Assembly (NCBI GenBank): GCA_032622095.1
Contig: CP136064.1
Span: forward strand, 194,031,948 to 194,095,947
Length of the DNA stretch: 64,000 bases
From: Siphonodentalium dalli
Taxonomy: Eukaryota > Mollusca > Scaphopoda > Gadilida > Siphonodentaliidae
Direction: 5' to 3'
In this document: in pieces, positions 1 to 64,000 of the stretch
How positions within the stretch are numbered: the first letter of the stretch is position 1
Layout of the letters: every line of letters starts with the position of its first letter
Program-made: the position numbers and the translations under genes
The notes under the pieces: generated by a model
Told to the model about the DNA's origin: nothing
What the model saw: only the letters and a program-made list of their open reading frames with translations
The model's database searches: none

Positions 1-273
1 TTTTGATATGCTGAAATGTGTTTTTTGTGTTTTATGAAATTTTTGGAGAAAAAATTAAATAGATTTTCTTGAGAACCATGAAAAAAACTTTAGGGGTAGG
101 GGGGGGGGGGGGGGGTAGGGAAATCTAGGGTCGGTAGGGAAACCCAAACCACAAATATTTTTGTCTTTGGCCTTATGATTGTACTAATTGAAATAGATTG
201 ATGATTAATATTAATTGATTAGTTAAAAGAGCAGACATATTTTCTTGTTGTGTAGGTGATGTGCTTATTTGGT
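1..273. other. No gene seen; poly-G tract
   Basis: AT-rich DNA with a run of about 17 G at 99-115 (after TAGGGGTA). No coding signal was recognised. Confidence 0.6.
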
Positions 274-556
274 TTACCCTTGATATATTAAATGGATTCT
301 TCCACTCCATAATAAAAGTGCACACTGGAATGATCTATTATTCATTTGGAGGGATGCTAATGATATATGAGTAGATGACAGCCAGATAGAATGACAATAC
401 AAGTGCAGAAGAATTTATATTCTCTGGTGTGAAATGTTTAAATAATAAGTTCAACAAACGACCTATGGTCGTTTGATAGTTCGTCTGTTGAACTTATTAT
501 TTGAATATTTCCTAAGGGAACTACCCATTAATGAGTATTTAGTTTAGAAAGGATTA
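274..556 (+). repeat. Family I MITE, copy 1
   Basis: The left end reads TTTACCCTTGATATATTAAA and the right end AGTTTAGAAAGGATTAA, which are degraded inverted repeats. Inside is a hairpin around 442-505 (AATAAGTTCAACAAACGACC and its complement). Family I recurs at 1580, 6621, 23302, 40034 and 43283. Better copies carry TTAACCCTTTCTATACTAAA ends. Confidence 0.7.
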
Positions 557-667
557 AGGTGGCAGAAAATAATATACAACCACCAAACGAGCTCTGAAAA
601 TCTTATAGATAACTTGTTATTAACTACCCCTTTCCCTGCAGTAAATCTTGTCTCAATATCTGAGTTA

Positions 668-1579
668 TTAGTCGAATTTTTTAAAAACTCGACTTATGGT
701 TTGGCGAGGGACGGTTGGCGGGGTGGGCGGCGGGGTGGGCGGGTGGACCTAAAGAATGCCTTATAACTTTACCATTTGTGAGCGGATTCAAAAATATTTT
801 GGTATGGCAGTTGCTCCCAATGACTATTTACTACCTGTAGAAAATGGGTCACGTCCGAACTTTTTTATAAGAGTTATCCATCTTAGATGGTTTTTAGTTA
901 AGTTTTTCACCGATAGCGCGATAATTAACTCACGCAAATATTAACCAATTTGGCAATTTCAACAATAATTGGTAAATGAGACTCTTGCAACAATATCTCG
1001 GACGAGTTCGAAAACCATGTTTGTCCGAATTTTTTTTCCGGAGTTATGGGTCTTAGTTTGTCTATTTTTAGCAAATTTATCACCGTTAGCGCGATAACTC
1101 GATGAAATATTAACCGATTTCAACAATATATGGTATATGAGTCTTCTGCAACAATATCTCGGACGAGTTCGAAAACCAGGTTTGTCCGAATTTTGTTCGC
1201 GGAGTTATGGGTCTTAGTTTGTCTATTTTTAGCAATTTTATCACCGTTAGCGCGATAACTCGATGAGATATTAACCGATTTCAATAATATTTGGTATATG
1301 AGTCTCCTGCAACAATATCTCAGACGAGTTCGAAAATCGGGTTTGTCCAAATTTTTTTCGCGGAGTTATGGGTCTTAGTTTGTCTATTTTTAGCAATTTT
1401 ATCACCGTTAATGCGATCTCAATGAAATATTAACGGATTCAATTGATATTTGGTATATAGGTCTATTGCAATAATATACCACCGTCCAACTTTTTTTCCC
1501 GGAGTTGTGCACCTTATTGGCAGATGTTTGGTTCGACTGCCAAAAACTCGACAAAAGCATCTTTGATGCGTACCCCTTG
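668..1579 (+). mobile_element. Family F Helitron-like element, copy 1
   Basis: It starts TTAGTCGA and a 5' hairpin (GTCGA...ACTCGAC at 671-692), followed by a GGCGGGGTGGGCGG-type tract. The core is about 3.5 tandem units of ~125 bp containing GTTAGCGCGATAACTC and GGACGAGTTCGAAAACC. It ends GCATC-TTT-GATGC then GTACCCCTTG, before a T. A 3' hairpin about 10 nt from the end is the hallmark of Helitron-type elements. No protein is encoded, so it is non-autonomous. Copy 2 is at 17458-18724. Confidence 0.7.
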
Positions 1580-1914
1580 TTTACCCTTTCTTTACTAAAT
1601 AGATTCTCCCGCTCAGTTAAAAATATAAACATTGGAATGGTCTATTATCCATTTGGAGGGGTGTTTGGTGCTGAGTTAAAAATATTAACATTGGAATGGT
1701 CTATTATTCATTTGGAGGGTTGTTTGGGGGAAATGAGCAGACGACAGATGTACGGAAAGATAATACAAGTGCAGAACAATTCCTATTCATTTGTGGGGAA
1801 TGTTCAGATAATAAGTTAAAGAAATGACCTACATGTATGGTCGTTTGTCAAACTAATTATCTGAGCATTTCCTAAGGGAACTACTCATTAGTGAGTATTT
1901 AGTAAAGAGCAGGG
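1580..1914 (+). repeat. Family I MITE, copy 2, with internal duplication
   Basis: It abuts the end of the family F element. The left end is TTTACCCTTTCTTTACTAAA and the right end AGTAAAGAGCAGGG. A segment of about 55 bp (AACATTGGAATGGTCTATTA and flanks) is tandemly repeated at 1614-1720. The usual AATAAGTT...CAAACTAATTATCTGA hairpin follows. Confidence 0.65.
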
Positions 1915-2121
1915 TAAATTTTCTGATCTTCCAAAAAATAATAGGAAACATGCCAGCTCACTTCCTATTTGACTGAGTTGTTTGGCACACCCCAGACAGT
2001 ACACCATATTGTGTTTGGCACACCCTAGACAGTACAGCATATTTTCACGGGACTGTTTCAAAACTGTTCAAACAGATCAGCCTTTATCTGCAAACTTTAA
2101 AAATCACACCAGACTTGAGGG

Positions 2122-2401
2122 TTAAGGGGGACTGTGCACTAAATCCTGCCATTTATGCAAAACACACTCATTTACTTTATGAACGATGTAAAACAACATG
2201 GTAAATATAATGAAAATGAGTTTATGGCTCGAGTCATTAACTCATTTTCATTATAATTACATGTACCTGTTGTTTACATCATTTATAGTGTATTGTGCAC
2301 TCACCATGACTCAAATTAATTCATTTGATGCATATATTCTGTTGAGTATAAAAGGAGATGGTCCCACAAATGGCCGGATTTTGTGTACAGTCCCCCTTTA
2401 A
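2122..2401. repeat. Family N MITE, TTAA-flanked palindrome
   Basis: Ends are TTAAGGGGGACTGTGCACTA and, inverted, TAGTGTACAGTCCCCC-type sequence closing in TTTAA. The middle is a second inverted repeat (AATGAAAATGAGTT / AACTCATTTTCATT, 2207-2258). It is about 280 bp long and non-coding. Its right end and 3' flank reappear inside the satellite array at 4392-4556. Confidence 0.7.
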
Positions 2402-2559
2402 ACTTAAGTACACATGGTCTTTTCATAAAAAAAACATCAAAGGAATTATATCCTGTATTAAAAGGAAGATGTTAAACAGGATATCACCACATCTCATTTT
2501 TCATGTTTCATTGAAGATATGATGAGATCCTGTTTCACCTGTCCTAATCAATACAAATA

Positions 2560-2766
2560 CAGTAATGCCCTAAATAATCGACTCAATTTAACCACAGCAG
2601 AATTATTGGTAACTTTTCAGAATTTAGTTGGAAATATGGCTTGTTGCTATTCATCGGAAAGCTCTCAGATCCGATGAATGGCAATAAGCCATATTTCCGA
2701 CTAAATCCTGAAAAGTTACCCGTAATTCTGATGTGGTTATGGAGTTGATTATTTAGGGCATTACTG
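2560..2766. repeat. Family A palindromic MITE, copy 1
   Basis: The element is a nearly complete ~207 bp palindrome bounded by CAGTAATGCCCTAAATAATC and its complement, with TA on both sides (TA target duplication). Arms carry ACCACAGCAGAATTATTGGT and AAATATGGCTTGTTGC. TA targeting and a TIR beginning CAGT suggest mobilisation by a Tc1/mariner-type transposase. This is the commonest family in the window. Confidence 0.85.
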
Positions 2767-2789
2767 TACATGTATAACTCCCACTTATT

Positions 2790-5230
2790 AGCTCAACTTA
2801 CTTTGTAAGTTTGAGCTATTGCCATGGGTTGGCGTCCGTCGTCGTGTGTCTGTGTGTGCGTGTGTCGTCAACAATTTCCTTTGGCGCGGGCTACAGGTTG
2901 TACCTATGGTCTGATCTTTATGAAATTTGTCATGAATGTTGACATTGACATGTAGATGGAAACGGGTCAATTTGGGTTCATTCGGCCAAAAAACATGGCC
3001 GCTGGTGGCCATCTTGGATTTCAAAATTAAATCCATTGGCGGGGTCTACAGGTCGTACTGTTCTTCTGATCACCATGAAATTTGTCATGGATGTTAATAT
3101 TGACATGTAGATGGGAACAAGACATTTTGGGGTCGTTCGGCCAAAAAACATGGCCGCCAGCAGCCATCTTTGATTTTACTCTTTGCATGACTAAATCCTT
3201 CGGCGCGGGCTACAGGTCGTAGCTTTGGTCGGATCTTCATGAAATTTGTCATGGATGTTAATATTGACATGTAGATGGTAACGAGTTATTTTGGGGTCGT
3301 TCGGCCAAAAAACATGGCCGCCAGCAGCCATCTTGGATTTTACTCTTTGAATGACTAAATCCTTTGGCGCGGGCTACAGGTCGTAACTTTGGTCAAATCT
3401 TCATAAAATTTGTCATGAATTTTGACATTGACATGTAGATGGGAATGAGTCATTTTGGGGTCATTCGGCCAAAAAACATGGCCGCTGGTGGCCATCTTGG
3501 ATTTCAAAATTAAATCCATTGGCGCGGGCTACAGGTCGTACTATTCGTTTGATCATCATGAAATTTGTCATGGATGTTAATATTGACATGTAGATGGGAA
3601 CGAGTCATTTTGGGGTCGTTTGGCCAAAACACATGGCCATCAGCAGCCATCTTGGATTTTACTCTTTGCATGACTAAATCCTTTGGCGCGCGCTACAGGT
3701 CGTAGCTTTGGTTGGATCTTCATGAAATTTGTCATGGATGTTAACAATGACATGTAGATGGGAAAGAGTCCTTTTGGGGTCATTCGGCCAAAAAACATGG
3801 CCACCAGCAGCCATCTTGGATTTTACTCTTTGCATGACTAAATCCTTTGGCGCGGGCTACAGGTCGTACCTTTGGTCTGATCTTTATGAAATTTGTCATG
3901 AATGTTAATATTGACATGTAGATGAGAACGAGTTATTTTGGGGTCGTTTGGCCAAAAAACATGGCCACCAGCAGCCATCTTGGATTTTACTCTTTGCATG
4001 ACTAAATCCTTTGGCGCGCGCTACAGGTCGTAGCTTTGGTTGGATCTTCATGAAATTTGTCATGGATGTTAAGAATGACATGTAGATGGGAAAGAGTCCT
4101 TTTGGGGTCATACGGCCAAAAAACATGGCCGCCAGCAGCCATCTTGGATTTTACTCTTTGCATGACTAAATCCTTTGGCGCGGGCTACAGGTCGTACCTT
4201 TGGTCTGATCTTTATGAAATTTGTCATGAATGTTAATATTGACATGTAGATGGGAACGAGTTATTTTGGGGTCATTCGGCCAAAAAAACATGGCTGCCAG
4301 CAGCCATCTTGGATTTTACTCTTTGCATGACTAAATCCTTTGGCGTGGGCCACAGGTCGTAGCTTTGGTCGGATCTTCATAAAATTTTGTGTATGGTCCC
4401 ACAAATGGCCGGATTTAGTGTACAGTCCCCCTTTAAACTTAAGTACACATGGTCTTTTCATAAAAAAACATCAAAGGAATTATATCCTGTAAAGGAAGAT
4501 GTTAAACAGCTAGGATATCCTCATTTTAAGAATACACCACATCTCATTTTTCATTGACATGTAGATGGGAACGAGTCATTTTGGGGTCATTTGGCCAAAA
4601 AACATGGCCGCCAGCAGACATCTTGGATTTTACTCTTTGCATGACTAAATCCTTTGGCGCGGGCTACAGGTTGTAGCTTTGGTCGGATCTTCATGAAATT
4701 TGTCATGGATGTTAACAATGACATGTAGATGGGAACGAGACCTTTTGGAGTCATTTGGCCAAAAATCATGGCCACCAGCAGCCATCTTGGATTTTACTCT
4801 TTGCATGACTAAATCCTTTGGCACAGGCTACAAGTCGTATCTTTGGTCAGATCATAATGAGATTTGTCATGGATGTTAACAATGACATGTAGATGGGAAA
4901 CGGGTCATTTTGAGGTCATTCGCCCAAAAAATATGGCCGGCAGCAGTATTTTACTCTTTACATGACTAAATCCTTTCACATAGGGTACTGGTCGTATCTT
5001 TTGTCGGATCATCATGAAATTTGTCATGGATGTTAACAATGACATGTAGATGGGAACGAGTCCTTTAGGGGTCATTCGGCCAAAAAACATGGCCACCAGC
5101 AGCCATCTTGGATTTTACTCTTTGCATAACTAGGCCTTTCAACTTTCCACATTCCTAATCACTCCATTGACTGTAACACATGAAATTATTCCCTTTCGAA
5201 GTTGAGCTACAGTGTCATTGACACTTTCAT
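2790..5230 (+). mobile_element. Family D satellite-core element, copy 1
   Basis: The 5' end is a hairpin, AGCTCAACTTACTTTG/TAAGTTTGAGCT, followed by a GTCCGTCGTCGTGTGTCTG microsatellite-like tract. The core is about 14 tandem units of ~160 bp (GGCGCGGGCTACAGGTCGTA ... TTGTCATGGATGTTAA ... CATGGCCGCCAGCAGCCATC). The 3' end is AGTTGAGCTACAGTGTCATTGACACTTTCAT, given here in pieces: AGTTGAGCTAC, then the hairpin AGTGTCATTGACACT, then TTCAT. The microsatellite plus ~160 bp core resembles bivalve pearl-type elements. Short frames in it merely repeat the unit. Other copies: 28129-29822 (-), 31046-32919 (+), 35769-36647 (+, degraded). Confidence 0.8.
4392..4556 (+). repeat. Copy of 2358-2520 inserted in the D array
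   Basis: About 160 bp interrupting one satellite unit matches the right end of the family N MITE and its unique 3' flank (GGTCCCACAAATGGCCGGAT, then ACTTAAGTACACATGGTCTT, then ACACCACATCTCATTTTTCA). It replaces the AAATTTGTCATGGATGTTAA part of the unit, after which the array resumes at TGACATGTAGATGGGAACGA. Confidence 0.8.
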
Positions 5231-5626
5231 CTACTGGTTCCTATTTCCGTTTGGTTGATGATACAATAAAACCTCTCCAAACCGAACACTCTATAATCCC
5301 TCTCCACAAGAACAATATGTCCAGTCCTGTACTTATATACCTGTGATTACCTGTGATCTTCGGTATTTATTAAGCCTAGAGGCTTTTATTGACCTCCTCA
5401 TTAGTGTCCAATACATAATATAACTATCTGTGGTGTTCTAGTCAACGTGCTTGTATTTGCAGTGCATTAAAAACGCTTTTTGGGGTTTTCATTTAAATCA
5501 TACAAAAAGCATTTGGCCGAATCGGATCGAAATGCGATTCTATACCCAAATCGAATTTGAAAATCAAATCGAAAAAATAATGAAAGAACAACAGGGCCCT
5601 AGTTCACAGTTATTTTGTAATTGATC
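5231..5626. other. No gene seen; hAT-like end fragment
   Basis: At about 5500-5600 lie GAATCGGATCGAAATGCGAT and CAAATCGAATTTG, ending ACAGGGCCCTAG. This resembles the right end of the element at 45004-45735. Nothing else was recognised. Confidence 0.4.
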
Positions 5627-6010
5627 CAAGCCTTGTAATTAGTGTGTCTGTCATTTGCAGGCTAGGATGACTAAATTCACCCTCTAGGGACCTCATTCTG
5701 CTTAGGCTTCATCTTCCGGGAAGTATCTATAGTCTCAAATTAACATTGTTTTTAGTTACTATTTCACTTCTGTTCAGTTTCTATATCCCCTAATTTGTAG
5801 AAAATTAAATGCTTTATCGAGGTGACTAATAGGTAAACATTACCAACTTCAACTGGGGAACTTCAATCTGATCCCAGGTCTCCTATAGTTGAGGCCTAAG
5901 CAGAATGAGGTTCCCAGAGAGTGAATTTGATGATGTGTGAGATAGTATCACTAAAGTAACCCTCTGGGAACCTCATTCTGCAAATGACAGACACACTTTT
6001 TCAAGGCTTG
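5627..6010. mobile_element. Family B MITE, copy 1, with 8 bp target duplication
   Basis: TIRs are CAAGCCTTGTAATTAGTGTG and, inverted, CACACTTTTTCAAGGCTTG. Direct repeats AATTGATC flank both sides. Subterminal GCAGAATGAGGTTCCCAGAG modules occur in both orientations. An 8 bp duplication is characteristic of hAT-type integration. It carries no coding sequence. Confidence 0.85.
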
Positions 6011-6620
6011 AATTGATCAAATAAGATGCTATATTTGTAGCCACTCGGGGGAATTTTTACTCTAACAAAAGTAATAATCACTAGCATTGAAGGGGTTAAT
6101 ATTTATGTCTATAAATACTAGGACAAAACAAGTGAGAGGTTAATAGGTCCAAATCCTGACCAATACAGGAAAATTGTAAATATTATTGGACAACACACAC
6201 ACTATTTAATTAGTCCAAATCATGGCCAATACAGGAATTATCATTCCAAGTTTGGACAACCCACGCACTATTTAATAGCCTTTCTTCAACATCCTGCATT
6301 TTCTTGTTTACTTAATGTCTTATTCCACAAATCAGATGGCTTCAGGATGTGATCAGAAGTGATTAAACTGGTCATTCATTTTTACAGGTGTGACCTTATT
6401 TTCTCATGCATAAATCTTGCCTCACTGAGAAAGTATTATGACCTGTTTCATTCAATTGAATATACGGTTTAATATCCTTCTGAGTGAACTTTAATAATGA
6501 TCATAAAAAAACTTACAGAAGATGGGACACTCGCTATGAGATTCGATTATACCATGTAAGTACTGTATACTAAAACTGTTGGAGATCCAAGGAGCAGATT
6601 CATATGTTTTTCAGATATTT
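6011..6620. other. No gene seen
   Basis: AT-rich DNA with a weak tandem duplication: TTAATAGGTCCAAATCCTGA (6139) and TTAATTAGTCCAAATCATGG (6206), each followed by CCAATACAGGAA. No coding exon was recognised. Confidence 0.5.
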
Positions 6621-6856
6621 TTAAACCATTTCTTTACTAAATACTCATTGACGAGTAGTTCCCTTAGGAAATGTTTGTTGAACTTATCTGAACATTTCCC
6701 ACCAAAGCATTTGAATCCTTTCTTCACCTAGTTATTAGTTTTTTGTCTGTCTCTCATCTGCTTTTATTACCTGACATTCCGCCATATGAATAATAGAACA
6801 TTCCAATGTATACTGTTATAACTGGGTGGGAGAATCCATTTAGTATAGAAAGGGTT
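6621..6856 (-). repeat. Family I MITE, copy 3
   Basis: Inverted relative to copy 1: it begins TTAAACCATTTCTTTACTAA and ends ATCCATTTAGTATAGAAAGG plus GTTA. Internal AACTTATCTGAACATTTCC and CATTCCAATGTATAC match the other copies. Confidence 0.7.
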
Positions 6857-6884
6857 AGTCATTGTTACTTGTCTGCTGCAGTCT

Positions 6885-7134
6885 TTAACCCTTCATGGGA
6901 GCTGAGCTGGTGCAGCATTAAAGATCATGTGCCAGTGCAATTCTCTTATATATGTGAGCCTCCCATAGGGAGCTTCGCATATATAAACGAATGCGCTGGC
7001 TTACAAGCCGTCGTTAGGCCAATGCTTTCTCTTATATATGCGAGGCTGCCTAAGAGAGACTCACATATATAAGAGAATGCATTGGCACAGGGTTTTCGCA
7101 AAATTTAAGGAAGCTCCAGTCATGAAAGGGTTAA
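6885..7134. repeat. Family C MITE, copy 1
   Basis: TTAA on both sides; ends CCCTTCATGGGAGCT and, inverted, AGCTCCAGTCATGAAAGGG. Between them are two successive hairpins, each with the stem TTCTCTTATATATGYGAG. A TTAA target and CCCTTT ends are typical of piggyBac-type transposition. Non-coding. Confidence 0.85.
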
Positions 7135-9098
7135 TGCTAACTACAGTATGACATTTTTGTGTTTCACTGACATTTAAATAAATTGCTATGGAATTATTCA
7201 TGGTCTTCGTTTGGAAAGAGAACTTAGTGGTCTCACTACTGGCAAATAGTTTCCTGCCAAGGGCATGGATTGTTATAGTCTGTGATTGGATGATGGGCAA
7301 AGTTAGACGTTTTCAACCTAAACCTCCAATATTTCAATATAATGGTAGATCCAATATTCGAACCCATGTTCAGACTGATCCGCTTCCCAACTCTCAGTGA
7401 AAGGGCTTCCTTTTATGTTTAAGGATGTTCCCCGTAGCCGCAGTCGTTAGGTGGTGGATACGTTCTTTTTAGTCTGGGCTAGACGAGGTTGGCATGGGTT
7501 CGCCAACATGGGCGAAAATTGGGACTGATTTTCAAGCTTGATCTGAGTTGAGGGACATCTCAATGTGCCATTCTGATCGACACATGGTCATTTTTATGGG
7601 AAATGAGAATTTGTTCACACTCACTAAATCAAGCACATTTGAAGCAATGATCACTCATACTGAGTCCCTGCCTCCATGTCTCTGATATGCATGTATCTTT
7701 AAAAATGTATACATCTCGCTTGGGATTTCATAAATACCTGATTATGCTTATAGCTAGGTGTGTTATCGATGTGATCACTGTGAGCAACGTAGAGTTCAAA
7801 CAGCCAACCGATATAAGCCAAGCCATATGTTCGTGTTTGAACAATCAAATGAACATTTACGTGTGAAGAATCTATTATCAGATAAATCTATAAAGAATCT
7901 TGAGATAAATGTTATAAACCCTAACCTCAGATGTCTTATGATTGCTTCATTCGTTTTCAATTGATTCTACTGACACCCTGGAGCTATGGACATTTTCTTG
8001 ATCATGGAAACTGAAGTCACACACGATGAGCATGGTTACGATGTGAATTAGGATGTTAATTACCTTTTCACACTTGACGCACATTTTGAAATCAAATATT
8101 GTGAAGGCTGTCAACCAATTGCGATGTCCTTAACTAAACATCACTTCTCATCTTATTAAACAGTAGTGTGCTATAAGCTCTTATTTGCTTAACATTACTA
8201 TAGTGATGTTTATTTCAAAAAGAACTCTTGCTGTAACAGTGGATATAAATTTGTCTATCATTTTGATTGAAAATAATCATTCTGATGTTTGGAGCTAATA
8301 ATAATAACTTGGTTGGCAGGAATTTATCATTTATTAATAACCACTACCTCAGGTATGTTTACAAAATTAATTTACATATTATTAAAAGCTTAATACATGT
8401 ATAACGGCAGATATATGTAACAAATTAATGACGAGTTACACGTGCTTCTGATCTCTTCCGTAAACATTGCATATTGCAGGAAATGACATGTAATAAAATG
8501 TTGAGGACAGTTGTGTACTAATGGAGTTTTTAATGCATTATGTTGATATAAAGAATTGCTAGCAGTTTGAAATGATGTGGAACATTCTGGTAGATGGGGA
8601 GGTTTGCATCATTTAACCTTTTTTTTTTTTTTAAAGATTCTACCACCCAGTGTAGAAGTATTGATTCATATCACTTTCTTTCATTCATATGGAGAAATAT
8701 TAAGGAAATATAAGCAGACAACAGATAAGGCCAATATATAAAAGAACTGTGTTTCTGGTGACCCGCCAGCCCCTATTCCGGCACCCACGACCATTTTCAA
8801 ATCAATGATTTTGCAAAATTAGTACACATCTGATTTTATTTTCTGTGTAAACCGATTCATTTCCGTGTAAAATGGACACATCAGTGATATGATATCACAT
8901 GTACTGTTAAACCGGAAATTATACCACACTTCAATTAGGTCACAGCCAAATCAAACTTATTTTTTCATGTTTTATTCAATAAAACAATAAATCGCACTAC
9001 ATGTATATTCTAATATTACTAAAAATATATGGATATTGAGAAAAGAAATACACAAAATTTCTACAGAAAAGAAAGTAGATATACACAATATATATAGA
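7135..9098. other. No gene recognised; dispersed repeat at 7506-7695
   Basis: Mostly unique AT-rich sequence. 7506-7695 is similar to 21265-21440 (GAAATGAGAATTTGT, CAAGCACATTTGA, ACTGAGTCC). A fragment of family I-like sequence lies near 8640-8730. Short open frames at 7188 and 7758 show no family resemblance. Confidence 0.5.
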
Positions 9099-9264
9099 GA
9101 ATACCTACAGGTTTTATTTGAATACCAAAATATCTCATGAGTGCATGTCTGGAGGGAAATATTGCATTTTCACGAGCGGCTACAAGCTACGAGTGAAAAT
9201 TTTATATTTCTTTCCAGACAATGAGTTATTTCAGGTATTCAAAAAAAAAAACTGTAGGTATTCT
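9099..9264. repeat. Imperfect hairpin repeat
   Basis: AGAATACCTACAGGTTTTAT and TTTGAATACC at the left pair with GGTATTCAAA and CTGTAGGTATTCT at the right. The centre pairs TGAAAATTTT with GCATTTTCACG-type sequence. It looks like a small foldback element. Confidence 0.55.
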
Positions 9265-10003
9265 TTTTATTATATGCGGCTTATTTAGGCTCAAAGTTGC
9301 TAAGTTAAGTCTTAATTAATTAAATCATTAACTGTACTCAATTAAAGAGCACACGTGTCAGTTATTATACAAAGATGAATGTACCTTGGCGTAATGTTAA
9401 ATGTCACATGCTGCGACTCAAACATGGAATTGTCGATTGATCACGCGCGTTTTAAATTCATCGCTTTTGATTGGCTGGTGGACAGTGTGCACACAATGAT
9501 CACTCGATCAATCTTGGCAGCTCGTGTTAGTTTCAAGACCTACAGTGAAATAAAGCTATCCAGAGTGAAATAACGGCATTATATTTCACTGTGGCTTCTA
9601 AGAGATAAATACAACGATCTACTTTTCGGTAATTTCCGCTATTTTATAGGCAAGCATATAATAAAAAGTATTACCAATATTGTACGTTAATTATTATCCA
9701 CCTGTTATATTTTGGCCTGTTACTTTGACCTGTTTTGTTAATTCTGATTTCACCTTAGTGCACTAGTGCAATCTTGATAGGGATGTGCGCCACAAATGAT
9801 GTCATGAATAACAACCCAATTCGTAACGCAACATTTAAATTTAACCTCTTATCATGTTAAGTAGATGGAGCATGGAGATCAAAGAAAAATGCTGGTGTGT
9901 GAAAAATACTGAACCACATGCATGTGAAGGAGATTAACTTGATCGCACTTGTTTATTATGCTGCAAGATATAACTTGAGTCTGGTCACTCTCATACCGTG
10001 ATA
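9265..10003. other. No gene seen
   Basis: AT-rich DNA. A 64-codon open frame at 9379 has no recognisable features. No repeat family was identified. Confidence 0.5.
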
Positions 10004-10256
10004 CAGTAATGCCAGAACTAATAGACTCCTTAACCACAGCAGAATTATGGGTAATTTTTCAGGATTTAGTCGGAAATATGGCTTGTTACCATTCATCGGA
10101 AAGCTCTCACTGAGAGCTTTCTGATGATTGGCAACAAGCCATATTTCCCCACAGAGCTTCCCGATGAATGGCAACAAGCTATATTTCCGACTAAATCCTG
10201 AAAAAATACCCATAATTCTGCTGTGGTTAAGAAGTTGATTATTTAGGGCATTACTG
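10004..10256. repeat. Family A palindromic MITE, copy 2
   Basis: CAGTAATGCC...GGCATTACTG ends. It is longer than other copies because the central arm segment (GAGCTTTCYGATGAATGGCA to GCCATATTTCC) is repeated twice in succession at 10108-10190. Confidence 0.8.
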
Positions 10257-10363
10257 TCCATTGTACCACAACAAACTCAATGCAATAATCTTCTCTTTGT
10301 GACAAATCCTTTGTGTCACACTTCCTATGGCTCAAAACAGAAACCTTTCATACTATTAATTAA

Positions 10364-10617
10364 CAAGCCTTGAAATAGTGTGTCTGTCATTTGCAGAATG
10401 AGGTCCCCTGAGGGTGAATTTAGTGATGCTACCCCACATAGCAGGCTAGCATCACCAAATTCACCCTCTGGGGACCTCATTCTGCTGAGGTGTAAGCAGA
10501 ATGAGGTCCCCAGAGGGTGAATTTAGTGATGCTAGCCCACTATGCGGGGTAGCATCACTAAATTCACCCTCTGGGGACCTCATTCTGCAAATGACAGACA
10601 CACTGTTTCAAGGCTTG
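10364..10617. mobile_element. Family B MITE, copy 2
   Basis: CAAGCCTTGAAATAGTGTGT at the left and CACTGTTTCAAGGCTTG at the right. It contains two back-to-back GCAGAATGAGGTCCCCAGAG modules, each a hairpin with GCATCACTAAATTCACCCTC. ACTATTAA occurs both 4 bp before the left end and directly after the right end, compatible with an 8 bp duplication. Confidence 0.8.
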
Positions 10618-11135
10618 ACTATTAACGTAGATAGGCCTGAACTTATTGAACTCAGCTAATATTAATTGTCTTCACCAGACTGCACCAAATCATGGCATAA
10701 ATCGCTCGCACATTCATATCATTGTGCAGCACAAATAAATACTTGCATGTTCTGGGGCCAATCCACCAGCATATATAAGCCCTAATGACATTCCCATTAC
10801 ATATATTCAGCCATCCGTAGTCACAGATGTAGGTCAATTAACAGGGGTAATTGCCATGGCATCTTATTTACATCATTTATTAGATGTAAGTAGGAAAGTT
10901 TGTCTGAACTCGGTCAGGTAACAGACCATGCAAATCACAGTACACGGGTTCTCAATTAAGCATTCATTTCTATTAAATTCTTATATCTCGTTTTAAGCTT
11001 TGTATAATCTGTACATAATGTATATGCAATAATGCAGAGAAAATGTCAAAACATTTTCAACTGATGTCAATACTTAGTCGAAAACGTATTTTGTAAATTA
11101 TTGTTTACGTCACTTTTGATACAGTTCTCTCCATA
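10618..11135. other. No gene seen
   Basis: AT-rich, no repeat family recognised, and no convincing splice-bounded open frame. Confidence 0.5.
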
Positions 11136-11776
11136 GACCATTTTTCAGATAACCATTTTGACTGTTGCATGCTGGGACAGAAAGTATCCAAACAAAGCCA
11201 CGTGCTTTACGGCCGCATGCATTTACTATGGGGGATTTAGGGTGGGTCTATAAAACTAATTATAACTTTGGTATCTGTCGTAGTTTACAGGAGAAATTTT
11301 AAACATATATCAGGGACATGTACCCCTTCTAGAATGTTCAAAAACATTTCCAGTTGCTTGTCGTATTTTAATTGATTTTATACGATGAGATATTTAGAAA
11401 ATTCAGAAAATATATTCTCTGAAAATTTGGTGTAAAAATTCCCAATAGAACGACTTTTATCAGGCGTTTACTATAAAACCGCAAAATATTGAGAAATTAG
11501 TGCAATTTTCTGAATTTTCGCATTATCTCATCGCATAAAATCAATTAAAATACGACAAGCAACTGGAAATGTTTTTGAACATTCTAGAAGGGGTACATGT
11601 CCCTGATATATGTTTTAAATTTCTCGCGTAAACTATGACAGATACCAAAGTTATAATTAGTTTTATAGACCCACCCTAAATCCCCCATAGTAAATGCATG
11701 CGGCCGTAAAGCACGTGGCTTTGTTTGGATACTTTCTGGCCCACAATGCATCATTCTCGCTATCTGTAAAATGGTC
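11136..11776. mobile_element. Large foldback element, TA-flanked
   Basis: Arms of about 285 bp (11136-11420 and 11503-11776) are near-perfect inverted copies around an ~80 bp centre. Ends are TA|GACCATTTTTCAG and CTGTAAAATGGTC|TA. Inner landmarks such as GCCACGTGCTTTACGGCCGC and GACATGTACCCCTTCTAGAA occur in both arms. It encodes nothing. The TA flanks suggest a Tc1/mariner-type target. Confidence 0.8.
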
Positions 11777-11899
11777 TATATGTGTGTCCATAGTTTTGAT
11801 CCTCTTTTCTTTTGTTTTCGAAACAGGCATAAACATTGGTGCTTGGTGAAGATAAAACATTTCTATGTGTAATCATACCATGTACGGTACACATATTGC

Positions 11900-12160
11900 C
11901 GACATCCAGATTGACCATCCATCGCCCATCCGTCCATCAATCTGTCTGTCCATGGATCCATCGAGGCATCTGTCTGTCCATAGATGCTATCCGATTGATT
12001 GATTAAGATTATTCAGCCTGGACTCGTATGACACAGTAAAGGCTGGGCAATATTATGCCTCCTATAACGAGTTATGGGATGGGTATATATATAGGAATCT
12101 ATAGCTTGTCCGTCCATCTATCTAGTCATCCATCGGTCGAGATGTCCGTCCGTTCATAGA
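11900..12160. repeat. Diverged CCATCCGT microsatellite
   Basis: Irregular runs of CCATCGCCCATCCGTCCAT, CTGTCTGTCCATGGATCCAT and GTCCGTCCGTTCAT, interrupted by 60-130 bp. In this genome such tracts sit at the 5' side of satellite-core elements; here it precedes the fragment at 12160-12440. Confidence 0.5.
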
Positions 12161-12440
12161 CTCAACTTTATTCAAGCTTTTTTTCCCATTTTGTTCCTAC
12201 ATTTTTTCGGTCAATTTTTTTTAAAACTTGGCACCGAAATTTAGTCCCATTGGAACCTGTGCACCTGTGATTATGAGGTCCATCTGACTTTTGTGGAGTT
12301 ATCCCCCTTTTTCTCAAGAAGCATAGTTTTGTCCCAGCTTGTATTCCTACTTTTTTCAGTCAATTATTTAAAAACTTGGTACAAACTTTAGTATAACTTG
12401 AATAAGAGGAACTTTTTAGTCACCTCTCTTCTTATGTTAA
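12160..12440 (+). repeat. Fragment related to family G core units
   Basis: Two partial units carry TTCCTACATTTTTTCGGTCA, AACTTGGCACCGAAATTTAG, CATTGGAACCTGTGCACCTG and GGAGTTATCCCCCTTTTT. They match the family G core at 25850-26400. No intact ends were found. Confidence 0.6.
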
Positions 12441-12556
12441 TATTTTATTGTCTTCCTATTCATACGACGGCCACACCGGTTGCGATTGATTGATGTCACA
12501 ATCGGAACGCCGACTCAGGGAAGCTGCCCCGCCGCGTTGTCTATAGCGTTGTCTAT

Positions 12557-12658
12557 AGCTTTCCGATGAATGGCAACAAGCCATATTTCCGACTAAATCC
12601 TGAAAAACTACCCATAATTCTGCTGTGGTTAAGGAGTCGATTATTTAGGGCATTACTG
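12557..12658. repeat. Family A half copy
   Basis: Only the right arm is present: AGCTTTCCGATGAATGGCAA through GATTATTTAGGGCATTACTG. It abuts a duplicated GCGTTGTCTATAGC. Confidence 0.75.
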
Positions 12659-13925
12659 TTCTACAGGGTTTGATAGAATTTTGGGGGCAGAATTTAGACA
12701 CCATTTCCAATTAGACATAATTATGCTGATATTCAAATTGTTGAAACTAAATAACAGGGTTTAGGCAGGAGCACAGTTAAATTAATCTACCTTTATGTTT
12801 TATTGCTTTAAAAATATAAAGGATCTATAATATAGTTAGTTTCCCCCTAATGTTTAGACCCATTTAGGATAATTCTATGTAAAATAATAGCCCTTTTTGC
12901 TGAATAGGTTTGTACTACCAATAGAGGAGGTAAATCCGTGCACTTACCCGGAGCACTTAGTAGGAGCTATCAGCGAGGCATGACTTTGTACAGCAGCTAG
13001 TGCTCATTAGCTGAGTAGAAGCTCTTGCATTATTCCTAGGTAACACAACAATAGAAAACTTGGGTAGCATTAAAGGTAGATATAATTATCAGATATGTTG
13101 TCGATATAATGTAAGTTTCTGCCAATTATCAGGGTGCTAGACGTCAACAATTATAGTGATCAGTCTCTGCTTATAGGAGGTCACGTCCCATTATGTCAAA
13201 AATAAGATTTTTGAGTAGACTATAGTGATAAGTAATTAAAGTGGAAATCGACTGAAAGTATTATCATGTGCATTACAATTCACCTGAGTGATTGTTAAGA
13301 GATTGATCGAATGATCTGCCATCCATCATTCAATGTCTAGACAGATGTACATATATACATACTGATTTGTCCAATGGATCAACAGCTGTAGTTTCTTAGC
13401 GATTTGACACATCACGTCCATGGACAGCATCTCCTACACTATAGATTTTATTAGCTTGAATTGCTCTAATTTATTCTTTATGAATAATGCATCTCAATTC
13501 AGTTTTGACAAGTTGCCATGTTGAGTTTCGATTTATGGACTTCTCCTGTTGTCTATTGAGAGGACACAATGTTCTGGATAAGAACTTTGGATTAGCTTTT
13601 GTGATTTAATGTTTTATATTTAATGTTTGATTGTTGAGTGTTTAAATATGTTGTAGCTGAGCCTTATAAGAAACAGATTGTTATGTTTCGAAACACTGTT
13701 TCTGATTCATGGAAAAACTTCCTAGCTATTATTTTATTACAAGAATCAGTTGGTATGTTCAACCATGGATTATTATTCGGCGGATGATATCCATAAATCC
13801 CATTAATGGAACATGGAAGAAGTTTGATCAAATTCCCACACACCATGAGAGCATTTCCGTCAGGAAATTGCCATTGGAAACAATGTCGTGCGACTAAAAT
13901 TGCAAGAGTGTAAGTAATGCTGAAC
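12659..13925. other. No gene recognised
   Basis: Unique AT-rich sequence. Overlapping open frames on both strands at 13664-13927 are short and show no family motif. Confidence 0.5.
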
Positions 13926-14035
13926 ACCTCAGCAGAATTATGGGTAATTTTTTAGGATTTAGGTGGAAATATGGCTTGTTGCCATTCACCGGAAAGCTCT
14001 CTCCGACTAAATCCTGAAAAGTTACCCATAATTTT
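13926..14035. repeat. Family A internally deleted copy
   Basis: The left arm from CAGCAGAATTATGGGTAAT to GGAAAGCTCTC joins directly to TCCGACTAAATCCTGAAAAG. Outer termini are missing. Confidence 0.7.
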
Positions 14036-14070
14036 TGTAGTTTTTACTTTGTTTTATTTCCTGGTTATAT

Positions 14071-14333
14071 TTAACCCTTTCTTGGCGGGAGCTTTGCTGG
14101 CACAGCATTAAAGATCCTGTGCCAGTGCATTCTCTTAAATATCTGAGTCTCCCATAGGGAGCCTCGCATATATAAGAGAATGCACTGGCTTACAAGGTCA
14201 CGGGTAAATATTGTTAGGCCAATGCATTCTCTTATATATGTGAGGCGCCCTATCAGTGAATCACATATATAAGAGATGCATTGGCACAGGGTTTTCGTAA
14301 AATTTTAAGAAGCTACTAACATGAAAGGGTTAA
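14071..14333. repeat. Family C MITE, copy 2
   Basis: TTAACCCTTTCTTGGCGGGAG to CATGAAAGGGTTAA, quoted in parts: TTAACCCTTT and AAAGGGTTAA. Two ATATATG-stem hairpins lie inside, as in the other copies, the second slightly degraded. Confidence 0.85.
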
Positions 14334-14542
14334 GCTATTGAAGGGGTTCATATTGGGTACAGTTTAAAAATCATATATTCATGTAGCTGTTGGTCTCATT
14401 TCATGAAAATTGGGCGATTCCAAAAATAGACACTCTCTTCATTGGATATTGCATATTATTTTTCACTTTCGGCATTTTGATTTCTGGTATAGTTTAATAG
14501 ACCTTATATACAGTCAATGAAAATGATCATGTATTCTAATTA

Positions 14543-14630
14543 AATGCAACAAGCCATATTTCCGTCTTAATCCTGAAAAGTTACCCATAATTCTGTTGTG
14601 TTTAAGGAGTCGATTATTTGGGGCATTATA
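14543..14630. repeat. Family A half copy
   Basis: Right arm only, from GCAACAAGCCATATTTCCG to GATTATTTGGGGCATTA. Confidence 0.7.
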
Positions 14631-14639
14631 TGTAAATTT

Positions 14640-15330
14640 TTCTGTTCCTTATGGAATGTATACACTTCAATGGCATTTAAATTTAAGTTACAAATATGGC
14701 AGAAACATGCAACAAACACAATATATTGTTGTTGTCATGACTGACATATGTCATTTCGTGTACCATTCAATTATCAAAGTCCAAAATGGCAGACAAAATG
14801 TGACCGGAAGTGGTAAAATTGGGCAATTTTCATTAAATTTCACCAGATCGTTGCCATTTATAAGAAAGCTATTGGTTTAAATGGCCATTTGTGCCAACAT
14901 ATACCATATTAAATCAATATCTGATAATTGTGAGCCATATCACGAGGATTTGACCCTTCAGTGTCCCTCAAATCCGAAATATGCCAGATTATGTACAAAA
15001 ATTAATTATTATTTTAATGCCCAGATTATCCGGAAAGGAACACCCCACTGTACTGAATAGTAATTAGAATGCCAGATATGAACCACTATAGTGCCAATTT
15101 TAGCAGAAATGAGGGCATCACTTTCCAAAATATGAATAAAATGGCGACCAAAATTAGTAAAATTGTGCAATTTTCGCCAAAGTTTACCAAATTGTTTCCA
15201 TTCAGATGAAAACTATTGGCGTATGTTCGAGTCTGTCACCCAATCATATTCCGATAATAGTGACCTATATTTTGAGAATTAACCTTCGGTGTACGAATAT
15301 GGTGGCAGAAATGGTGGTCGAAAGTCAAAA
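14640..15330. repeat. Diverged ~350 bp tandem duplication
   Basis: The segment around 14780-14900 (AAAATGGCAGACAAAATGTG, GTAAAATTGGGCAATTTTCA, AAGCTATTGGTTTAAATGG) recurs in diverged form around 15130-15240 (AAAATGGCGACCAAAATTAG, GTAAAATTGTGCAATTTTCG, AAACTATTGGCGTATG). No coding signal. Confidence 0.5.
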
Positions 15331-15429
15331 ATGTTAATATTCTCATTAATTTCAAACTAAATCTTCCCATATCGTATATTATTTATAACCAATATTCATA
15401 TATGCCATCAGATGAATATCCATAGCAAC

Positions 15430-15790
15430 CAAACTAGTATCCGAATAAATCTAATCGGTGTCCAAAACCCATTAGCGAGTGTCTCAAACCATCTAAGGAT
15501 CTTAAAACCCATGAAACGGGTGTCTCGAACCACCATTTTAAAAGTATACCAAACTGATCAGTGTACCAGTCCATAGAACTGGCATCCCATAGCAGCCAAC
15601 TGGTGTCCCAGACCACAAATAAGTATCCCAACCCACCCAACTGGTGTTTCAAATCATCCAAATTGTGTCCAAACCCACCCATTGAGTGTTCCAAACCATC
15701 CAATGAGTCCCAAGTCACACGACGATTGCCTCAAACCAACAAGAGTGTCTAAAAAACATCCAATTAGTGTATCAAACCACCCCAGCGAGT
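15430..15790 (-). repeat. 21 bp minisatellite with an antisense 7-residue repeat frame
   Basis: Consecutive 21 bp units such as CAACTGGTGTTTCAAATCATC and CAAATTGTGTCCAAACCCACC (given as examples of the period) run for about 16 copies. On the minus strand 15434-15718 is open for 94 codons and reads as heptads: LDGLEHS, MGGFGHN, LDDLKHQ, LGGLGYL. An open frame is expected wherever a 21 bp unit lacks a stop, so coding is not implied. Confidence 0.6.
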
Positions 15791-16537
15791 GTCCCATGGT
15801 TTTGTAAACTCATTGGTTGGTTTGGAACACTAATTTGATGGTCTTAAATAAAATTCCAATTTTCACCATTTTTTGTTTACATATTCCTGTCTTTTGACCC
15901 AAAATGACAACTTTTCCATCCTATGATACGTGGGGATTTTAGATATGTTATTGTATGGGTAAAGTCACATTCAAAAACACCAAAACACATTGCATATAGC
16001 TATTTGTTCACAGTTGGGTGTTTCTTTCCGTTTCTGGACTAATAAGGAACAGCAAAATTGACACAAAATGCTATAATTATAGGGCCCTATTTCAACAAGA
16101 TGTAGAACATTTTTCCCATATGCGGATTTTGGATATACTGTTCCCCAGATTCCGCCGACAAAATGACACCAAGAATAGCTTGTCAACAATTTGTTCTTGG
16201 TTCACCTCAAAATCGAGTCTCAATGACCAGACTGTACTGAGTTCAAGCAATTGACACATATAGCATAGCACATAGCAGGTTCAAGTGAACTATGAATATG
16301 CATTAATATTGTGATCCGCTCCTATTTTATTCAAGCCTGCAAATTACAAGGCAATTTTGGAAGCTTTTAATTTCTGAGTGGTGTGTTCAAGCAATTGACA
16401 CACATAGCATAGTGTGCAGGTTCAAGTGAACTTTGATTATGCATTAAGATTGTGATCACCTATTTTAATAAATCTAAATTGAGTGCATGTATAGCATCTT
16501 ATACTGATATGTACTTCTCACTGCATATTCTCTTTGT
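15791..16537. other. No gene seen; small duplication
   Basis: A ~75 bp segment is duplicated: TCAAGCAATTGACACATATA (16244) and TCAAGCAATTGACACACATA (16388), each followed by GCAGGTTCAAGTGAAC and a GATTATGCATTAA-type end. Confidence 0.5.
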
Positions 16538-16950
16538 CAAGCCTGCAAATAGTGTGTACCAGAGGGTGAATATATTGACGCTATGGCTGGCTTGCATCAC
16601 CATATTCAGCCTCTGGGAACCGAATTCTGCTTAGGCCTCAACTGCAATGGGAGACCTAGATTCAAGTTCCCCAGTTGAAGTTGATGATGTTCACCCATTA
16701 GTCACCTTGATAATGCATTTAATCTTCCACAAAATTAGGGGTAAAAGAAATTCAACAAAAGGGAAAAAGTAACTAAAAACAATGTTTATTTGAGACTACT
16801 TCCCAGAAGATGAGGCCTAAGCAGAATGAGATAATGAGGTCCCCAGATGGTGAGTTTGGTGATGCTAGCCTGCTGTGCTGGATAGCATCTCTAAACTCAC
16901 CCTCTGGGGACCTCATTCTTCAAATGACAGACACACTATTTGTAGGCTTG
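16538..16950. mobile_element. Family B MITE, copy 3
   Basis: Ends CAAGCCTGCAAATAGTGTG and, inverted, CACACTATTTGTAGGCTTG. Paired GGTGATGCTAGCC modules flank a centre with CTGGGAACC, GTTGAAGTTGATGATGTTCA and AACTAAAAACAATGTTTATT. No clear flanking duplication. Confidence 0.75.
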
Positions 16951-17457
16951 GTGGAATACGATCTCTGGGCTTAGCCAGAGTAGAGATTCATGGCATGATC
17001 TAGTTGGGTGTAAACACTATGCTTCGCATGGTGACATCACAACTGATATCAGCCAAGTTTGGTGGGTTATCAGCCGAGTTTAGTGGGTTATCAACAAAGT
17101 TTGTAGTGATATCAGCCGAGGTCGATAATTGGTCGCTCAAGGCAAAAATGTGATTTCTTTCGAGCTTCACGGTATCCACCTTCACAATACCGACATCGGT
17201 ATTAAATTCAATACCGCGGTATGACTAAATACCGTCAAGAATAATGTCCAAACATTTTGCTTGTTAAGATCCTTTGGAACATGCAGTACGCAATTCAATA
17301 TTCACGTGTGAATGCAGTGTCACGCGGACATGCGAAAAGAGGACAATGCAATGCATGTCGCTTTTTTTTATCTTATCAATGTGTGGGGTACTAATGACAT
17401 CGCTTATGCAAAAAAAAAAAACAAAAAAAACAAACAAGTATTTAGTTCACAATTTTT

Positions 17458-18724
17458 AGTCGAGTTTTTTTCCAAAACTCGACTTATAGTTTGATGAGGG
17501 ACGGTGGGCGGGCGGCGGACGGGCGGGCGAGCGGCGTGTTTTGCTTATAACTCAACCATTTATTGACGAATTAATTTTTTTTTGGTGTGTGAGTACATAT
17601 CCATGCACGTAAGCTGCAGACAAATAATCGGGTTCGTCCGCACATTTATTACAGAGTTATGGCCCTTTGCCATTTTTCACTGATTTTAGGCTCGTTAGCG
17701 CAACAACTTCAACAAACGTTATCTGATTCGATTGAAATTTGATATAGGTGTCTCCCAAGAATATCTCGGACGAGTTCGAAAACCGGCCTGGTCCGATAAA
17801 ATTTGATAGAGTTATGGCCCTTAATTAGTCATTTTTCACGAATTTTCAGCTCGTTAGCGCGATAACTTCAACAAACGTTATCCGATTTGATTGAAATTTG
17901 ATATATAGGTGTCTCCCAAGAATACCTCGGACGAGTTAGAAAATCGGCCCGGTCCGATAAAATTTGATAGAGTTATGGTCCTTAAGTAGTCATTTTGTAC
18001 GAATTTTGAGCTCGTTAGCGCGATAACTTCAACAAACGTCATCCGATTCAACTAATATTTGGTATATAAGTGTCTTCCAATAATATCCTGGACGAGTTCG
18101 AAAACCAGCCTGGCCCAATAAAATTTGATAGAGTTATGGCCTTTAATTAGTCATTTTTCGTGAATTTTTAGCTCGTTAGCGCGATAACTTCAACAAACGT
18201 CCTCCGATTTGTTTAAAATTTGGAATAGACATACTTGCCAAGAATATTTCGGACGAGTTCGAAAACCAGCCTGGCCCAATAAAATTTTATAGAGTTATGG
18301 CCCTTAATTAGTCATTTTTCGTGAATTTTTAGCTCGTTAGCGCAATAACTTCAACAAACATCATCCGATTTAACTAAAATTTGGTATATAGGTGTCTTCC
18401 AATAATATCCTGGACGAGTTAGAAAACCAGCCTGGCCCAATAAAATTTGATAGAGTTATGGCCCTTAATTAGTAAATTTTCATGAATTTTTGGCTCGTTA
18501 GGACGAGTTCGAAAACCAGCCTGGCCCGATAAAATTTGATAGAGTTATGGCCCTTAATTAGTCATTTTTCGTGAATTTTTAGCTCGTTAGCGCGATAACT
18601 TGAACAAATATTAACCGATTTTACCTATTAATTAGTCTACCGATACTGATGCACACCAATTGGCGGTAGCCACCGGCGGTAAGCCACCGAAAACGAGACA
18701 CAGCATCTCTGATGCCACCTCTTG
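17458..18724 (+). mobile_element. Family F Helitron-like element, copy 2
   Basis: It starts AGTCGAGTTTTTTTCC/AAAACTCGAC (5' hairpin), followed by GGTGGGCGGGCGGCGGACGG. The core is about six tandem units of 145-160 bp (GAGTTATGGCCCTTAATTAG, CTCGTTAGCGCGATAACTTC, GGACGAGTTCGAAAACCAGC). It ends GCATC-TCT-GATGC then CACCTCTTG before T, as in copy 1. The last unit contains an internal deletion near 18490. Confidence 0.75.
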
Positions 18725-19159
18725 TTATTTCATAAGAAAGCATATTATTCAACAGTAAATTACATATTTGCCGCGAGAAACGACAACATATTAACCTTTT
18801 CTGGTTTCAGGCATGAACACTTCGGTGCAACAATCTGTCCCGACTTACTGGTTTGTTTTCTAAAGAATTTATACCATGAGGGGATTTAAGTCCAGATTAT
18901 ACTAAAAAGGTCCCCAAGCAATACGTATTTATCCGTGGTGTCTCGATGGTGGATAAACATTAGCACGGAAACAATTGTGAGAGTATAGTTTACATTTCAT
19001 AATTGTATGGATGGTGACCATGGTCTAATTATTGTTTTGTGTACACTAATTTGAGCTGCATATGAGACGACTATAAACACACATCCATCAGCGTACATGT
19101 TGGCACTGCATTTGTGATAATTGATTTTCACACTTTCCTGCAGTTACGCTCTGGGCGAC

Positions 19160-19240
19160 TGGCTGGTTATCGTTTTATCTTGCTGGTTCTTGTTTCATCT
19201 CACTGGTTCTCGTTTCATCTTGCTGGTTCTCGTTCAATAC
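19160..19240 (+). repeat. 20 bp minisatellite, four units
   Basis: Units CTGGTTATCGTTTTATCTTG, CTGGTTCTTGTTTCATCTCA, CTGGTTCTCGTTTCATCTTG and a truncated fourth. They lie inside the family K element. Confidence 0.7.
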
Positions 19241-19427
19241 TTACAGGCATGCTTTATATAGTGCCTCAGAATATGTATTTTATTGACATTTGCTGTCGTA
19301 AACCGACTAAAAGAAGAAAATATAGTGTGCAGCGGTATACCGACTATTCAAGAAATCCAATACTGACTACACGGTATTAAAAATAAAACCGCGGTATGAT
19401 TAAATACCGAAAAACCGTGAAGCCCTA

Positions 19428-20029
19428 GATTTCTTATTAATAATAATTTAAACAATTTACACAGAATACTGTAAAATAATTGGCTGACACACACTTTGCC
19501 ATTTAGGTTATTTCTGGATAACCTAAATTTCTTGATTACTCTCCCTGCTACAAAAATGACAGCAGCGCCGAGTGACCACGCCAATACTGCATGCCTAAGA
19601 AATGTACATGGAAACTGTTCAATACTTCCTACCATTTAAAATGAAATTTCGGCATCATAATTCCTTCGGGTATGACTATTGACAATAACCGTACTAGATG
19701 GTAATATTCAGTGCACAAGTAACCAGACAAATCAACAAGATGGAACATTTGCAAAGAATGAAACTCGGAAATTAAAACTAAGAAGGGTTTGTGCCACCAC
19801 GGTCAAATATCAATCCCAAATGCAACTACAGCTGTCTGGTGGCACGCAATGCGTGATCAGTTGCGACGAGCAATCAAAAACGTCGAATTGCCGACGTGAT
19901 GAAGTTTTGAGTGACAAGTGTCTCTTTCATTACTTCACATGTCTTTTTCATCGGAAATAGTCTCCAATGCTCGTTATACTTCCAACTTCTATTTTTGGTT
20001 GTTCTCTTTTGTAATGACGGATTAAATTA
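19428..20029. other. No gene recognised
   Basis: An open frame of 93 codons (19679-19960) is cysteine- and glutamine-rich but matches no family I know and has no clear splice sites. The rest is AT-rich. Confidence 0.45.
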
Positions 20030-20187
20030 TAAGAAATAACTCTTTTTCGATTAAGGTTATGAGTTATAACCAAAAAGTTTGAAGATAGATATTTCATAAC
20101 TGCGCTACGCACATTGTAGAATTAATCTTCAAACTATTTGGTTATAACTGCATAACCTTAATCAAAACAAGAGTTATTTCTTAAACA
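20030..20187. repeat. Foldback repeat with TTAAGGTTATG stem
   Basis: AAGAAATAACTCTTTTTCGA, TTAAGGTTATG and AGTTATAACCAAAAAGTTTG at the left pair with CAAACTATTTGGTTATAACT, GCATAACCTTAA and AAGAGTTATTTCTTA at the right. A half copy occurs at about 47809-47880. Confidence 0.7.
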
Positions 20188-20854
20188 ATCCATAGAAATC
20201 AAAGTAGATATTGGGCTAACGGTTGTGTGGGATAATCTCCGATTATTCATTATTCAGATGATTTCATTTCATAATAATAATATAATAATAATATCTTAAC
20301 ATACAGCTGGTATCGACATAAAAATCCTAACATATTTATAATAGTTAATATAATAGTCAAACTTAATAAAAACAAACTAAAATAATGATGATCAAAATAT
20401 TTAATTCCTCTCATCCCAACCCAATTATGCAGTGATGTAGTAATGATTACAAGATGCTAACATATATTTATAGCTTACATGTACCATATATCATATATCC
20501 ATAGATTACCTCTTTGATCAATTGAGAGTACCATATGATCAATTGAGAGTACCTTAATTAGTATTTGAATAAAATTTGAAAATTTATAGTTTCACTGTTA
20601 GATACGAAAAGCCAGCAGGTCACACATGTTGATTAAATAGTTTATGCTCTCAGAAAAGATTAATTCTGCTTCCCAGAATCCATTTAAAACCGTCTCAGTT
20701 AATTAACTAATAGGTCTGGATGAAATGATTTTTAACATGTTTCAGGTTTTGTTTCTGTTTGATGTTTAATTTGATATCAGGTTGGAAATTATTCCACAAC
20801 AATTTTGCTTTGTGTAAAATTGATCTTTTGGCTTAATTTGTCCTTTTGAATATA
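20188..20854. other. No gene seen
   Basis: Very AT-rich, with ATAATAATAATAT simple sequence at about 20268-20300 and a duplicated TGATCAATTGAGAGTACC at 20515 and 20536. Confidence 0.5.
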
Positions 20855-20997
20855 CAGTAATGCTCTAAATAATCAACTCCTTAACCAAAGCACTGAGAGC
20901 TTTCCAATGAATGACAACAAGCCATATTTCTGACTAAATCCTGAAAAATTACCCATAATTCTGCTGTGGTTAAGGAGTCGATTATTTAGGGCATTGT
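20855..20997. repeat. Family A MITE, internally deleted copy
   Basis: CAGTAATGCTCTAAATAATC at the left; the left inner arm is deleted, joining CTTAACCAAAGCACTGAGAG to the intact right arm that ends GATTATTTAGGGCATTG. Confidence 0.8.
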
Positions 20998-21630
20998 ACA
21001 TTTACTATAAAAGTTATTTAGAGAGAACCGTGTGAAATGATTGTGAACATCTGAAACTTTAATAAAAACTTCGCTTATAAATTCTGGAAGAGATTTCTTC
21101 AGATGCTGCTGGATTACGTCGCTAGTTGCATATCGCATATTTACTTTCAATTGTCTTCCAATCTATTTCTCGCATTGTTTGACGTTTGATGCAGTTTTCT
21201 TGCAGTCTAACTAATCTAGTGAGAGGGCACTTTGATGCTGCCATACTCCATATTTCATTATGGGTAACTGGGTTTAGCATAAATTGGGATTAAATTAGCC
21301 AAAATTATACTGATCGATACATGGCCATTTCGATAAGAAATGAGAATTTGTACATGCTCACTGACACAAGCACATTTGACGCAATGAACACTCCTACTGA
21401 GTCCGTGGCTCCATAAATCTGATACATGTGCATATAGATAAGAAGTGAATGTAGTGTCACTGTATTCTTCTGAGGAAAAGAGGAGTGTGGCTGTTGGCAC
21501 ATTTATTGTGAACCACTTAGCAGTTCATTGTTAACAAAATGTACCTAACTGTAAATGTCTAGATTCTTTGCATGATATTCATTTAATTATATATTATCTC
21601 AATGTTACACTCATTTCTTCTCATTTACAG
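20998..21630. other. Upstream of NADK exon 1; dispersed repeat, no exon recognised
   Basis: 21265-21440 is a diverged copy of 7506-7695. The missing 5' exon of NADK was looked for here and not recognised. Confidence 0.5.
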
Positions 21631-21760
21631 GTCTGTTCCAGACCCCAGCAACCAGAAACTACAATGGCACAAACCACCACTTACAGTTCTGGTTATAAAG
21701 AAGATCTATGATGAAGAAATCCTGCAGCCGTTCAGGGACCTTGTTTGCTGGCTCATACGG
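21631..21760 (+). CDS. NADK: NADK exon 1 of the window
   Basis: The acceptor is TCATTTACAG at 21621-21630 and the donor is CGG|GTTTGT. The exon enters in phase 2 (one base completes a codon) and leaves in phase 0. It encodes [16 protein letters not shown] followed by [20 protein letters not shown], the start of the conserved NAD kinase fold in animal NADKs (consensus: W.K.P..VLVIKK, then LLQPF..L). Because it enters mid-codon and lacks the N-terminal regulatory region of the family, it is not the first coding exon. A TTAA MITE (family C) begins 33 bp after the donor. Confidence 0.93.
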
Positions 21761-24700
21761 GTTTGTCTTCTGGATATTTTCAGCAACATCAATTAACCCT
21801 TCCATGACTGGAGATTCCTGAAATGTTGCTAAAACCCGGTGCCAATGCATTCTCTGATATGCGAGTCTCTCATAGGGAGCCTGGCATATATGAGAACACA
21901 TTGGCCTAACAATATTTACCTTGACATTGTAAGCCAGTTCATTCTCTTATCTCCCATTGGGAGACTTGCATATATAACAGAATGCACTGGCACAGGTCTT
22001 TAATGCTGCACCAGTACGGCTCCTGTTATGAAAGGGTTAAAAATATATTTATTATTCCAGACCTCCAGTTACAACAAGATATGCTTTAATTGTTTAAAAT
22101 AAAATCTAATTTATATCTCTATGGTATTTATCTCACTGAGAAATATGACAGAAACTATTTCTGCATGTTCTTCTTGGTATTGATGTTTTTACCGACTTTT
22201 ATATTTTTGGCACATTTTCCCCACTATGAATGCCTTGGGTCCCTTTAAAGATTAGAAACCCATTTCTGATTTCTCCCATTGGATTCATACATGTATAAAT
22301 GGGAATGATTGAGCTGCTAATTGTCTTCAGAAACCTGTCTCCCAATGTGCTTTAAAGATGTATTCATGGTTCCAGAAACCAGTTAAACTATAACAACCTA
22401 TAAATTCTAAGTTAACATAGTTTTATGTTTGAAAAAAAACGGGATGTATTATGTTATTAGTCTTTCCGACCATTTGCTTTTTTCTCTGTAGGCCTTCTAA
22501 ATGGAATGAAATTTGGTATATGAGTTTACTAGCATAAAATACAGGTCAAGTTCGAATTTGGGTTTTGCCCACCAATTTTCACCTGATTTATGGCCCGTTG
22601 TTGAAATTACAATGGGCGTATCTTGTCACGCCCTGGCGATGATCTTGTAATAATTTATTCCACTGAAATTTTTTTTTTAAACCATATGTGACATAGAAAC
22701 TAGACTTATGAATTCAAAAGAATGTCAATTTGTTATTGATAAAGTAATCAAATCATTTTTGGTGTCCCTATAAAACATAAAAACATAAATGTTTAGAAAA
22801 TTCAATATCAAATAAGATAGCATCTTACAGTAATGCCATAAATAATCAACTCCTTAACCACAGCAGAATTATGGGTAACTCTTCAGGATTTAGTCGGAAA
22901 TATGGCTTGTTGCCATTCATCGGAAAGTTCTCACCCATAATTCTGCTGTGGTTAAGGAGTTGATTATTTAGGGCATTACCGTAGCTTCCTCATGTCATTC
23001 CATTTGTGTTATTTTATACACTGAAATCTAAATAATTTTATATAATTACGGTAATAAGTTTAAAAAAAAATTACCTGGACCCTGAATACATCTTCAATCG
23101 TATAATTTCAAATATAGAACATTTATCAAATAAATATATAGTGAATTATTTATCTAACAAAGTAGACAAACAGGTAGTACTGCTTGGCTTGTTAAATTGT
23201 ACACGAGAATCTCACTCAAATTTGGTGTGGAGGGTCGCCATCTGGAGTGTTACAACAAGACTGTCCAATGACTATTGACATCAACATTTTCCTTTCTAAA
23301 GTTAACCCTTTCTATACTAAATGGATTCTCCCATTCAGTTATAAAGTGTACATTGGAATGGTCTATTATGCCTTTGGAGATTGTTCAGGTAATAAAAGCA
23401 GAAGACAGACAGAAAAACAGATAATACCAGAGCAGAATGAATCATATTCATAGGTTCAACAAACTTATTATCTGAACATTTCTTGACGCAACTATTCATC
23501 AAAGAGTATAGAGAAAAGGTTTATAAATATCCTTCTTTGTTTATCTGTTCATCTGGGCAGATATATCACCTATGGGTTATTAGTCCTTAAAGGATTACAA
23601 TGCTCATGAAACAACAAAACTATATCGGAAAGCCACCCCTATTGTGATCACAATAATCCAAGTCCCATAAAAATCGCGTAATAAATAAGCCGAGAAATAA
23701 ATAAAAAATACCGCCACCGGTTGTCGGCTATCTCCGTCGCAAAACCTCGCATGACGTCAAGCGAGGTAAACTAATTAAAAACACGGAATCGGAGTCGGAG
23801 TTAATTGTGTCTACCTATATGACGATGGAAAATCCGGAATAGACATCAGCGCGTGAGCGTGATGGAATTACTGCGGGGCATATCAATAGCATTGTGTACA
23901 CGTGTTTAATTGTCATCGCGCGGTGAGCTATATTCACTTGTGATTTGTCTTAAGCGCTGTTTGGAAAGTTATTGTTTTAACAAAAATACTATAGAAGGCC
24001 GATTGAGCGGGGTAGGTAACACTTTCGTGTCAAAAATAAAGCTTATAAAAACACGAGCAGGCATGTGAACTCTATTCGGGTGCGTGTTCACGATGTTGCT
24101 TTAATTTTCCGTATATATGCCTCGAGTGTCCCGTATTTACAATCATTCATTAGTGACAATGCCATATAAATGCAGTGTTTTCGGCTGTGGCCGGTCTAGT
24201 GACTCTCAGTTAGGTATAATGCTGTATTCATTTCCAAACGATTTTCGTTTACGTGCCATTTGGCGGGATTTCTGTGGGAAACCCGTTGCGCAAAATCAGA
24301 AACCGATTACATATACCAAATAAAGAGCGTTTAATTTGACAAGTCAGTCATGGTTACGAATACATACAATTGCAGTTAAAGTGGAGAGTATGTTGAATAA
24401 TTCACGATAACAACTATTCTAAGTCGATTCCCCATTGCCTTCACCATGGCTCAATAAAGAGCGTTCCATGTTAAGAGTTTTCCTAATATGGTACGAATAA
24501 AAAGAGTTTAATAAAGCGGAAATTGCTATGACTTGGAAGGATATATAAAGCATGCATATCGGAAGTTTGTGTACATGTATTGACCTGTATTGGTGTAATC
24601 AGTAAACAAAAATCACGATGACAACTGTTCTAAGTCCAGTCCCTTTACCTTGACGCAATAAAGAGCGTTCACTACTACGAGATATTGCGAATAAAAAACG

Positions 24701-27700
24701 CTTGTATATGTGCTTACATATTAAACCGGATTATTATCCCTCCTTCAAAAAGTGTTATATATGATTGGATGTTTAAACGAACCACGGCGAACGTTTATAT
24801 ATTTTATAATCCTATTGTTATGCGTAATTGACACATAGAGGTCGAGTTATGACCTGCATATTCAATAGACCGTATCGTTAGGGTGTTAATTTTATAGGCC
24901 AATAACCACGCATAAACGCAGTGTTTATATAGATAAATGCGCGCAAAACTGAATAATATCCGGGCATGGCTTTATAGTAACAACACATCGCGATACATAT
25001 AATAATAATAACACGATAAAGACATTCAATTACGCGAACGGTGTGGTTTTGCATTCGTAGTGTGATAACGCGACAACTTTCAAAGGACGCGATCGACTAC
25101 ATGCAAACTTAAAATACTGCCGTAGCGTATCTATGCGTTGTCGGTGTGTTACCACGTGGTCCACCACGTGTTATGCTTCTGTTTACATGTGACAATCACG
25201 TGATCGGGCCGATGATCACGTGACTTCGTCTACAACAAAATCTTCGGCTAACTTCGGAATTTTTTATAATCGTTATAAAAATAACGAATGGCGGCCAAAT
25301 ATTAGATTATATGCGCCCAATGGACATTATATATATATATTATCGGTATATTGAAAGAAAATATAATTGCTTTTTCAGCACCCTATTCCTTTAATCAAAT
25401 TTTGATATTTTGATATTTTGATATTTGATTTTTTTTTTTATTTCGAGACAAAAAGTAGAACTGTAAAAACTTGTCTTTATTAAATGGTTTGATCAAATAG
25501 GATGAAGCCAAGCCTGAATTTAGTGTGTCTGACTTGCAGAATGAGGTCCCCAGAGAGTGGGCTAGCATCACCAAATTCACCCTATGGGGACCTCATTCTG
25601 CTTAGGCCTCAACTGCTACAGGCGACCAAGGATCAGATTGAAGTTCCCCAGTTAAAGCTGGTGATGTTCACCCATTAGTTACATTGATTACGCATTTTAT
25701 CTTTTGCAAATGAGGGAATATAGAAACTCAACAGAATGGAAAAAGTAACTAAAACAATGTTAATTATACCCCCCGCAATGAAGTTGGGGGGGGGTATAAT
25801 GGAGTCAGCTTGTCTGTCCGTCCGTCCGTGGACACAAATTTGTCCAGAGTTTTTCTCAGTCGTTTTTTTATCAATTTCCGTGAAACTTGGCACAGACATC
25901 AACCACCATGTGACCATGGGCACCTGCGATTATGACGTCTGTCCGACATTTTTTGGTGGAGTTATCCCCCTTTTTCGACTTAGAATTTTTTTTTGCAACA
26001 TGTAGACTTTTGTCCGAGCTTTTATTCCTACATTTTTTGGTCAATTTTTTTAAAACGTGGCCCAGATATTTAGTACCATGGGAACTTGTGCACCTGAGAT
26101 TATGACGTCTGTCCGACATTTTTTGGTGGAGTTATCCCCCTTTTTCGACTTAGAATCTTTTTTTGCAACATGCATAATTTTGTCCGAGCTTTTATTCCTA
26201 CATTTTTCAGTCAATGTTTTTTAATCTTGGCACTGTTATTTAGTACCATGGGAACCTGTGCACCTGCGATTATGACGTCTGTCCAACATTTTTTGTGTGG
26301 AGTTATTCCCCTTTTTCGACTTAGAATTTTTTTCGCAACATACATAATTTTGTCCAAGCTTTTATTCCTACATTTTTCGGTCAATAGATTTAAGATTAGG
26401 GTTATGGTTGTACGCCTGCAATGGGAACTGTTAATTTATTATTTTAACTAAATGTTTACTGACATGTGAAACATCTTAGTATTTTAAAAACAGGTGGGTA
26501 TCCGTAGTCCCATTGGGACAGTCACACCTCTAGTTTGAGACTATAGATACTTCCCAGAAGATGAGGCCTAAGCAGAATGAGGTCCCCAGAGGGTGAATTT
26601 GGTGATGCTAGCCCATATAGCGATAGCGTCAAAAAATTCACCCTCTGGGTACCTCATTCTGTAAATTTCAATGTCAGACACACTAAAGTCAGGCTTGGAT
26701 ACATGTGGGCTCTTTAAATAGAATGATTTTAGTGTCTATTATGTCTCTGCTTACATGATCTTTTTTCATGTATTCTCAGGATAAAAAAATGGTGGTGTTT
26801 ATTGAACAGAATGTGTTGGAGGAACCTCTTTTGAATGATGACCTTGAGTTTCACGGCATGAAGGACAAGCTGAAGACGTTCTCTGAAGGTATGGATATTA
26901 TGATAAATATATAAATCTGTGTCAAGTGTTTCTGCCGCTGATTCTAAAATAATCCATGATCCAGTTGTTTCATTTCTTGATAAATAGAGGATCTACAACG
27001 AGTCCCCAGTTTATAGCGGAATTTACTGGACGAGTCCAGTAAATTAGGTCTGGACCGAGCCTTTGGCGAGGTACAGACCTAATTTACTCGACGAGTTTTG
27101 TAATTTCCGCTATAAACTGGGGACGAGTTGTAGATTCTATTTATTACATGATCCAAAACATCGACAAAACATACTTAAATCAACAAATGGAACGAGAAAC
27201 TAACATCGGCTTCTATAAGACATGCGATGACGTTTCACGTAACTATTCGTTGTTTGCCCGCGTAAAGAAATAGTCCCAGATAAATAAAGACTATTTGGCG
27301 CTTTTAATGGCGTATATTTAATAACATAACTTTTCAAATTCTTCAGTCATGATAGTTTGTTGGAAAAATATTGGAAGTCATAGTATTTTTGAGACATAGC
27401 GTACGGAATGTTAAAAGACGGTAAACCGGAAGTCAAAGGTCACCTGGCACTATTTCCTGTTATTAAACGAACGTTTAATATCACAATTTATAGAATGGGT
27501 TTATTGAATGGAATAATGGTAGGATCGTGTAATAAAGAGCAATATTATCTGATCATTATTTTCTTCTCATATGCCTGTTAGTGAGTCATCCACTCAATGG
27601 ATTGACAAATGACAATATGAATATCTGAATTTACCTTTTATTTGAAAATAAAAGTTAAATTTGGATACTCGTATTGTCATTTGTTTATTTTCGAGGTTGA

Positions 27701-30700
27701 ATATTGTTTATTATATCAATGATATTACTTTTTTTCAGAGACTGACAATCTGACAGATAAAATTGACCTCACAATTTGTTTGGGGGGAGACGGTACTCTC
27801 TTGTATGCTTCCACACTTTTCCAGGTAGGTGTGCTAGTACATTAATATTATCATTGTTTTATTCCACTGAATTCATATTCTTAAATTCATTTCAGATTCT
27901 TGTTATTATTTTGCTGAAAACTTACATAAATGGACATGCCTTGTTTGAACCTCAAAATTATGTATACATAATTTGGAAAGAGGTATCTCAAAACATACCA
28001 ACATGGAAGATTTCCAAACAAATTTGTCGATATAACGCTGAAATATTTTTATTTTTTTCTGATATTTTTCGATAAATTTGAGATCATTTCATTTCTGCTG
28101 GTTCAATATTTTTAGTCAGTATTCAATAATGAAAGTGTCAATGACACTGTAGCTCAACTTAGGTAGGGGAATAATTTAATGGTCGACAGTAAATGGAGGA
28201 ATAGGAAAAGTGCTAATTGAAATGTCTAAGTAAGACTAGATGTATATGTCAATATCAACATTCATAACATGTTTCATAATGATCGGATCAGGGATGTGGT
28301 GATTATGGTGTGCCAAAGGATTTATTGATGCAAAGAGTAAATTCTAAAATGGCCACTGGCAGCCATGTTTTTTTCCGAATTACCCCAAAATCCCATCTAC
28401 AGCCTTTACAAATCTCATAATGATCTGATCAAAGGTATGACCTGTAGCCTGTGCCAATGGATTTAATCATGCAAAGAGTAAAATCCAAGATGGCTGCTGG
28501 CGGCCATGTTTTTTGGCTGAACGACCCCAAAATGACTCGTTTCCCATCTACATGTCATTGTTAACATACATGACAAATTTCATGAAGTTCCGACCAAAGC
28601 TACGACCTGTAGCCCGCACCAAAGGATTTATTCATGCAAAGAGTAAAATCCAATATGGCTGCTGGCGGACATGTTTTTTAGCCAAATGACTCCAAAATGA
28701 CTCGTTCCCATCTACATGTTAATATTAACATCCATGATAAATATCATGATGATCAGACAAACAGTACGACCTGTAGCCCGCGCCAATGGATTGAATTTTG
28801 AAATCCAAGATGGCTGCCAGCGGCCATGTTTTTTGGCCGTATGACCCCAAAATGACTCGTTCCCATATACATGTCAATATCAATATTCATGACAAATTTC
28901 ATAAAGGTCAGACCAAAGGTACGACCTGTAGCCTGCGCCAAAGGATTTAGTCATGCAAAGAGTAAAATCCAAGATGGCTGCCAGCGGCCATGTTTTTTGG
29001 CCGAACGACCCCAAAATGACTCGTTCCCATCTACATGTCAATATTAACATCCATGACAAATTTCATAATGATCAGACGAACAGTACGACCTGTAGCCCGC
29101 GCCAATGGATTGAATTTTGAAATCCAAAATGGCCACCAGCGGCCATGTTTTTTGGCCGAATGACCCCAAAATGACTCGTTCCCATCTACATGTCAATGTC
29201 AACATTCATGACAAATTTCATAAAGATCAGACCAAAGGTACGACCTGTAGCCCGCGCCAAAGGATTTAGTCATGCAAAGAGTAAAATCCAAGATGGCTGC
29301 TGGCGGCCATGTTTTTTGGCCGAACAACCCCAAAATCACTCGTTCCCATCTACATATCATTGTTAACATCCATGACAAATTTCATGAAGTTCCGATCAAA
29401 ACTACGACCTGTAGCCTGCGCCAAATGATTTAGTCATGCAAAGAGTAAAATCCAAGATGGCTGCTGACGGCCATGTTTTTTGACCGAACGACCCCAAAAT
29501 CACTCGTTCCCATCTACATGTCAATATTAACATCCATGACAAATTTCATGATGATCAGACGAACAGCACGACCTGTAGCCCGCGCCAATGGAATGAATTT
29601 TGAAATCCAAAATGGCCACCAGCGGCCATGTTTTTTGGCCGAATGACCCCAAAATGACTCGTTCCCATCTACATGTCAATGTCAACATTCATGCAAAATT
29701 TCATAAAGATCAGACCAAAGGTACGACCTGTAGCCCGCGCCAAAGGAAATTGTTGACGGACCCACGAACGACGGACGCCAAGCCATGGCAATAGCTCAAA
29801 CTTACAAAAGTAAGTTGAGCTAAAAACTGCAACTGTAGACCATGGGAAGATAATCTAGAGCTGATGTTGCTCTGAACATTTATGGTACTACATAATTTTG
29901 ATGAATAAAATGAAGAGAAAGCCGTGCCTGGTGTCTTTTTAATAGTTTCTTGTTAAGATCATGCAGTATACCTTTTCTGGACATTACGTTTCCGATTCAG
30001 AGTTCCGATGAATACATATAATGCTCGCAGAAAGGTCGGTGAGATATTTAATTTATCAACCTATTTCGATACCAGGAAAAATTCAAATGCAACATATTAT
30101 AATGTGTATATTGGATCGCAAACCACCCTGTGGCTTTAATGAATCATAATTTATAGTGAATCCTGGTGAATCCATACCTTATAGTAAAGGCTCCTTCATT
30201 GTCCGGTTCAAATTATGGCTCACCTTGCTTTTTGTTTCATTACATGCTGTCATGCAGGTACTAATACAGTAATGCCCTAAATAATCGACTCCTTAACCAC
30301 AGCAGAATTATGGGTAATATTTCAGGATTTAGTCGGAAATATGGCTTGTTGCCATTCGTTGGAAAGCTCTCACTGAGAACTTTCCGATGAATGGCAACAA
30401 GCCATATTTCCGACTAAATCCTGAAAATTACCCATAATCCTGCTGTGGTTAAGGAGTCTATTATTTTGGGGCATTACTCTATGGTTTGTTATCTATTTAT
30501 TTGTGATGTCTCATCTATAAAGAAATCTAGGAGACATCAGGGCTTGTATTCACCAACTGGGTTTATAAATAGACCAGATAGTTTATACCAGGCCAGACTC
30601 AAGGTGAAGCTCTCTGTGGTCATCGATATGATTGGCATCGCAAATACAGAATTATCCTATCAAGGGAATGTGATGGCTATCATAGATTGGCCTTCGCATG

Positions 30701-33700
30701 TAGCAGTATACATGCTTGGTTCATTTCAATTATGGGCAGCGTTTTTGTGTACTAACATCCACAGTCTGGAACATAAAGAGACGGGAAGTATCCACCAGCC
30801 CATTTATATCTTAACCCTTTACCCAACAAAACGGCCAAAAACGCCCAAATAAAGCTTCAACAGCCTAAAATATCTTCGGTCTGTCTCAATAACACCATAC
30901 AAATATGGATATCATTGGAACCGGTTCATTGACCACATTGTGATGGTTACAGTTATGCCCTGTGCCAATGCATTCTCTTATATATGCGAGTCGACCATAG
31001 GTCGCCTCGCATATATAAGAGAATGCATTGGCCTTTGGCCTTTTTAGCTCAACTTACTTTTGTAAGTTTGAGCTATTGCCATGGCTTGGACGTCCGTCGT
31101 CCGTGTGTCCGTGTATCCGTCAACAATTTCCTTTGGCGCAGGGTACAGGTCGTACCTTTGGTCTGATCTTTATGAAATTTTGCATGAATGTTGACATTGA
31201 CATGTAGATGAGAACGAGTCATTTTGGGGTCATTTGGCCAAAAAACATGGCCGCTGGTGGCCATCTTGGATTTCAAAATTCAATCCATTGGCGCGGGCTA
31301 CAGGTCGTGCTGTTCGTTTGATCATCATGAAATTTGTCATGGATGTTAATATTGACATGTAGATGGGAACGAGTCATTTTGGGGTCGTTCGGCCAAATAA
31401 AATGGCCGTCAGCAGCCATCTTGGATTTTACTCTTTGCATGACTAAATTATTTGGCGCAGGCTACAGGTCGTAGTTTTGATCGGAACTTCATGAAATTTG
31501 TCATGGATGTTAACAATGACATGTAGATGAGAACGAGTGATTTTGGGGTTGTTCGCCCAAAAAACATGGCCGCCAGCAGCCATCTTGGATTTTACTCTTT
31601 GCATGACTAAATCCTTTGGCGCGGGCTACAGGTCGTAGTTTTGATCAGAACTTCATGAAATTTGTCATGGATGTTAACAATGACATGTAGATGGGAACGA
31701 GTGATTTTGGGGTTGTTCGGCCAAAAAACATGGCCGCCAGCAGCCATCATGGATTTTACTCTTTGCATGACTAAATCCTTTGGCGCGGGCTACAGGTCGT
31801 ACATATGGTCTGATCTTTATGAATTTTGTCATGAATGTTGACATTGACATGTAGATGGGAACGAGTCATTTTGGGGTCATTCGGCCAAAAAACATGGCCG
31901 CTGGTGGCCATTTTGGATTTCAAAATTCAATCCATTGGCGCGGGCTACAGGTCGTGCTGTTCGTCTGATCATCATGAAATTTGTCATGGATGTTAATATT
32001 GACATGTAGATGGGAACGAGTGATTTTGGGGTCGTTCGGCCAAAAAACATGGCCGCCAGCAGCCATCTTGGATTTTACTCTTTCAATGACTAAATCCTTA
32101 GGTGCGGGTTACAGGTCGTACCTTTGGTCTGACCTTTATGAAATTTGTCATGAATATTGATATTGACATGTATATGGGAACGAGTCATTTTGGGGTCATA
32201 CGGCCAAAAAACATGGCCGCTGGCAGCCATCTTGGATTTCAAAATTCAATCCAGTGGCACGGGCTACAGGTCGTACTGTTTGTCTGATCATCATGATATT
32301 TATCATGGATGTTAATATTAACATGTAGATGGGAACGAGTCATTTTGGGGTCGTTTGGCTAAAAAACATGTCCGCCAGCAGCCATATTGGATTTTACTCT
32401 TTGCATGAATAAATCCTTTGGTGCGGGCTACAGGTCGTAGCTTTGGTCGGAACTTCAAGAAATTTGTCATGTATGTTAACAATGACATGTAGATGGGAAA
32501 CGAGTCATTTTGGGGTCGTTCAGCCGAAAAACATGGCCGCCAGCAGCCATCTTGGATTTTACTCTTTGCATGACTAAATCCATTGGCACAGGCTACAGGT
32601 CATACCTTTGATCAGATCATTATGAGATTTGTAAAGGCTGTAGATGGGAACAAGTCATTTTGGGGTAATTTGGAAAAAAACATGGCTGCCGGTGGCCATA
32701 TTAGAATTTACTCTTTGCATCAATAAATCCTTTGTCACACCATAATCACCACATCCCTGATCCGATCATTATGAAACCTGTTATGAATGTTGATATTGAC
32801 ATGAACATCTAGTCTTACTTAGACATTTCAATTAGCACTTTTCCTATTCCTCCATTTACTGTCGACCATTAAATTATTCCCCTACCTAAGTTGAGCTACA
32901 GTGTCATTGACACTTTCATTTTCTTACATTCTTTAACAATTTTATAATTTTTTCTTTATACATTTTTTAACAATTTTTATAATATTTTTCTACATTCTTT
33001 GACAATTTTATCATTTTTAATATGTGTTAAGCCAATGCATTCTCTTATATATGCGAGGCGACCTATGGTCGACTCGCATATATAAGAGAATGCATTGGCA
33101 CAGGGCCATTCTGTTGGGTAAAGGTTAACACTCATTCCGCGGTAAGATTCAGTCTGAGTCTCTTCCTCTATTTACTGATTTTACCCGGTGGTTGTGCACG
33201 ATTTAGTCGTGAGGCAGTGTCGATTTATAAATGGCAAATATGATAGATTGGGTCAATCATATCGACGATAGTGTGTTTCATAAATGCTATAGCGAAGGTA
33301 CCATGTGCATTCAGATGCCTGAGTATCACACTAATATTGTGATAATTGACATCGGGTGTGTTGGAGTTGTATTTTGTATGATGTCAATGCGTCTTTCTGG
33401 GACATTTAATGCTCATCAGGGTATGTTGGAGTTGTACTTTGTATAACGTCAATGCGTCTTTAAGGCCATTTAATGCTTATCAGGGTGTGTTGGAGTTTTG
33501 TATTTTGTATGAGTTCAATGCGTCTTTCTGGGACATTTAATGCTGTATTTTGTATGACGTGTCTGACGATCATGTCATAGTTATACCCCCACTTTTGAAG
33601 AAATTGGGGGGTATACTGGATTGACTGCGTCTGTCCATCCATCCGTCACGCTTTCTCCGTCCGTCCGACCTCATAACTTGAACAACTATGAACCGATTTC

Positions 33701-36700
33701 AATAATATTTTGTATGCAATCTCCTTAGGATGGTCTCTCCGCATGATGCTAATTGCGGTTCGGTCCGACTTTTTTTTCTTCAAGTTACGCCTCTTTTTCG
33801 ACTTATTTTGACTTAGAAAATTCTGTCCGACTTAATAACTTTAACAAATATGAACCGATTTCAATAATTTTTGGTATACATACTTCTCACAATACCCTCT
33901 CTACATGATGCGGCTAGGGATTGGCTCAGACTGTTTTTCGTAATATTACACCTCATTTTCGACTTATTTTGACTTACCAGTAATAACTTTAACAAATATG
34001 AACCGATTTGAATAATTTTTTCTGTACAAGCTTCTTGTGACACCATATCGATATTATTAGTCCGAATTTTTCTTTAAAGTTAAAAATCTTTTTGGTTGAG
34101 TTTACGGATAATGCGGGTTGAATTTGCCACGGTGGGGGTATACTAGCACTCGAGTGCACACCTCTTGTTGAATATGATGTCGCATCTTTCTGGGACATTT
34201 AATGCTGTATTTTGTATGACATCATTGCGTCTTTCTGGGACATTTAATGCTGTATTTTGTATGACATCAATGCGTCTTTCTGGGACATTGTTATCCATGT
34301 CTAATCCGTTTTCAATTGCAACTTTGAAACGATCTGCACAAACTCTTTCTACAATTACAAACTTTAATATATTTTCACCTCAATATCAGAATAATATAAT
34401 GGATAAATTGGGCTTAAAACACTAATAGCCATTTAATACCTCTGATTTACTATTTTTCAGCAATGTATGCCGCCAGTTATGTCATTCCATTTTGGATCAA
34501 TGGGATTTCTCGCACCTTTCCAGTTTTCGTCTTACCAAGAACACATCACTCAAGTGCTAGAAGGTAAAAATAATTCATTGCTCTCTCTTTAAACTTCTTA
34601 TAATAATAATAAAGTGATCCTTGAGCAGTGTTCATTTCACACTTTTTAAGAATCACTTGATCACTATCTATGGGTAGTACCCTTTGGAAATCGATTGTGA
34701 GTAAAATTTTGCCAGAACACTCTTGTAATATTCACACTAATTTTTACTGGAAATTTGTGGGTGTGTTGCTTTCGGAATACAACTTCATTCGCTATTGATA
34801 GAGATGACAGTGCCTCATGTATTCATTGCAAATACAATTTCTGTAATTGTTTCAACAGAACTCATAGGAATATATCACTTAAAACAATTGAAACAATTCT
34901 AAGAGCACTCACCTTTGCGTCAGCATTAGGCATCACCCGAGCTGTCCATAGCATTTAAGTCGATAAAGTGTGGTCAGCAATGAATAATTGAGTATATTAT
35001 TGTTGCTATAATATGGTTTTCTCCATTTACTTTCAATTTGTCTGTCATCCTCCAAAGTTTTCCTTTTGGACCAGAAAAAAAGTTGGGCCAAAACTTAGAC
35101 CATTGTCAATAAGTTTTGGGCCATTTGAAAATTTCTTGGGCCATTTATTTTTCAGGAATGCAGAACTAAGTAAAACTAACTGACACAAAAAAAGAAATAT
35201 CCTCATCGAATATCAGCTACGCACAACCAATGTGGAGTTTTCACAGTGAATGAAAGTTCATGCTTTTCACTTGACTTTGCGACTTCAACCACATCATTGT
35301 CACAAATTATATCACTATTTTCATATGGAAGACTTGCTTGAAATTTGGTGAAGAATTTGGTTATTTTCTTTTCCTTTTGTCTGCTGCACTCTGTTATCGA
35401 AATCTAACTTGTGTTTATGATTCAGTTGGGAATTTTTTTAACCTTTCGCATTCTATGTGTTGTACCCTTACCATTACATTGACACAACTCACATTTATTT
35501 CAGACAACATTTGCTTGTTTTGTTTACTAATGGACAAAACTGTCAAATTATTGGAATCCTAGGTGCATGCATTGATAAAATGACGAAGCATGCAGCAAAG
35601 CGATGTTCGAGTTCTTTCGTTGTTCATACTGTTAATCTGGGTTTAATTAGTTTGGGGACTTCGCCTTCTCTCCATTAAAAAGAAAAAAACCTTTATATAA
35701 AGCCATTTTTTTGGGCCATTGTCAAATTTTTTCGGGCCATTTAATAATCTTCTGGATAAATGCCCCCTGTTGACATTGACATGTAGATGGAATGAGTCAT
35801 TTTGGGGTCATTTGGCATTAAAAACATGGCCACCATTGGCCATCCTGGATTACAATATTCAATCCATTAGCATGGGCTACATGCTGTACTGTTTGTTTGA
35901 TCATCATGAAATTTGTCCTGATGTTAACATTGACATGTAGATGGGAACAAGTCATTCTAGGGTCATTCGGTCCTAAACAAAAGATAGCCACTGGCAACCA
36001 TCTTGGATTTTACTCTTTGCCTGACTAAATCCTTTGTCACACCCTGCAGACCACATCCCTCATCCGACCAAATTTCAAATGTTCATAGGGATGACCTCTA
36101 GATGGGAGACATCTTATTTTTTCCAAAATTCATTAAAAAACATGCCCATCAGGAGCCATCTAGGATTTCAAATTTAAATCTATCAGCACACCCTGTAGCC
36201 CACATTTATTGGAGATAAGTTTTGAAAATTGACAGGCATTTTACAATCACCTCTACTTGGCACTAGATGGAATCTATCCTTTGGCAGACCCTACAGACCA
36301 CATCCCTGATCCAATAGTCACTAAACATCATGTGGAACTTTTAGGTGACCACTAGATGGGAGCCATCTAATTTTTCCAAATTTCATTGGAAAACATGTCT
36401 GCCAGCCACGTATGACTAAATACTTTGGTAGACCCTACAGACGACATCCCTTGTCCAATCATCACTAAACTTCGCATTGGATCTTCAGGATGACCACAAG
36501 ATGGTCGTCATTTCCAAATTTTGTTATAAACATGGACACCGGCAGCCATCGATGTAATATGGTATGGATGTTCACTACTATGACGACATTCAATGGAGTG
36601 TTCCCCTCTCTAAGATGAGCTAGAGAGTCATTGACACTCACTTTCATATAGTATAGTTTCTCTATATCCCCAAATTGGCAGATGACACAATGATTAATTG

Positions 36701-39700
36701 AGGTGCTCAATGGATGCACATCACCATCTTCACCGTCTGGGAATTGAAATCTGTGTCTAGGACTCCCATAGCAGATGAGGCCATGTAGAATGAGATCCCC
36801 AGAGAATGAATTTGGTGACGCTAGCTCACTGTATGGGTGGCGTCACTAAATTCAGCCTCGGGGGACCTCATTCTGAAATTTCCGGCACCATATTTTCAGG
36901 CCTGTGGACATATCATATCAAAGAGACATCCCTGTTCCTCTCTTTTCAGGAAATACATCCTTGCAGCTACGATACAGATTGAAATGTGTGATATGCAAGA
37001 GAGAAATTTGCAATGATTCCAGTAAAGTGCCACTGACAAATTCTGTCCCTGTGGAACCTAAAACCGCACGGTCTCATTTTCTAGTGAGTATCTCAGCCAA
37101 CTAGTGAATATATACCACTGGAAAATAATGGGTGTTTTCTTATTAATAATTGTAACCTAACATTGGTATTACTGGAGAATAATTGCCGCACATCTTATTC
37201 AAATTTAGAAAGAATATTCTGCATTGACTATTGTATGTATCATCAAAAATAGGCCTACTGTATAGCACCATGTGTTAACTCCTGTCTGGTATTAGGCTCG
37301 CCCCCATCTTTTTGAATAATATTTTTTCGAGGGCCATATCTCCGTTTAGAACCACCCGAAATTGCCAGACATTGGAATATGGTAAATATACATGCCGTGT
37401 CTGATGGCGATGTCATAGTTGAAGATGATGTCGCAAGAATGACTCTTTAGAAGAGATAATGCTGATATATCAATTGTTACTTATTATGCCCCCGACTTGA
37501 AGTCGCCGGGTATATAGTCGCCGTCTCCGTCCGTCCGTACGTCCGTCCGTCCGTACAAACATTTTGCATTATTGTTCAGCAACCGCTGGGCAGATTTAGC
37601 TGATATTTGATATGGTGATAGAGCAGCATGGGGGAACAGCTACATGCATAGCGCGGGTTTCGTCCACCAATTTTCACCAGAGTTATGGCCCTTGTTTTAC
37701 TTAGAAAATTCAATTTTGTCCGTCCGTACAAACATTTTGCATTATTGTTCAGCAACCGCTGGGCAGATTTAGCTGATATTTGGTATGGTGATAGAGCAGC
37801 ATGGGGGAACAGCTACATGCATAGCGCGGGTTTCGTCCACCCATTTTCACCAGAGTTATGGCCCTTTTTTTACTTAGAAAATTCAATTTTCCTCTTGATT
37901 TTTGGGTTTCCAGATGATAGCGTGAGCTTTGGTGGTACAATTGCAAATCCCGTATTTTTGTGGATCAGTTATATGAAAATACATGTCAAGTGTGAATTTG
38001 GGTATGATCTGATGATTTTTGCCAGAGTTATGGCCCTTTTTTCAACTTAGAAATCCGTCCGTACGTCCGTCCATACAAACATTTTGCATTATTGTTCAGC
38101 AACCGCTCGGCAGATTTAGCTGTTATTTGGTATGGTGATAGAGCAGCATGGGGGAACAGCTACTTGCATAGCGCGGGTTTCATCCACCCATTTTCACCAG
38201 AGTTATGGCCCTTTTTTTACTTAGAAAATTCAATTTTGTCCGTCCTTACAAACATTTTGCATTATTGTTCAGCAACCGCTGGGCAGATTTAGCTGATATT
38301 TGGTATGGTGATAGAGCAGCATGGGGGAACAGCTACATGCATAGCACGGGTTTCATCCACCCATTTTCACCAGAGTTATGGCCCTTTTTTTACTTAGAAA
38401 ATTCAATTTTGTCCGTCTGTACAAACATTTTGCATTATTGTTCAGCAACCGCTGGGCAGATTTAGCTGATATTTGGTATGGTGATACCGTCCATGCTTAA
38501 TCCGAATTGCTACGGTCGGGGGCAAATGCCACGCGACAGCATACCTCTTGTAATAAAATACACTGTATGTATGTGTTTTTATTAATCAATTATTCATCAA
38601 TTATTCCATCCCTAAATGAGCCCTAAATGATGTACATTGAAAACTGCTGGGAGGAAAATTACCTAGGTGGTGTCCAGCGACAATGCAATGGGAATGACCA
38701 TCCGTGCACAAATAACATTAATGTGCCAAATGGCGATGTCACAAATGAAGGCAGGCAGAAAATTACCTTGAAAGTGATGTCTTGTGACTACGTAATGGGA
38801 ATGTCTGTTGGCGTTTGCAAGTAAACAAATTGAATTTTCTGCTATCTTTTTTACACTACATTGCTTTGATCGGTACTGTAAACACGCAACACAGAAAACA
38901 TACAGACTGTGACATGTGCTCATGATGTAACAATAGTTACTGCTAGAGTACACTGCAGCTGAGCGGTAATTCCTATGATGTTGGCTTATATTGCTATTGG
39001 GTTAGAAAAGTCATTGTATCATCAACGCTGAACGGGAATCTGAGTGAAGACTGGTTACTATCACTTTTAATAGTGGTTACTTATTATCAAATAAAAACAC
39101 TTGAGTTCCTTGAGGGCCTTATCTTCGTTTAGGCTCACTTATAATTTTTAAATATTTCATTTTATAAGTAGCATTTCTAGTTCGGTTCATCAGATATGTA
39201 AGAGGCAAAAACTAAATTTCTGTGCAGAATATGAAATAAACTTAACAAATAATAATTGAAATTCAATTCCAGGTAATAAATGAAGTTGTCATTGACAGGG
39301 GACCATCCTCATATCTATGTAACCTTGAACTGTATATAGAAGGAAGACTCGTCACATCTGTACAGGGTGATGGTGAGTTGATATATTTATGTTTGTGAAG
39401 TGGATTTGAGCACCTTATTCAAATCAATCCAAGAATTTTACTTTCTGTTACACGACATGGAATGTCCAAGGGCTTGTGAACATAATCGAGGACACTGATT
39501 TCTGCAGATTAATAGAATGTTACGATTTAATAACTATATCTTAGACCTGGAAAAATGATTCAAGTTCATCATTCAATACCAATTAATTTACCTGGCTATA
39601 CTTGTAATGACTTATGTAGAAGTGCACAAGACAATGAGAGAAGTGGAATAGGCAATAGATCAGTAATAATCATGGACGGAGATTTCACTCTCGAACAGGC

Positions 39701-42700
39701 AGGTGACCGGATTATGTCAAGCAAGATGCTGTTAAATATATTTCTCTTCTGGATAGTTATGGTTTGGATTGTGTTTAGACTGACATGTAAACTCTTTTGG
39801 GCTTCAACTTCTCAAGTTATGTACCTGTAAATTAATAGCGTGTTCCCTTGACCATGTGTAGGGTCATCCATTATTATTATAGTCTGGATAATCCCTATCA
39901 ATGATGTTATTAATTCACATTTTAAGGAATATTTCATATATACACCAACTTCTGCCAAAACTGTTATCATTTATAATCAATATTTTGGTATATTGCAGTG
40001 ACAATTTTGAAACAATATTTGAAATTGTTAATACCGTACAACTCTACATTGGGATGGTTTATTATTCATCTGGAGGGATGTTCAGGAAATCTAAACAGAC
40101 GACCGATGGATGAACAAATAATAGACGTGCATTCATTTTATTTTGTCAAAATGTTCAGATAATAAGTTCAACAAACAGACTATGGTCCTTTGTTGAAATT
40201 ATTATGTGAACATTTCATAAGGAAACTACTCATCAATGAGTATTTAGTGAAGAAAAGAGTTGGGCCATCATGACAACAATACTGTTTGCTATTATGAAGC
40301 ACTCTCCCTTTTCTCCCCAGGTTTAATCTTATCCACACCGACTGGCAGAACAGTGTATGCCATGTCTCAGCATGTATTCTTTTATCCCCAGGTCTAATCA
40401 TATCCACACCAACTGGTAGTACAGCATATGCCATGGCAGCAGGTGCTTCATTTATTCATCCAAACGTGCCAGCAATACTGATCACACCCATTTGTCCGCA
40501 TTCATTATCATTCCGACCAATCGTCGTTCCTGCAGGAGTCGATATTAAGGTGGGTTACTAGCTGTCTATTTAGTCAATTATCCAGATGTTAAAACCAATT
40601 AAATAATTTATGATTTCTTAATATATAGTATAATTATTGTAAAAATACAGGCAATAGGGAGGTAATCTACCTGTGCAGCTGTCGCTGTCAGAGAAGCAGA
40701 AAAAGACTAATTTATTTCAGCACATTGAGTAAACATTTGACAGCCAATTAGTCTGTAATTTATCAGTTGTCAATGGATTCCATACATTTTTGTAACATCG
40801 CTCACACAAGGTTTCGCATATAGTGACTATTGCATCCATAATATGAAATTACATACCATTTCAAGGACCAGCCTGGAAGTTTCAAATTGGGAGAAGTCAC
40901 TTCTCCCTGTTTGGTCATTAGGGAGAAATGGACTGTCACCAGGGAGAAGTAACAATGGCTGAAGTTCAATTTATACCCCAACATCAGCCTTCTATGATCC
41001 AATAAGTATTATGAAATACAAGAGCCCATTTATAAAACCAGTATGGTGAGTTAGAACACTTATAATCAGGAATACACTTTAAATATGCTGTTGAGACATA
41101 TGCATACTGATATGTGAGAGAGAAGTCACTTCTCCCTTGAACAAAAAGAAGGGAGTGGCACATTTTAAGGAGAAGATGTCTCCCCAAGTCGCCCTCCACG
41201 ATGGTCTCTGACCCATTCAAATTTTATAGTAAACATAGACTTTCAAAACTAAACCAAACAGAACATTTCTGAGGTAAGGATAGGACATGGAAGATTATTC
41301 TTAAAGTTAATTGCTAAACTCTTACAAAGTGTACAATATGGTATCATGTTAACTATATTTTCTGCTGTTGTATGAAGATGACATTGTCAGGAAAAGAATA
41401 GTCACATGTGATGGTGGGGTAGTAGGTCTATATCGGAAATAGTATAGTAACTTGTAGCTGATCAGAACGTAATTCGTGTGTGATCAAATATAATATCAAG
41501 TTTCACATCCAGTAAGAAACAGTGTCTTTGATTGGTCAGAAAGCCTCTTAATAAATTACATATCTCCGTCAAAGTTATCTTGCCCACTGAACTATATGGT
41601 ATATTCCCAATTTAACTAGGAAGGGTTAACAACCCCTGAGTTGAAAACAGTACGAAAATTCTATGGTACATTTTATCATGGTTCATGACCTCCTGTAATA
41701 TCCGGCCACGTGATCTCCGATTCCACAAGACCAATCGCCAGGATGATTCATCCTCTCTTTTCCTAGTTGGGCCCTATGTTCAAATTCATCATGCCAAGAT
41801 TTAGTTGAACATATACTCCAAGACACCAATATCACACCATGTTACAATCAAGCAGCCACAATAAGTTATAATATGTATAGTATAATTAGCAGTTCCAAGA
41901 ATACAGTAATGCCATAAATAATTGACTCCTTAACCACAGCATAATTATGGGTAATTTTTCAGGATTTAGTCGGAAATATGGCTTGTTGCCATTCATTGGA
42001 AAGCTCTCAGTTAGAGCTTTCTGATGAATGACAACAAGCCATATTTCCGACTAAATCCTGAAAAATTACCCATAATTCTGCTGTGGTTAAGAAGTCGATT
42101 ATCTAGGGCATTACTGTATGTGTAGCTTTAACATGACTGATTACACTTTCCTTTGTTTATGTGGCTGATATTAATATTCTTAATCTAGTTATCTTCACTT
42201 GCATATCTAAGTTTTTTGTTTGTACTCATTCTAGGTTGTGCTGTCACCTAGTGCTCGTAATTCGGCATGGGTGTCATTTGATGGGCGGAACAGACAAGAA
42301 ATTAATCATAGTGACAGGTTAGTTCTAACTTTCATCCATTGTATCAGATTTGCGAGATAGAGTGACTGTACACATGTTGGCAGCAGAAGAATTGTCACAT
42401 GAGCTGCAATCATTTGTTTACATTAGTTATTGTCACATGAGAGTGATTGGGGTACCCTTGTGTCAACACAAATGTAGCTTTATATTTATTACATATCCCG
42501 AACACAAAACAAAAGTTATAAATTATGATCCAGAGCTCGTTGGATCAACTTATTGCTTTGCAATGATTTTGCATTGCAGACCTTTGAAATTCCCATCCTG
42601 TCACAATCAGCAACAAAAATTACGTTTACGTATCTTAATGGTGAACACGCCTGAAAATATGGTCCGGGATGTTAGCAGAATGAGGTCCCCAGAGGGTGAA

Positions 42701-43832
42701 TTTAGTGACGCTACCCCACACAGCGGTATAGTGTCACCAAATTCATCCTCTGAGGACCTCATTCTACATGGCTTCATCTGCTATGGGAGACCTAGACACA
42801 GATTTAACTTCCAACATGGTAAAGTGCACCCATTGGGAACCTCCATTATGCATTGTGTCGTCTGCCAATCTGGGAGTACATGTACATGTATATAAAGAAA
42901 CTACATTAAAAAAGAAAAAACTTGTTAATTTGATTATTTTAATAAAGAAACTTTCCAGAGAAGATGAGGCCTAAGCAGAATGAGGTCTCCAGAAGGTGAA
43001 TTTATTGATGCTAGCCAACTGTGCAGGGTAACATCACTAAATTCACCCTCTAAGGACCTCATTCTGCAAATGTCCAGCACCATATTTTGAGGCCTGATGG
43101 ACAATTTGGGTCGCCCTTGAATGATTTGTCAGAAAAATTATCACACAGGATGGTAATATTGTACTTATTGACAATACAACAATGTTGCTGAGACGAACAT
43201 ATCGGGGCGATTTGGTCGATGTCGCATCAGTGACGGGGTCAGGGGAGGGTGTGTCAAAAAAGGGTTCAATTTTTTTTTTGCTCCCATCCTTTCTATACTG
43301 AATGGATTCTCCCATTCAGTAATAAAAGTATACATTGGAATGGTCTATTATTCATTTGGATGGGTGTTCAGGTAATAAAAGCCGATGACAGACAGATAAA
43401 AAAGATAATAGCAGTAGATAAGTATTCATATTCATTAGTTGGAAATGTTTAGATAATATGTAAAAAAAAAAACCATTGAACTTATTATCTGAACATTTCC
43501 TAAGGGAACAAAGTACTTGTCAATGATTATTTAGTATAGAAAGCATTAATAAAATGGATTGAATTGAATTTATTATCACTATAAGCATACATATTTGTTC
43601 AATACATTGTGTTGTTCTACGGCAAATGATAGCTTTTGATTTTTTATTCAGTATGAGGATTACAACTGCCCAGTATCCGCTACCAGCTATATGTGCTAAG
43701 GACCATATGTCTGACTGGTTTGAAAGTCTCGCTGAATGCCTCAACTGGAATGTCCGCAAACAACAGAAGTCTCTGTCAGCCATTTCCAGCTCAGTGAGTC
43801 TCGATTCTATGGATGCCGGAGTGAACAGCTGA
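21631..43832 (+). CDS. NADK: NAD kinase, nine exons, N-terminus missing
   Basis: This is the coding span of an animal NAD kinase, which phosphorylates NAD+ to NADP+ using ATP; in animals this form is normally cytosolic. Nine exons join with compatible phases: 21631-21760, 26780-26888, 27739-27824, 34461-34563, 36950-37083, 39273-39372, 40392-40549, 42235-42317 and 43652-43832. They give about 360 residues. Family hallmarks appear in the right order: VLVIKK near the start of the domain, [10 protein letters not shown] (catalytic Asp), FGSMGFL, the NE motif in [26 protein letters not shown], and a C-terminal [17 protein letters not shown]. All junctions are GT-AG. The first base of exon 1 completes a codon begun upstream, so at least one 5' exon lies before 21631; I could not find it. 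Introns range from 0.9 to 6.6 kb and are packed with MITEs and satellite-core elements. The family assignment is firm; the exact isoform is not. Confidence 0.96.
21793..22040. repeat. Family C MITE, copy 3
   Basis: TTAACCCTTCCATGACTGGAG to GTTATGAAAGGGTTAA (ends TTAACCCTTCC and AAAGGGTTAA). The hairpin order is inverted relative to copy 1. It begins 33 bp into NADK intron 1. Confidence 0.85.
22041..22827 (+). other. Intron; single degraded satellite-type unit
   Basis: 22440-22625 resembles one unit of the family E type (AATGAAATTTGGTATATGAG, AGGTCAAGTTCGAATTTGGG, CCACCAATTTTCACC, TTTATGGCCC). Otherwise AT-rich and featureless. Confidence 0.5.
22828..22980. repeat. Family A MITE, internally deleted copy
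   Basis: CAGTAATGCCATAAATAATC to GATTATTTAGGGCATTACC. Most of the right arm's inner half is missing. Confidence 0.8.
23302..23523 (+). repeat. Family I MITE, copy 4
   Basis: Best left end of the family: TTAACCCTTTCTATACTAAA then TGGATTCTCCCATTCAG. The right end AGTATAGAGAAAAGGTTTAT is degraded. TTAA plus CCCTTT suggests piggyBac-type mobilisation. Confidence 0.8.
24159..24323 (+). CDS. THAP zinc-finger fragment
   Basis: The frame is open from an ATG at 24117, but the natural THAP start is the second ATG at 24159, because THAP proteins begin M-P and reach the first Cys within a few residues. It encodes [14 protein letters not shown], then YSFPND and [12 protein letters not shown]-x4-C, FP, and a downstream Trp are the first half of the THAP DNA-binding C2CH zinc finger. 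The frame stops after 54 residues, before the second Cys-x2-His half. It may be a first exon spliced to a downstream exon, or a fragment of a THAP or P-element-type gene. I found neither the second half nor a strong donor. It sits in NADK intron 1 on the same strand, in a CpG-richer stretch. Confidence 0.55.
   Translation: MPYKCSVFGCGRSSDSQLGIMLYSFPNDFRLRAIWRDFCGKPVAQNQKPITYTK
24400..24690 (+). repeat. Diverged ~205 bp tandem duplication
   Basis: ACGATAACAACTATTCTAAG ... CAATAAAGAGCGTTCCATG (24405-24470) recurs as ACGATGACAACTGTTCTAAG ... CAATAAAGAGCGTTCAC (24613-24672). The same AATAAAGAGCGTT also ends the THAP fragment at 24320. Confidence 0.55.
25151..25226. promoter_or_regulatory. Cluster of CACGTG palindromes
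   Basis: Four CACGTG-centred sites occur within about 75 bp: ACCACGTGGT, ACCACGTG, ATCACGTGAT and ATCACGTGAC. CACGTG is the E-box core bound by bHLH factors of the USF, MYC/MAX and MiT/TFE type; TCACGTGA resembles the CLEAR-type site. About 1.4 kb upstream, at 23752-23759, lies TGACGTCA, a full CRE. The region 23690-25260 is richer in CpG than its surroundings. Together this could be an internal promoter or enhancer in NADK intron 1, serving NADK or the THAP fragment. That role is inferred. Confidence 0.4.
25509..26697. mobile_element. Family B element, copy 4, interrupted by family G
   Basis: CAAGCCTGAATTTAGTGTGT at the left and, inverted, CACACTAAAGTCAGGCTTG at the right. The host element is split at AATGTTAA|TTTGAGAC by 25764-26533. 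Removing the insert leaves ~419 bp with the same layout as copies 3 and 8. Confidence 0.8.
25764..26533 (+). mobile_element. Family G Helitron-like element in a family B host
   Basis: It starts TTATACCCCCCGCAATGAAG, followed by TGTCTGTCCGTCCGTCCG. The core is about three units of ~170 bp (TTTTATTCCTACATTTTT, CATGGGAACTTGTGCACCTG, GACGTCTGTCCGACATTTTT, GGAGTTATCCCCC). It ends with the perfect hairpin GTCCC-ATT-GGGAC, ten bases, and CTAG, followed by T. Sister family B elements supply the empty site AATGTTAATTTGAG, placing the insertion exactly between A and T. A-T targeting, 3' hairpin and CTAG are Helitron hallmarks; the 5' TC is not present. Confidence 0.8.
26780..26888 (+). CDS. NADK: NADK exon 2 of the window
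   Basis: The acceptor is TATTCTCAG and the donor is GAAG|GTATGG; phase 0 in, phase 1 out. It encodes [18 protein letters not shown] and ends KLKTFSEG. This corresponds to the segment of animal NADK after the first helix (usual form: M.VYVEKKVLEDP). The intron before it, 5.0 kb long, contains the THAP fragment, the CACGTG cluster and a family B element carrying a nested Helitron-like element. Confidence 0.92.
26988..27142. repeat. Nested hairpin repeat in NADK intron 2
   Basis: The outer stem is ATCTACAACGAGTCCCCAGT / ACTGGGGACGAGTTGTAGAT, continuing TTATAGCGGAA / TTCCGCTATAA. The inner stem is TAAATTAGGTCTG / CAGACCTAATTTA. It looks like a small foldback MITE. Confidence 0.75.
27143..27738. 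other. Intron sequence, nothing recognised
   Basis: AT-rich intron 2 sequence up to the exon 3 acceptor. No repeat family was identified. Confidence 0.5.
27739..27824 (+). CDS. NADK: NADK exon 3 of the window, GGDG motif
   Basis: The acceptor is a T-rich tract ending CAG at 27738 and the donor is CCAG|GTAGGT; phase 1 in, phase 0 out. It encodes [20 protein letters not shown] followed by [13 protein letters not shown] is the invariant NAD kinase motif whose aspartate is catalytic and which binds the nucleotide phosphates, so this exon alone identifies the family. The reading frame is open past the donor into the intron, but the similarity to NADK stops at the splice site. Confidence 0.96.
28129..29822 (-). 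mobile_element. Family D satellite-core element, copy 2, inverted
   Basis: Reverse-strand copy, complete at both ends: ATGAAAGTGTCAATGACACT at the left and GTAAGTTGAGCT at the right, with about ten ~160 bp units. Its unique right-terminal flank (TGGTCGACAGTAAATGGAGG) is shared with copy 3. It lies in NADK intron 3, opposed to copy 3, about 1.2 kb away. Confidence 0.85.
30267..30478. repeat. Family A palindromic MITE, copy 8
   Basis: Full-length palindrome from CAGTAATGCCCTAAATAATC to TTATTTTGGGGCATTACT, in NADK intron 3. Confidence 0.85.
30811..33128. mobile_element. Family L TTAA element split by family D
   Basis: TTAACCCTTTACCCAACA at the left and TGTTGGGTAAAGGTTAA at the right are inverted. 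Inside are CTGTGCCAATGCATTCTCTT hairpins, one on each side of an inserted family D element (31046-32919). The intact relative is 44254-44652. Confidence 0.85.
31046..32919 (+). mobile_element. Family D satellite-core element, copy 3
   Basis: AGCTCAACTTACTTTTGTAA/GTTTGAGCT 5' hairpin, CGTCCGTCGTCCGTGTGTCC tract, about eleven ~160 bp units, then CTAAGTTGAGCTACAGTGTC and the ATTGACACTTTCAT end. It sits in the AT-rich spacer between the two hairpins of the family L element, so it is the younger insertion. Confidence 0.85.
33361..33560 (+). repeat. 45 bp minisatellite, left part
   Basis: Units GTATTTTGTATGAYGTCAAT / GCGTCTTTCTGGGACATTTA / ATGCT (45 bp), three to four diverged copies, some separated by CATCAGGGTATGTTGGAGTT. 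They continue at 34180-34290 beyond the family H insertion. Confidence 0.75.
33581..34167 (+). mobile_element. Family H Helitron-like element
   Basis: It begins TTATACCCCCACTTTTGAAG / AAATTGGGGGGTATAC (5' hairpin), then GTCCATCCATCCGTC and CGTCCGTCCGACC. The core is about three ~150 bp units (AACTTTAACAAATATGAACC, GATTTCAATAAT). It ends with the hairpin GCACTCGAGTGC then ACACCTCTTG before T. It is inserted in the 45 bp minisatellite. Confidence 0.75.
34180..34290 (+). repeat. 45 bp minisatellite, right part
   Basis: Two and a half further units of the 33361-33560 array. The unit is 15 codons long and open in one frame ([15 protein letters not shown]); this is a by-product of unit length, not evidence of a gene. 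Confidence 0.75.
34461..34563 (+). CDS. NADK: NADK exon 4 of the window
   Basis: The acceptor is TATTTTTCAG and the donor is GAAG|GTAAAA; phase 0 in, phase 1 out. It encodes [20 protein letters not shown] then [15 protein letters not shown]. This matches the conserved block PPVMAFHLGSLGFLTPF of animal NADKs, which follows directly after [11 protein letters not shown]. It lies 6.6 kb after exon 3; that intron is the largest in the gene and holds two opposed satellite-core elements. Confidence 0.95.
34564..35768. other. Intron 4, unique part
   Basis: A short repeat TTTTTGGGCCATTGTCAA / TTTTGGGCCATTTGA-type occurs at 35100, 35130 and 35710. Open frames at 35338-35678 overlap in two frames and show no family motif. 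Confidence 0.45.
35769..36647 (+). repeat. Family D element, degraded copy 4
   Basis: It retains TGACATTGACATGTAGATGG, CATTTTGGGGTCATTTGGC and TGGCCATC blocks in increasingly diverged units, and ends AAGATGAGCTAGAGAGTCAT / TGACACTCACTTTCAT. The 5' hairpin is lost. Confidence 0.7.
36655..36902. mobile_element. Family B, subfamily 2, truncated copy
   Basis: It contains GAATGAGATCCCCAGAGAAT, GGTGACGCTAGC and the right end GCACCATATTTTCAGGCCTG. The terminus matches the element at 42648-43096. The left half is incomplete. It ends 48 bp before NADK exon 5. Confidence 0.7.
36950..37083 (+). CDS. NADK: NADK exon 5 of the window
   Basis: The acceptor is CTCTTTTCAG and the donor is CTA|GTGAGT; phase 1 in, phase 0 out. 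It encodes [20 protein letters not shown] and then a polar stretch ending PKTARSHFL. The start matches the family's RSRLKV strand. The remainder is the variable insertion loop of animal NADKs, which differs between species. A degraded satellite-core element and a family B end occupy the intron just upstream. Confidence 0.92.
37484..38550 (+). mobile_element. Family E Helitron-like element
   Basis: It begins TTATGCCCCCGACTTGAAGT / CGCCGGG (5' hairpin), then CGTCCGTCCGTACGTCCG. The core is about five ~170-180 bp units (ATTGTTCAGCAACCGCTGGG, CAGATTTAGCTGATATTTGG, AGAGCAGCATGGGGGAACAG, GAGTTATGGCCC). It ends GGTCGGGGGCAAATGCC ... ATACCTCTTG before T. Both ends agree with families G and H. Open frames inside are unit translations. 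Confidence 0.8.
38551..39272. other. Intron 5, unique part
   Basis: A short low-copy stretch preceding exon 6. Opposed 65-96 codon open frames at 38627-38953 have no recognisable motif. Confidence 0.45.
39273..39372 (+). CDS. NADK: NADK exon 6 of the window, NE motif
   Basis: The acceptor is AATTCCAG and the donor is GATG|GTGAGT; phase 0 in, phase 1 out. It encodes [20 protein letters not shown] then [14 protein letters not shown]. The NE pair and the following [10 protein letters not shown] are conserved in animal NAD kinases and contribute to NAD binding. It ends on the first base of a glycine codon, which pairs with the GT that opens exon 7. Confidence 0.95.
40034..40260 (+). repeat. Family I MITE, degraded copy 6
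   Basis: It carries CATTGGGATGGTTTATTATT, AGATAATAAGTTCAACAAAC and CATCAATGAGTATTTAGTGA, ending AGAAAAGAGTTGGG. It ends 60 bp before the decoy exon start at 40321. Confidence 0.65.
40321..40391 (+). pseudogene. Decoy duplicate of the start of NADK exon 7
   Basis: This 71 bp copies the acceptor and first bases of the next exon. It is preceded by CTTTTCTCCCCAG and would read [15 protein letters not shown], against [15 protein letters not shown] in the true exon. It diverges after about 45 bases and ends in the real exon's acceptor. It has no donor of its own. If its acceptor is used, translation runs in phase to a TAA at 40395-40397. Phase and motif are conserved, so it looks like a tandem duplication of the exon start. 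Whether it is spliced in (as an NMD switch) or is dead is not visible from sequence. Confidence 0.8.
40392..40549 (+). CDS. NADK: NADK exon 7 of the window, STPTGSTAY motif
   Basis: The acceptor is TTTTATCCCCAG and the donor is AAG|GTGGGT; phase 1 in, phase 0 out. It encodes [20 protein letters not shown] followed by [20 protein letters not shown] and [12 protein letters not shown]. The STPTGSTAY block is the second universal NAD kinase signature, and the [15 protein letters not shown] block is typical of the animal enzymes. An incomplete copy of its first ~45 bases with a separate acceptor lies immediately upstream. Confidence 0.96.
40550..41903. other. Intron 7, with repeated GAGAAGTCACTTCTCCC palindromes
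   Basis: GGGAGAAGTCACTTCTCCC is a perfect palindrome at 40889-40907. A near-identical AGAGAAGTCACTTCTCCC occurs at about 41118-41136, with GGGAGAAGTAAC and GGAGAAGATGTCTCCCC nearby. No exon was recognised. Confidence 0.5.
41904..42116. repeat. Family A palindromic MITE, copy 9
   Basis: Full-length palindrome with TA on both sides; CAGTAATGCCATAAATAATT to GATTATCTAGGGCATTACTG. It lies in NADK intron 7. Confidence 0.85.
42235..42317 (+). CDS. NADK: NADK exon 8 of the window
   Basis: The acceptor is CTCATTCTAG and the donor is GACAG|GTTAGT; phase 0 in, phase 2 out. It encodes [20 protein letters not shown] then QEINHSD plus two bases of a serine codon. This is the family's [14 protein letters not shown] block. 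A family A palindromic MITE ends about 120 bp upstream in the preceding intron. Confidence 0.95.
42648..43096. mobile_element. Family B, subfamily 2, full copy
   Basis: Ends GCCTGAAAATATGGTCCGGG and, inverted, CAGCACCATATTTTGAGGCC. Two inverted GCAGAATGAGGTCCCC modules flank the usual centre (CACCCATTGGGAACC, CTGCCAATCTGGGAG). In NADK intron 8. Confidence 0.75.
43283..43549 (+). repeat. Family I MITE, copy 5
   Basis: CCTTTCTATACTGAATGGAT at the left and ATTTAGTATAGAAAGCATTAA (TTTAGTATAGAAAGC, TTAA) at the right. It ends about 100 bp before the terminal NADK exon. Confidence 0.75.
43652..43832 (+). CDS. NADK: NADK terminal exon
   Basis: The acceptor is TTTTTATTCAG at 43641-43651; phase 2 in. 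It encodes (S)[39 protein letters not shown] and a serine-rich tail ending DAGVNS, then TGA at 43830-43832. The [15 protein letters not shown] end is diagnostic of animal NADK, while the short acidic or serine tail is variable. A family I MITE ends about 100 bp before the acceptor. A family B element starts about 125 bp after the stop. No AATAAA polyadenylation signal was recognised close downstream. Confidence 0.96.
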
Positions 43833-43957
43833 TGTACATCATGAGAATTAGTTACCAGGGAACACTGTTATATTGGTGTGTGGTTAGAATTAGAGTAATC
43901 TACAACCATTGTTGAAAAGAGGCCTCAGCTTGTAAGTGCTGTTACGGAGCTTTCAAA

Positions 43958-44978
43958 CAAACCTGGATATAATGTCTGACATTTGCAGAATGAGGTCCAC
44001 AGATAGTGAATTTAGTGACGCTACCCATTACTGTGGGCTAGCATTACTAAATTCGCATTTTGGAGACATTCTTCTTGGTTCTAAAATGGTAGAGATGGCC
44101 TCAAATGGTGAAGATGGTGATGTGCACCTATTGGGTACTTCGATTATGCATTGTTGTCTGCAAAGTTGGGGATATAGAGAACTAAATTAGAAAAGAAATG
44201 GACACTCTCCAAAGAAGTTTCTACAGAATCTAAAAAAGCTTGTTAATTTTATATTAACCCTTTACCCAACAGAAGGGCCCTGTGCCAATGCATTCTCTTA
44301 TATATGCGAGTCGACCATAGGTCGCCTCGCATATATAAGAGAATGCATTGGCCTAACACATTAAAACTTATAAAATTGTTAAAGAATGTAAGAAAAAATG
44401 GTAAAAAGTGTTAAAAAAAGATTTTTTTTAGGCCAATGCATTCTCTTATATATGCGAGGCGACCTATGGTCGACTCGCATATATAAGAGAATGCATTGGC
44501 ACAGGGCTAACTGTAACTATCACAATGTGGTCAATGAGCCGGTTCCAATGATACCCATATTTGTATGGTTTTATTGAGAGAGACCGAATATATTTTAGGC
44601 TGTTGAAGCTTTATTTGGCCGGTTTTGGCCGGTTTGTTGGGTAAAGGGTTAAATATACTTTCCAGAGGAGATGAGGCCGAAGTAGAATGAGATCCCAAGA
44701 ATGTGAATTTATCCCCGTCCGGGATAGCATCACCAAATTCATCCTTTGGGAACCTCATTCTGCTTAGGCCTAAACTGCTATGGGAGACCTTAGGGAGAAA
44801 GTAACTAAAACAATGTCAATTTGACACTATAGATACCTCCTAGAAGATGAGGCCTAAGCAGAATGAGATCCCCAGAGGGTGAATTTGGTGAAGTTGCCCT
44901 GCTGCACTGGGTAGCATCACTAAATTCACCATCTAGGGACCTCATTCTGCATATGTCAGACACACTTTATCAGGCTTG
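43958..44978. mobile_element. Family B element, copy 7, interrupted by family L
   Basis: It starts near AACCTGGATATAATGTCTGA and ends CACACTTTATCAGGCTTG. GCAGAATGAG modules occur at 43988, 44693, 44858 and 44938 in alternating orientation. A family L element occupies 44254-44652. Two partial family B copies may be fused here. Confidence 0.65.
44254..44652. mobile_element. Family L TTAA element, intact copy
   Basis: TTAACCCTTTACCCAACA to TGTTGGGTAAAGGGTTAA (inverted, 18 bp). Two perfect hairpins of about 60 bp carry CCAATGCATTCTCTTATATA and are separated by an AT-rich spacer. The right third (CACAATGTGGTCAATGAGCC ... GGCTGTTGAAGCTTTATTTG) matches, inverted, the left third of 30811-33128. 399 bp, non-coding; TTAA and CCCTTT imply piggyBac-type transposition. 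Confidence 0.85.
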
Positions 44979-45003
44979 TTCTCAAAGTCTTGTTGCTTGA
45001 AGT

Positions 45004-45735
45004 AGGGACATGCGAATCTCAGATTGTGGTTCGAATCAAATCTCAAATCGAATCTTCAAAATTTCTTGAATTGATTCAAATCCCATATCTCAAATCATCA
45101 GTCACATGGAGCATACTATATGAAGAATGATTTGTCGTGTCGGACATGGCGTCAGTGATTTATAAATCACAAGAAAGTTTCAGGGCTAGTGTGATTAGTC
45201 TAGAAGGATACTACTAGTTTATGGAAACTTTTGTTTCACAAATTGCTTATAAGGTAAATAACACAAAGCGGACCATAATGGAGTAATAATGCGACTGTGG
45301 TTTTATCTTCTATCCATTGGAAATATTTTAATTAAGAAATGACTATGATTGAAATCAATAAATTGGTTCACACATGCATTACCTTATTATTACATCACAC
45401 AACTGCTCTAATTATAGACATGACAACTGAACTGAAAAATTCATACAAAGAGTTGAACCAATCGTTGGTTGTATACAAATGTAATATGAAACAAAAGGTA
45501 GATTCAGGTCCTTTTAGGGCCCCTTCTAATCCGAAATACCATAAATTCGCTGTAAACGAACGCAGTTTCAATCTCGATGCTGTTCGGCAAGCTATATATC
45601 ATATTCTATGAGCAACGAATGTAGCAGCCATGTAATGGTGAGAATGGCCATCGCTGAAAGTCTATCGTTGCCTATGATTTTCAAATCCCTGACTTTCGAT
45701 TCAAATTGAATACTCGAAGCTTCGCAGGGCCCCAG
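45004..45735. repeat. Possible hAT-like non-autonomous element
   Basis: AGGGACATGCGAATCTCAGA and GATTCGAACC-like sequence at the left resemble the inverse of GAATACTCGAAGCTTCGCAG and GGCCC at the right. A 90-codon frame (45339-45611) lies inside but has no recognised motif. Ends are poorly defined. Confidence 0.4.
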
Positions 45736-45869
45736 CTTCAATAGACTAAAGCATCCTGACATACATATTTTTTTTTTTTATGCTTCATTTTTGACAAATA
45801 TGTTACAATCAAAGAAAGTTATAAAAAAAATCAATCAGTGCATTCTGCTCTTTAGGCCAAAGACATATA

Positions 45870-46176
45870 CAGTAACGCTGTAAATAATCGACTCCTTAAC
45901 CACAGCAGAATTATGGGTAACTTTTTCAGGATTTATTCAGAAATATGGCCAAAGACATATACAGTAACGCTCTAAATAATCGACTCCTTAACCACAGCAA
46001 AATTATGGGTAACTTTTTCAGGATTTATTCGGAAATATGGCTTGTTTCCATTCATCGGAAAGCTCTCCCTGAGAGCTTTCCGATGAATGGCAACAAGCCA
46101 TATTTCCGACTAAATCCTGAAAAGTTTATCCATAATTCTGCTGTGGTTAAGGAGTCGTTTAATTAGAGCATTACTG
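45870..46176. repeat. Family A palindromic MITE with 91 bp tandem duplication
   Basis: The first 91 bp, including outside flank GGCCAAAGACATATA, is repeated (45856-45946 and 45947-46037) before the full palindrome continues to CATTACTG. Confidence 0.8.
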
Positions 46177-46882
46177 TGTATAGGTATATATTGGTACATG
46201 TATCCCTAAAATGGAAACACATTCCACTTGTCAATATATGTAGATCCGGAGAAAGATTTTCTATTTTGCAAATTTTTATTCCCACATTAAATCTGTCAAA
46301 CTCCATATTTAACTTTATATTGGAATAGTTCTACAATGATTCTGAGTTATGAAGTGATGAAGTTTTTTGGCTCCACCATCATAGGGAACACTAAGTCCAA
46401 TGCCAAAAACCGAAACATGAAAATTCACTAGGCCCAACCATCTTTTGAAGTACATGAATTACCTCTTATGCTCTCGGCACCCAGAATAGAATTTTGTTCA
46501 CTAATTGTGGCTGTATTCTGGCAGTTATTTCCGTGGCACTATGAAAACTTTTTCACTGCCATGCAGTATGAGATCCAATAAAATAGTGTCACTCGGTGCT
46601 CATTTAGTTCATCAGTCTGGTGAGCGGAAACATACCTATTTTTATTTTAGGCTTAATACTGAATTTTAGTAGTGTATAAATAGTCCAGAAGATGACGGAC
46701 CATTTGGTCGATTGATTAAATGAACTCGCTCTTTCAAAAGCTTTCAGCTTTGTGGCTTTATTAGATAATATTATTAGACATAACATTTAAATGATGGAAT
46801 TCAGATAAACTTACAATCAACAATGACAGATACTTTCTATTGAGGTTAAAATTTGGATAACTTTAATGACGTTAGGAGTGAG
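46177..46882. other. No gene seen
   Basis: AT-rich intergenic DNA with no recognised family or coding signal. Confidence 0.5.
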
Positions 46883-46990
46883 AGTGAGAGCTTTCCGATG
46901 AATGGCAACAAGCCATATTTACGACTAAATCCTGAAAAATTACCCACAATTCTGCTGTGGTTAAGGAGTCAATTATTTAGGGCATTACTG
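46883..46990. repeat. Family A half copy
   Basis: Right arm only, GAGAGCTTTCCGATGAATGG to ATTATTTAGGGCATTACTG. Confidence 0.75.
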
Positions 46991-47138
46991 TAATTAAGTT
47001 GTCAGTATCGATCTTACTTCTTGTAACAGAATGAAGTTATAAAACTAGATTTGCATTGTGTTCATGTATAACTTAATGTTCCATATGGTAATTTTCTATG
47101 CAGTTTTCATTTCATGTGTGAATGGTACCCCAATAATC

Positions 47139-47365
47139 TTAACCCTTTCATGATGGGAGCTGTACTGGTCCAGCATTAAAGATCATGTGCCAGTGCATTC
47201 TATTATATATGCGAGCTCGGAGCCTCACATATATAAGAGAATGCACTAGCTGTCAAGGTAAATATTGTTAGGCCAAAATATTCTCTTATATACGCATATA
47301 TATAAGAATGCATTGGCACATGGTCTTCGCAAAATTTCAGGAAGCTGCAGTCATGGAAGGGTTAA
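47139..47365. repeat. Family C MITE, copy 4
   Basis: TTAACCCTTTCATGATGGGA to GCAGTCATGGAAGGGTTAA. The second hairpin is shortened. Confidence 0.85.
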
Positions 47366-47577
47366 ACACTAATTGGTGCTTTTTTCGGGCTTGTGCAATA
47401 TATCCGCTTTCCATTGAAAAGGAACTTAATATATGCATTGCTGTAAAATATAATGAAAAATACCTTGCAAGTAATTTATTTGGCTTGGAACAAAGGTAAT
47501 ACAGTCTTAATGATATCTCATTGAAAATAAGAGAAGAATACATGTATTTACTGTATATATAATGTGTAGTGTGATGA

Positions 47578-47761
47578 CTTCATAGGGAGCCTTGCATATA
47601 TACGAGAATGCACTGGCTTACAATGTCAATGTAAATATTGTTAGGCCAATGTATTCTCTTATATATGTGATGCTCCCTATGGGAGACTCACATATATAAG
47701 AGAATGCATTGGCACAGGTTTTCCACAAAATTTTAGGAAGCTCCAGTAATAGAAGGGTTAA
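47578..47761. repeat. Family C MITE, left-truncated copy
   Basis: It begins within the first hairpin (ATAGGGAGCCTTGCATATAT) and ends CCAGTAATAGAAGGGTTAA. Confidence 0.75.
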
Positions 47762-47892
47762 TAAGATTTCTTTCCCTGCATGAGGCAGTAAGGGTTCTCA
47801 AGATATTTAAGAAATAACACTTGTTTCGTTTAAGTTATGCAGTTATAACTGAAAAGTCTGATATCTAATAACAATAGTTTTTTTCTTATAAT

Positions 47893-48213
47893 TTAACCCT
47901 TTGGAGAGTATCTGTAACGTCATATACATAACGTCGTGAGTAAATTTAACGTCAACGTCATAGCAATAATTATGAACAAGTTCGGGTCAAAATGGTCCAA
48001 TAATTTGTTTTAATTTATGTGCATTTTTTGTTAACGTGTGTTATCATAATCGATTGCACTTATACATTTGGTACCTTATATTAATCAAAATAACTCCTAT
48101 ACCAATCATTTATAAAGTCTACATAAAATAACACTCCCTGAAACGACATATATGTCATTCTACTCCTCAACCGATAGACGACATATATGTCGTTCTACTC
48201 GCCAAAGGGTTAA
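47893..48213. repeat. Family M TTAA MITE
   Basis: TTAACCCTTTGGAGAG at the left and CTCGCCAAAGGGTTAA at the right. ACGTCATATACATAACGTCG near the left and CGACATATATGTCGTT repeated near the right form subterminal inverted motifs. 321 bp, non-coding. Confidence 0.75.
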
Positions 48214-48229
48214 TACCAGTATTGATCAA

Positions 48230-51045
48230 AAAAGTTTAGTTGTCACCAATGTCAGATGATTTAAAGGGGCTCATGATTAATTTAATTTAAAAGTTTGGAC
48301 ACTTGTGGCTGAAAATTGGTACAAAGGGGTAAATTGACCGGGAAAGTGTCATTGGAAAGGCACTGTTGACATCAGATGATCTAAAGGGGCACTCATGATT
48401 AATTACATACCTTAAATGGTTGGAGCCATGGAGCTGAAAATTGTTACACAGGTTTAAATTGACCAGGGGAATCTGCCTTTCACTTTAAAGGGGGACTAAT
48501 AAATTATATTAACAAAGATAAAGAGCGTTGATTATCAGCTTAGAAGATATATGGGAAAATTGGTACACAGGGTAACTTGACCTAAGGATGGTCATGAGAT
48601 AGGTGCCATTGACCTCAGATGGCTTAAAGGGCACTAATAACAATTTTAATTAAATAATTGATCATATACCCAAAAAAGGTTGCCCCCTGGTCATTGGAAA
48701 TTAGTACACATGGGTAAATTGACCCATGAGAAGTACTATTGCATAGGTGGCATTGACCCTAAAGTGGAATTATCATATATGAGCAATACAGAGAATTCCT
48801 TATCAGCTTATACGATATGTAGGAAAATTGGTAAACAGGGGTCACCTGACCAGGGAAGTATCATGGGATAGGCACCTTTGACCTCATATGACTTAAAGAG
48901 GGACTAATAAATTATAATAACATAGTTGAATTATCAGTGGGCAGTAAAGAGCGTTCCTTATCAGCTTATACCATATATAGGAAAATTGGTAAGTTGGTAT
49001 ACAGTGGTCAGCTGGCCAGGGGAATATCATGAAATAGTCGCCTTTGACCTCAGATGACTTTATAAATGGGGACTAATAAATTATATTGACATAGATGAAG
49101 GCACTAATAATTAGCAATAAAGAGCATTTATTATCAAATTAAAAGATAGAGGTAACTCTATCCGGAGAGTGTCATGCAACAAGTGGTGTTTATCTCAGGT
49201 GACCAAATAATTAATTTAAATGACTTGAGGAGCACTAATAATTTACTCATTCTTTACCCGAGCAGCGCCAGATACCCCAGCTTGTATTAATTCAAATTGA
49301 TAAATTCCTTGTGTTTAAAGATTATGTCCTGGGAACAAACACATGTCAGTCTCACATTTTGATTGGTTGGGTTAATGGGAACCAACAATCCTGGCATTGT
49401 GCCAAACAAATGTGCCGCTGCTGTCCGTGCACACCTGGCTTCTGGAAGAGTAACACCGATTGAGGTTATCAAGAAATTAACTTAAAGGATTACACCGTTG
49501 TAATTTTTCTCAGTAATTATTGATGCCCGCTAATCCACTGAGCACGTTGCCAAAAACAATTTTGTGACGGCCCAGCCATAACTGAAGTTATGCCAATTCA
49601 TGCGATTGAATATTACATTATGGATTATGCAGTCTGAATCATTAATCTTCCTTCATGTGATGTCACATGAGGGACTACTGGCGACACACAGTGCATAATC
49701 TCAGGTTCACAGGTTCCCGTGATACTAAATATCTGTGCCAAGCTTTAACAAAATTTACTGAAAAAATTAGGAACACAGTCAGACTTGAAAGGATGTCACA
49801 ATTGGCTTCTATCTACTGATTGTTTATACAGAAACGGCTGGACCATCAGAGCTAAACAAATTGCACATATCTTATTAGATAGATCCCGTTGACATCAAAT
49901 GTTTTAAAAGGGCACTAATAATTAATTACATTAAATAATTAATTATATACACAAATTTTTTGCAATCTGGTCAGTGAAAATTGATACATGTGGATAAATT
50001 GACATGTAGAGTGTCATGAGATAGATGCCGTTGACCTCAGACAAATTAAAGGGGCATATATGAACAATAAAGAGCGTTTCTTATGTAGGAAAATTGTTAC
50101 AGATGGGTCTATTGACCAGGGGAATGGCATGGGATAGGCGCATCTTCTCATGTTCCATACATGAATAATGGCTGAACTGAGAATAAAACATTACTTACTT
50201 ACCTTTGAGCTTAAAGCTTTGATGACTTAAAGTGGGAGTAATAGATTATATGATAATATAGAAAGTGTTTATCATTCCAGAAGATATGTTGGAAAATTGG
50301 TGGCCGATTTTAAATAACGGTCTAACACCTCTATCCTGATTCCATTTACGACATGTATAAACATGACGCGACATACATGCAACTTCTGACTAATACTCTT
50401 CCTATCATACAATCATTTTACCACCAATTTCCCACATATCTTCTAGACTGGTAATAAATGCTCTTTATTGATAATATAATTTATTACCCCCTTTTAAGTC
50501 ATTGGAAGTCAAAGGTAAGTAAGTAGTGCTTTTTTCTCAGCCAGTATGCGCCTATCCCATGACATTCCCCTGGTCAGGTGACCCATCTGTAACAATTGTT
50601 CTGCATAAGGAACGATCTTTATTGCTCATAATTGTCCCTTTAAGTAATCATAGGTCAACAGAATCTATCGCATTATACTCTACGGGTCAATTTATCCATG
50701 TGTTTCAATTTTCACCAACCAGATTGCATCCATTTTGGATATATAATTAATTATTTAATTGAATTCATTATCGGTGCCCCTTTAAGACATCTGATGTCAA
50801 CAGGACCAATATAATAAGATCCCCCGGGTCAAATTCCCCATATGTATAAATTTTCAGTTCCGAAGGTCTAGCCGTTTCTGTATAAACAATCGGTAGATAA
50901 AAGCCAATTGCAACAGGCTTTCAAGTTTGACACTGTGTCGCTAGTAGGCAGCCGATCACAAAAACATGTTCTGCAATGTGCTCAGTGGATTAGCGGGCAT
51001 CGATAATGACTGAGAAAAAGTACACCAGTGTAATCCTTTAATGGC
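48230..51045. repeat. Satellite-like block with inverted halves
   Basis: From 48230 to about 50270, degenerate units of roughly 190-200 bp recur with CTTAAAGGGGSACTAATAAT, TAAAGAGCGTTCCTTATCAG, GGAAAATTGGTACACAGGGG and CATTGACCTCAGATG. From about 50290 to 51045 the same sequence runs inverted: AGGATTACACCGTTGTAAT near 49486 against CACCAGTGTAATCCT near 51025, and AACGGCTGGACCATCAGAGC against GTCTAGCCGTTTCTG. The whole may be a large imperfect palindrome centred near 50300. No coding signal. Confidence 0.65.
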
Positions 51046-51460
51046 TACTTAAGTGACAATAAATTGTTTTACAGAATTCCCTGAATTCACAGCTTATGAT
51101 TAAATTATTTGTGAATTATTTTTACACCAATTATCCCCATTGTCTCTATCCATGCAGCCGCTCATATATACTAGTAATATAGCTAGTCCTGTGACCTTAG
51201 AATAGTAATGTGTTTTATATGATATGAAAATAATATCCTACATAATAGTGACTTCTTCGAATTGATTGCATGTTTGTCATAATGTGGACCTTGTACATAA
51301 ATTGTGTGCATATGCACAAACGTTTCCGGTGACGTTGAGAAATATTTTTGAATCAAAACCATTTATCATAAAAAGTCTCTGTAACAGCAATTACCAAACC
51401 ATAATTCTAAATTGACAAATCCTCAAAGTCAGTCTGAAATTTTGCACCAGCTATATTAAT

Positions 51461-51680
51461 TTAACCCTTTCATGACGGGAGCTGCGCTGGTACAGCATTA
51501 AAGATGCTGTGCCAGTGCATTCTCTAAGGGAATGCACTGACTTATAAGATCAAGGTAAATATTGTTAGGCCAATATATTCTCTTATATATGCGAGTCGAC
51601 GGTGACTCACATACATAATAGAATGCATTGGCACAGATTGTAAAATTTCAGGAAGCTCCAGTCATGGACGGAAGGGTTAA
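51461..51680. repeat. Family C MITE, copy 6
   Basis: TTAACCCTTTCATGACGGGA to GACGGAAGGGTTAA. The first hairpin is deleted to CATTCTCTAAGGGAATGC. Confidence 0.8.
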
Positions 51681-51944
51681 AAACAAATGAAGACATCACA
51701 GACCGTCTATGTCTTTAGTCATGCTAATTGAACCAAGATAATTGAATCACATATACCTATCATGATTTTATGTCGAATCACAAATAACTATCATGATTTT
51801 ATGTCGCATGAATTCATTACTACAGTGAATTATATTTACTAGCACGAAATATTATAATATAACTCTACAAATTTGTTAATGTTAATCTCTGTTATATTAT
51901 AGAATAAAATTGGGATTGTTATAAAACTGCCTTGTTGCATCTTT

Positions 51945-51964
51945 GGGGGGGGGGGGGGGGGGGG
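51945..51964 (+). repeat. Poly-G run of about 20
   Basis: An uninterrupted G homopolymer in otherwise AT-rich DNA. Length is likely to vary between alleles and reads. Confidence 0.9.
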
Positions 51965-52440
51965 TGAGATAAAAAGATGCATGATGTCTCCTGAAAGATA
52001 TGTAAATGATGCCTGTATGTGCCTTATATGTTCAATCATCTATTAGCTGAGCCATACACAGCCTTCATAATTGGCTACGGCAATCAGCATTGCCGAAGCA
52101 ATTTGCTGAAGCAAACTGGGCCACGGCATACTGTTGCCGTAGCGGATTGCCGAAGCCAAACAATCTGAATTAAGAGGGCTGCATACAGAAGCCAAATCTC
52201 CCCAACTTGACATGTAAACGGGGACCTTCCTGGAGGGAGTCACGGGAGATACCTTCTCCCTAAATGGAGTTTTCCACAGAGGCCATACCCAGCGGTAGTA
52301 ATGCCCACTGGTAATAAGACTCTATCCTTATAAAATTGTCTGTTACCTGAGATCGACTTACGAAATGAACACATCAGCACTTGCCCTTATGTTAACTACA
52401 TGTAGCGGAAACTGACTCATGTATGTGATTCGTACAAAAT
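51965..52440. other. No gene seen; short inverted motifs
   Basis: TACGGCAATCAGCATTGCCG and GCATACTGTTGCCGTAGCGG at 52076-52145 form small hairpins on a repeated TTGCCGAAGC motif. Nothing else was recognised. Confidence 0.45.
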
Positions 52441-53030
52441 TTTATCTTTTAAACAGTTTGATTTAAAAAATATTAATTTATATTCAAATATTATTATTTT
52501 TTTCAGATTAAACTCTGATCTGCTGTTGAACAAAGAAATAATTAAATTGTATTTAAATTTAATTTTAAATTTTTTTTTTAAATTAGTTTTTTAATTAAAT
52601 TTTTTTAAATTAGTTTTTATGTTTACCCATACCATAGTATGGTAAACATAGTACTGATGTCTGGATTGACCACTCGTCGTTAGTCTGTCAGTCCGTAGAC
52701 ACTTTACGCATGGTGCGATAACTCAAATATTTTCTATCTGATCGGACCCAAATTTTGTATATGAATTTCTCAGCACAAAAGACAGATCGAGTTCGAATAT
52801 GGGTTTGATCCGACTATTTTTAACAGAGTTATGGCCCTTTTTCGAAAAAATATTCACTCTTAAAAAAAAAATAAACTAAATAAATAAATTTAGATTTAAT
52901 TCCTTTGCTCAATTTAAAAAAAAAAAAATTTAAAAAATATATAATATAAAAATATCTTTTTTTTTTAAATAATTCAAAATAAAAAAAAAAAAATTTAAAG
53001 TTAGCAAAATTTGAAAAACTAACACCATTT
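52441..53030. repeat. AT-rich tract with one satellite-type unit
   Basis: Low-complexity A/T sequence interrupted at 52622-52835 by a 5' hairpin (TTTACCCATACC/ATAGTATGGTAAA) and a single unit with GCGATAACTC, AGATCGAGTTCGAATATGGG and AGAGTTATGGCCC. The unit layout matches families E-H; no 3' end was found. Confidence 0.55.
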
Positions 53031-53040
53031 TAACTCTGCC

Positions 53041-53100
53041 AAGGGTATCCCGAGTCACCACACCAAATTTGGTTTAAATCGGTCCAAAATCTTATGTGTT
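53041..53100 (+). repeat. Short dispersed repeat, also at 53984
   Basis: GGGTATCCCGAGTCACCACA / CCAAATTTGGTTTAAAT here and GGGTACCCCGAGGCATCACA / CCAAATTTGGTTGAAAT at 53984-54020. Confidence 0.6.
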
Positions 53101-53586
53101 ATGTACCGGTAAATTTGTTTGGAGCGACATTAAACCCAATTCTTTAAATTCCATCCCATGCCTTTGGACTACTTAGCTATTATTAATAAATATGGCTATA
53201 TTATTTTCTGATGTCTCTTATGCCAATGTGCAGATAAAGAAAGCTATGGTATCTAAAAAAAAATTAAGTTTCAACAATACACATCACATGATATTAACAG
53301 TAGACTAGAACAGCTGTGCTGCAATGCACAGCTGAGCATATCACTCTACAGATGGTCTGAGGCCATTATAAATGTTATTGGTTTAATAGATATGCCAGTC
53401 TTCAACATAATCAATGCCTGTGATTTGTTGACAGCACTGCTATATAATTGATATTAATGGGTCAGCAGTGAGGTTTCTTATCTTAATTTGTTGGTAGAAT
53501 TTGAATCATTTGATATATTATCATTGTAAACTTAAATTGGACTCTCTTAACCCAAGTATTCCATGTCCAGGTCACCTTTTGACATT

Positions 53587-53650
53587 TAACCCAAGGCTGT
53601 GCTGGTGCAGCATTACAGATCCTGTACCAGTGCATTCTTTTATATAAGTG
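53587..53650. repeat. Family C fragment
   Basis: GGCTGTGCTGGTGCAGCATT and CCAGTGCATTCTTTTATATA only. Confidence 0.65.
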
Positions 53651-56049
53651 ACCCATAAATTCCAATAATTTGTGTTATGTACATTTGTCTATAATAGTAC
53701 ATATAAACAGTATACTCTATAATTCAACATCAAAACTCTCATTTATGATTCCGATCATAGTAATTTACTATCGCCAAGGGATGGGTGAACATTCTGCCGA
53801 TTGTGATCGGCCTCTCATTATTTTCCTTTTTAGATTTTTAGATTGAAACTTTAAAAAAAAAATTATTAAATTTTTTATTTTTTTTTACATTTAATATTTC
53901 AATTTTCTTTTTAGATTTTTAGATTGAAATTTAATTTGTTTAAAAAATTAAATAAAAAAAAAATCCCTGTTATAACATCTGCCGGGTACCCCGAGGCATC
54001 ACACCAAATTTGGTTGAAATATATCAAGGGCTCTGGAAGAAAAATCGCGAACAGACCAGAACAAACAGACAGATCCCTGAACTCTTTAATATATCTAAAC
54101 CAGAGAACAAACATTCGTTTTGACATTAAATATGAAAATTGTGACAAGTGAATGAAAAACATTGTTGTAATCATGGATAAATTTATAAATTTATGGCGCA
54201 AATATAAATCTCACTAAATTTTGATTTGATAACAAAAATGTTGTTTGAATATATGGCCAATTTAACACTGAATGTATGCATGTATAATAAAATTAGGATG
54301 AAGAAAATGGCAGCAGAATTTTCAATGCAGCCATTGGCGGGCTCAAGCGCTGATTGGTCAAAAATATCCGCCAATAATTATTTGATTGACAGTTTTGGAA
54401 AGGTCCAATTACTAAAATGGCTTCCGATAAGAACGGACCATGTGTTTCAAGTTCGCCCTTTAAATGTCTTTTAAAATGCCATGTAACACGATAGTATAGC
54501 TTCTTTCTGAGCTTCATGATTTTCAAGATGACTAGATGTGTGTATGCATCTTGTACAAGTGGCTGTCTTTATGGGTGTGTGACACCATGTCTTATGACAA
54601 CTCATCTTATGGACACTTCGCAGCTATGACAAAATGTCTTCAGAGACAGGCTGTCCACGCGATATAGATATAAACAAAAATAGAACCAGATTTGAACAAA
54701 AAACCAAGGGTGATTTTTTGCCATTTCCGATAACCAACAAAGATCGATGTTAATGTTGAATCAAACTGTGTAACAGAAGCCATTATAACTTCAATAACGA
54801 ATAGACTATCTAATATCGAATAGCTCCCACCTTGATGAAATAAGCCAAACGGGGTGTACATGCAGGTACATGTGGAAATTAATCTATACCCCCTCAGGGC
54901 CCCTCTTTTGTCGAACAGTATCAATCACCCTTAGGCATCAAAAGATGGCAAAAATAAATATAATGATATCAATTTTCCGTATCTCGAGCGTCCTGCTTGA
55001 GCCACGGCGACATTAGAAGTGTCGACAACTTTGCGACCCGATGTAAAGGATTATCAAATAGTGGTCTTTTTAAATTCCACGTCTGATTTGGCCGTCAATA
55101 AAGTACATGATAGAAAACGCACACTATCGACCATTGAGTCAGTTACTTGTTATCACGTGGCGTCAATGGCACCAAGTGAGCTCGTTCGGTGAAGGTTGCG
55201 TGTATACACCGAGAAGCGCGTGCAATGTGTGAAATTTCGTGTCATTCTCTTGGAAAACATTTATTGATTCCCATTTACATACGTACATGTACTTTTAGTT
55301 TGAAATGTTTTATCTTAATATTCGACTATTAAGATCCGAGTGTGGTCGATGGCATTGTTTAATGCAGCGTAAACACTAATTGTCTGTGCTACTTTTTGGT
55401 TTAGGAAACCGAACTAAAGACACTCCGGGATATTTGTATAAATATCGTTCATCAACCGGACATGTCTCCATGCACACTTCAACCCCAACATTCTAGCTAG
55501 ATAACATATATTTTGCTCTCGTGTTTGTAAACGCCCTACTTCTTATAATGGTTGTTATGCTAGTGGTGTCTTCCATAATCGCTAGACAGACACATGTCGC
55601 ATCGACGATTTTTATCTATATATCAGCTATAATTGGCTATATATGCATGGGGCAGTACTTACGGATAGGATCGGCCCGAGTCGTCTCAGGTAGTATACAT
55701 GTACTCTTCCGGCCAAGTACGGCTGAACGTTCATGATTCCGGCCCGAGTCGTCCCATTCCCTATATATGGATATAAGAGCATAACGTCAAAAACGCGACG
55801 CTGCACGGACATGCAGAGCCGCGACCTGTGCAGATCATGTTATATCAGCAGAGGCGAATACATGTCCTTGTCAAAATTAGTACGTCTTAATTGAGAGATA
55901 AGTAAGTCTTAGTTAAGAGATAATAAGACTTAATTACGAGATATGCTGAGATATGTAGAAATTGTGGAATTTTATTTTCGACTGTGTACCGTTATGTGGC
56001 CCCAATACGCTTAGAACTGTAGAACCGGAATATGTTGTATTGGCCTGCT
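53651..56049. other. Intergenic; no gene recognised
   Basis: AT-rich. A hydrophobic 71-codon frame at 55521-55736 (LLLIMVVMLVVSSIIA, then IFIYISAIIGYICMG) could form two membrane segments and is followed by CAG|GTAGTA at 55688, but its frame does not fit the candidate exon at 57143. GGCCCGAGTCGTC occurs twice (55674, 55742). Confidence 0.4.
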
Positions 56050-56859
56050 TAGACTGGTACCCTGTCCCAACTCCAGCTACTCGCCCGTAGGGACAGGGAT
56101 AGGCTAAACAGAAAGTGGAATTTTGAATTGTGTTTCCGGTTTGTGAGACATTGTTTTAAAATAGAAAAGCACATTTCAACATCGGTACGTTTTTCTTAAT
56201 TTAATATTACAAGACGCAATTATATAACTTTGACAACTACTCAATCAAATTGAATAGAGTGTTTTTCACAGGAACCGACTAACCCCGATCAACGGCAATA
56301 AGTCAAATAGTGCGAAATCATGTTTTTGTAGCTTGGATATTTGGAAACTCTGATGTCAACAAACACCCCCCGTAACAGGTTACATCAATTTTGTGTCGAA
56401 GTTTGCTGCCTCATGTCGCATTTTATTAACTAAATTCGTCGGGGATATATTTACGCTCATGTTGATACCTAAATTAACACAATGGGTCGATGTGATTTGC
56501 CTGGGTGGACCTTTTACCATAAATTGTCAAACTTGGCTATACCGTCCCATGATCTGACAAGTTGGTCAGTCTGTACTACATACATTTAAGGGGTTTATTT
56601 ACATTACTGATAAAACAGGTATCTCCTTCACACATATATGTCAATATAAGTTGATGACGATAGTTTTATTTGTTCCAAATAAGTTTCGTGAGGTACTAGT
56701 AATCACACCCCCCCCCCCCCCTCGTGCACGGTTACATCAACATTGAAGAAGTTTGCTGCCTCATGTCTGATTTTTTTATTTCGATGTTTCAGCTATATTA
56801 TTGTGGTCATTTTAGTACCAAAATCATCTATATGAGGCAGATATATTTTGTTTGCGTGA
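56050..56859 (+). repeat. Left arm of an ~810 bp inverted repeat
   Basis: From TAGACTGGTACCCTGTCCCA to ATATATTTTGTTTGCGTGA. It is near-identical by eye to the complement of 59189-59995. It includes a poly-C run of about 14 at 56706. Inside, TTTGCTGCCTCATGTC occurs twice (56401 and 56752) with similar context. Confidence 0.9.
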
Positions 56860-57142
56860 GGTGTTTTGTGTCAAACGGGAAAATCTGAGTTGTCTGGGGA
56901 GCAACGGAGCCTGAGGGTTAATATTACTAGTGCATATTATTTGTTGTTGTCTGTATGTCAGTATGGCTATTCATGTTTGACCATAACAGTATATATATTT
57001 TTTTATAATAATTTTGAGTCTCAGCAAAATGTGTACTATATTGCATGTAAATAATTAAAAATAGTAGTAGATGAAAAAAATCATGTTGCTATTATAGCTT
57101 AGTTATAGCATAAGTACTAGTAATATGTTTAATATTTTGCAG

Positions 57143-57269
57143 AAATGGACCGTACACCAAGTTAAATATCAACGAGTGTCAGTACAAAGAGAAGAAATGT
57201 AAAAAGAAATCGGGATATCAGCACCCCGACCAAACACCACTCCGTGAGAAAAAAAGACAAAGTTTTTCT
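57143..57269 (+). CDS. Candidate exon of an unrecognised gene
   Basis: This 127 bp stretch has an acceptor (AATATTTTGCAG) and a strong donor (TCT|GTAAGT). One frame stays open across it: NGPYTKLNINECQYKEKKCK then KKSGYQHPDQTPLREKKRQS and FS. It would enter in phase 2 and leave in phase 0. The composition is lysine-rich and hydrophilic and less AT-biased than its flanks. I recognise no domain and found no partner exon. It lies between the arms of the 56050-59995 inverted repeat, so it may belong to that structure. It could also be a chance open stretch. Confidence 0.3.
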
Positions 57270-57510
57270 GTAAGTTTTCTGAAATGCATATCATATTTTA
57301 GTGGTTATTATTTTAAATACAATTTTATAATATATTTGGAATAAATGGCTAACAGCTCTGAAATCATACCTTTATCCTCATGACATTATTATGATCTATG
57401 AGTCTTGGTAAGGTGGTTATAACTTTTCTCAGCTCATCACCTAAAAATTAATAATAGTTTGTATGACATATTGAAAAAAGCATGTCTTGTACAGTACAGG
57501 CCTACTTGTA

Positions 57511-57711
57511 CAGTAATGCCCTAAATAATCGACTCCTTAACCACAGCAGAATTATGGGTAATTTTTCAGGATTTAGTCGGAAATATGGCTTGCTGCCATT
57601 CATCAGATAGCTCTCGGTGAGAGTTTTCCACTGAATAGCAACAAGCCATATTTCCGACTAAATCCTGAAACATTTCCCATAATTCTGCTGTGGCTAAAGA
57701 GTCAATTACTA
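57511..57711. repeat. Family A palindromic MITE, copy 12
   Basis: CAGTAATGCCCTAAATAATC at the left. The right arm is slightly diverged and loses the terminal GGCATTACTG, ending AAAGAGTCAATTAC where copy 13 begins. Confidence 0.8.
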
Positions 57712-57924
57712 CAGTAATGCTCTAAGTAATCGACTTCTTAACCACAGCAGAATTATGGGTAACTTTTCAGGATTTAGTCGGAAATATGGCTTGTTGCCAT
57801 TCATTGGAAAGCTCACAGGGAGAACTTTCCGATGAATGGCAACAAGCCATATTTCCAACTAAATCCTGAAAAGTTACCCATAATTCTGCTGTGGTTAAGA
57901 AGTCGATTACTTAGAGCATTACTG
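57712..57924. repeat. Family A palindromic MITE, copy 13
   Basis: CAGTAATGCTCTAAGTAATC to GATTACTTAGAGCATTACTG. A perfect-ended ~213 bp palindrome with TA on both sides, directly abutting copy 12. Confidence 0.85.
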
Positions 57925-57968
57925 TACAGTTTGAGGTCCCCCATACCTACCTTAATAAATACCCAGAC

Positions 57969-58407
57969 CAAGCCCGGATTTAGTGTGTCTGACATTTGCA
58001 GAATCATGTCCCCAGAGAGTGAATTTATTGACACTGTCAGACACAGCAGGCTAGCATCACCAAATTCACCATTTGGGAACCTCATTCTGCTTAGGTCTCA
58101 ACTGCTATGGGAGACCTAGGATCAGATTGAAATTCCCCAGTTGAAGTTGATAATGTTCACTCATTAGTCACTTCGATTATGCAAATTATTGTCTGCAAAT
58201 TAGGGGGAAAATAGTAACTGAACAGAAAAGTAACTAAAATCAATGTTAATTTGAGGCCATAGATACTGGTACATGTACTTCCAGAAGATGAGGCCTAAAC
58301 AGAATGAGGTTCCCAGAGGGTTAATTTGGTGATGCAGGGTAGCATCACTAAATTCACCCTCTGGGGACCTCATTCTGCAAATGTCTGACACACTATATCC
58401 AGGCTTG
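57969..58407. mobile_element. Family B MITE, copy 8, full length
   Basis: CAAGCCCGGATTTAGTGTGT to CACACTATATCCAGGCTTG, about 439 bp. It has the complete layout: two inverted GCAGAATGAGGTYCCCAGAG hairpins around CAGTTGAAGTTGATAATGTT and AACTAAAATCAATGTTAATT. Flanks ACCCAGAC and ACCCTGAT agree at six of eight bases, a decayed 8 bp target duplication. Confidence 0.8.
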
Positions 58408-58582
58408 ACCCTGATCCTAATATTTTTATTTGTCTACCAAATTTATAAATGACACCTGGACTATTTACCTCAAAATCTGCATAAGAATATTCTATTTCAT
58501 TCTACATTACTCTCAGTAAATCAAGTACCAGTGCTACATTGTAAAAGTCAAAACTAATTGATGAGGATTAGAGTGCAAATCT

Positions 58583-58831
58583 TTAATCCTTTCATGACGG
58601 GAGCCGTACTGGTGCAGCATTAAAGACCCTGTTCCAAAGCATTCTCTTATATATGCAAGTCTCCCATAGGGCGCCTCGCATATATAAGAGAATGCATTGT
58701 CTTACAAGATCAAGGTAAATATTGTTTGGCCAAAGCATTCTCTTTTATAAGGGATCCTCACATTTATAAGAGAGTGCATTGGCACAGGGTGTTCACAAAA
58801 TTTGAGGAAGCTCCAGTCATGGAAAGGTTAA
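58583..58831. repeat. Family C MITE, copy 8
   Basis: TTAATCCTTTCATGACGGGA to CAGTCATGGAAAGGTTAA, two hairpins present. Confidence 0.85.
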
Positions 58832-59188
58832 TACAGAAAAGATTTTTAATCAATAGAAAATAAGCAATTCATTTTCTGAAATAGGGACCCATTTTTTTTA
58901 TTTGAGGCAATAGTTTCTATCAGAACAACATGGTATGCAGTTAACTAGGTTTATTTAATTTTAGGCTTGAAATTTAGAGGATATTACTTGGTTGGTTTGA
59001 TATCAGGTCCGAAATCAGCCTGAGACTGAATGTCAAACACGTGCAGGGTCACTGTGTCACCAATAAAACATGTGCGGGGGTCACTGTCACAAACAAATAA
59101 ATAAATTAATGTCAAATCTACCAAGTAATATCATATTTATTAATTAGATCGCCTCTTTGTAGCTGACAACTCTTTCAAATGAGTGACA

Positions 59189-59995
59189 TCACGCAAACAA
59201 AATATATCTGCCTCATATAGATGATTTTGGTACTAAAATGACCACAATAATATAGCCGAGACATCGAAATAAAAAAATCAGACATGAGGCAGCAAACTTC
59301 TTCAATGTTGATGTAACCGTGCGCGAGGGGGGGGGGGTGTGATTACTAGTACCTCACAAAACTTATTTGGAACAAATAAAACTATCGTCATCAACTTATA
59401 TTGACATATATGTGTGAAGGAGATACCTGTTTTATCAGTAATGTAAATAAACCCCTTAAATGTATGTAGTACAGACTGACCAACTTGTCAGATCATGGGA
59501 CGGTATAGCCAAGTTTGGCAATTTATGGTAAAAGGTCCACCCAGGCAAATCACATCGACCCATTGTGTTAATTTTGGTATCAACATGAGCGTAAATATAT
59601 CCCCGACGAATTTAGTTAATAAAATGCGACATGAGACAGCAAACTTCGACACAAAATTGATGTAACCGGTTACGGGGGGTGTTTGTTGACATCAGAGTTT
59701 CCAAATATCCAAGCTACAAAAACATGATTTCGCACTATTTAACTTATTGCCGTTGATCGGGGTTAGTCGATTCCTGTGAAAAACACTCTATTCAATTTGA
59801 TTGAGTAGTTGTCAAAGTTATATACTTGCGTCTTGTATTATTAAAGTAAGAAAAACGTACCGATGTTGAAATGTGCTTTTCTATTTTAAAACAATGTCTC
59901 ACAAACCGGAAACACAATTCAAAATTCCACTTTCTGTTTAGCCTATCCCTGTCCCTACGGGCGAGTAGCTGGAGTTGGGACAGGGTACCAGTCTA
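59189..59995 (-). repeat. Right arm of the ~810 bp inverted repeat
   Basis: Complement of 56050-56859, from TCACGCAAACAAAATATATC to ACAGGGTACCAGTCTA. It carries a poly-G run where the left arm has poly-C. A 2.3 kb spacer separates the arms. Confidence 0.9.
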
Positions 59996-60059
59996 GGCCT
60001 GCTTTGATCCCCGGAACGGTGCAAGTTATGGCAAGCCGTTTTCACATTTTTGATTTATT

Positions 60060-60135
60060 TATACTTAAGTCCAAATATATGGAATTAAGTCCAAATAATT
60101 GGACTTAATTAAGTCCAAATATTTGGACTTAACTC
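60060..60135. repeat. AAGTCCAAATATTTGGACTT palindromic repeats
   Basis: TTAAGTCCAAATA / ATTGGACTTAA units occur four to five times in alternating orientation at 60063-60133. Confidence 0.7.
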
Positions 60136-60339
60136 TTTCACTGCCACTCAGCACCACAGACGGATTCCCCACTGCCAAGCATACAATACATGTATACAAT
60201 GTATAGAATACATTATGGGTGTATAATAAGTAACATAGGGTATCTCAAGTATCGCTTGGAATAATGTGTTGAAACTTCATATGTGACTAGACATAGGCAT
60301 CGCAAGTTCATAACAACTCACGCCACCACCATGCATTGA

Positions 60340-60990
60340 GGTCATGTGACCTTGGCGGCCATCTTGGTTTACACACTAATGGCTGTGTTTGATGCCTATT
60401 CATGCATATGTGGGTATATATGGGTGCTATCGAAGTAGAAAATTGCCAGAAATTGGTTATTCTCAACATTTATTTCTCACGTTAGTTGTCATCTTTCAGG
60501 GAGGGACCCATACCCGTACAAAATGTGCTATATATACCCAAATTTGAATAGGTCACGTGACCGTGGTGATTACCATGAACCTATGCGTGAGTGGTCACAT
60601 ATACCATGTACACACTTGTATAGGTGCGGGTATTGCATTAACATTTCAATATATCGTAAATGTCTGACTTCTGTTGTTGGAACATATAGACATGTTGATA
60701 TGTTGGAGCCACATAGGCCACCTCAAATTGGTCACGTGACATTGGTGGCCATCTTGGATCTACATATAACACTAGTATGGCCGTATGTTTTGGGTATTTT
60801 CCGACTTCATCGTGTTATAAGTATTTGATGAACATATCATATTGGGTAGATTGTTGTATTTGAGTTTCCATTTTATATTATTGGTCAAAATGTGATAGCT
60901 AGATATACACACGTGAATTATGAAAAGACCACGTGACCATGACATCACCAAGTGTCCTTATATAACGGTTCGCGTTATATAGTCCTATAT
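60340..60990. repeat. Diverged repeat with GTCACGTGAC motifs
   Basis: GGTCATGTGACCTTGGCGGC / CATCTTGG (60342), GGTCACGTGACCGTGGTGAT (60551), GGTCACGTGACATTGGTGGC / CATCTTGG (60730) and GACCACGTGACCATGACATC (60929) recur about every 190 bp. The rest of the unit is poorly conserved. Confidence 0.55.
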
Positions 60991-61047
60991 ACAGAGAATG
61001 CCTCTTATCTGGACAATATCACACGTTTCCTAGTCTTCTATCTTCTA

Positions 61048-62197
61048 TCTATACTATATATTTTGAGACTTCCGTGTGTGTGTACTTTATAGAATCGAAA
61101 ACGGCTGGCTCGATTGAGTTCAAACTTCCCATCTAAGGGTAAAAACACACGAACACCGTAGTTGTCGCGTTTTGGAGAAGCTCTGAGCACCCTTTATCCA
61201 CTCCCAAATCACCGCAAAGGCACGGCGGGGGTTAATCATTAATGAGCGTTTGTTTTTGACGCATCGCTATAAAGAGCGTCTGTTTACCATTCAACGTTAT
61301 TAGCATCTGCAGAGAGATATACGGGAACATTGAGTGGTTTCCTATGTTGGTGATGGCGTTCACGACGGGATTAATTGACTGTCCGCTCTTTGCGAGGATG
61401 GGGTTCGCGACGGGATTAACTTTGCGGGGACTATTGACCATCTCGTAAGGGTGGAAAACCTCTGTCAGGGGCTGCTCAATGGCCACGTGCAGGTTAAATA
61501 AAATCATACCTCTTCTGGGTCTGGGCGTGTATAGACATGAGCGTGTTGTGTTCCTAAGAACGCGGAGCGTGTTGTGTTCCTAAGAACGCGGATCGGGTAA
61601 GTTTTTCCGCCCTAGGTGAGCTCAAACTTCGTATATAAGTGTAAAAACACACGGGGATCGTCGACGTCGCATTGTGTGAAACATTCTTATGTCTGTCGTT
61701 CCTAGGAACGGGGGAATTTTTCATCAGGTCAGTCTTAACCTTCAAACGGGTACCCACAAATTATATATTGTGACCCCGACATGACCTTGACCTTAAAAAA
61801 TGATCAATTCAAGGTCAAATCGGGTAAAATATTGAAAAACCCAATATCGTTCCTAGGAAGGGGGGATTTCATCGGGTAAATTTTTCCGCCAGAAACAAAA
61901 AAATAAAAAATTCCTTCAAACGGGTACCCACAAATTATATATTCTGACCCCGACATGACCTTGACCTTGAAAATGATCAATATTGAAAACCCAATATCGT
62001 TCCTAGGAAGGGGGGATTTCATCGGGTAAATTTTTCAACCAGAAACAAAAAATAAAAAAATTCAGAAAAAAAATATATTACATTTAAAAAACATTAAATT
62101 AATATTAAAAAATAAACATGTCATAAAATGTCATGTTTCGGAAAAAATTAATGTCATGTTTCGGACAAACGCCGCCGGTGGCGGGCTAACCTGCTAG
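61048..62197 (+). mobile_element. Helitron-like element 1 of a tandem series
   Basis: Preceded by A, it begins TCTATACTATATATTTTGAG and ends with a hairpin (CGCC-GCCGGT-GGCG) followed by GGCTAACCTG-CTAG and T. 5' TC, 3' hairpin plus CTAG, and an A/T target are canonical for Helitrons. The interior contains an approximately 175 bp tandem duplication (TATTCTGACCCCGACATGAC, CCCAATATCGTTCCTAGGAA) and CTATAAAGAGCGTCTGTTTA. It encodes no Rep/helicase, so it is non-autonomous. Confidence 0.8.
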
Positions 62198-62536
62198 TCT
62201 CATATATATTTTGAAGACCTCTGTTTGTTTGTCTGTTTGTATGTATGTTTGTCTGTCATTTATACAAATCTACGATTCTCGACCGATCGGGACGAAACTT
62301 GGTACGTGTGTGTAGTTTGACCAGGCGGTGGACGATGTCGTATTGGCGAGCCCATGTGGCGCCCGCTTCGCGCATGCGCAGACGAGATCTCGGAAACGGG
62401 TGGAGCTATCGACTTGAAATTTGCTATGTGAATGTATCTTGCCCCGGATACGAATTTTATCGGGTCGCCGAGCCCGAGCAATCGACTTGAAATTTGGTTT
62501 TTGAATAGCCCGGACAACGTCGGGCTCATCGGCTAG
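62198..62536 (+). mobile_element. Helitron-like element 2 of a tandem series
   Basis: It starts TCTCATATATATTTTGAAGA directly after the CTAG of element 1 and ends AGCCCG-GACAACGT-CGGGCT, CATCGG, CTAG. The interior holds TTGTTTGTCTGTTTGTATGT and one ~118 bp unit (GCGCATGCGCAGACGAGATC, TCGGAAACGGGTGGAGCTAT). No intervening host base. Confidence 0.85.
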
Positions 62537-63167
62537 TCTCATATATATTTTGAAGACCTCTGTCTGTTTGTCATTTATACAAATCTACGATTCTCGACCG
62601 AAACTTGGTACGTGTGTGTAGTTCGACCAGGCGGTCGCCGTTGTCGTATTGGCGAGCCCGCGTGGTGCCCGCTTCGCGCATGCGCAGACGAGATCTCGGA
62701 AACGGGTAGAGCTATCGACTTAAAATATTTGGTATGTGAATGTATCTTGCCCCGGATACGAATTTTATTGAGTCGCCGAGCCCGTGCAACGCCAGCTTCG
62801 CGCATGCGCAGACGAGATCTCGGAAACGGGTGGAGCTATCGACTTGAAATTTGCTATGTGAATGTATCTTGCCCCGGATACGAATTTTATCTGGTCGCCG
62901 AGCCCGTGCAACGCAAGCTTCGCGCATGCGCAGACCAGATCTCGGAAACGGGTGGAGCTATCGACTTGAAATTTGGTATGTGAATGTATCTTGCCCCGGA
63001 TACGAATTTTATCGGGTCGCCGAGCCCGTGCGACGCCAGCTTCGCACATGCGCAGACCAGATCTCGGAAACGGGTAGAGCTATCGACTTGAAATTTGGTT
63101 TTTGAATAGCCCGGACAACGTCGGGCTGGGTTTGAATAGCCCGGACAACGTCGGGCTCATCGGCTAG
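62537..63167 (+). mobile_element. Helitron-like element 3 with minisatellite core
   Basis: The 5' (TCTCATATATATTTTGAAGA) and 3' (hairpin, CATCGG, CTAG) ends are identical to element 2, but it carries about four tandem ~118 bp units, each with CGCATGCGCAGACSAGATC and CTTGCCCCGGATACGAATTT. Near the end, the terminal AGCCCGGACAACGTCGGGCT hairpin is itself duplicated (63106-63155). Long open frames on both strands are repeat translations. Confidence 0.85.
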
Positions 63168-64000
63168 TACTATATATTTTGAGACTTCCGTATATATATG
63201 TGTGTGTGTACTTTATAGAATCGAAAACGACTGCACCCATCGAGCTCAAATTTCGTATGTAAGTGTAAAAACCCACGGACACCGCCGTGGTCGCGTTTTG
63301 GAGAAGCTCCGAGCACCGTTTCTCCCTTCCCAATCATCAAAATCACCGCAATCGGCACTTCGGGGTTAATAGCGTTGATATTTAATGAGCGTTTTTTTTA
63401 CGCATCGCTATAAAGAGCGTTTGTTTACCATTCAACGTTATTAGTATCTGCAGAGAGATATACGGGATTTTGAGTGGTTTCCTATGTCGGGAGATTTATT
63501 GGATGCCATAGTACTCTTACAACATTTCTGCAATATAGTGTTCAGCATCATTGTTATAGAGCATCGTTTCTCCCTTCCCAATCATCAAAATCACCGCAAT
63601 CGGCACCTCGGGGTTAATAGCGTTGATATTTAATGAGCGTTTGTTTTTGACGCATCGCTATAAAGAGTGTTTGTTTACCATTCAACGTTATTATTATCTG
63701 CAGAGAGATATACGGGATTTTGAGTGGTTTCCTATGCGGGGAGATTTATTGGATGCCATAGTACTCTTAGAACATTTCTGCAATAGAGTGTTCAGCATCA
63801 TTGTTATAGTATTGGGTCAGGGCTTAGGGGGGTAGTTAGTGTGGATATAGGCATAATGCTTCTCATAAATCCCGGCAGACGAGATCTCGGAAACGGGTGG
63901 AGCTATCGACTTAAAATTTGGTATGTGAATGCATCTTGCCCCGAATACGAATTTTATCGGGTCGCCGAGTCCGTGCGACGCCAGCTTCTCGCATGCGCAG
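63168..64000 (+). mobile_element. Helitron-like element 4, cut by window end
   Basis: It starts TACTATATATTTTGAGACTT immediately after the CTAG of element 3, matching element 1 without its first four bases (TCTA). It contains an approximately 250 bp tandem duplication (CTTCCCAATCATCAAAATCA, TAATGAGCGTTTGTTTTTGA, CTGCAGAGAGATATACGGGA) and from 63870 a unit of the type in elements 2 and 3. No 3' end within the window. Confidence 0.75.

Follow-up and report, generated by a model that had tools for sequence, protein, structure and literature searches.

The 64,000-nt window of Siphonodentalium dalli analysed here (that is, the whole stretch of DNA) carries an animal-type NAD kinase (NADK) gene on its plus strand. 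Nine exons joined at GT..AG sites give 343 codons before the stop codon, in a model that begins inside an exon, the 5′ end of the gene and anything upstream lying outside it. Eight of the nine exons were matched in order by a tblastn probe (E ≤ 0.009); the ninth, at 36950–37083, is a weak match (E of 14 only) and was taken into the model because its frame and splice sites fit. At the centre of this analysis is the conserved exon at 40392–40549, the seventh in a model whose first exon is partial. Together with part of its predecessor, it matches NAD kinase chains such as the human-type 3pfn (phmmer, E = 3.3e-38) and the Pfam family NAD_kinase_C (E = 2.8e-29), and it lies in the open 343-codon frame with a G carried over from position 39372. 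The preceding exon, 39273–39372, is supported by tblastn, splice scoring and frame, and ends in the donor ATG|GTGAGT; the conserved exon itself is closed at 40549 by the donor AAG|GTGGGT. Two further plus-strand exons follow, both supported by tblastn and the open frame: 42235–42317 and the last coding exon, 43652–43840, which reaches the stop codon (the end of the model at 43840 was placed by hand a few bases beyond this codon).

The introns of the gene and the rest of the window also hold repeated sequence. An array of a 173-bp unit (about five copies, 37545–38486; Tandem Repeats Finder) lies in the intron before exon 39273–39372, and the same program found arrays of a 164-bp unit at 2877–5132 (about 14 copies), 28408–29747 (about eight copies, in the opposite orientation by consensus) and 31129–32632 (about nine copies), which are likely to belong to one satellite-like family. 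The intron stretch 40046–40258 resembles sequence at about 1688–1908 (75%) and 322–553 (71%), and is also matched in pieces on the minus strand at 430–510 and 6629–6810 (70–91%). It looks like a repeat element and contains a strong hairpin at 40149–40215 (27-nt arms, 93% complementary, with 13 nt between them). No match to Rfam at gathering thresholds was found in the 64,000-nt window.

Directly before exon 40392–40549, and about 60 bases beyond the end of this repeat-like stretch, lies a second copy of its acceptor and of its beginning. The direct copies 40308–40364 and 40379–40435 are identical at 49 of 57 positions (86%) without gaps, at a distance of 71 bp from start to start, and gapped blastn aligns 40308–40385 with 40379–40455 at 81% identity over 79 columns. 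Their local alignment scores 75, a value far from reached by any of 2000 mononucleotide shuffles (29 at most), and the similarity is not due to chance; the repeat is absent from the output of Tandem Repeats Finder at a minimum score of 40. Both acceptors read TCCCCAG|GT: the upstream one, CTTTTCTCCCCAG at 40308–40320, presumably occupies the original acceptor position, and the downstream, productive one, CTTTTATCCCCAG at 40379–40391, is its copy. These alignments bear out the earlier note in its description of two copies 71 bp apart, each with a pyrimidine-rich CCCCAG acceptor. The note also had the first 45 bases of the exon copied; the copy is real, but the ungapped exonic match covers 44 bases (40321–40364), after which come a 2-nt and a 1-nt gap.

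The decayed copy of the exon start can be followed through these gaps to 40385, although its extension beyond 40364 is weak when taken alone (3.6% of 5000 shuffles are equally good). It thereby overlaps the downstream acceptor tract at 40379–40385, and the junction of the duplication was placed there because the two gapped matches overlap at this point. Upstream of 40308 we found no similarity between the copies (76% of 5000 shuffles are at least as good), and a longer duplication extending 5′ of this position was rejected for this reason. A short T-rich stretch is present at the end of the intron and recurs in the exon some 55 to 65 bases from its start, in keeping with a duplication sealed at a short similarity. 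With its adjacent direct copies, each having a tract, an AG and an exon start, the feature is one short tandem duplication across an intron/exon boundary, i.e. a 3′ splice site. A single event of about 70–71 bp with its junction in the short T-rich stretch would have doubled the last 13 or so bases of the intron together with the first 58 to 65 of the exon, a range that depends on the position of the junction within the T-rich overlap.

The upstream copy differs from the downstream copy by three amino-acid changes (I→L, S→R and A→V). Of the residues encoded downstream, the S and the A recur in the chains aligned by phmmer, both human-type and yeast POS5; at the I/L place, human-type NAD kinase chains have V and yeast POS5 has A. 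Of 81 loci fetched, 77 yielded the motif, and in these L, R and V occur 0 times at the three places, where the residues are I, V, S or M; S, T or A; and A, G or I, respectively. This count favours the downstream copy, whose peptides served as queries and similarity to which decided the loci retained. The motif was read wherever the pattern first fitted, whatever the frame, the remaining four loci giving none. The retained relatives are the best 80 of at least 554 confirmed loci from the genome collections plus one viral-collection contig, and no metazoan relative was found among these 80 loci, all titled bacteria, and the contig. Small gaps furthermore shift the reading frame of the upstream copy. 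Given these frame-shifting gaps and the changes at conserved residues, the upstream copy is the decayed one: the downstream copy kept coding, while the upstream one was left in the intron, where its coding sequence decayed. Read through the upstream acceptor, the translation still hits Pfam NAD_kinase_C (residues 1–40 of 49, E = 1.3e-9), mostly via the preceding exon. The differences between the copies comprise four synonymous changes on 12.2 sites versus three others on 32.8 (p = 0.07); this excess might be a hint that both copies were once under coding constraint, but constraint on the downstream copy alone could explain it. Mutually exclusive tandem exons, which would have both copies in frame and each with its own donor, were rejected: the upstream one is incomplete and has lost the frame, and the only frame-keeping GT within it is one that would give a zero-length exon.

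When exon 39273–39372 is spliced to 40392, the frame of the model stays open to its stop codon. When it is spliced to 40321 (40320|40321), the joined reading frame ends at codon 229, in the plus-strand TAA at 40395–40397. The upstream acceptor keeps the phase (G|GT..) and runs into this TAA, as previously proposed and as the joined frame confirms. The TAA sits 152 nt before the end of the exon, with two coding exons further downstream. Nonsense-mediated decay (NMD) usually acts on a stop lying more than 50–55 nt upstream of an exon junction, a distance well below these 152 nt, and truncation together with NMD is therefore predicted for use of the upstream acceptor. The earlier statement that such use always truncates the enzyme, 71 not being a multiple of three, holds for plain use of the acceptor, but not if a second splice were to excise the copy in frame, from a GT at 40321 or a GC at 40345. 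Other donors inside the copy do not offer this way out. The GT sites at 40353, 40355, 40364 and 40374 would leave inserts of 32, 34, 43 and 53 nt, none of them a multiple of three, and an in-frame mini-exon from a GT donor in the upstream copy was rejected on this account; the frame is likewise lost from the GC sites at 40359 and 40370. The only frame-keeping sites in the upstream copy are consequently the zero-length GT at 40321 and the GC at 40345 (24-nt insert, 47-nt intron).

The zero-length GT opens the possibility of a removal in two steps, as a nascent intron: splicing to 40320|40321, then from the GT at 40321 to the AG ending at 40391, would give the correct mRNA. Both copies have CAG|GT, and the 71 bases between the acceptors run from GT to AG. 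There is also a precedent in a potato RNA-dependent RNA polymerase gene, in which a new intron arose when the end of an intron and the beginning of the next exon were duplicated in tandem; its GTAAG donor was drawn from the upstream exon, and RNA-seq confirmed it (PMC4974935). The likeness lies in the duplicated intron end and exon start and in copies with point changes; the potato intron has a working GTAAG donor, whereas the only frame-keeping GT in the NADK copy is poor and the present case is read from genomic sequence (PMC4974935). The GT at 40321 scores −0.48 as genomic sequence and −3.56 after the first splice (weight matrix), compared with 5.66 to 10.80 for six of the model's eight donors and 6.99 for one more (the comparison covers all but the donor at 21761). 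A new intron is unlikely because its sole frame-keeping GT donor is so poor, and we give the two-step removal very little credence, the least of the readings considered here.

With a weight-matrix score of 15.26, reached by only 0.03% of the plus-strand AGs in the window, the upstream acceptor is the highest of the nine scored; the downstream acceptor scores 12.76 and the other seven of the model 3.81 to 13.78. It should be noted that the acceptor, donor and branch-site matrices are approximate and of vertebrate type. There is a tension at this locus: the higher-scoring acceptor comes first, and the protein needs the second. In one alternative the upstream acceptor would be silent, by virtue of an unusable branch site or local silencers, and the mRNA unaffected. 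Good branch sites are indeed missing just upstream of 40321: the top candidate within 40 nt reaches 1.08 and is followed by an AG before the acceptor, and the next scores 3.81 at 47 nt, again with one intervening AG. Yet the branch sites of the productive acceptor are not clearly better (2.65 at a distance of 22 nt; 4.43 at 50 nt, three AGs intervening), so that branch-site scoring does not separate the two acceptors or clearly favour either. Furthermore, six of the seven other model acceptors score below even the downstream twin (12.76, on the same approximate matrices), which speaks against a silent upstream acceptor. We hold a silent upstream acceptor, which is one form of the remnant described below, to be unlikely, though less so than the regulated alternatives.

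Masking of one acceptor by RNA structure was rejected, as both are similarly unpaired in prediction (mean unpaired 0.45–0.61 upstream and 0.53–0.54 downstream), with no clear difference. A 301-nt fold around the acceptors is stabler than most shuffles (z = −2.42; three of 100 are as stable), which may be put down to the hairpin at 40149–40215.

The eight differences in 57 positions correspond to a Jukes–Cantor (JC) distance of 0.155, indels coming on top. The heterozygosity of marine invertebrates lies well under this divergence of about 14%, and the duplication is for that reason probably not recent. The word ‘recent’, which the earlier note attached to its neutral alternative, is consequently a poor fit to the divergence and the indels. 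An assembly artefact, two alleles having been merged, is unlikely given the 14% divergence and a decay confined to one copy.

How readily such a duplication arises can be gauged from the window itself, which contains 32 self-match regions at offsets of 20–300. We judged 22 of these to be simple repeats, ten arrays being dropped by hand; for these 22 units, a list that includes the NADK duplication itself, the probability of covering at least one of nine acceptors is P = 0.33, and it falls to 0.08 for the ten units no longer than 110 bp. Most simply, then, the NADK repeat is a duplication of a commonplace type, many examples of which occur in the window. We consider it probable that the feature is the unregulated remnant of an ordinary short tandem duplication, leaky or silent. 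After the duplication, the downstream copy stayed coding, and the upstream copy turned intronic and decayed. Some competition between the acceptors would persist, with the downstream one yielding the enzyme and any mRNA from the upstream one being removed by NMD, as tolerated noise and not as a switch. The duplication would have been tolerated since enough splicing reaches the second acceptor, and some unproductive NADK transcripts are to be expected.

Against this stands the upstream acceptor, which is undecayed and outscores the productive one. A strong first acceptor should be costly, and that this one has lasted through 14% divergence might point to selection for its retention, but the acceptor tract has changed at one of 13 positions and the exon part at seven of 44, which is no difference (Fisher p = 0.67). 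The earlier note had proposed a poison acceptor tuning the supply of NADP+, and the arrangement does fit an unproductive 3′ splice site, with an intact, top-scoring acceptor and a stop 152 nt before the end of the exon. In a regulated version, an RNA-binding protein or a cell state would shift splicing to 40321, and NMD would lower NAD kinase and the NADP+ supply. The strength of the acceptor, the position of the stop and the lack of any frame-keeping GT donor in the copy other than the zero-length one would all suit such a regulation. However, the two acceptors show no clear difference in predicted structure, and the open-licence papers listed for NADK name neither NMD nor alternative splicing in title or abstract. 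We judge this regulated use improbable. Slightly harder still to credit is a stronger upstream acceptor kept as an NMD drain that would set NAD kinase output, NADP+ being tuned by the choice of 3′ splice site.

The unregulated remnant has counterparts elsewhere. Two reports on Drosophila describe tandem duplication of AG/GY sites (PMC2891723) and a buffering role of NMD for newly gained introns (PMC2809761). The NADK locus resembles these AGGT duplications in its duplicated CAG|GT, in the premature stop in the segment and in NMD as a backup for imperfect splicing; the Drosophila duplications lie within coding exons, whereas that of NADK abuts an existing intron and lengthens it (PMC2891723; PMC2809761). 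It likewise resembles poison exons and unproductive splicing coupled to NMD (PMC11062102) in that use of the upstream acceptor would add a premature stop, with the difference that use, regulation and conservation are hypothetical for the NADK acceptor. The NADK case is a further instance of an already known kind of event. If the upstream acceptor is unused, it would be an ordinary mutation fossil. If it is used, NADK would offer a clean natural case of a random duplication creating unproductive splicing in a core metabolic gene and, as the first acceptor is strong and the protein needs the second, one in which the cell's choice of the second would be directly measurable.
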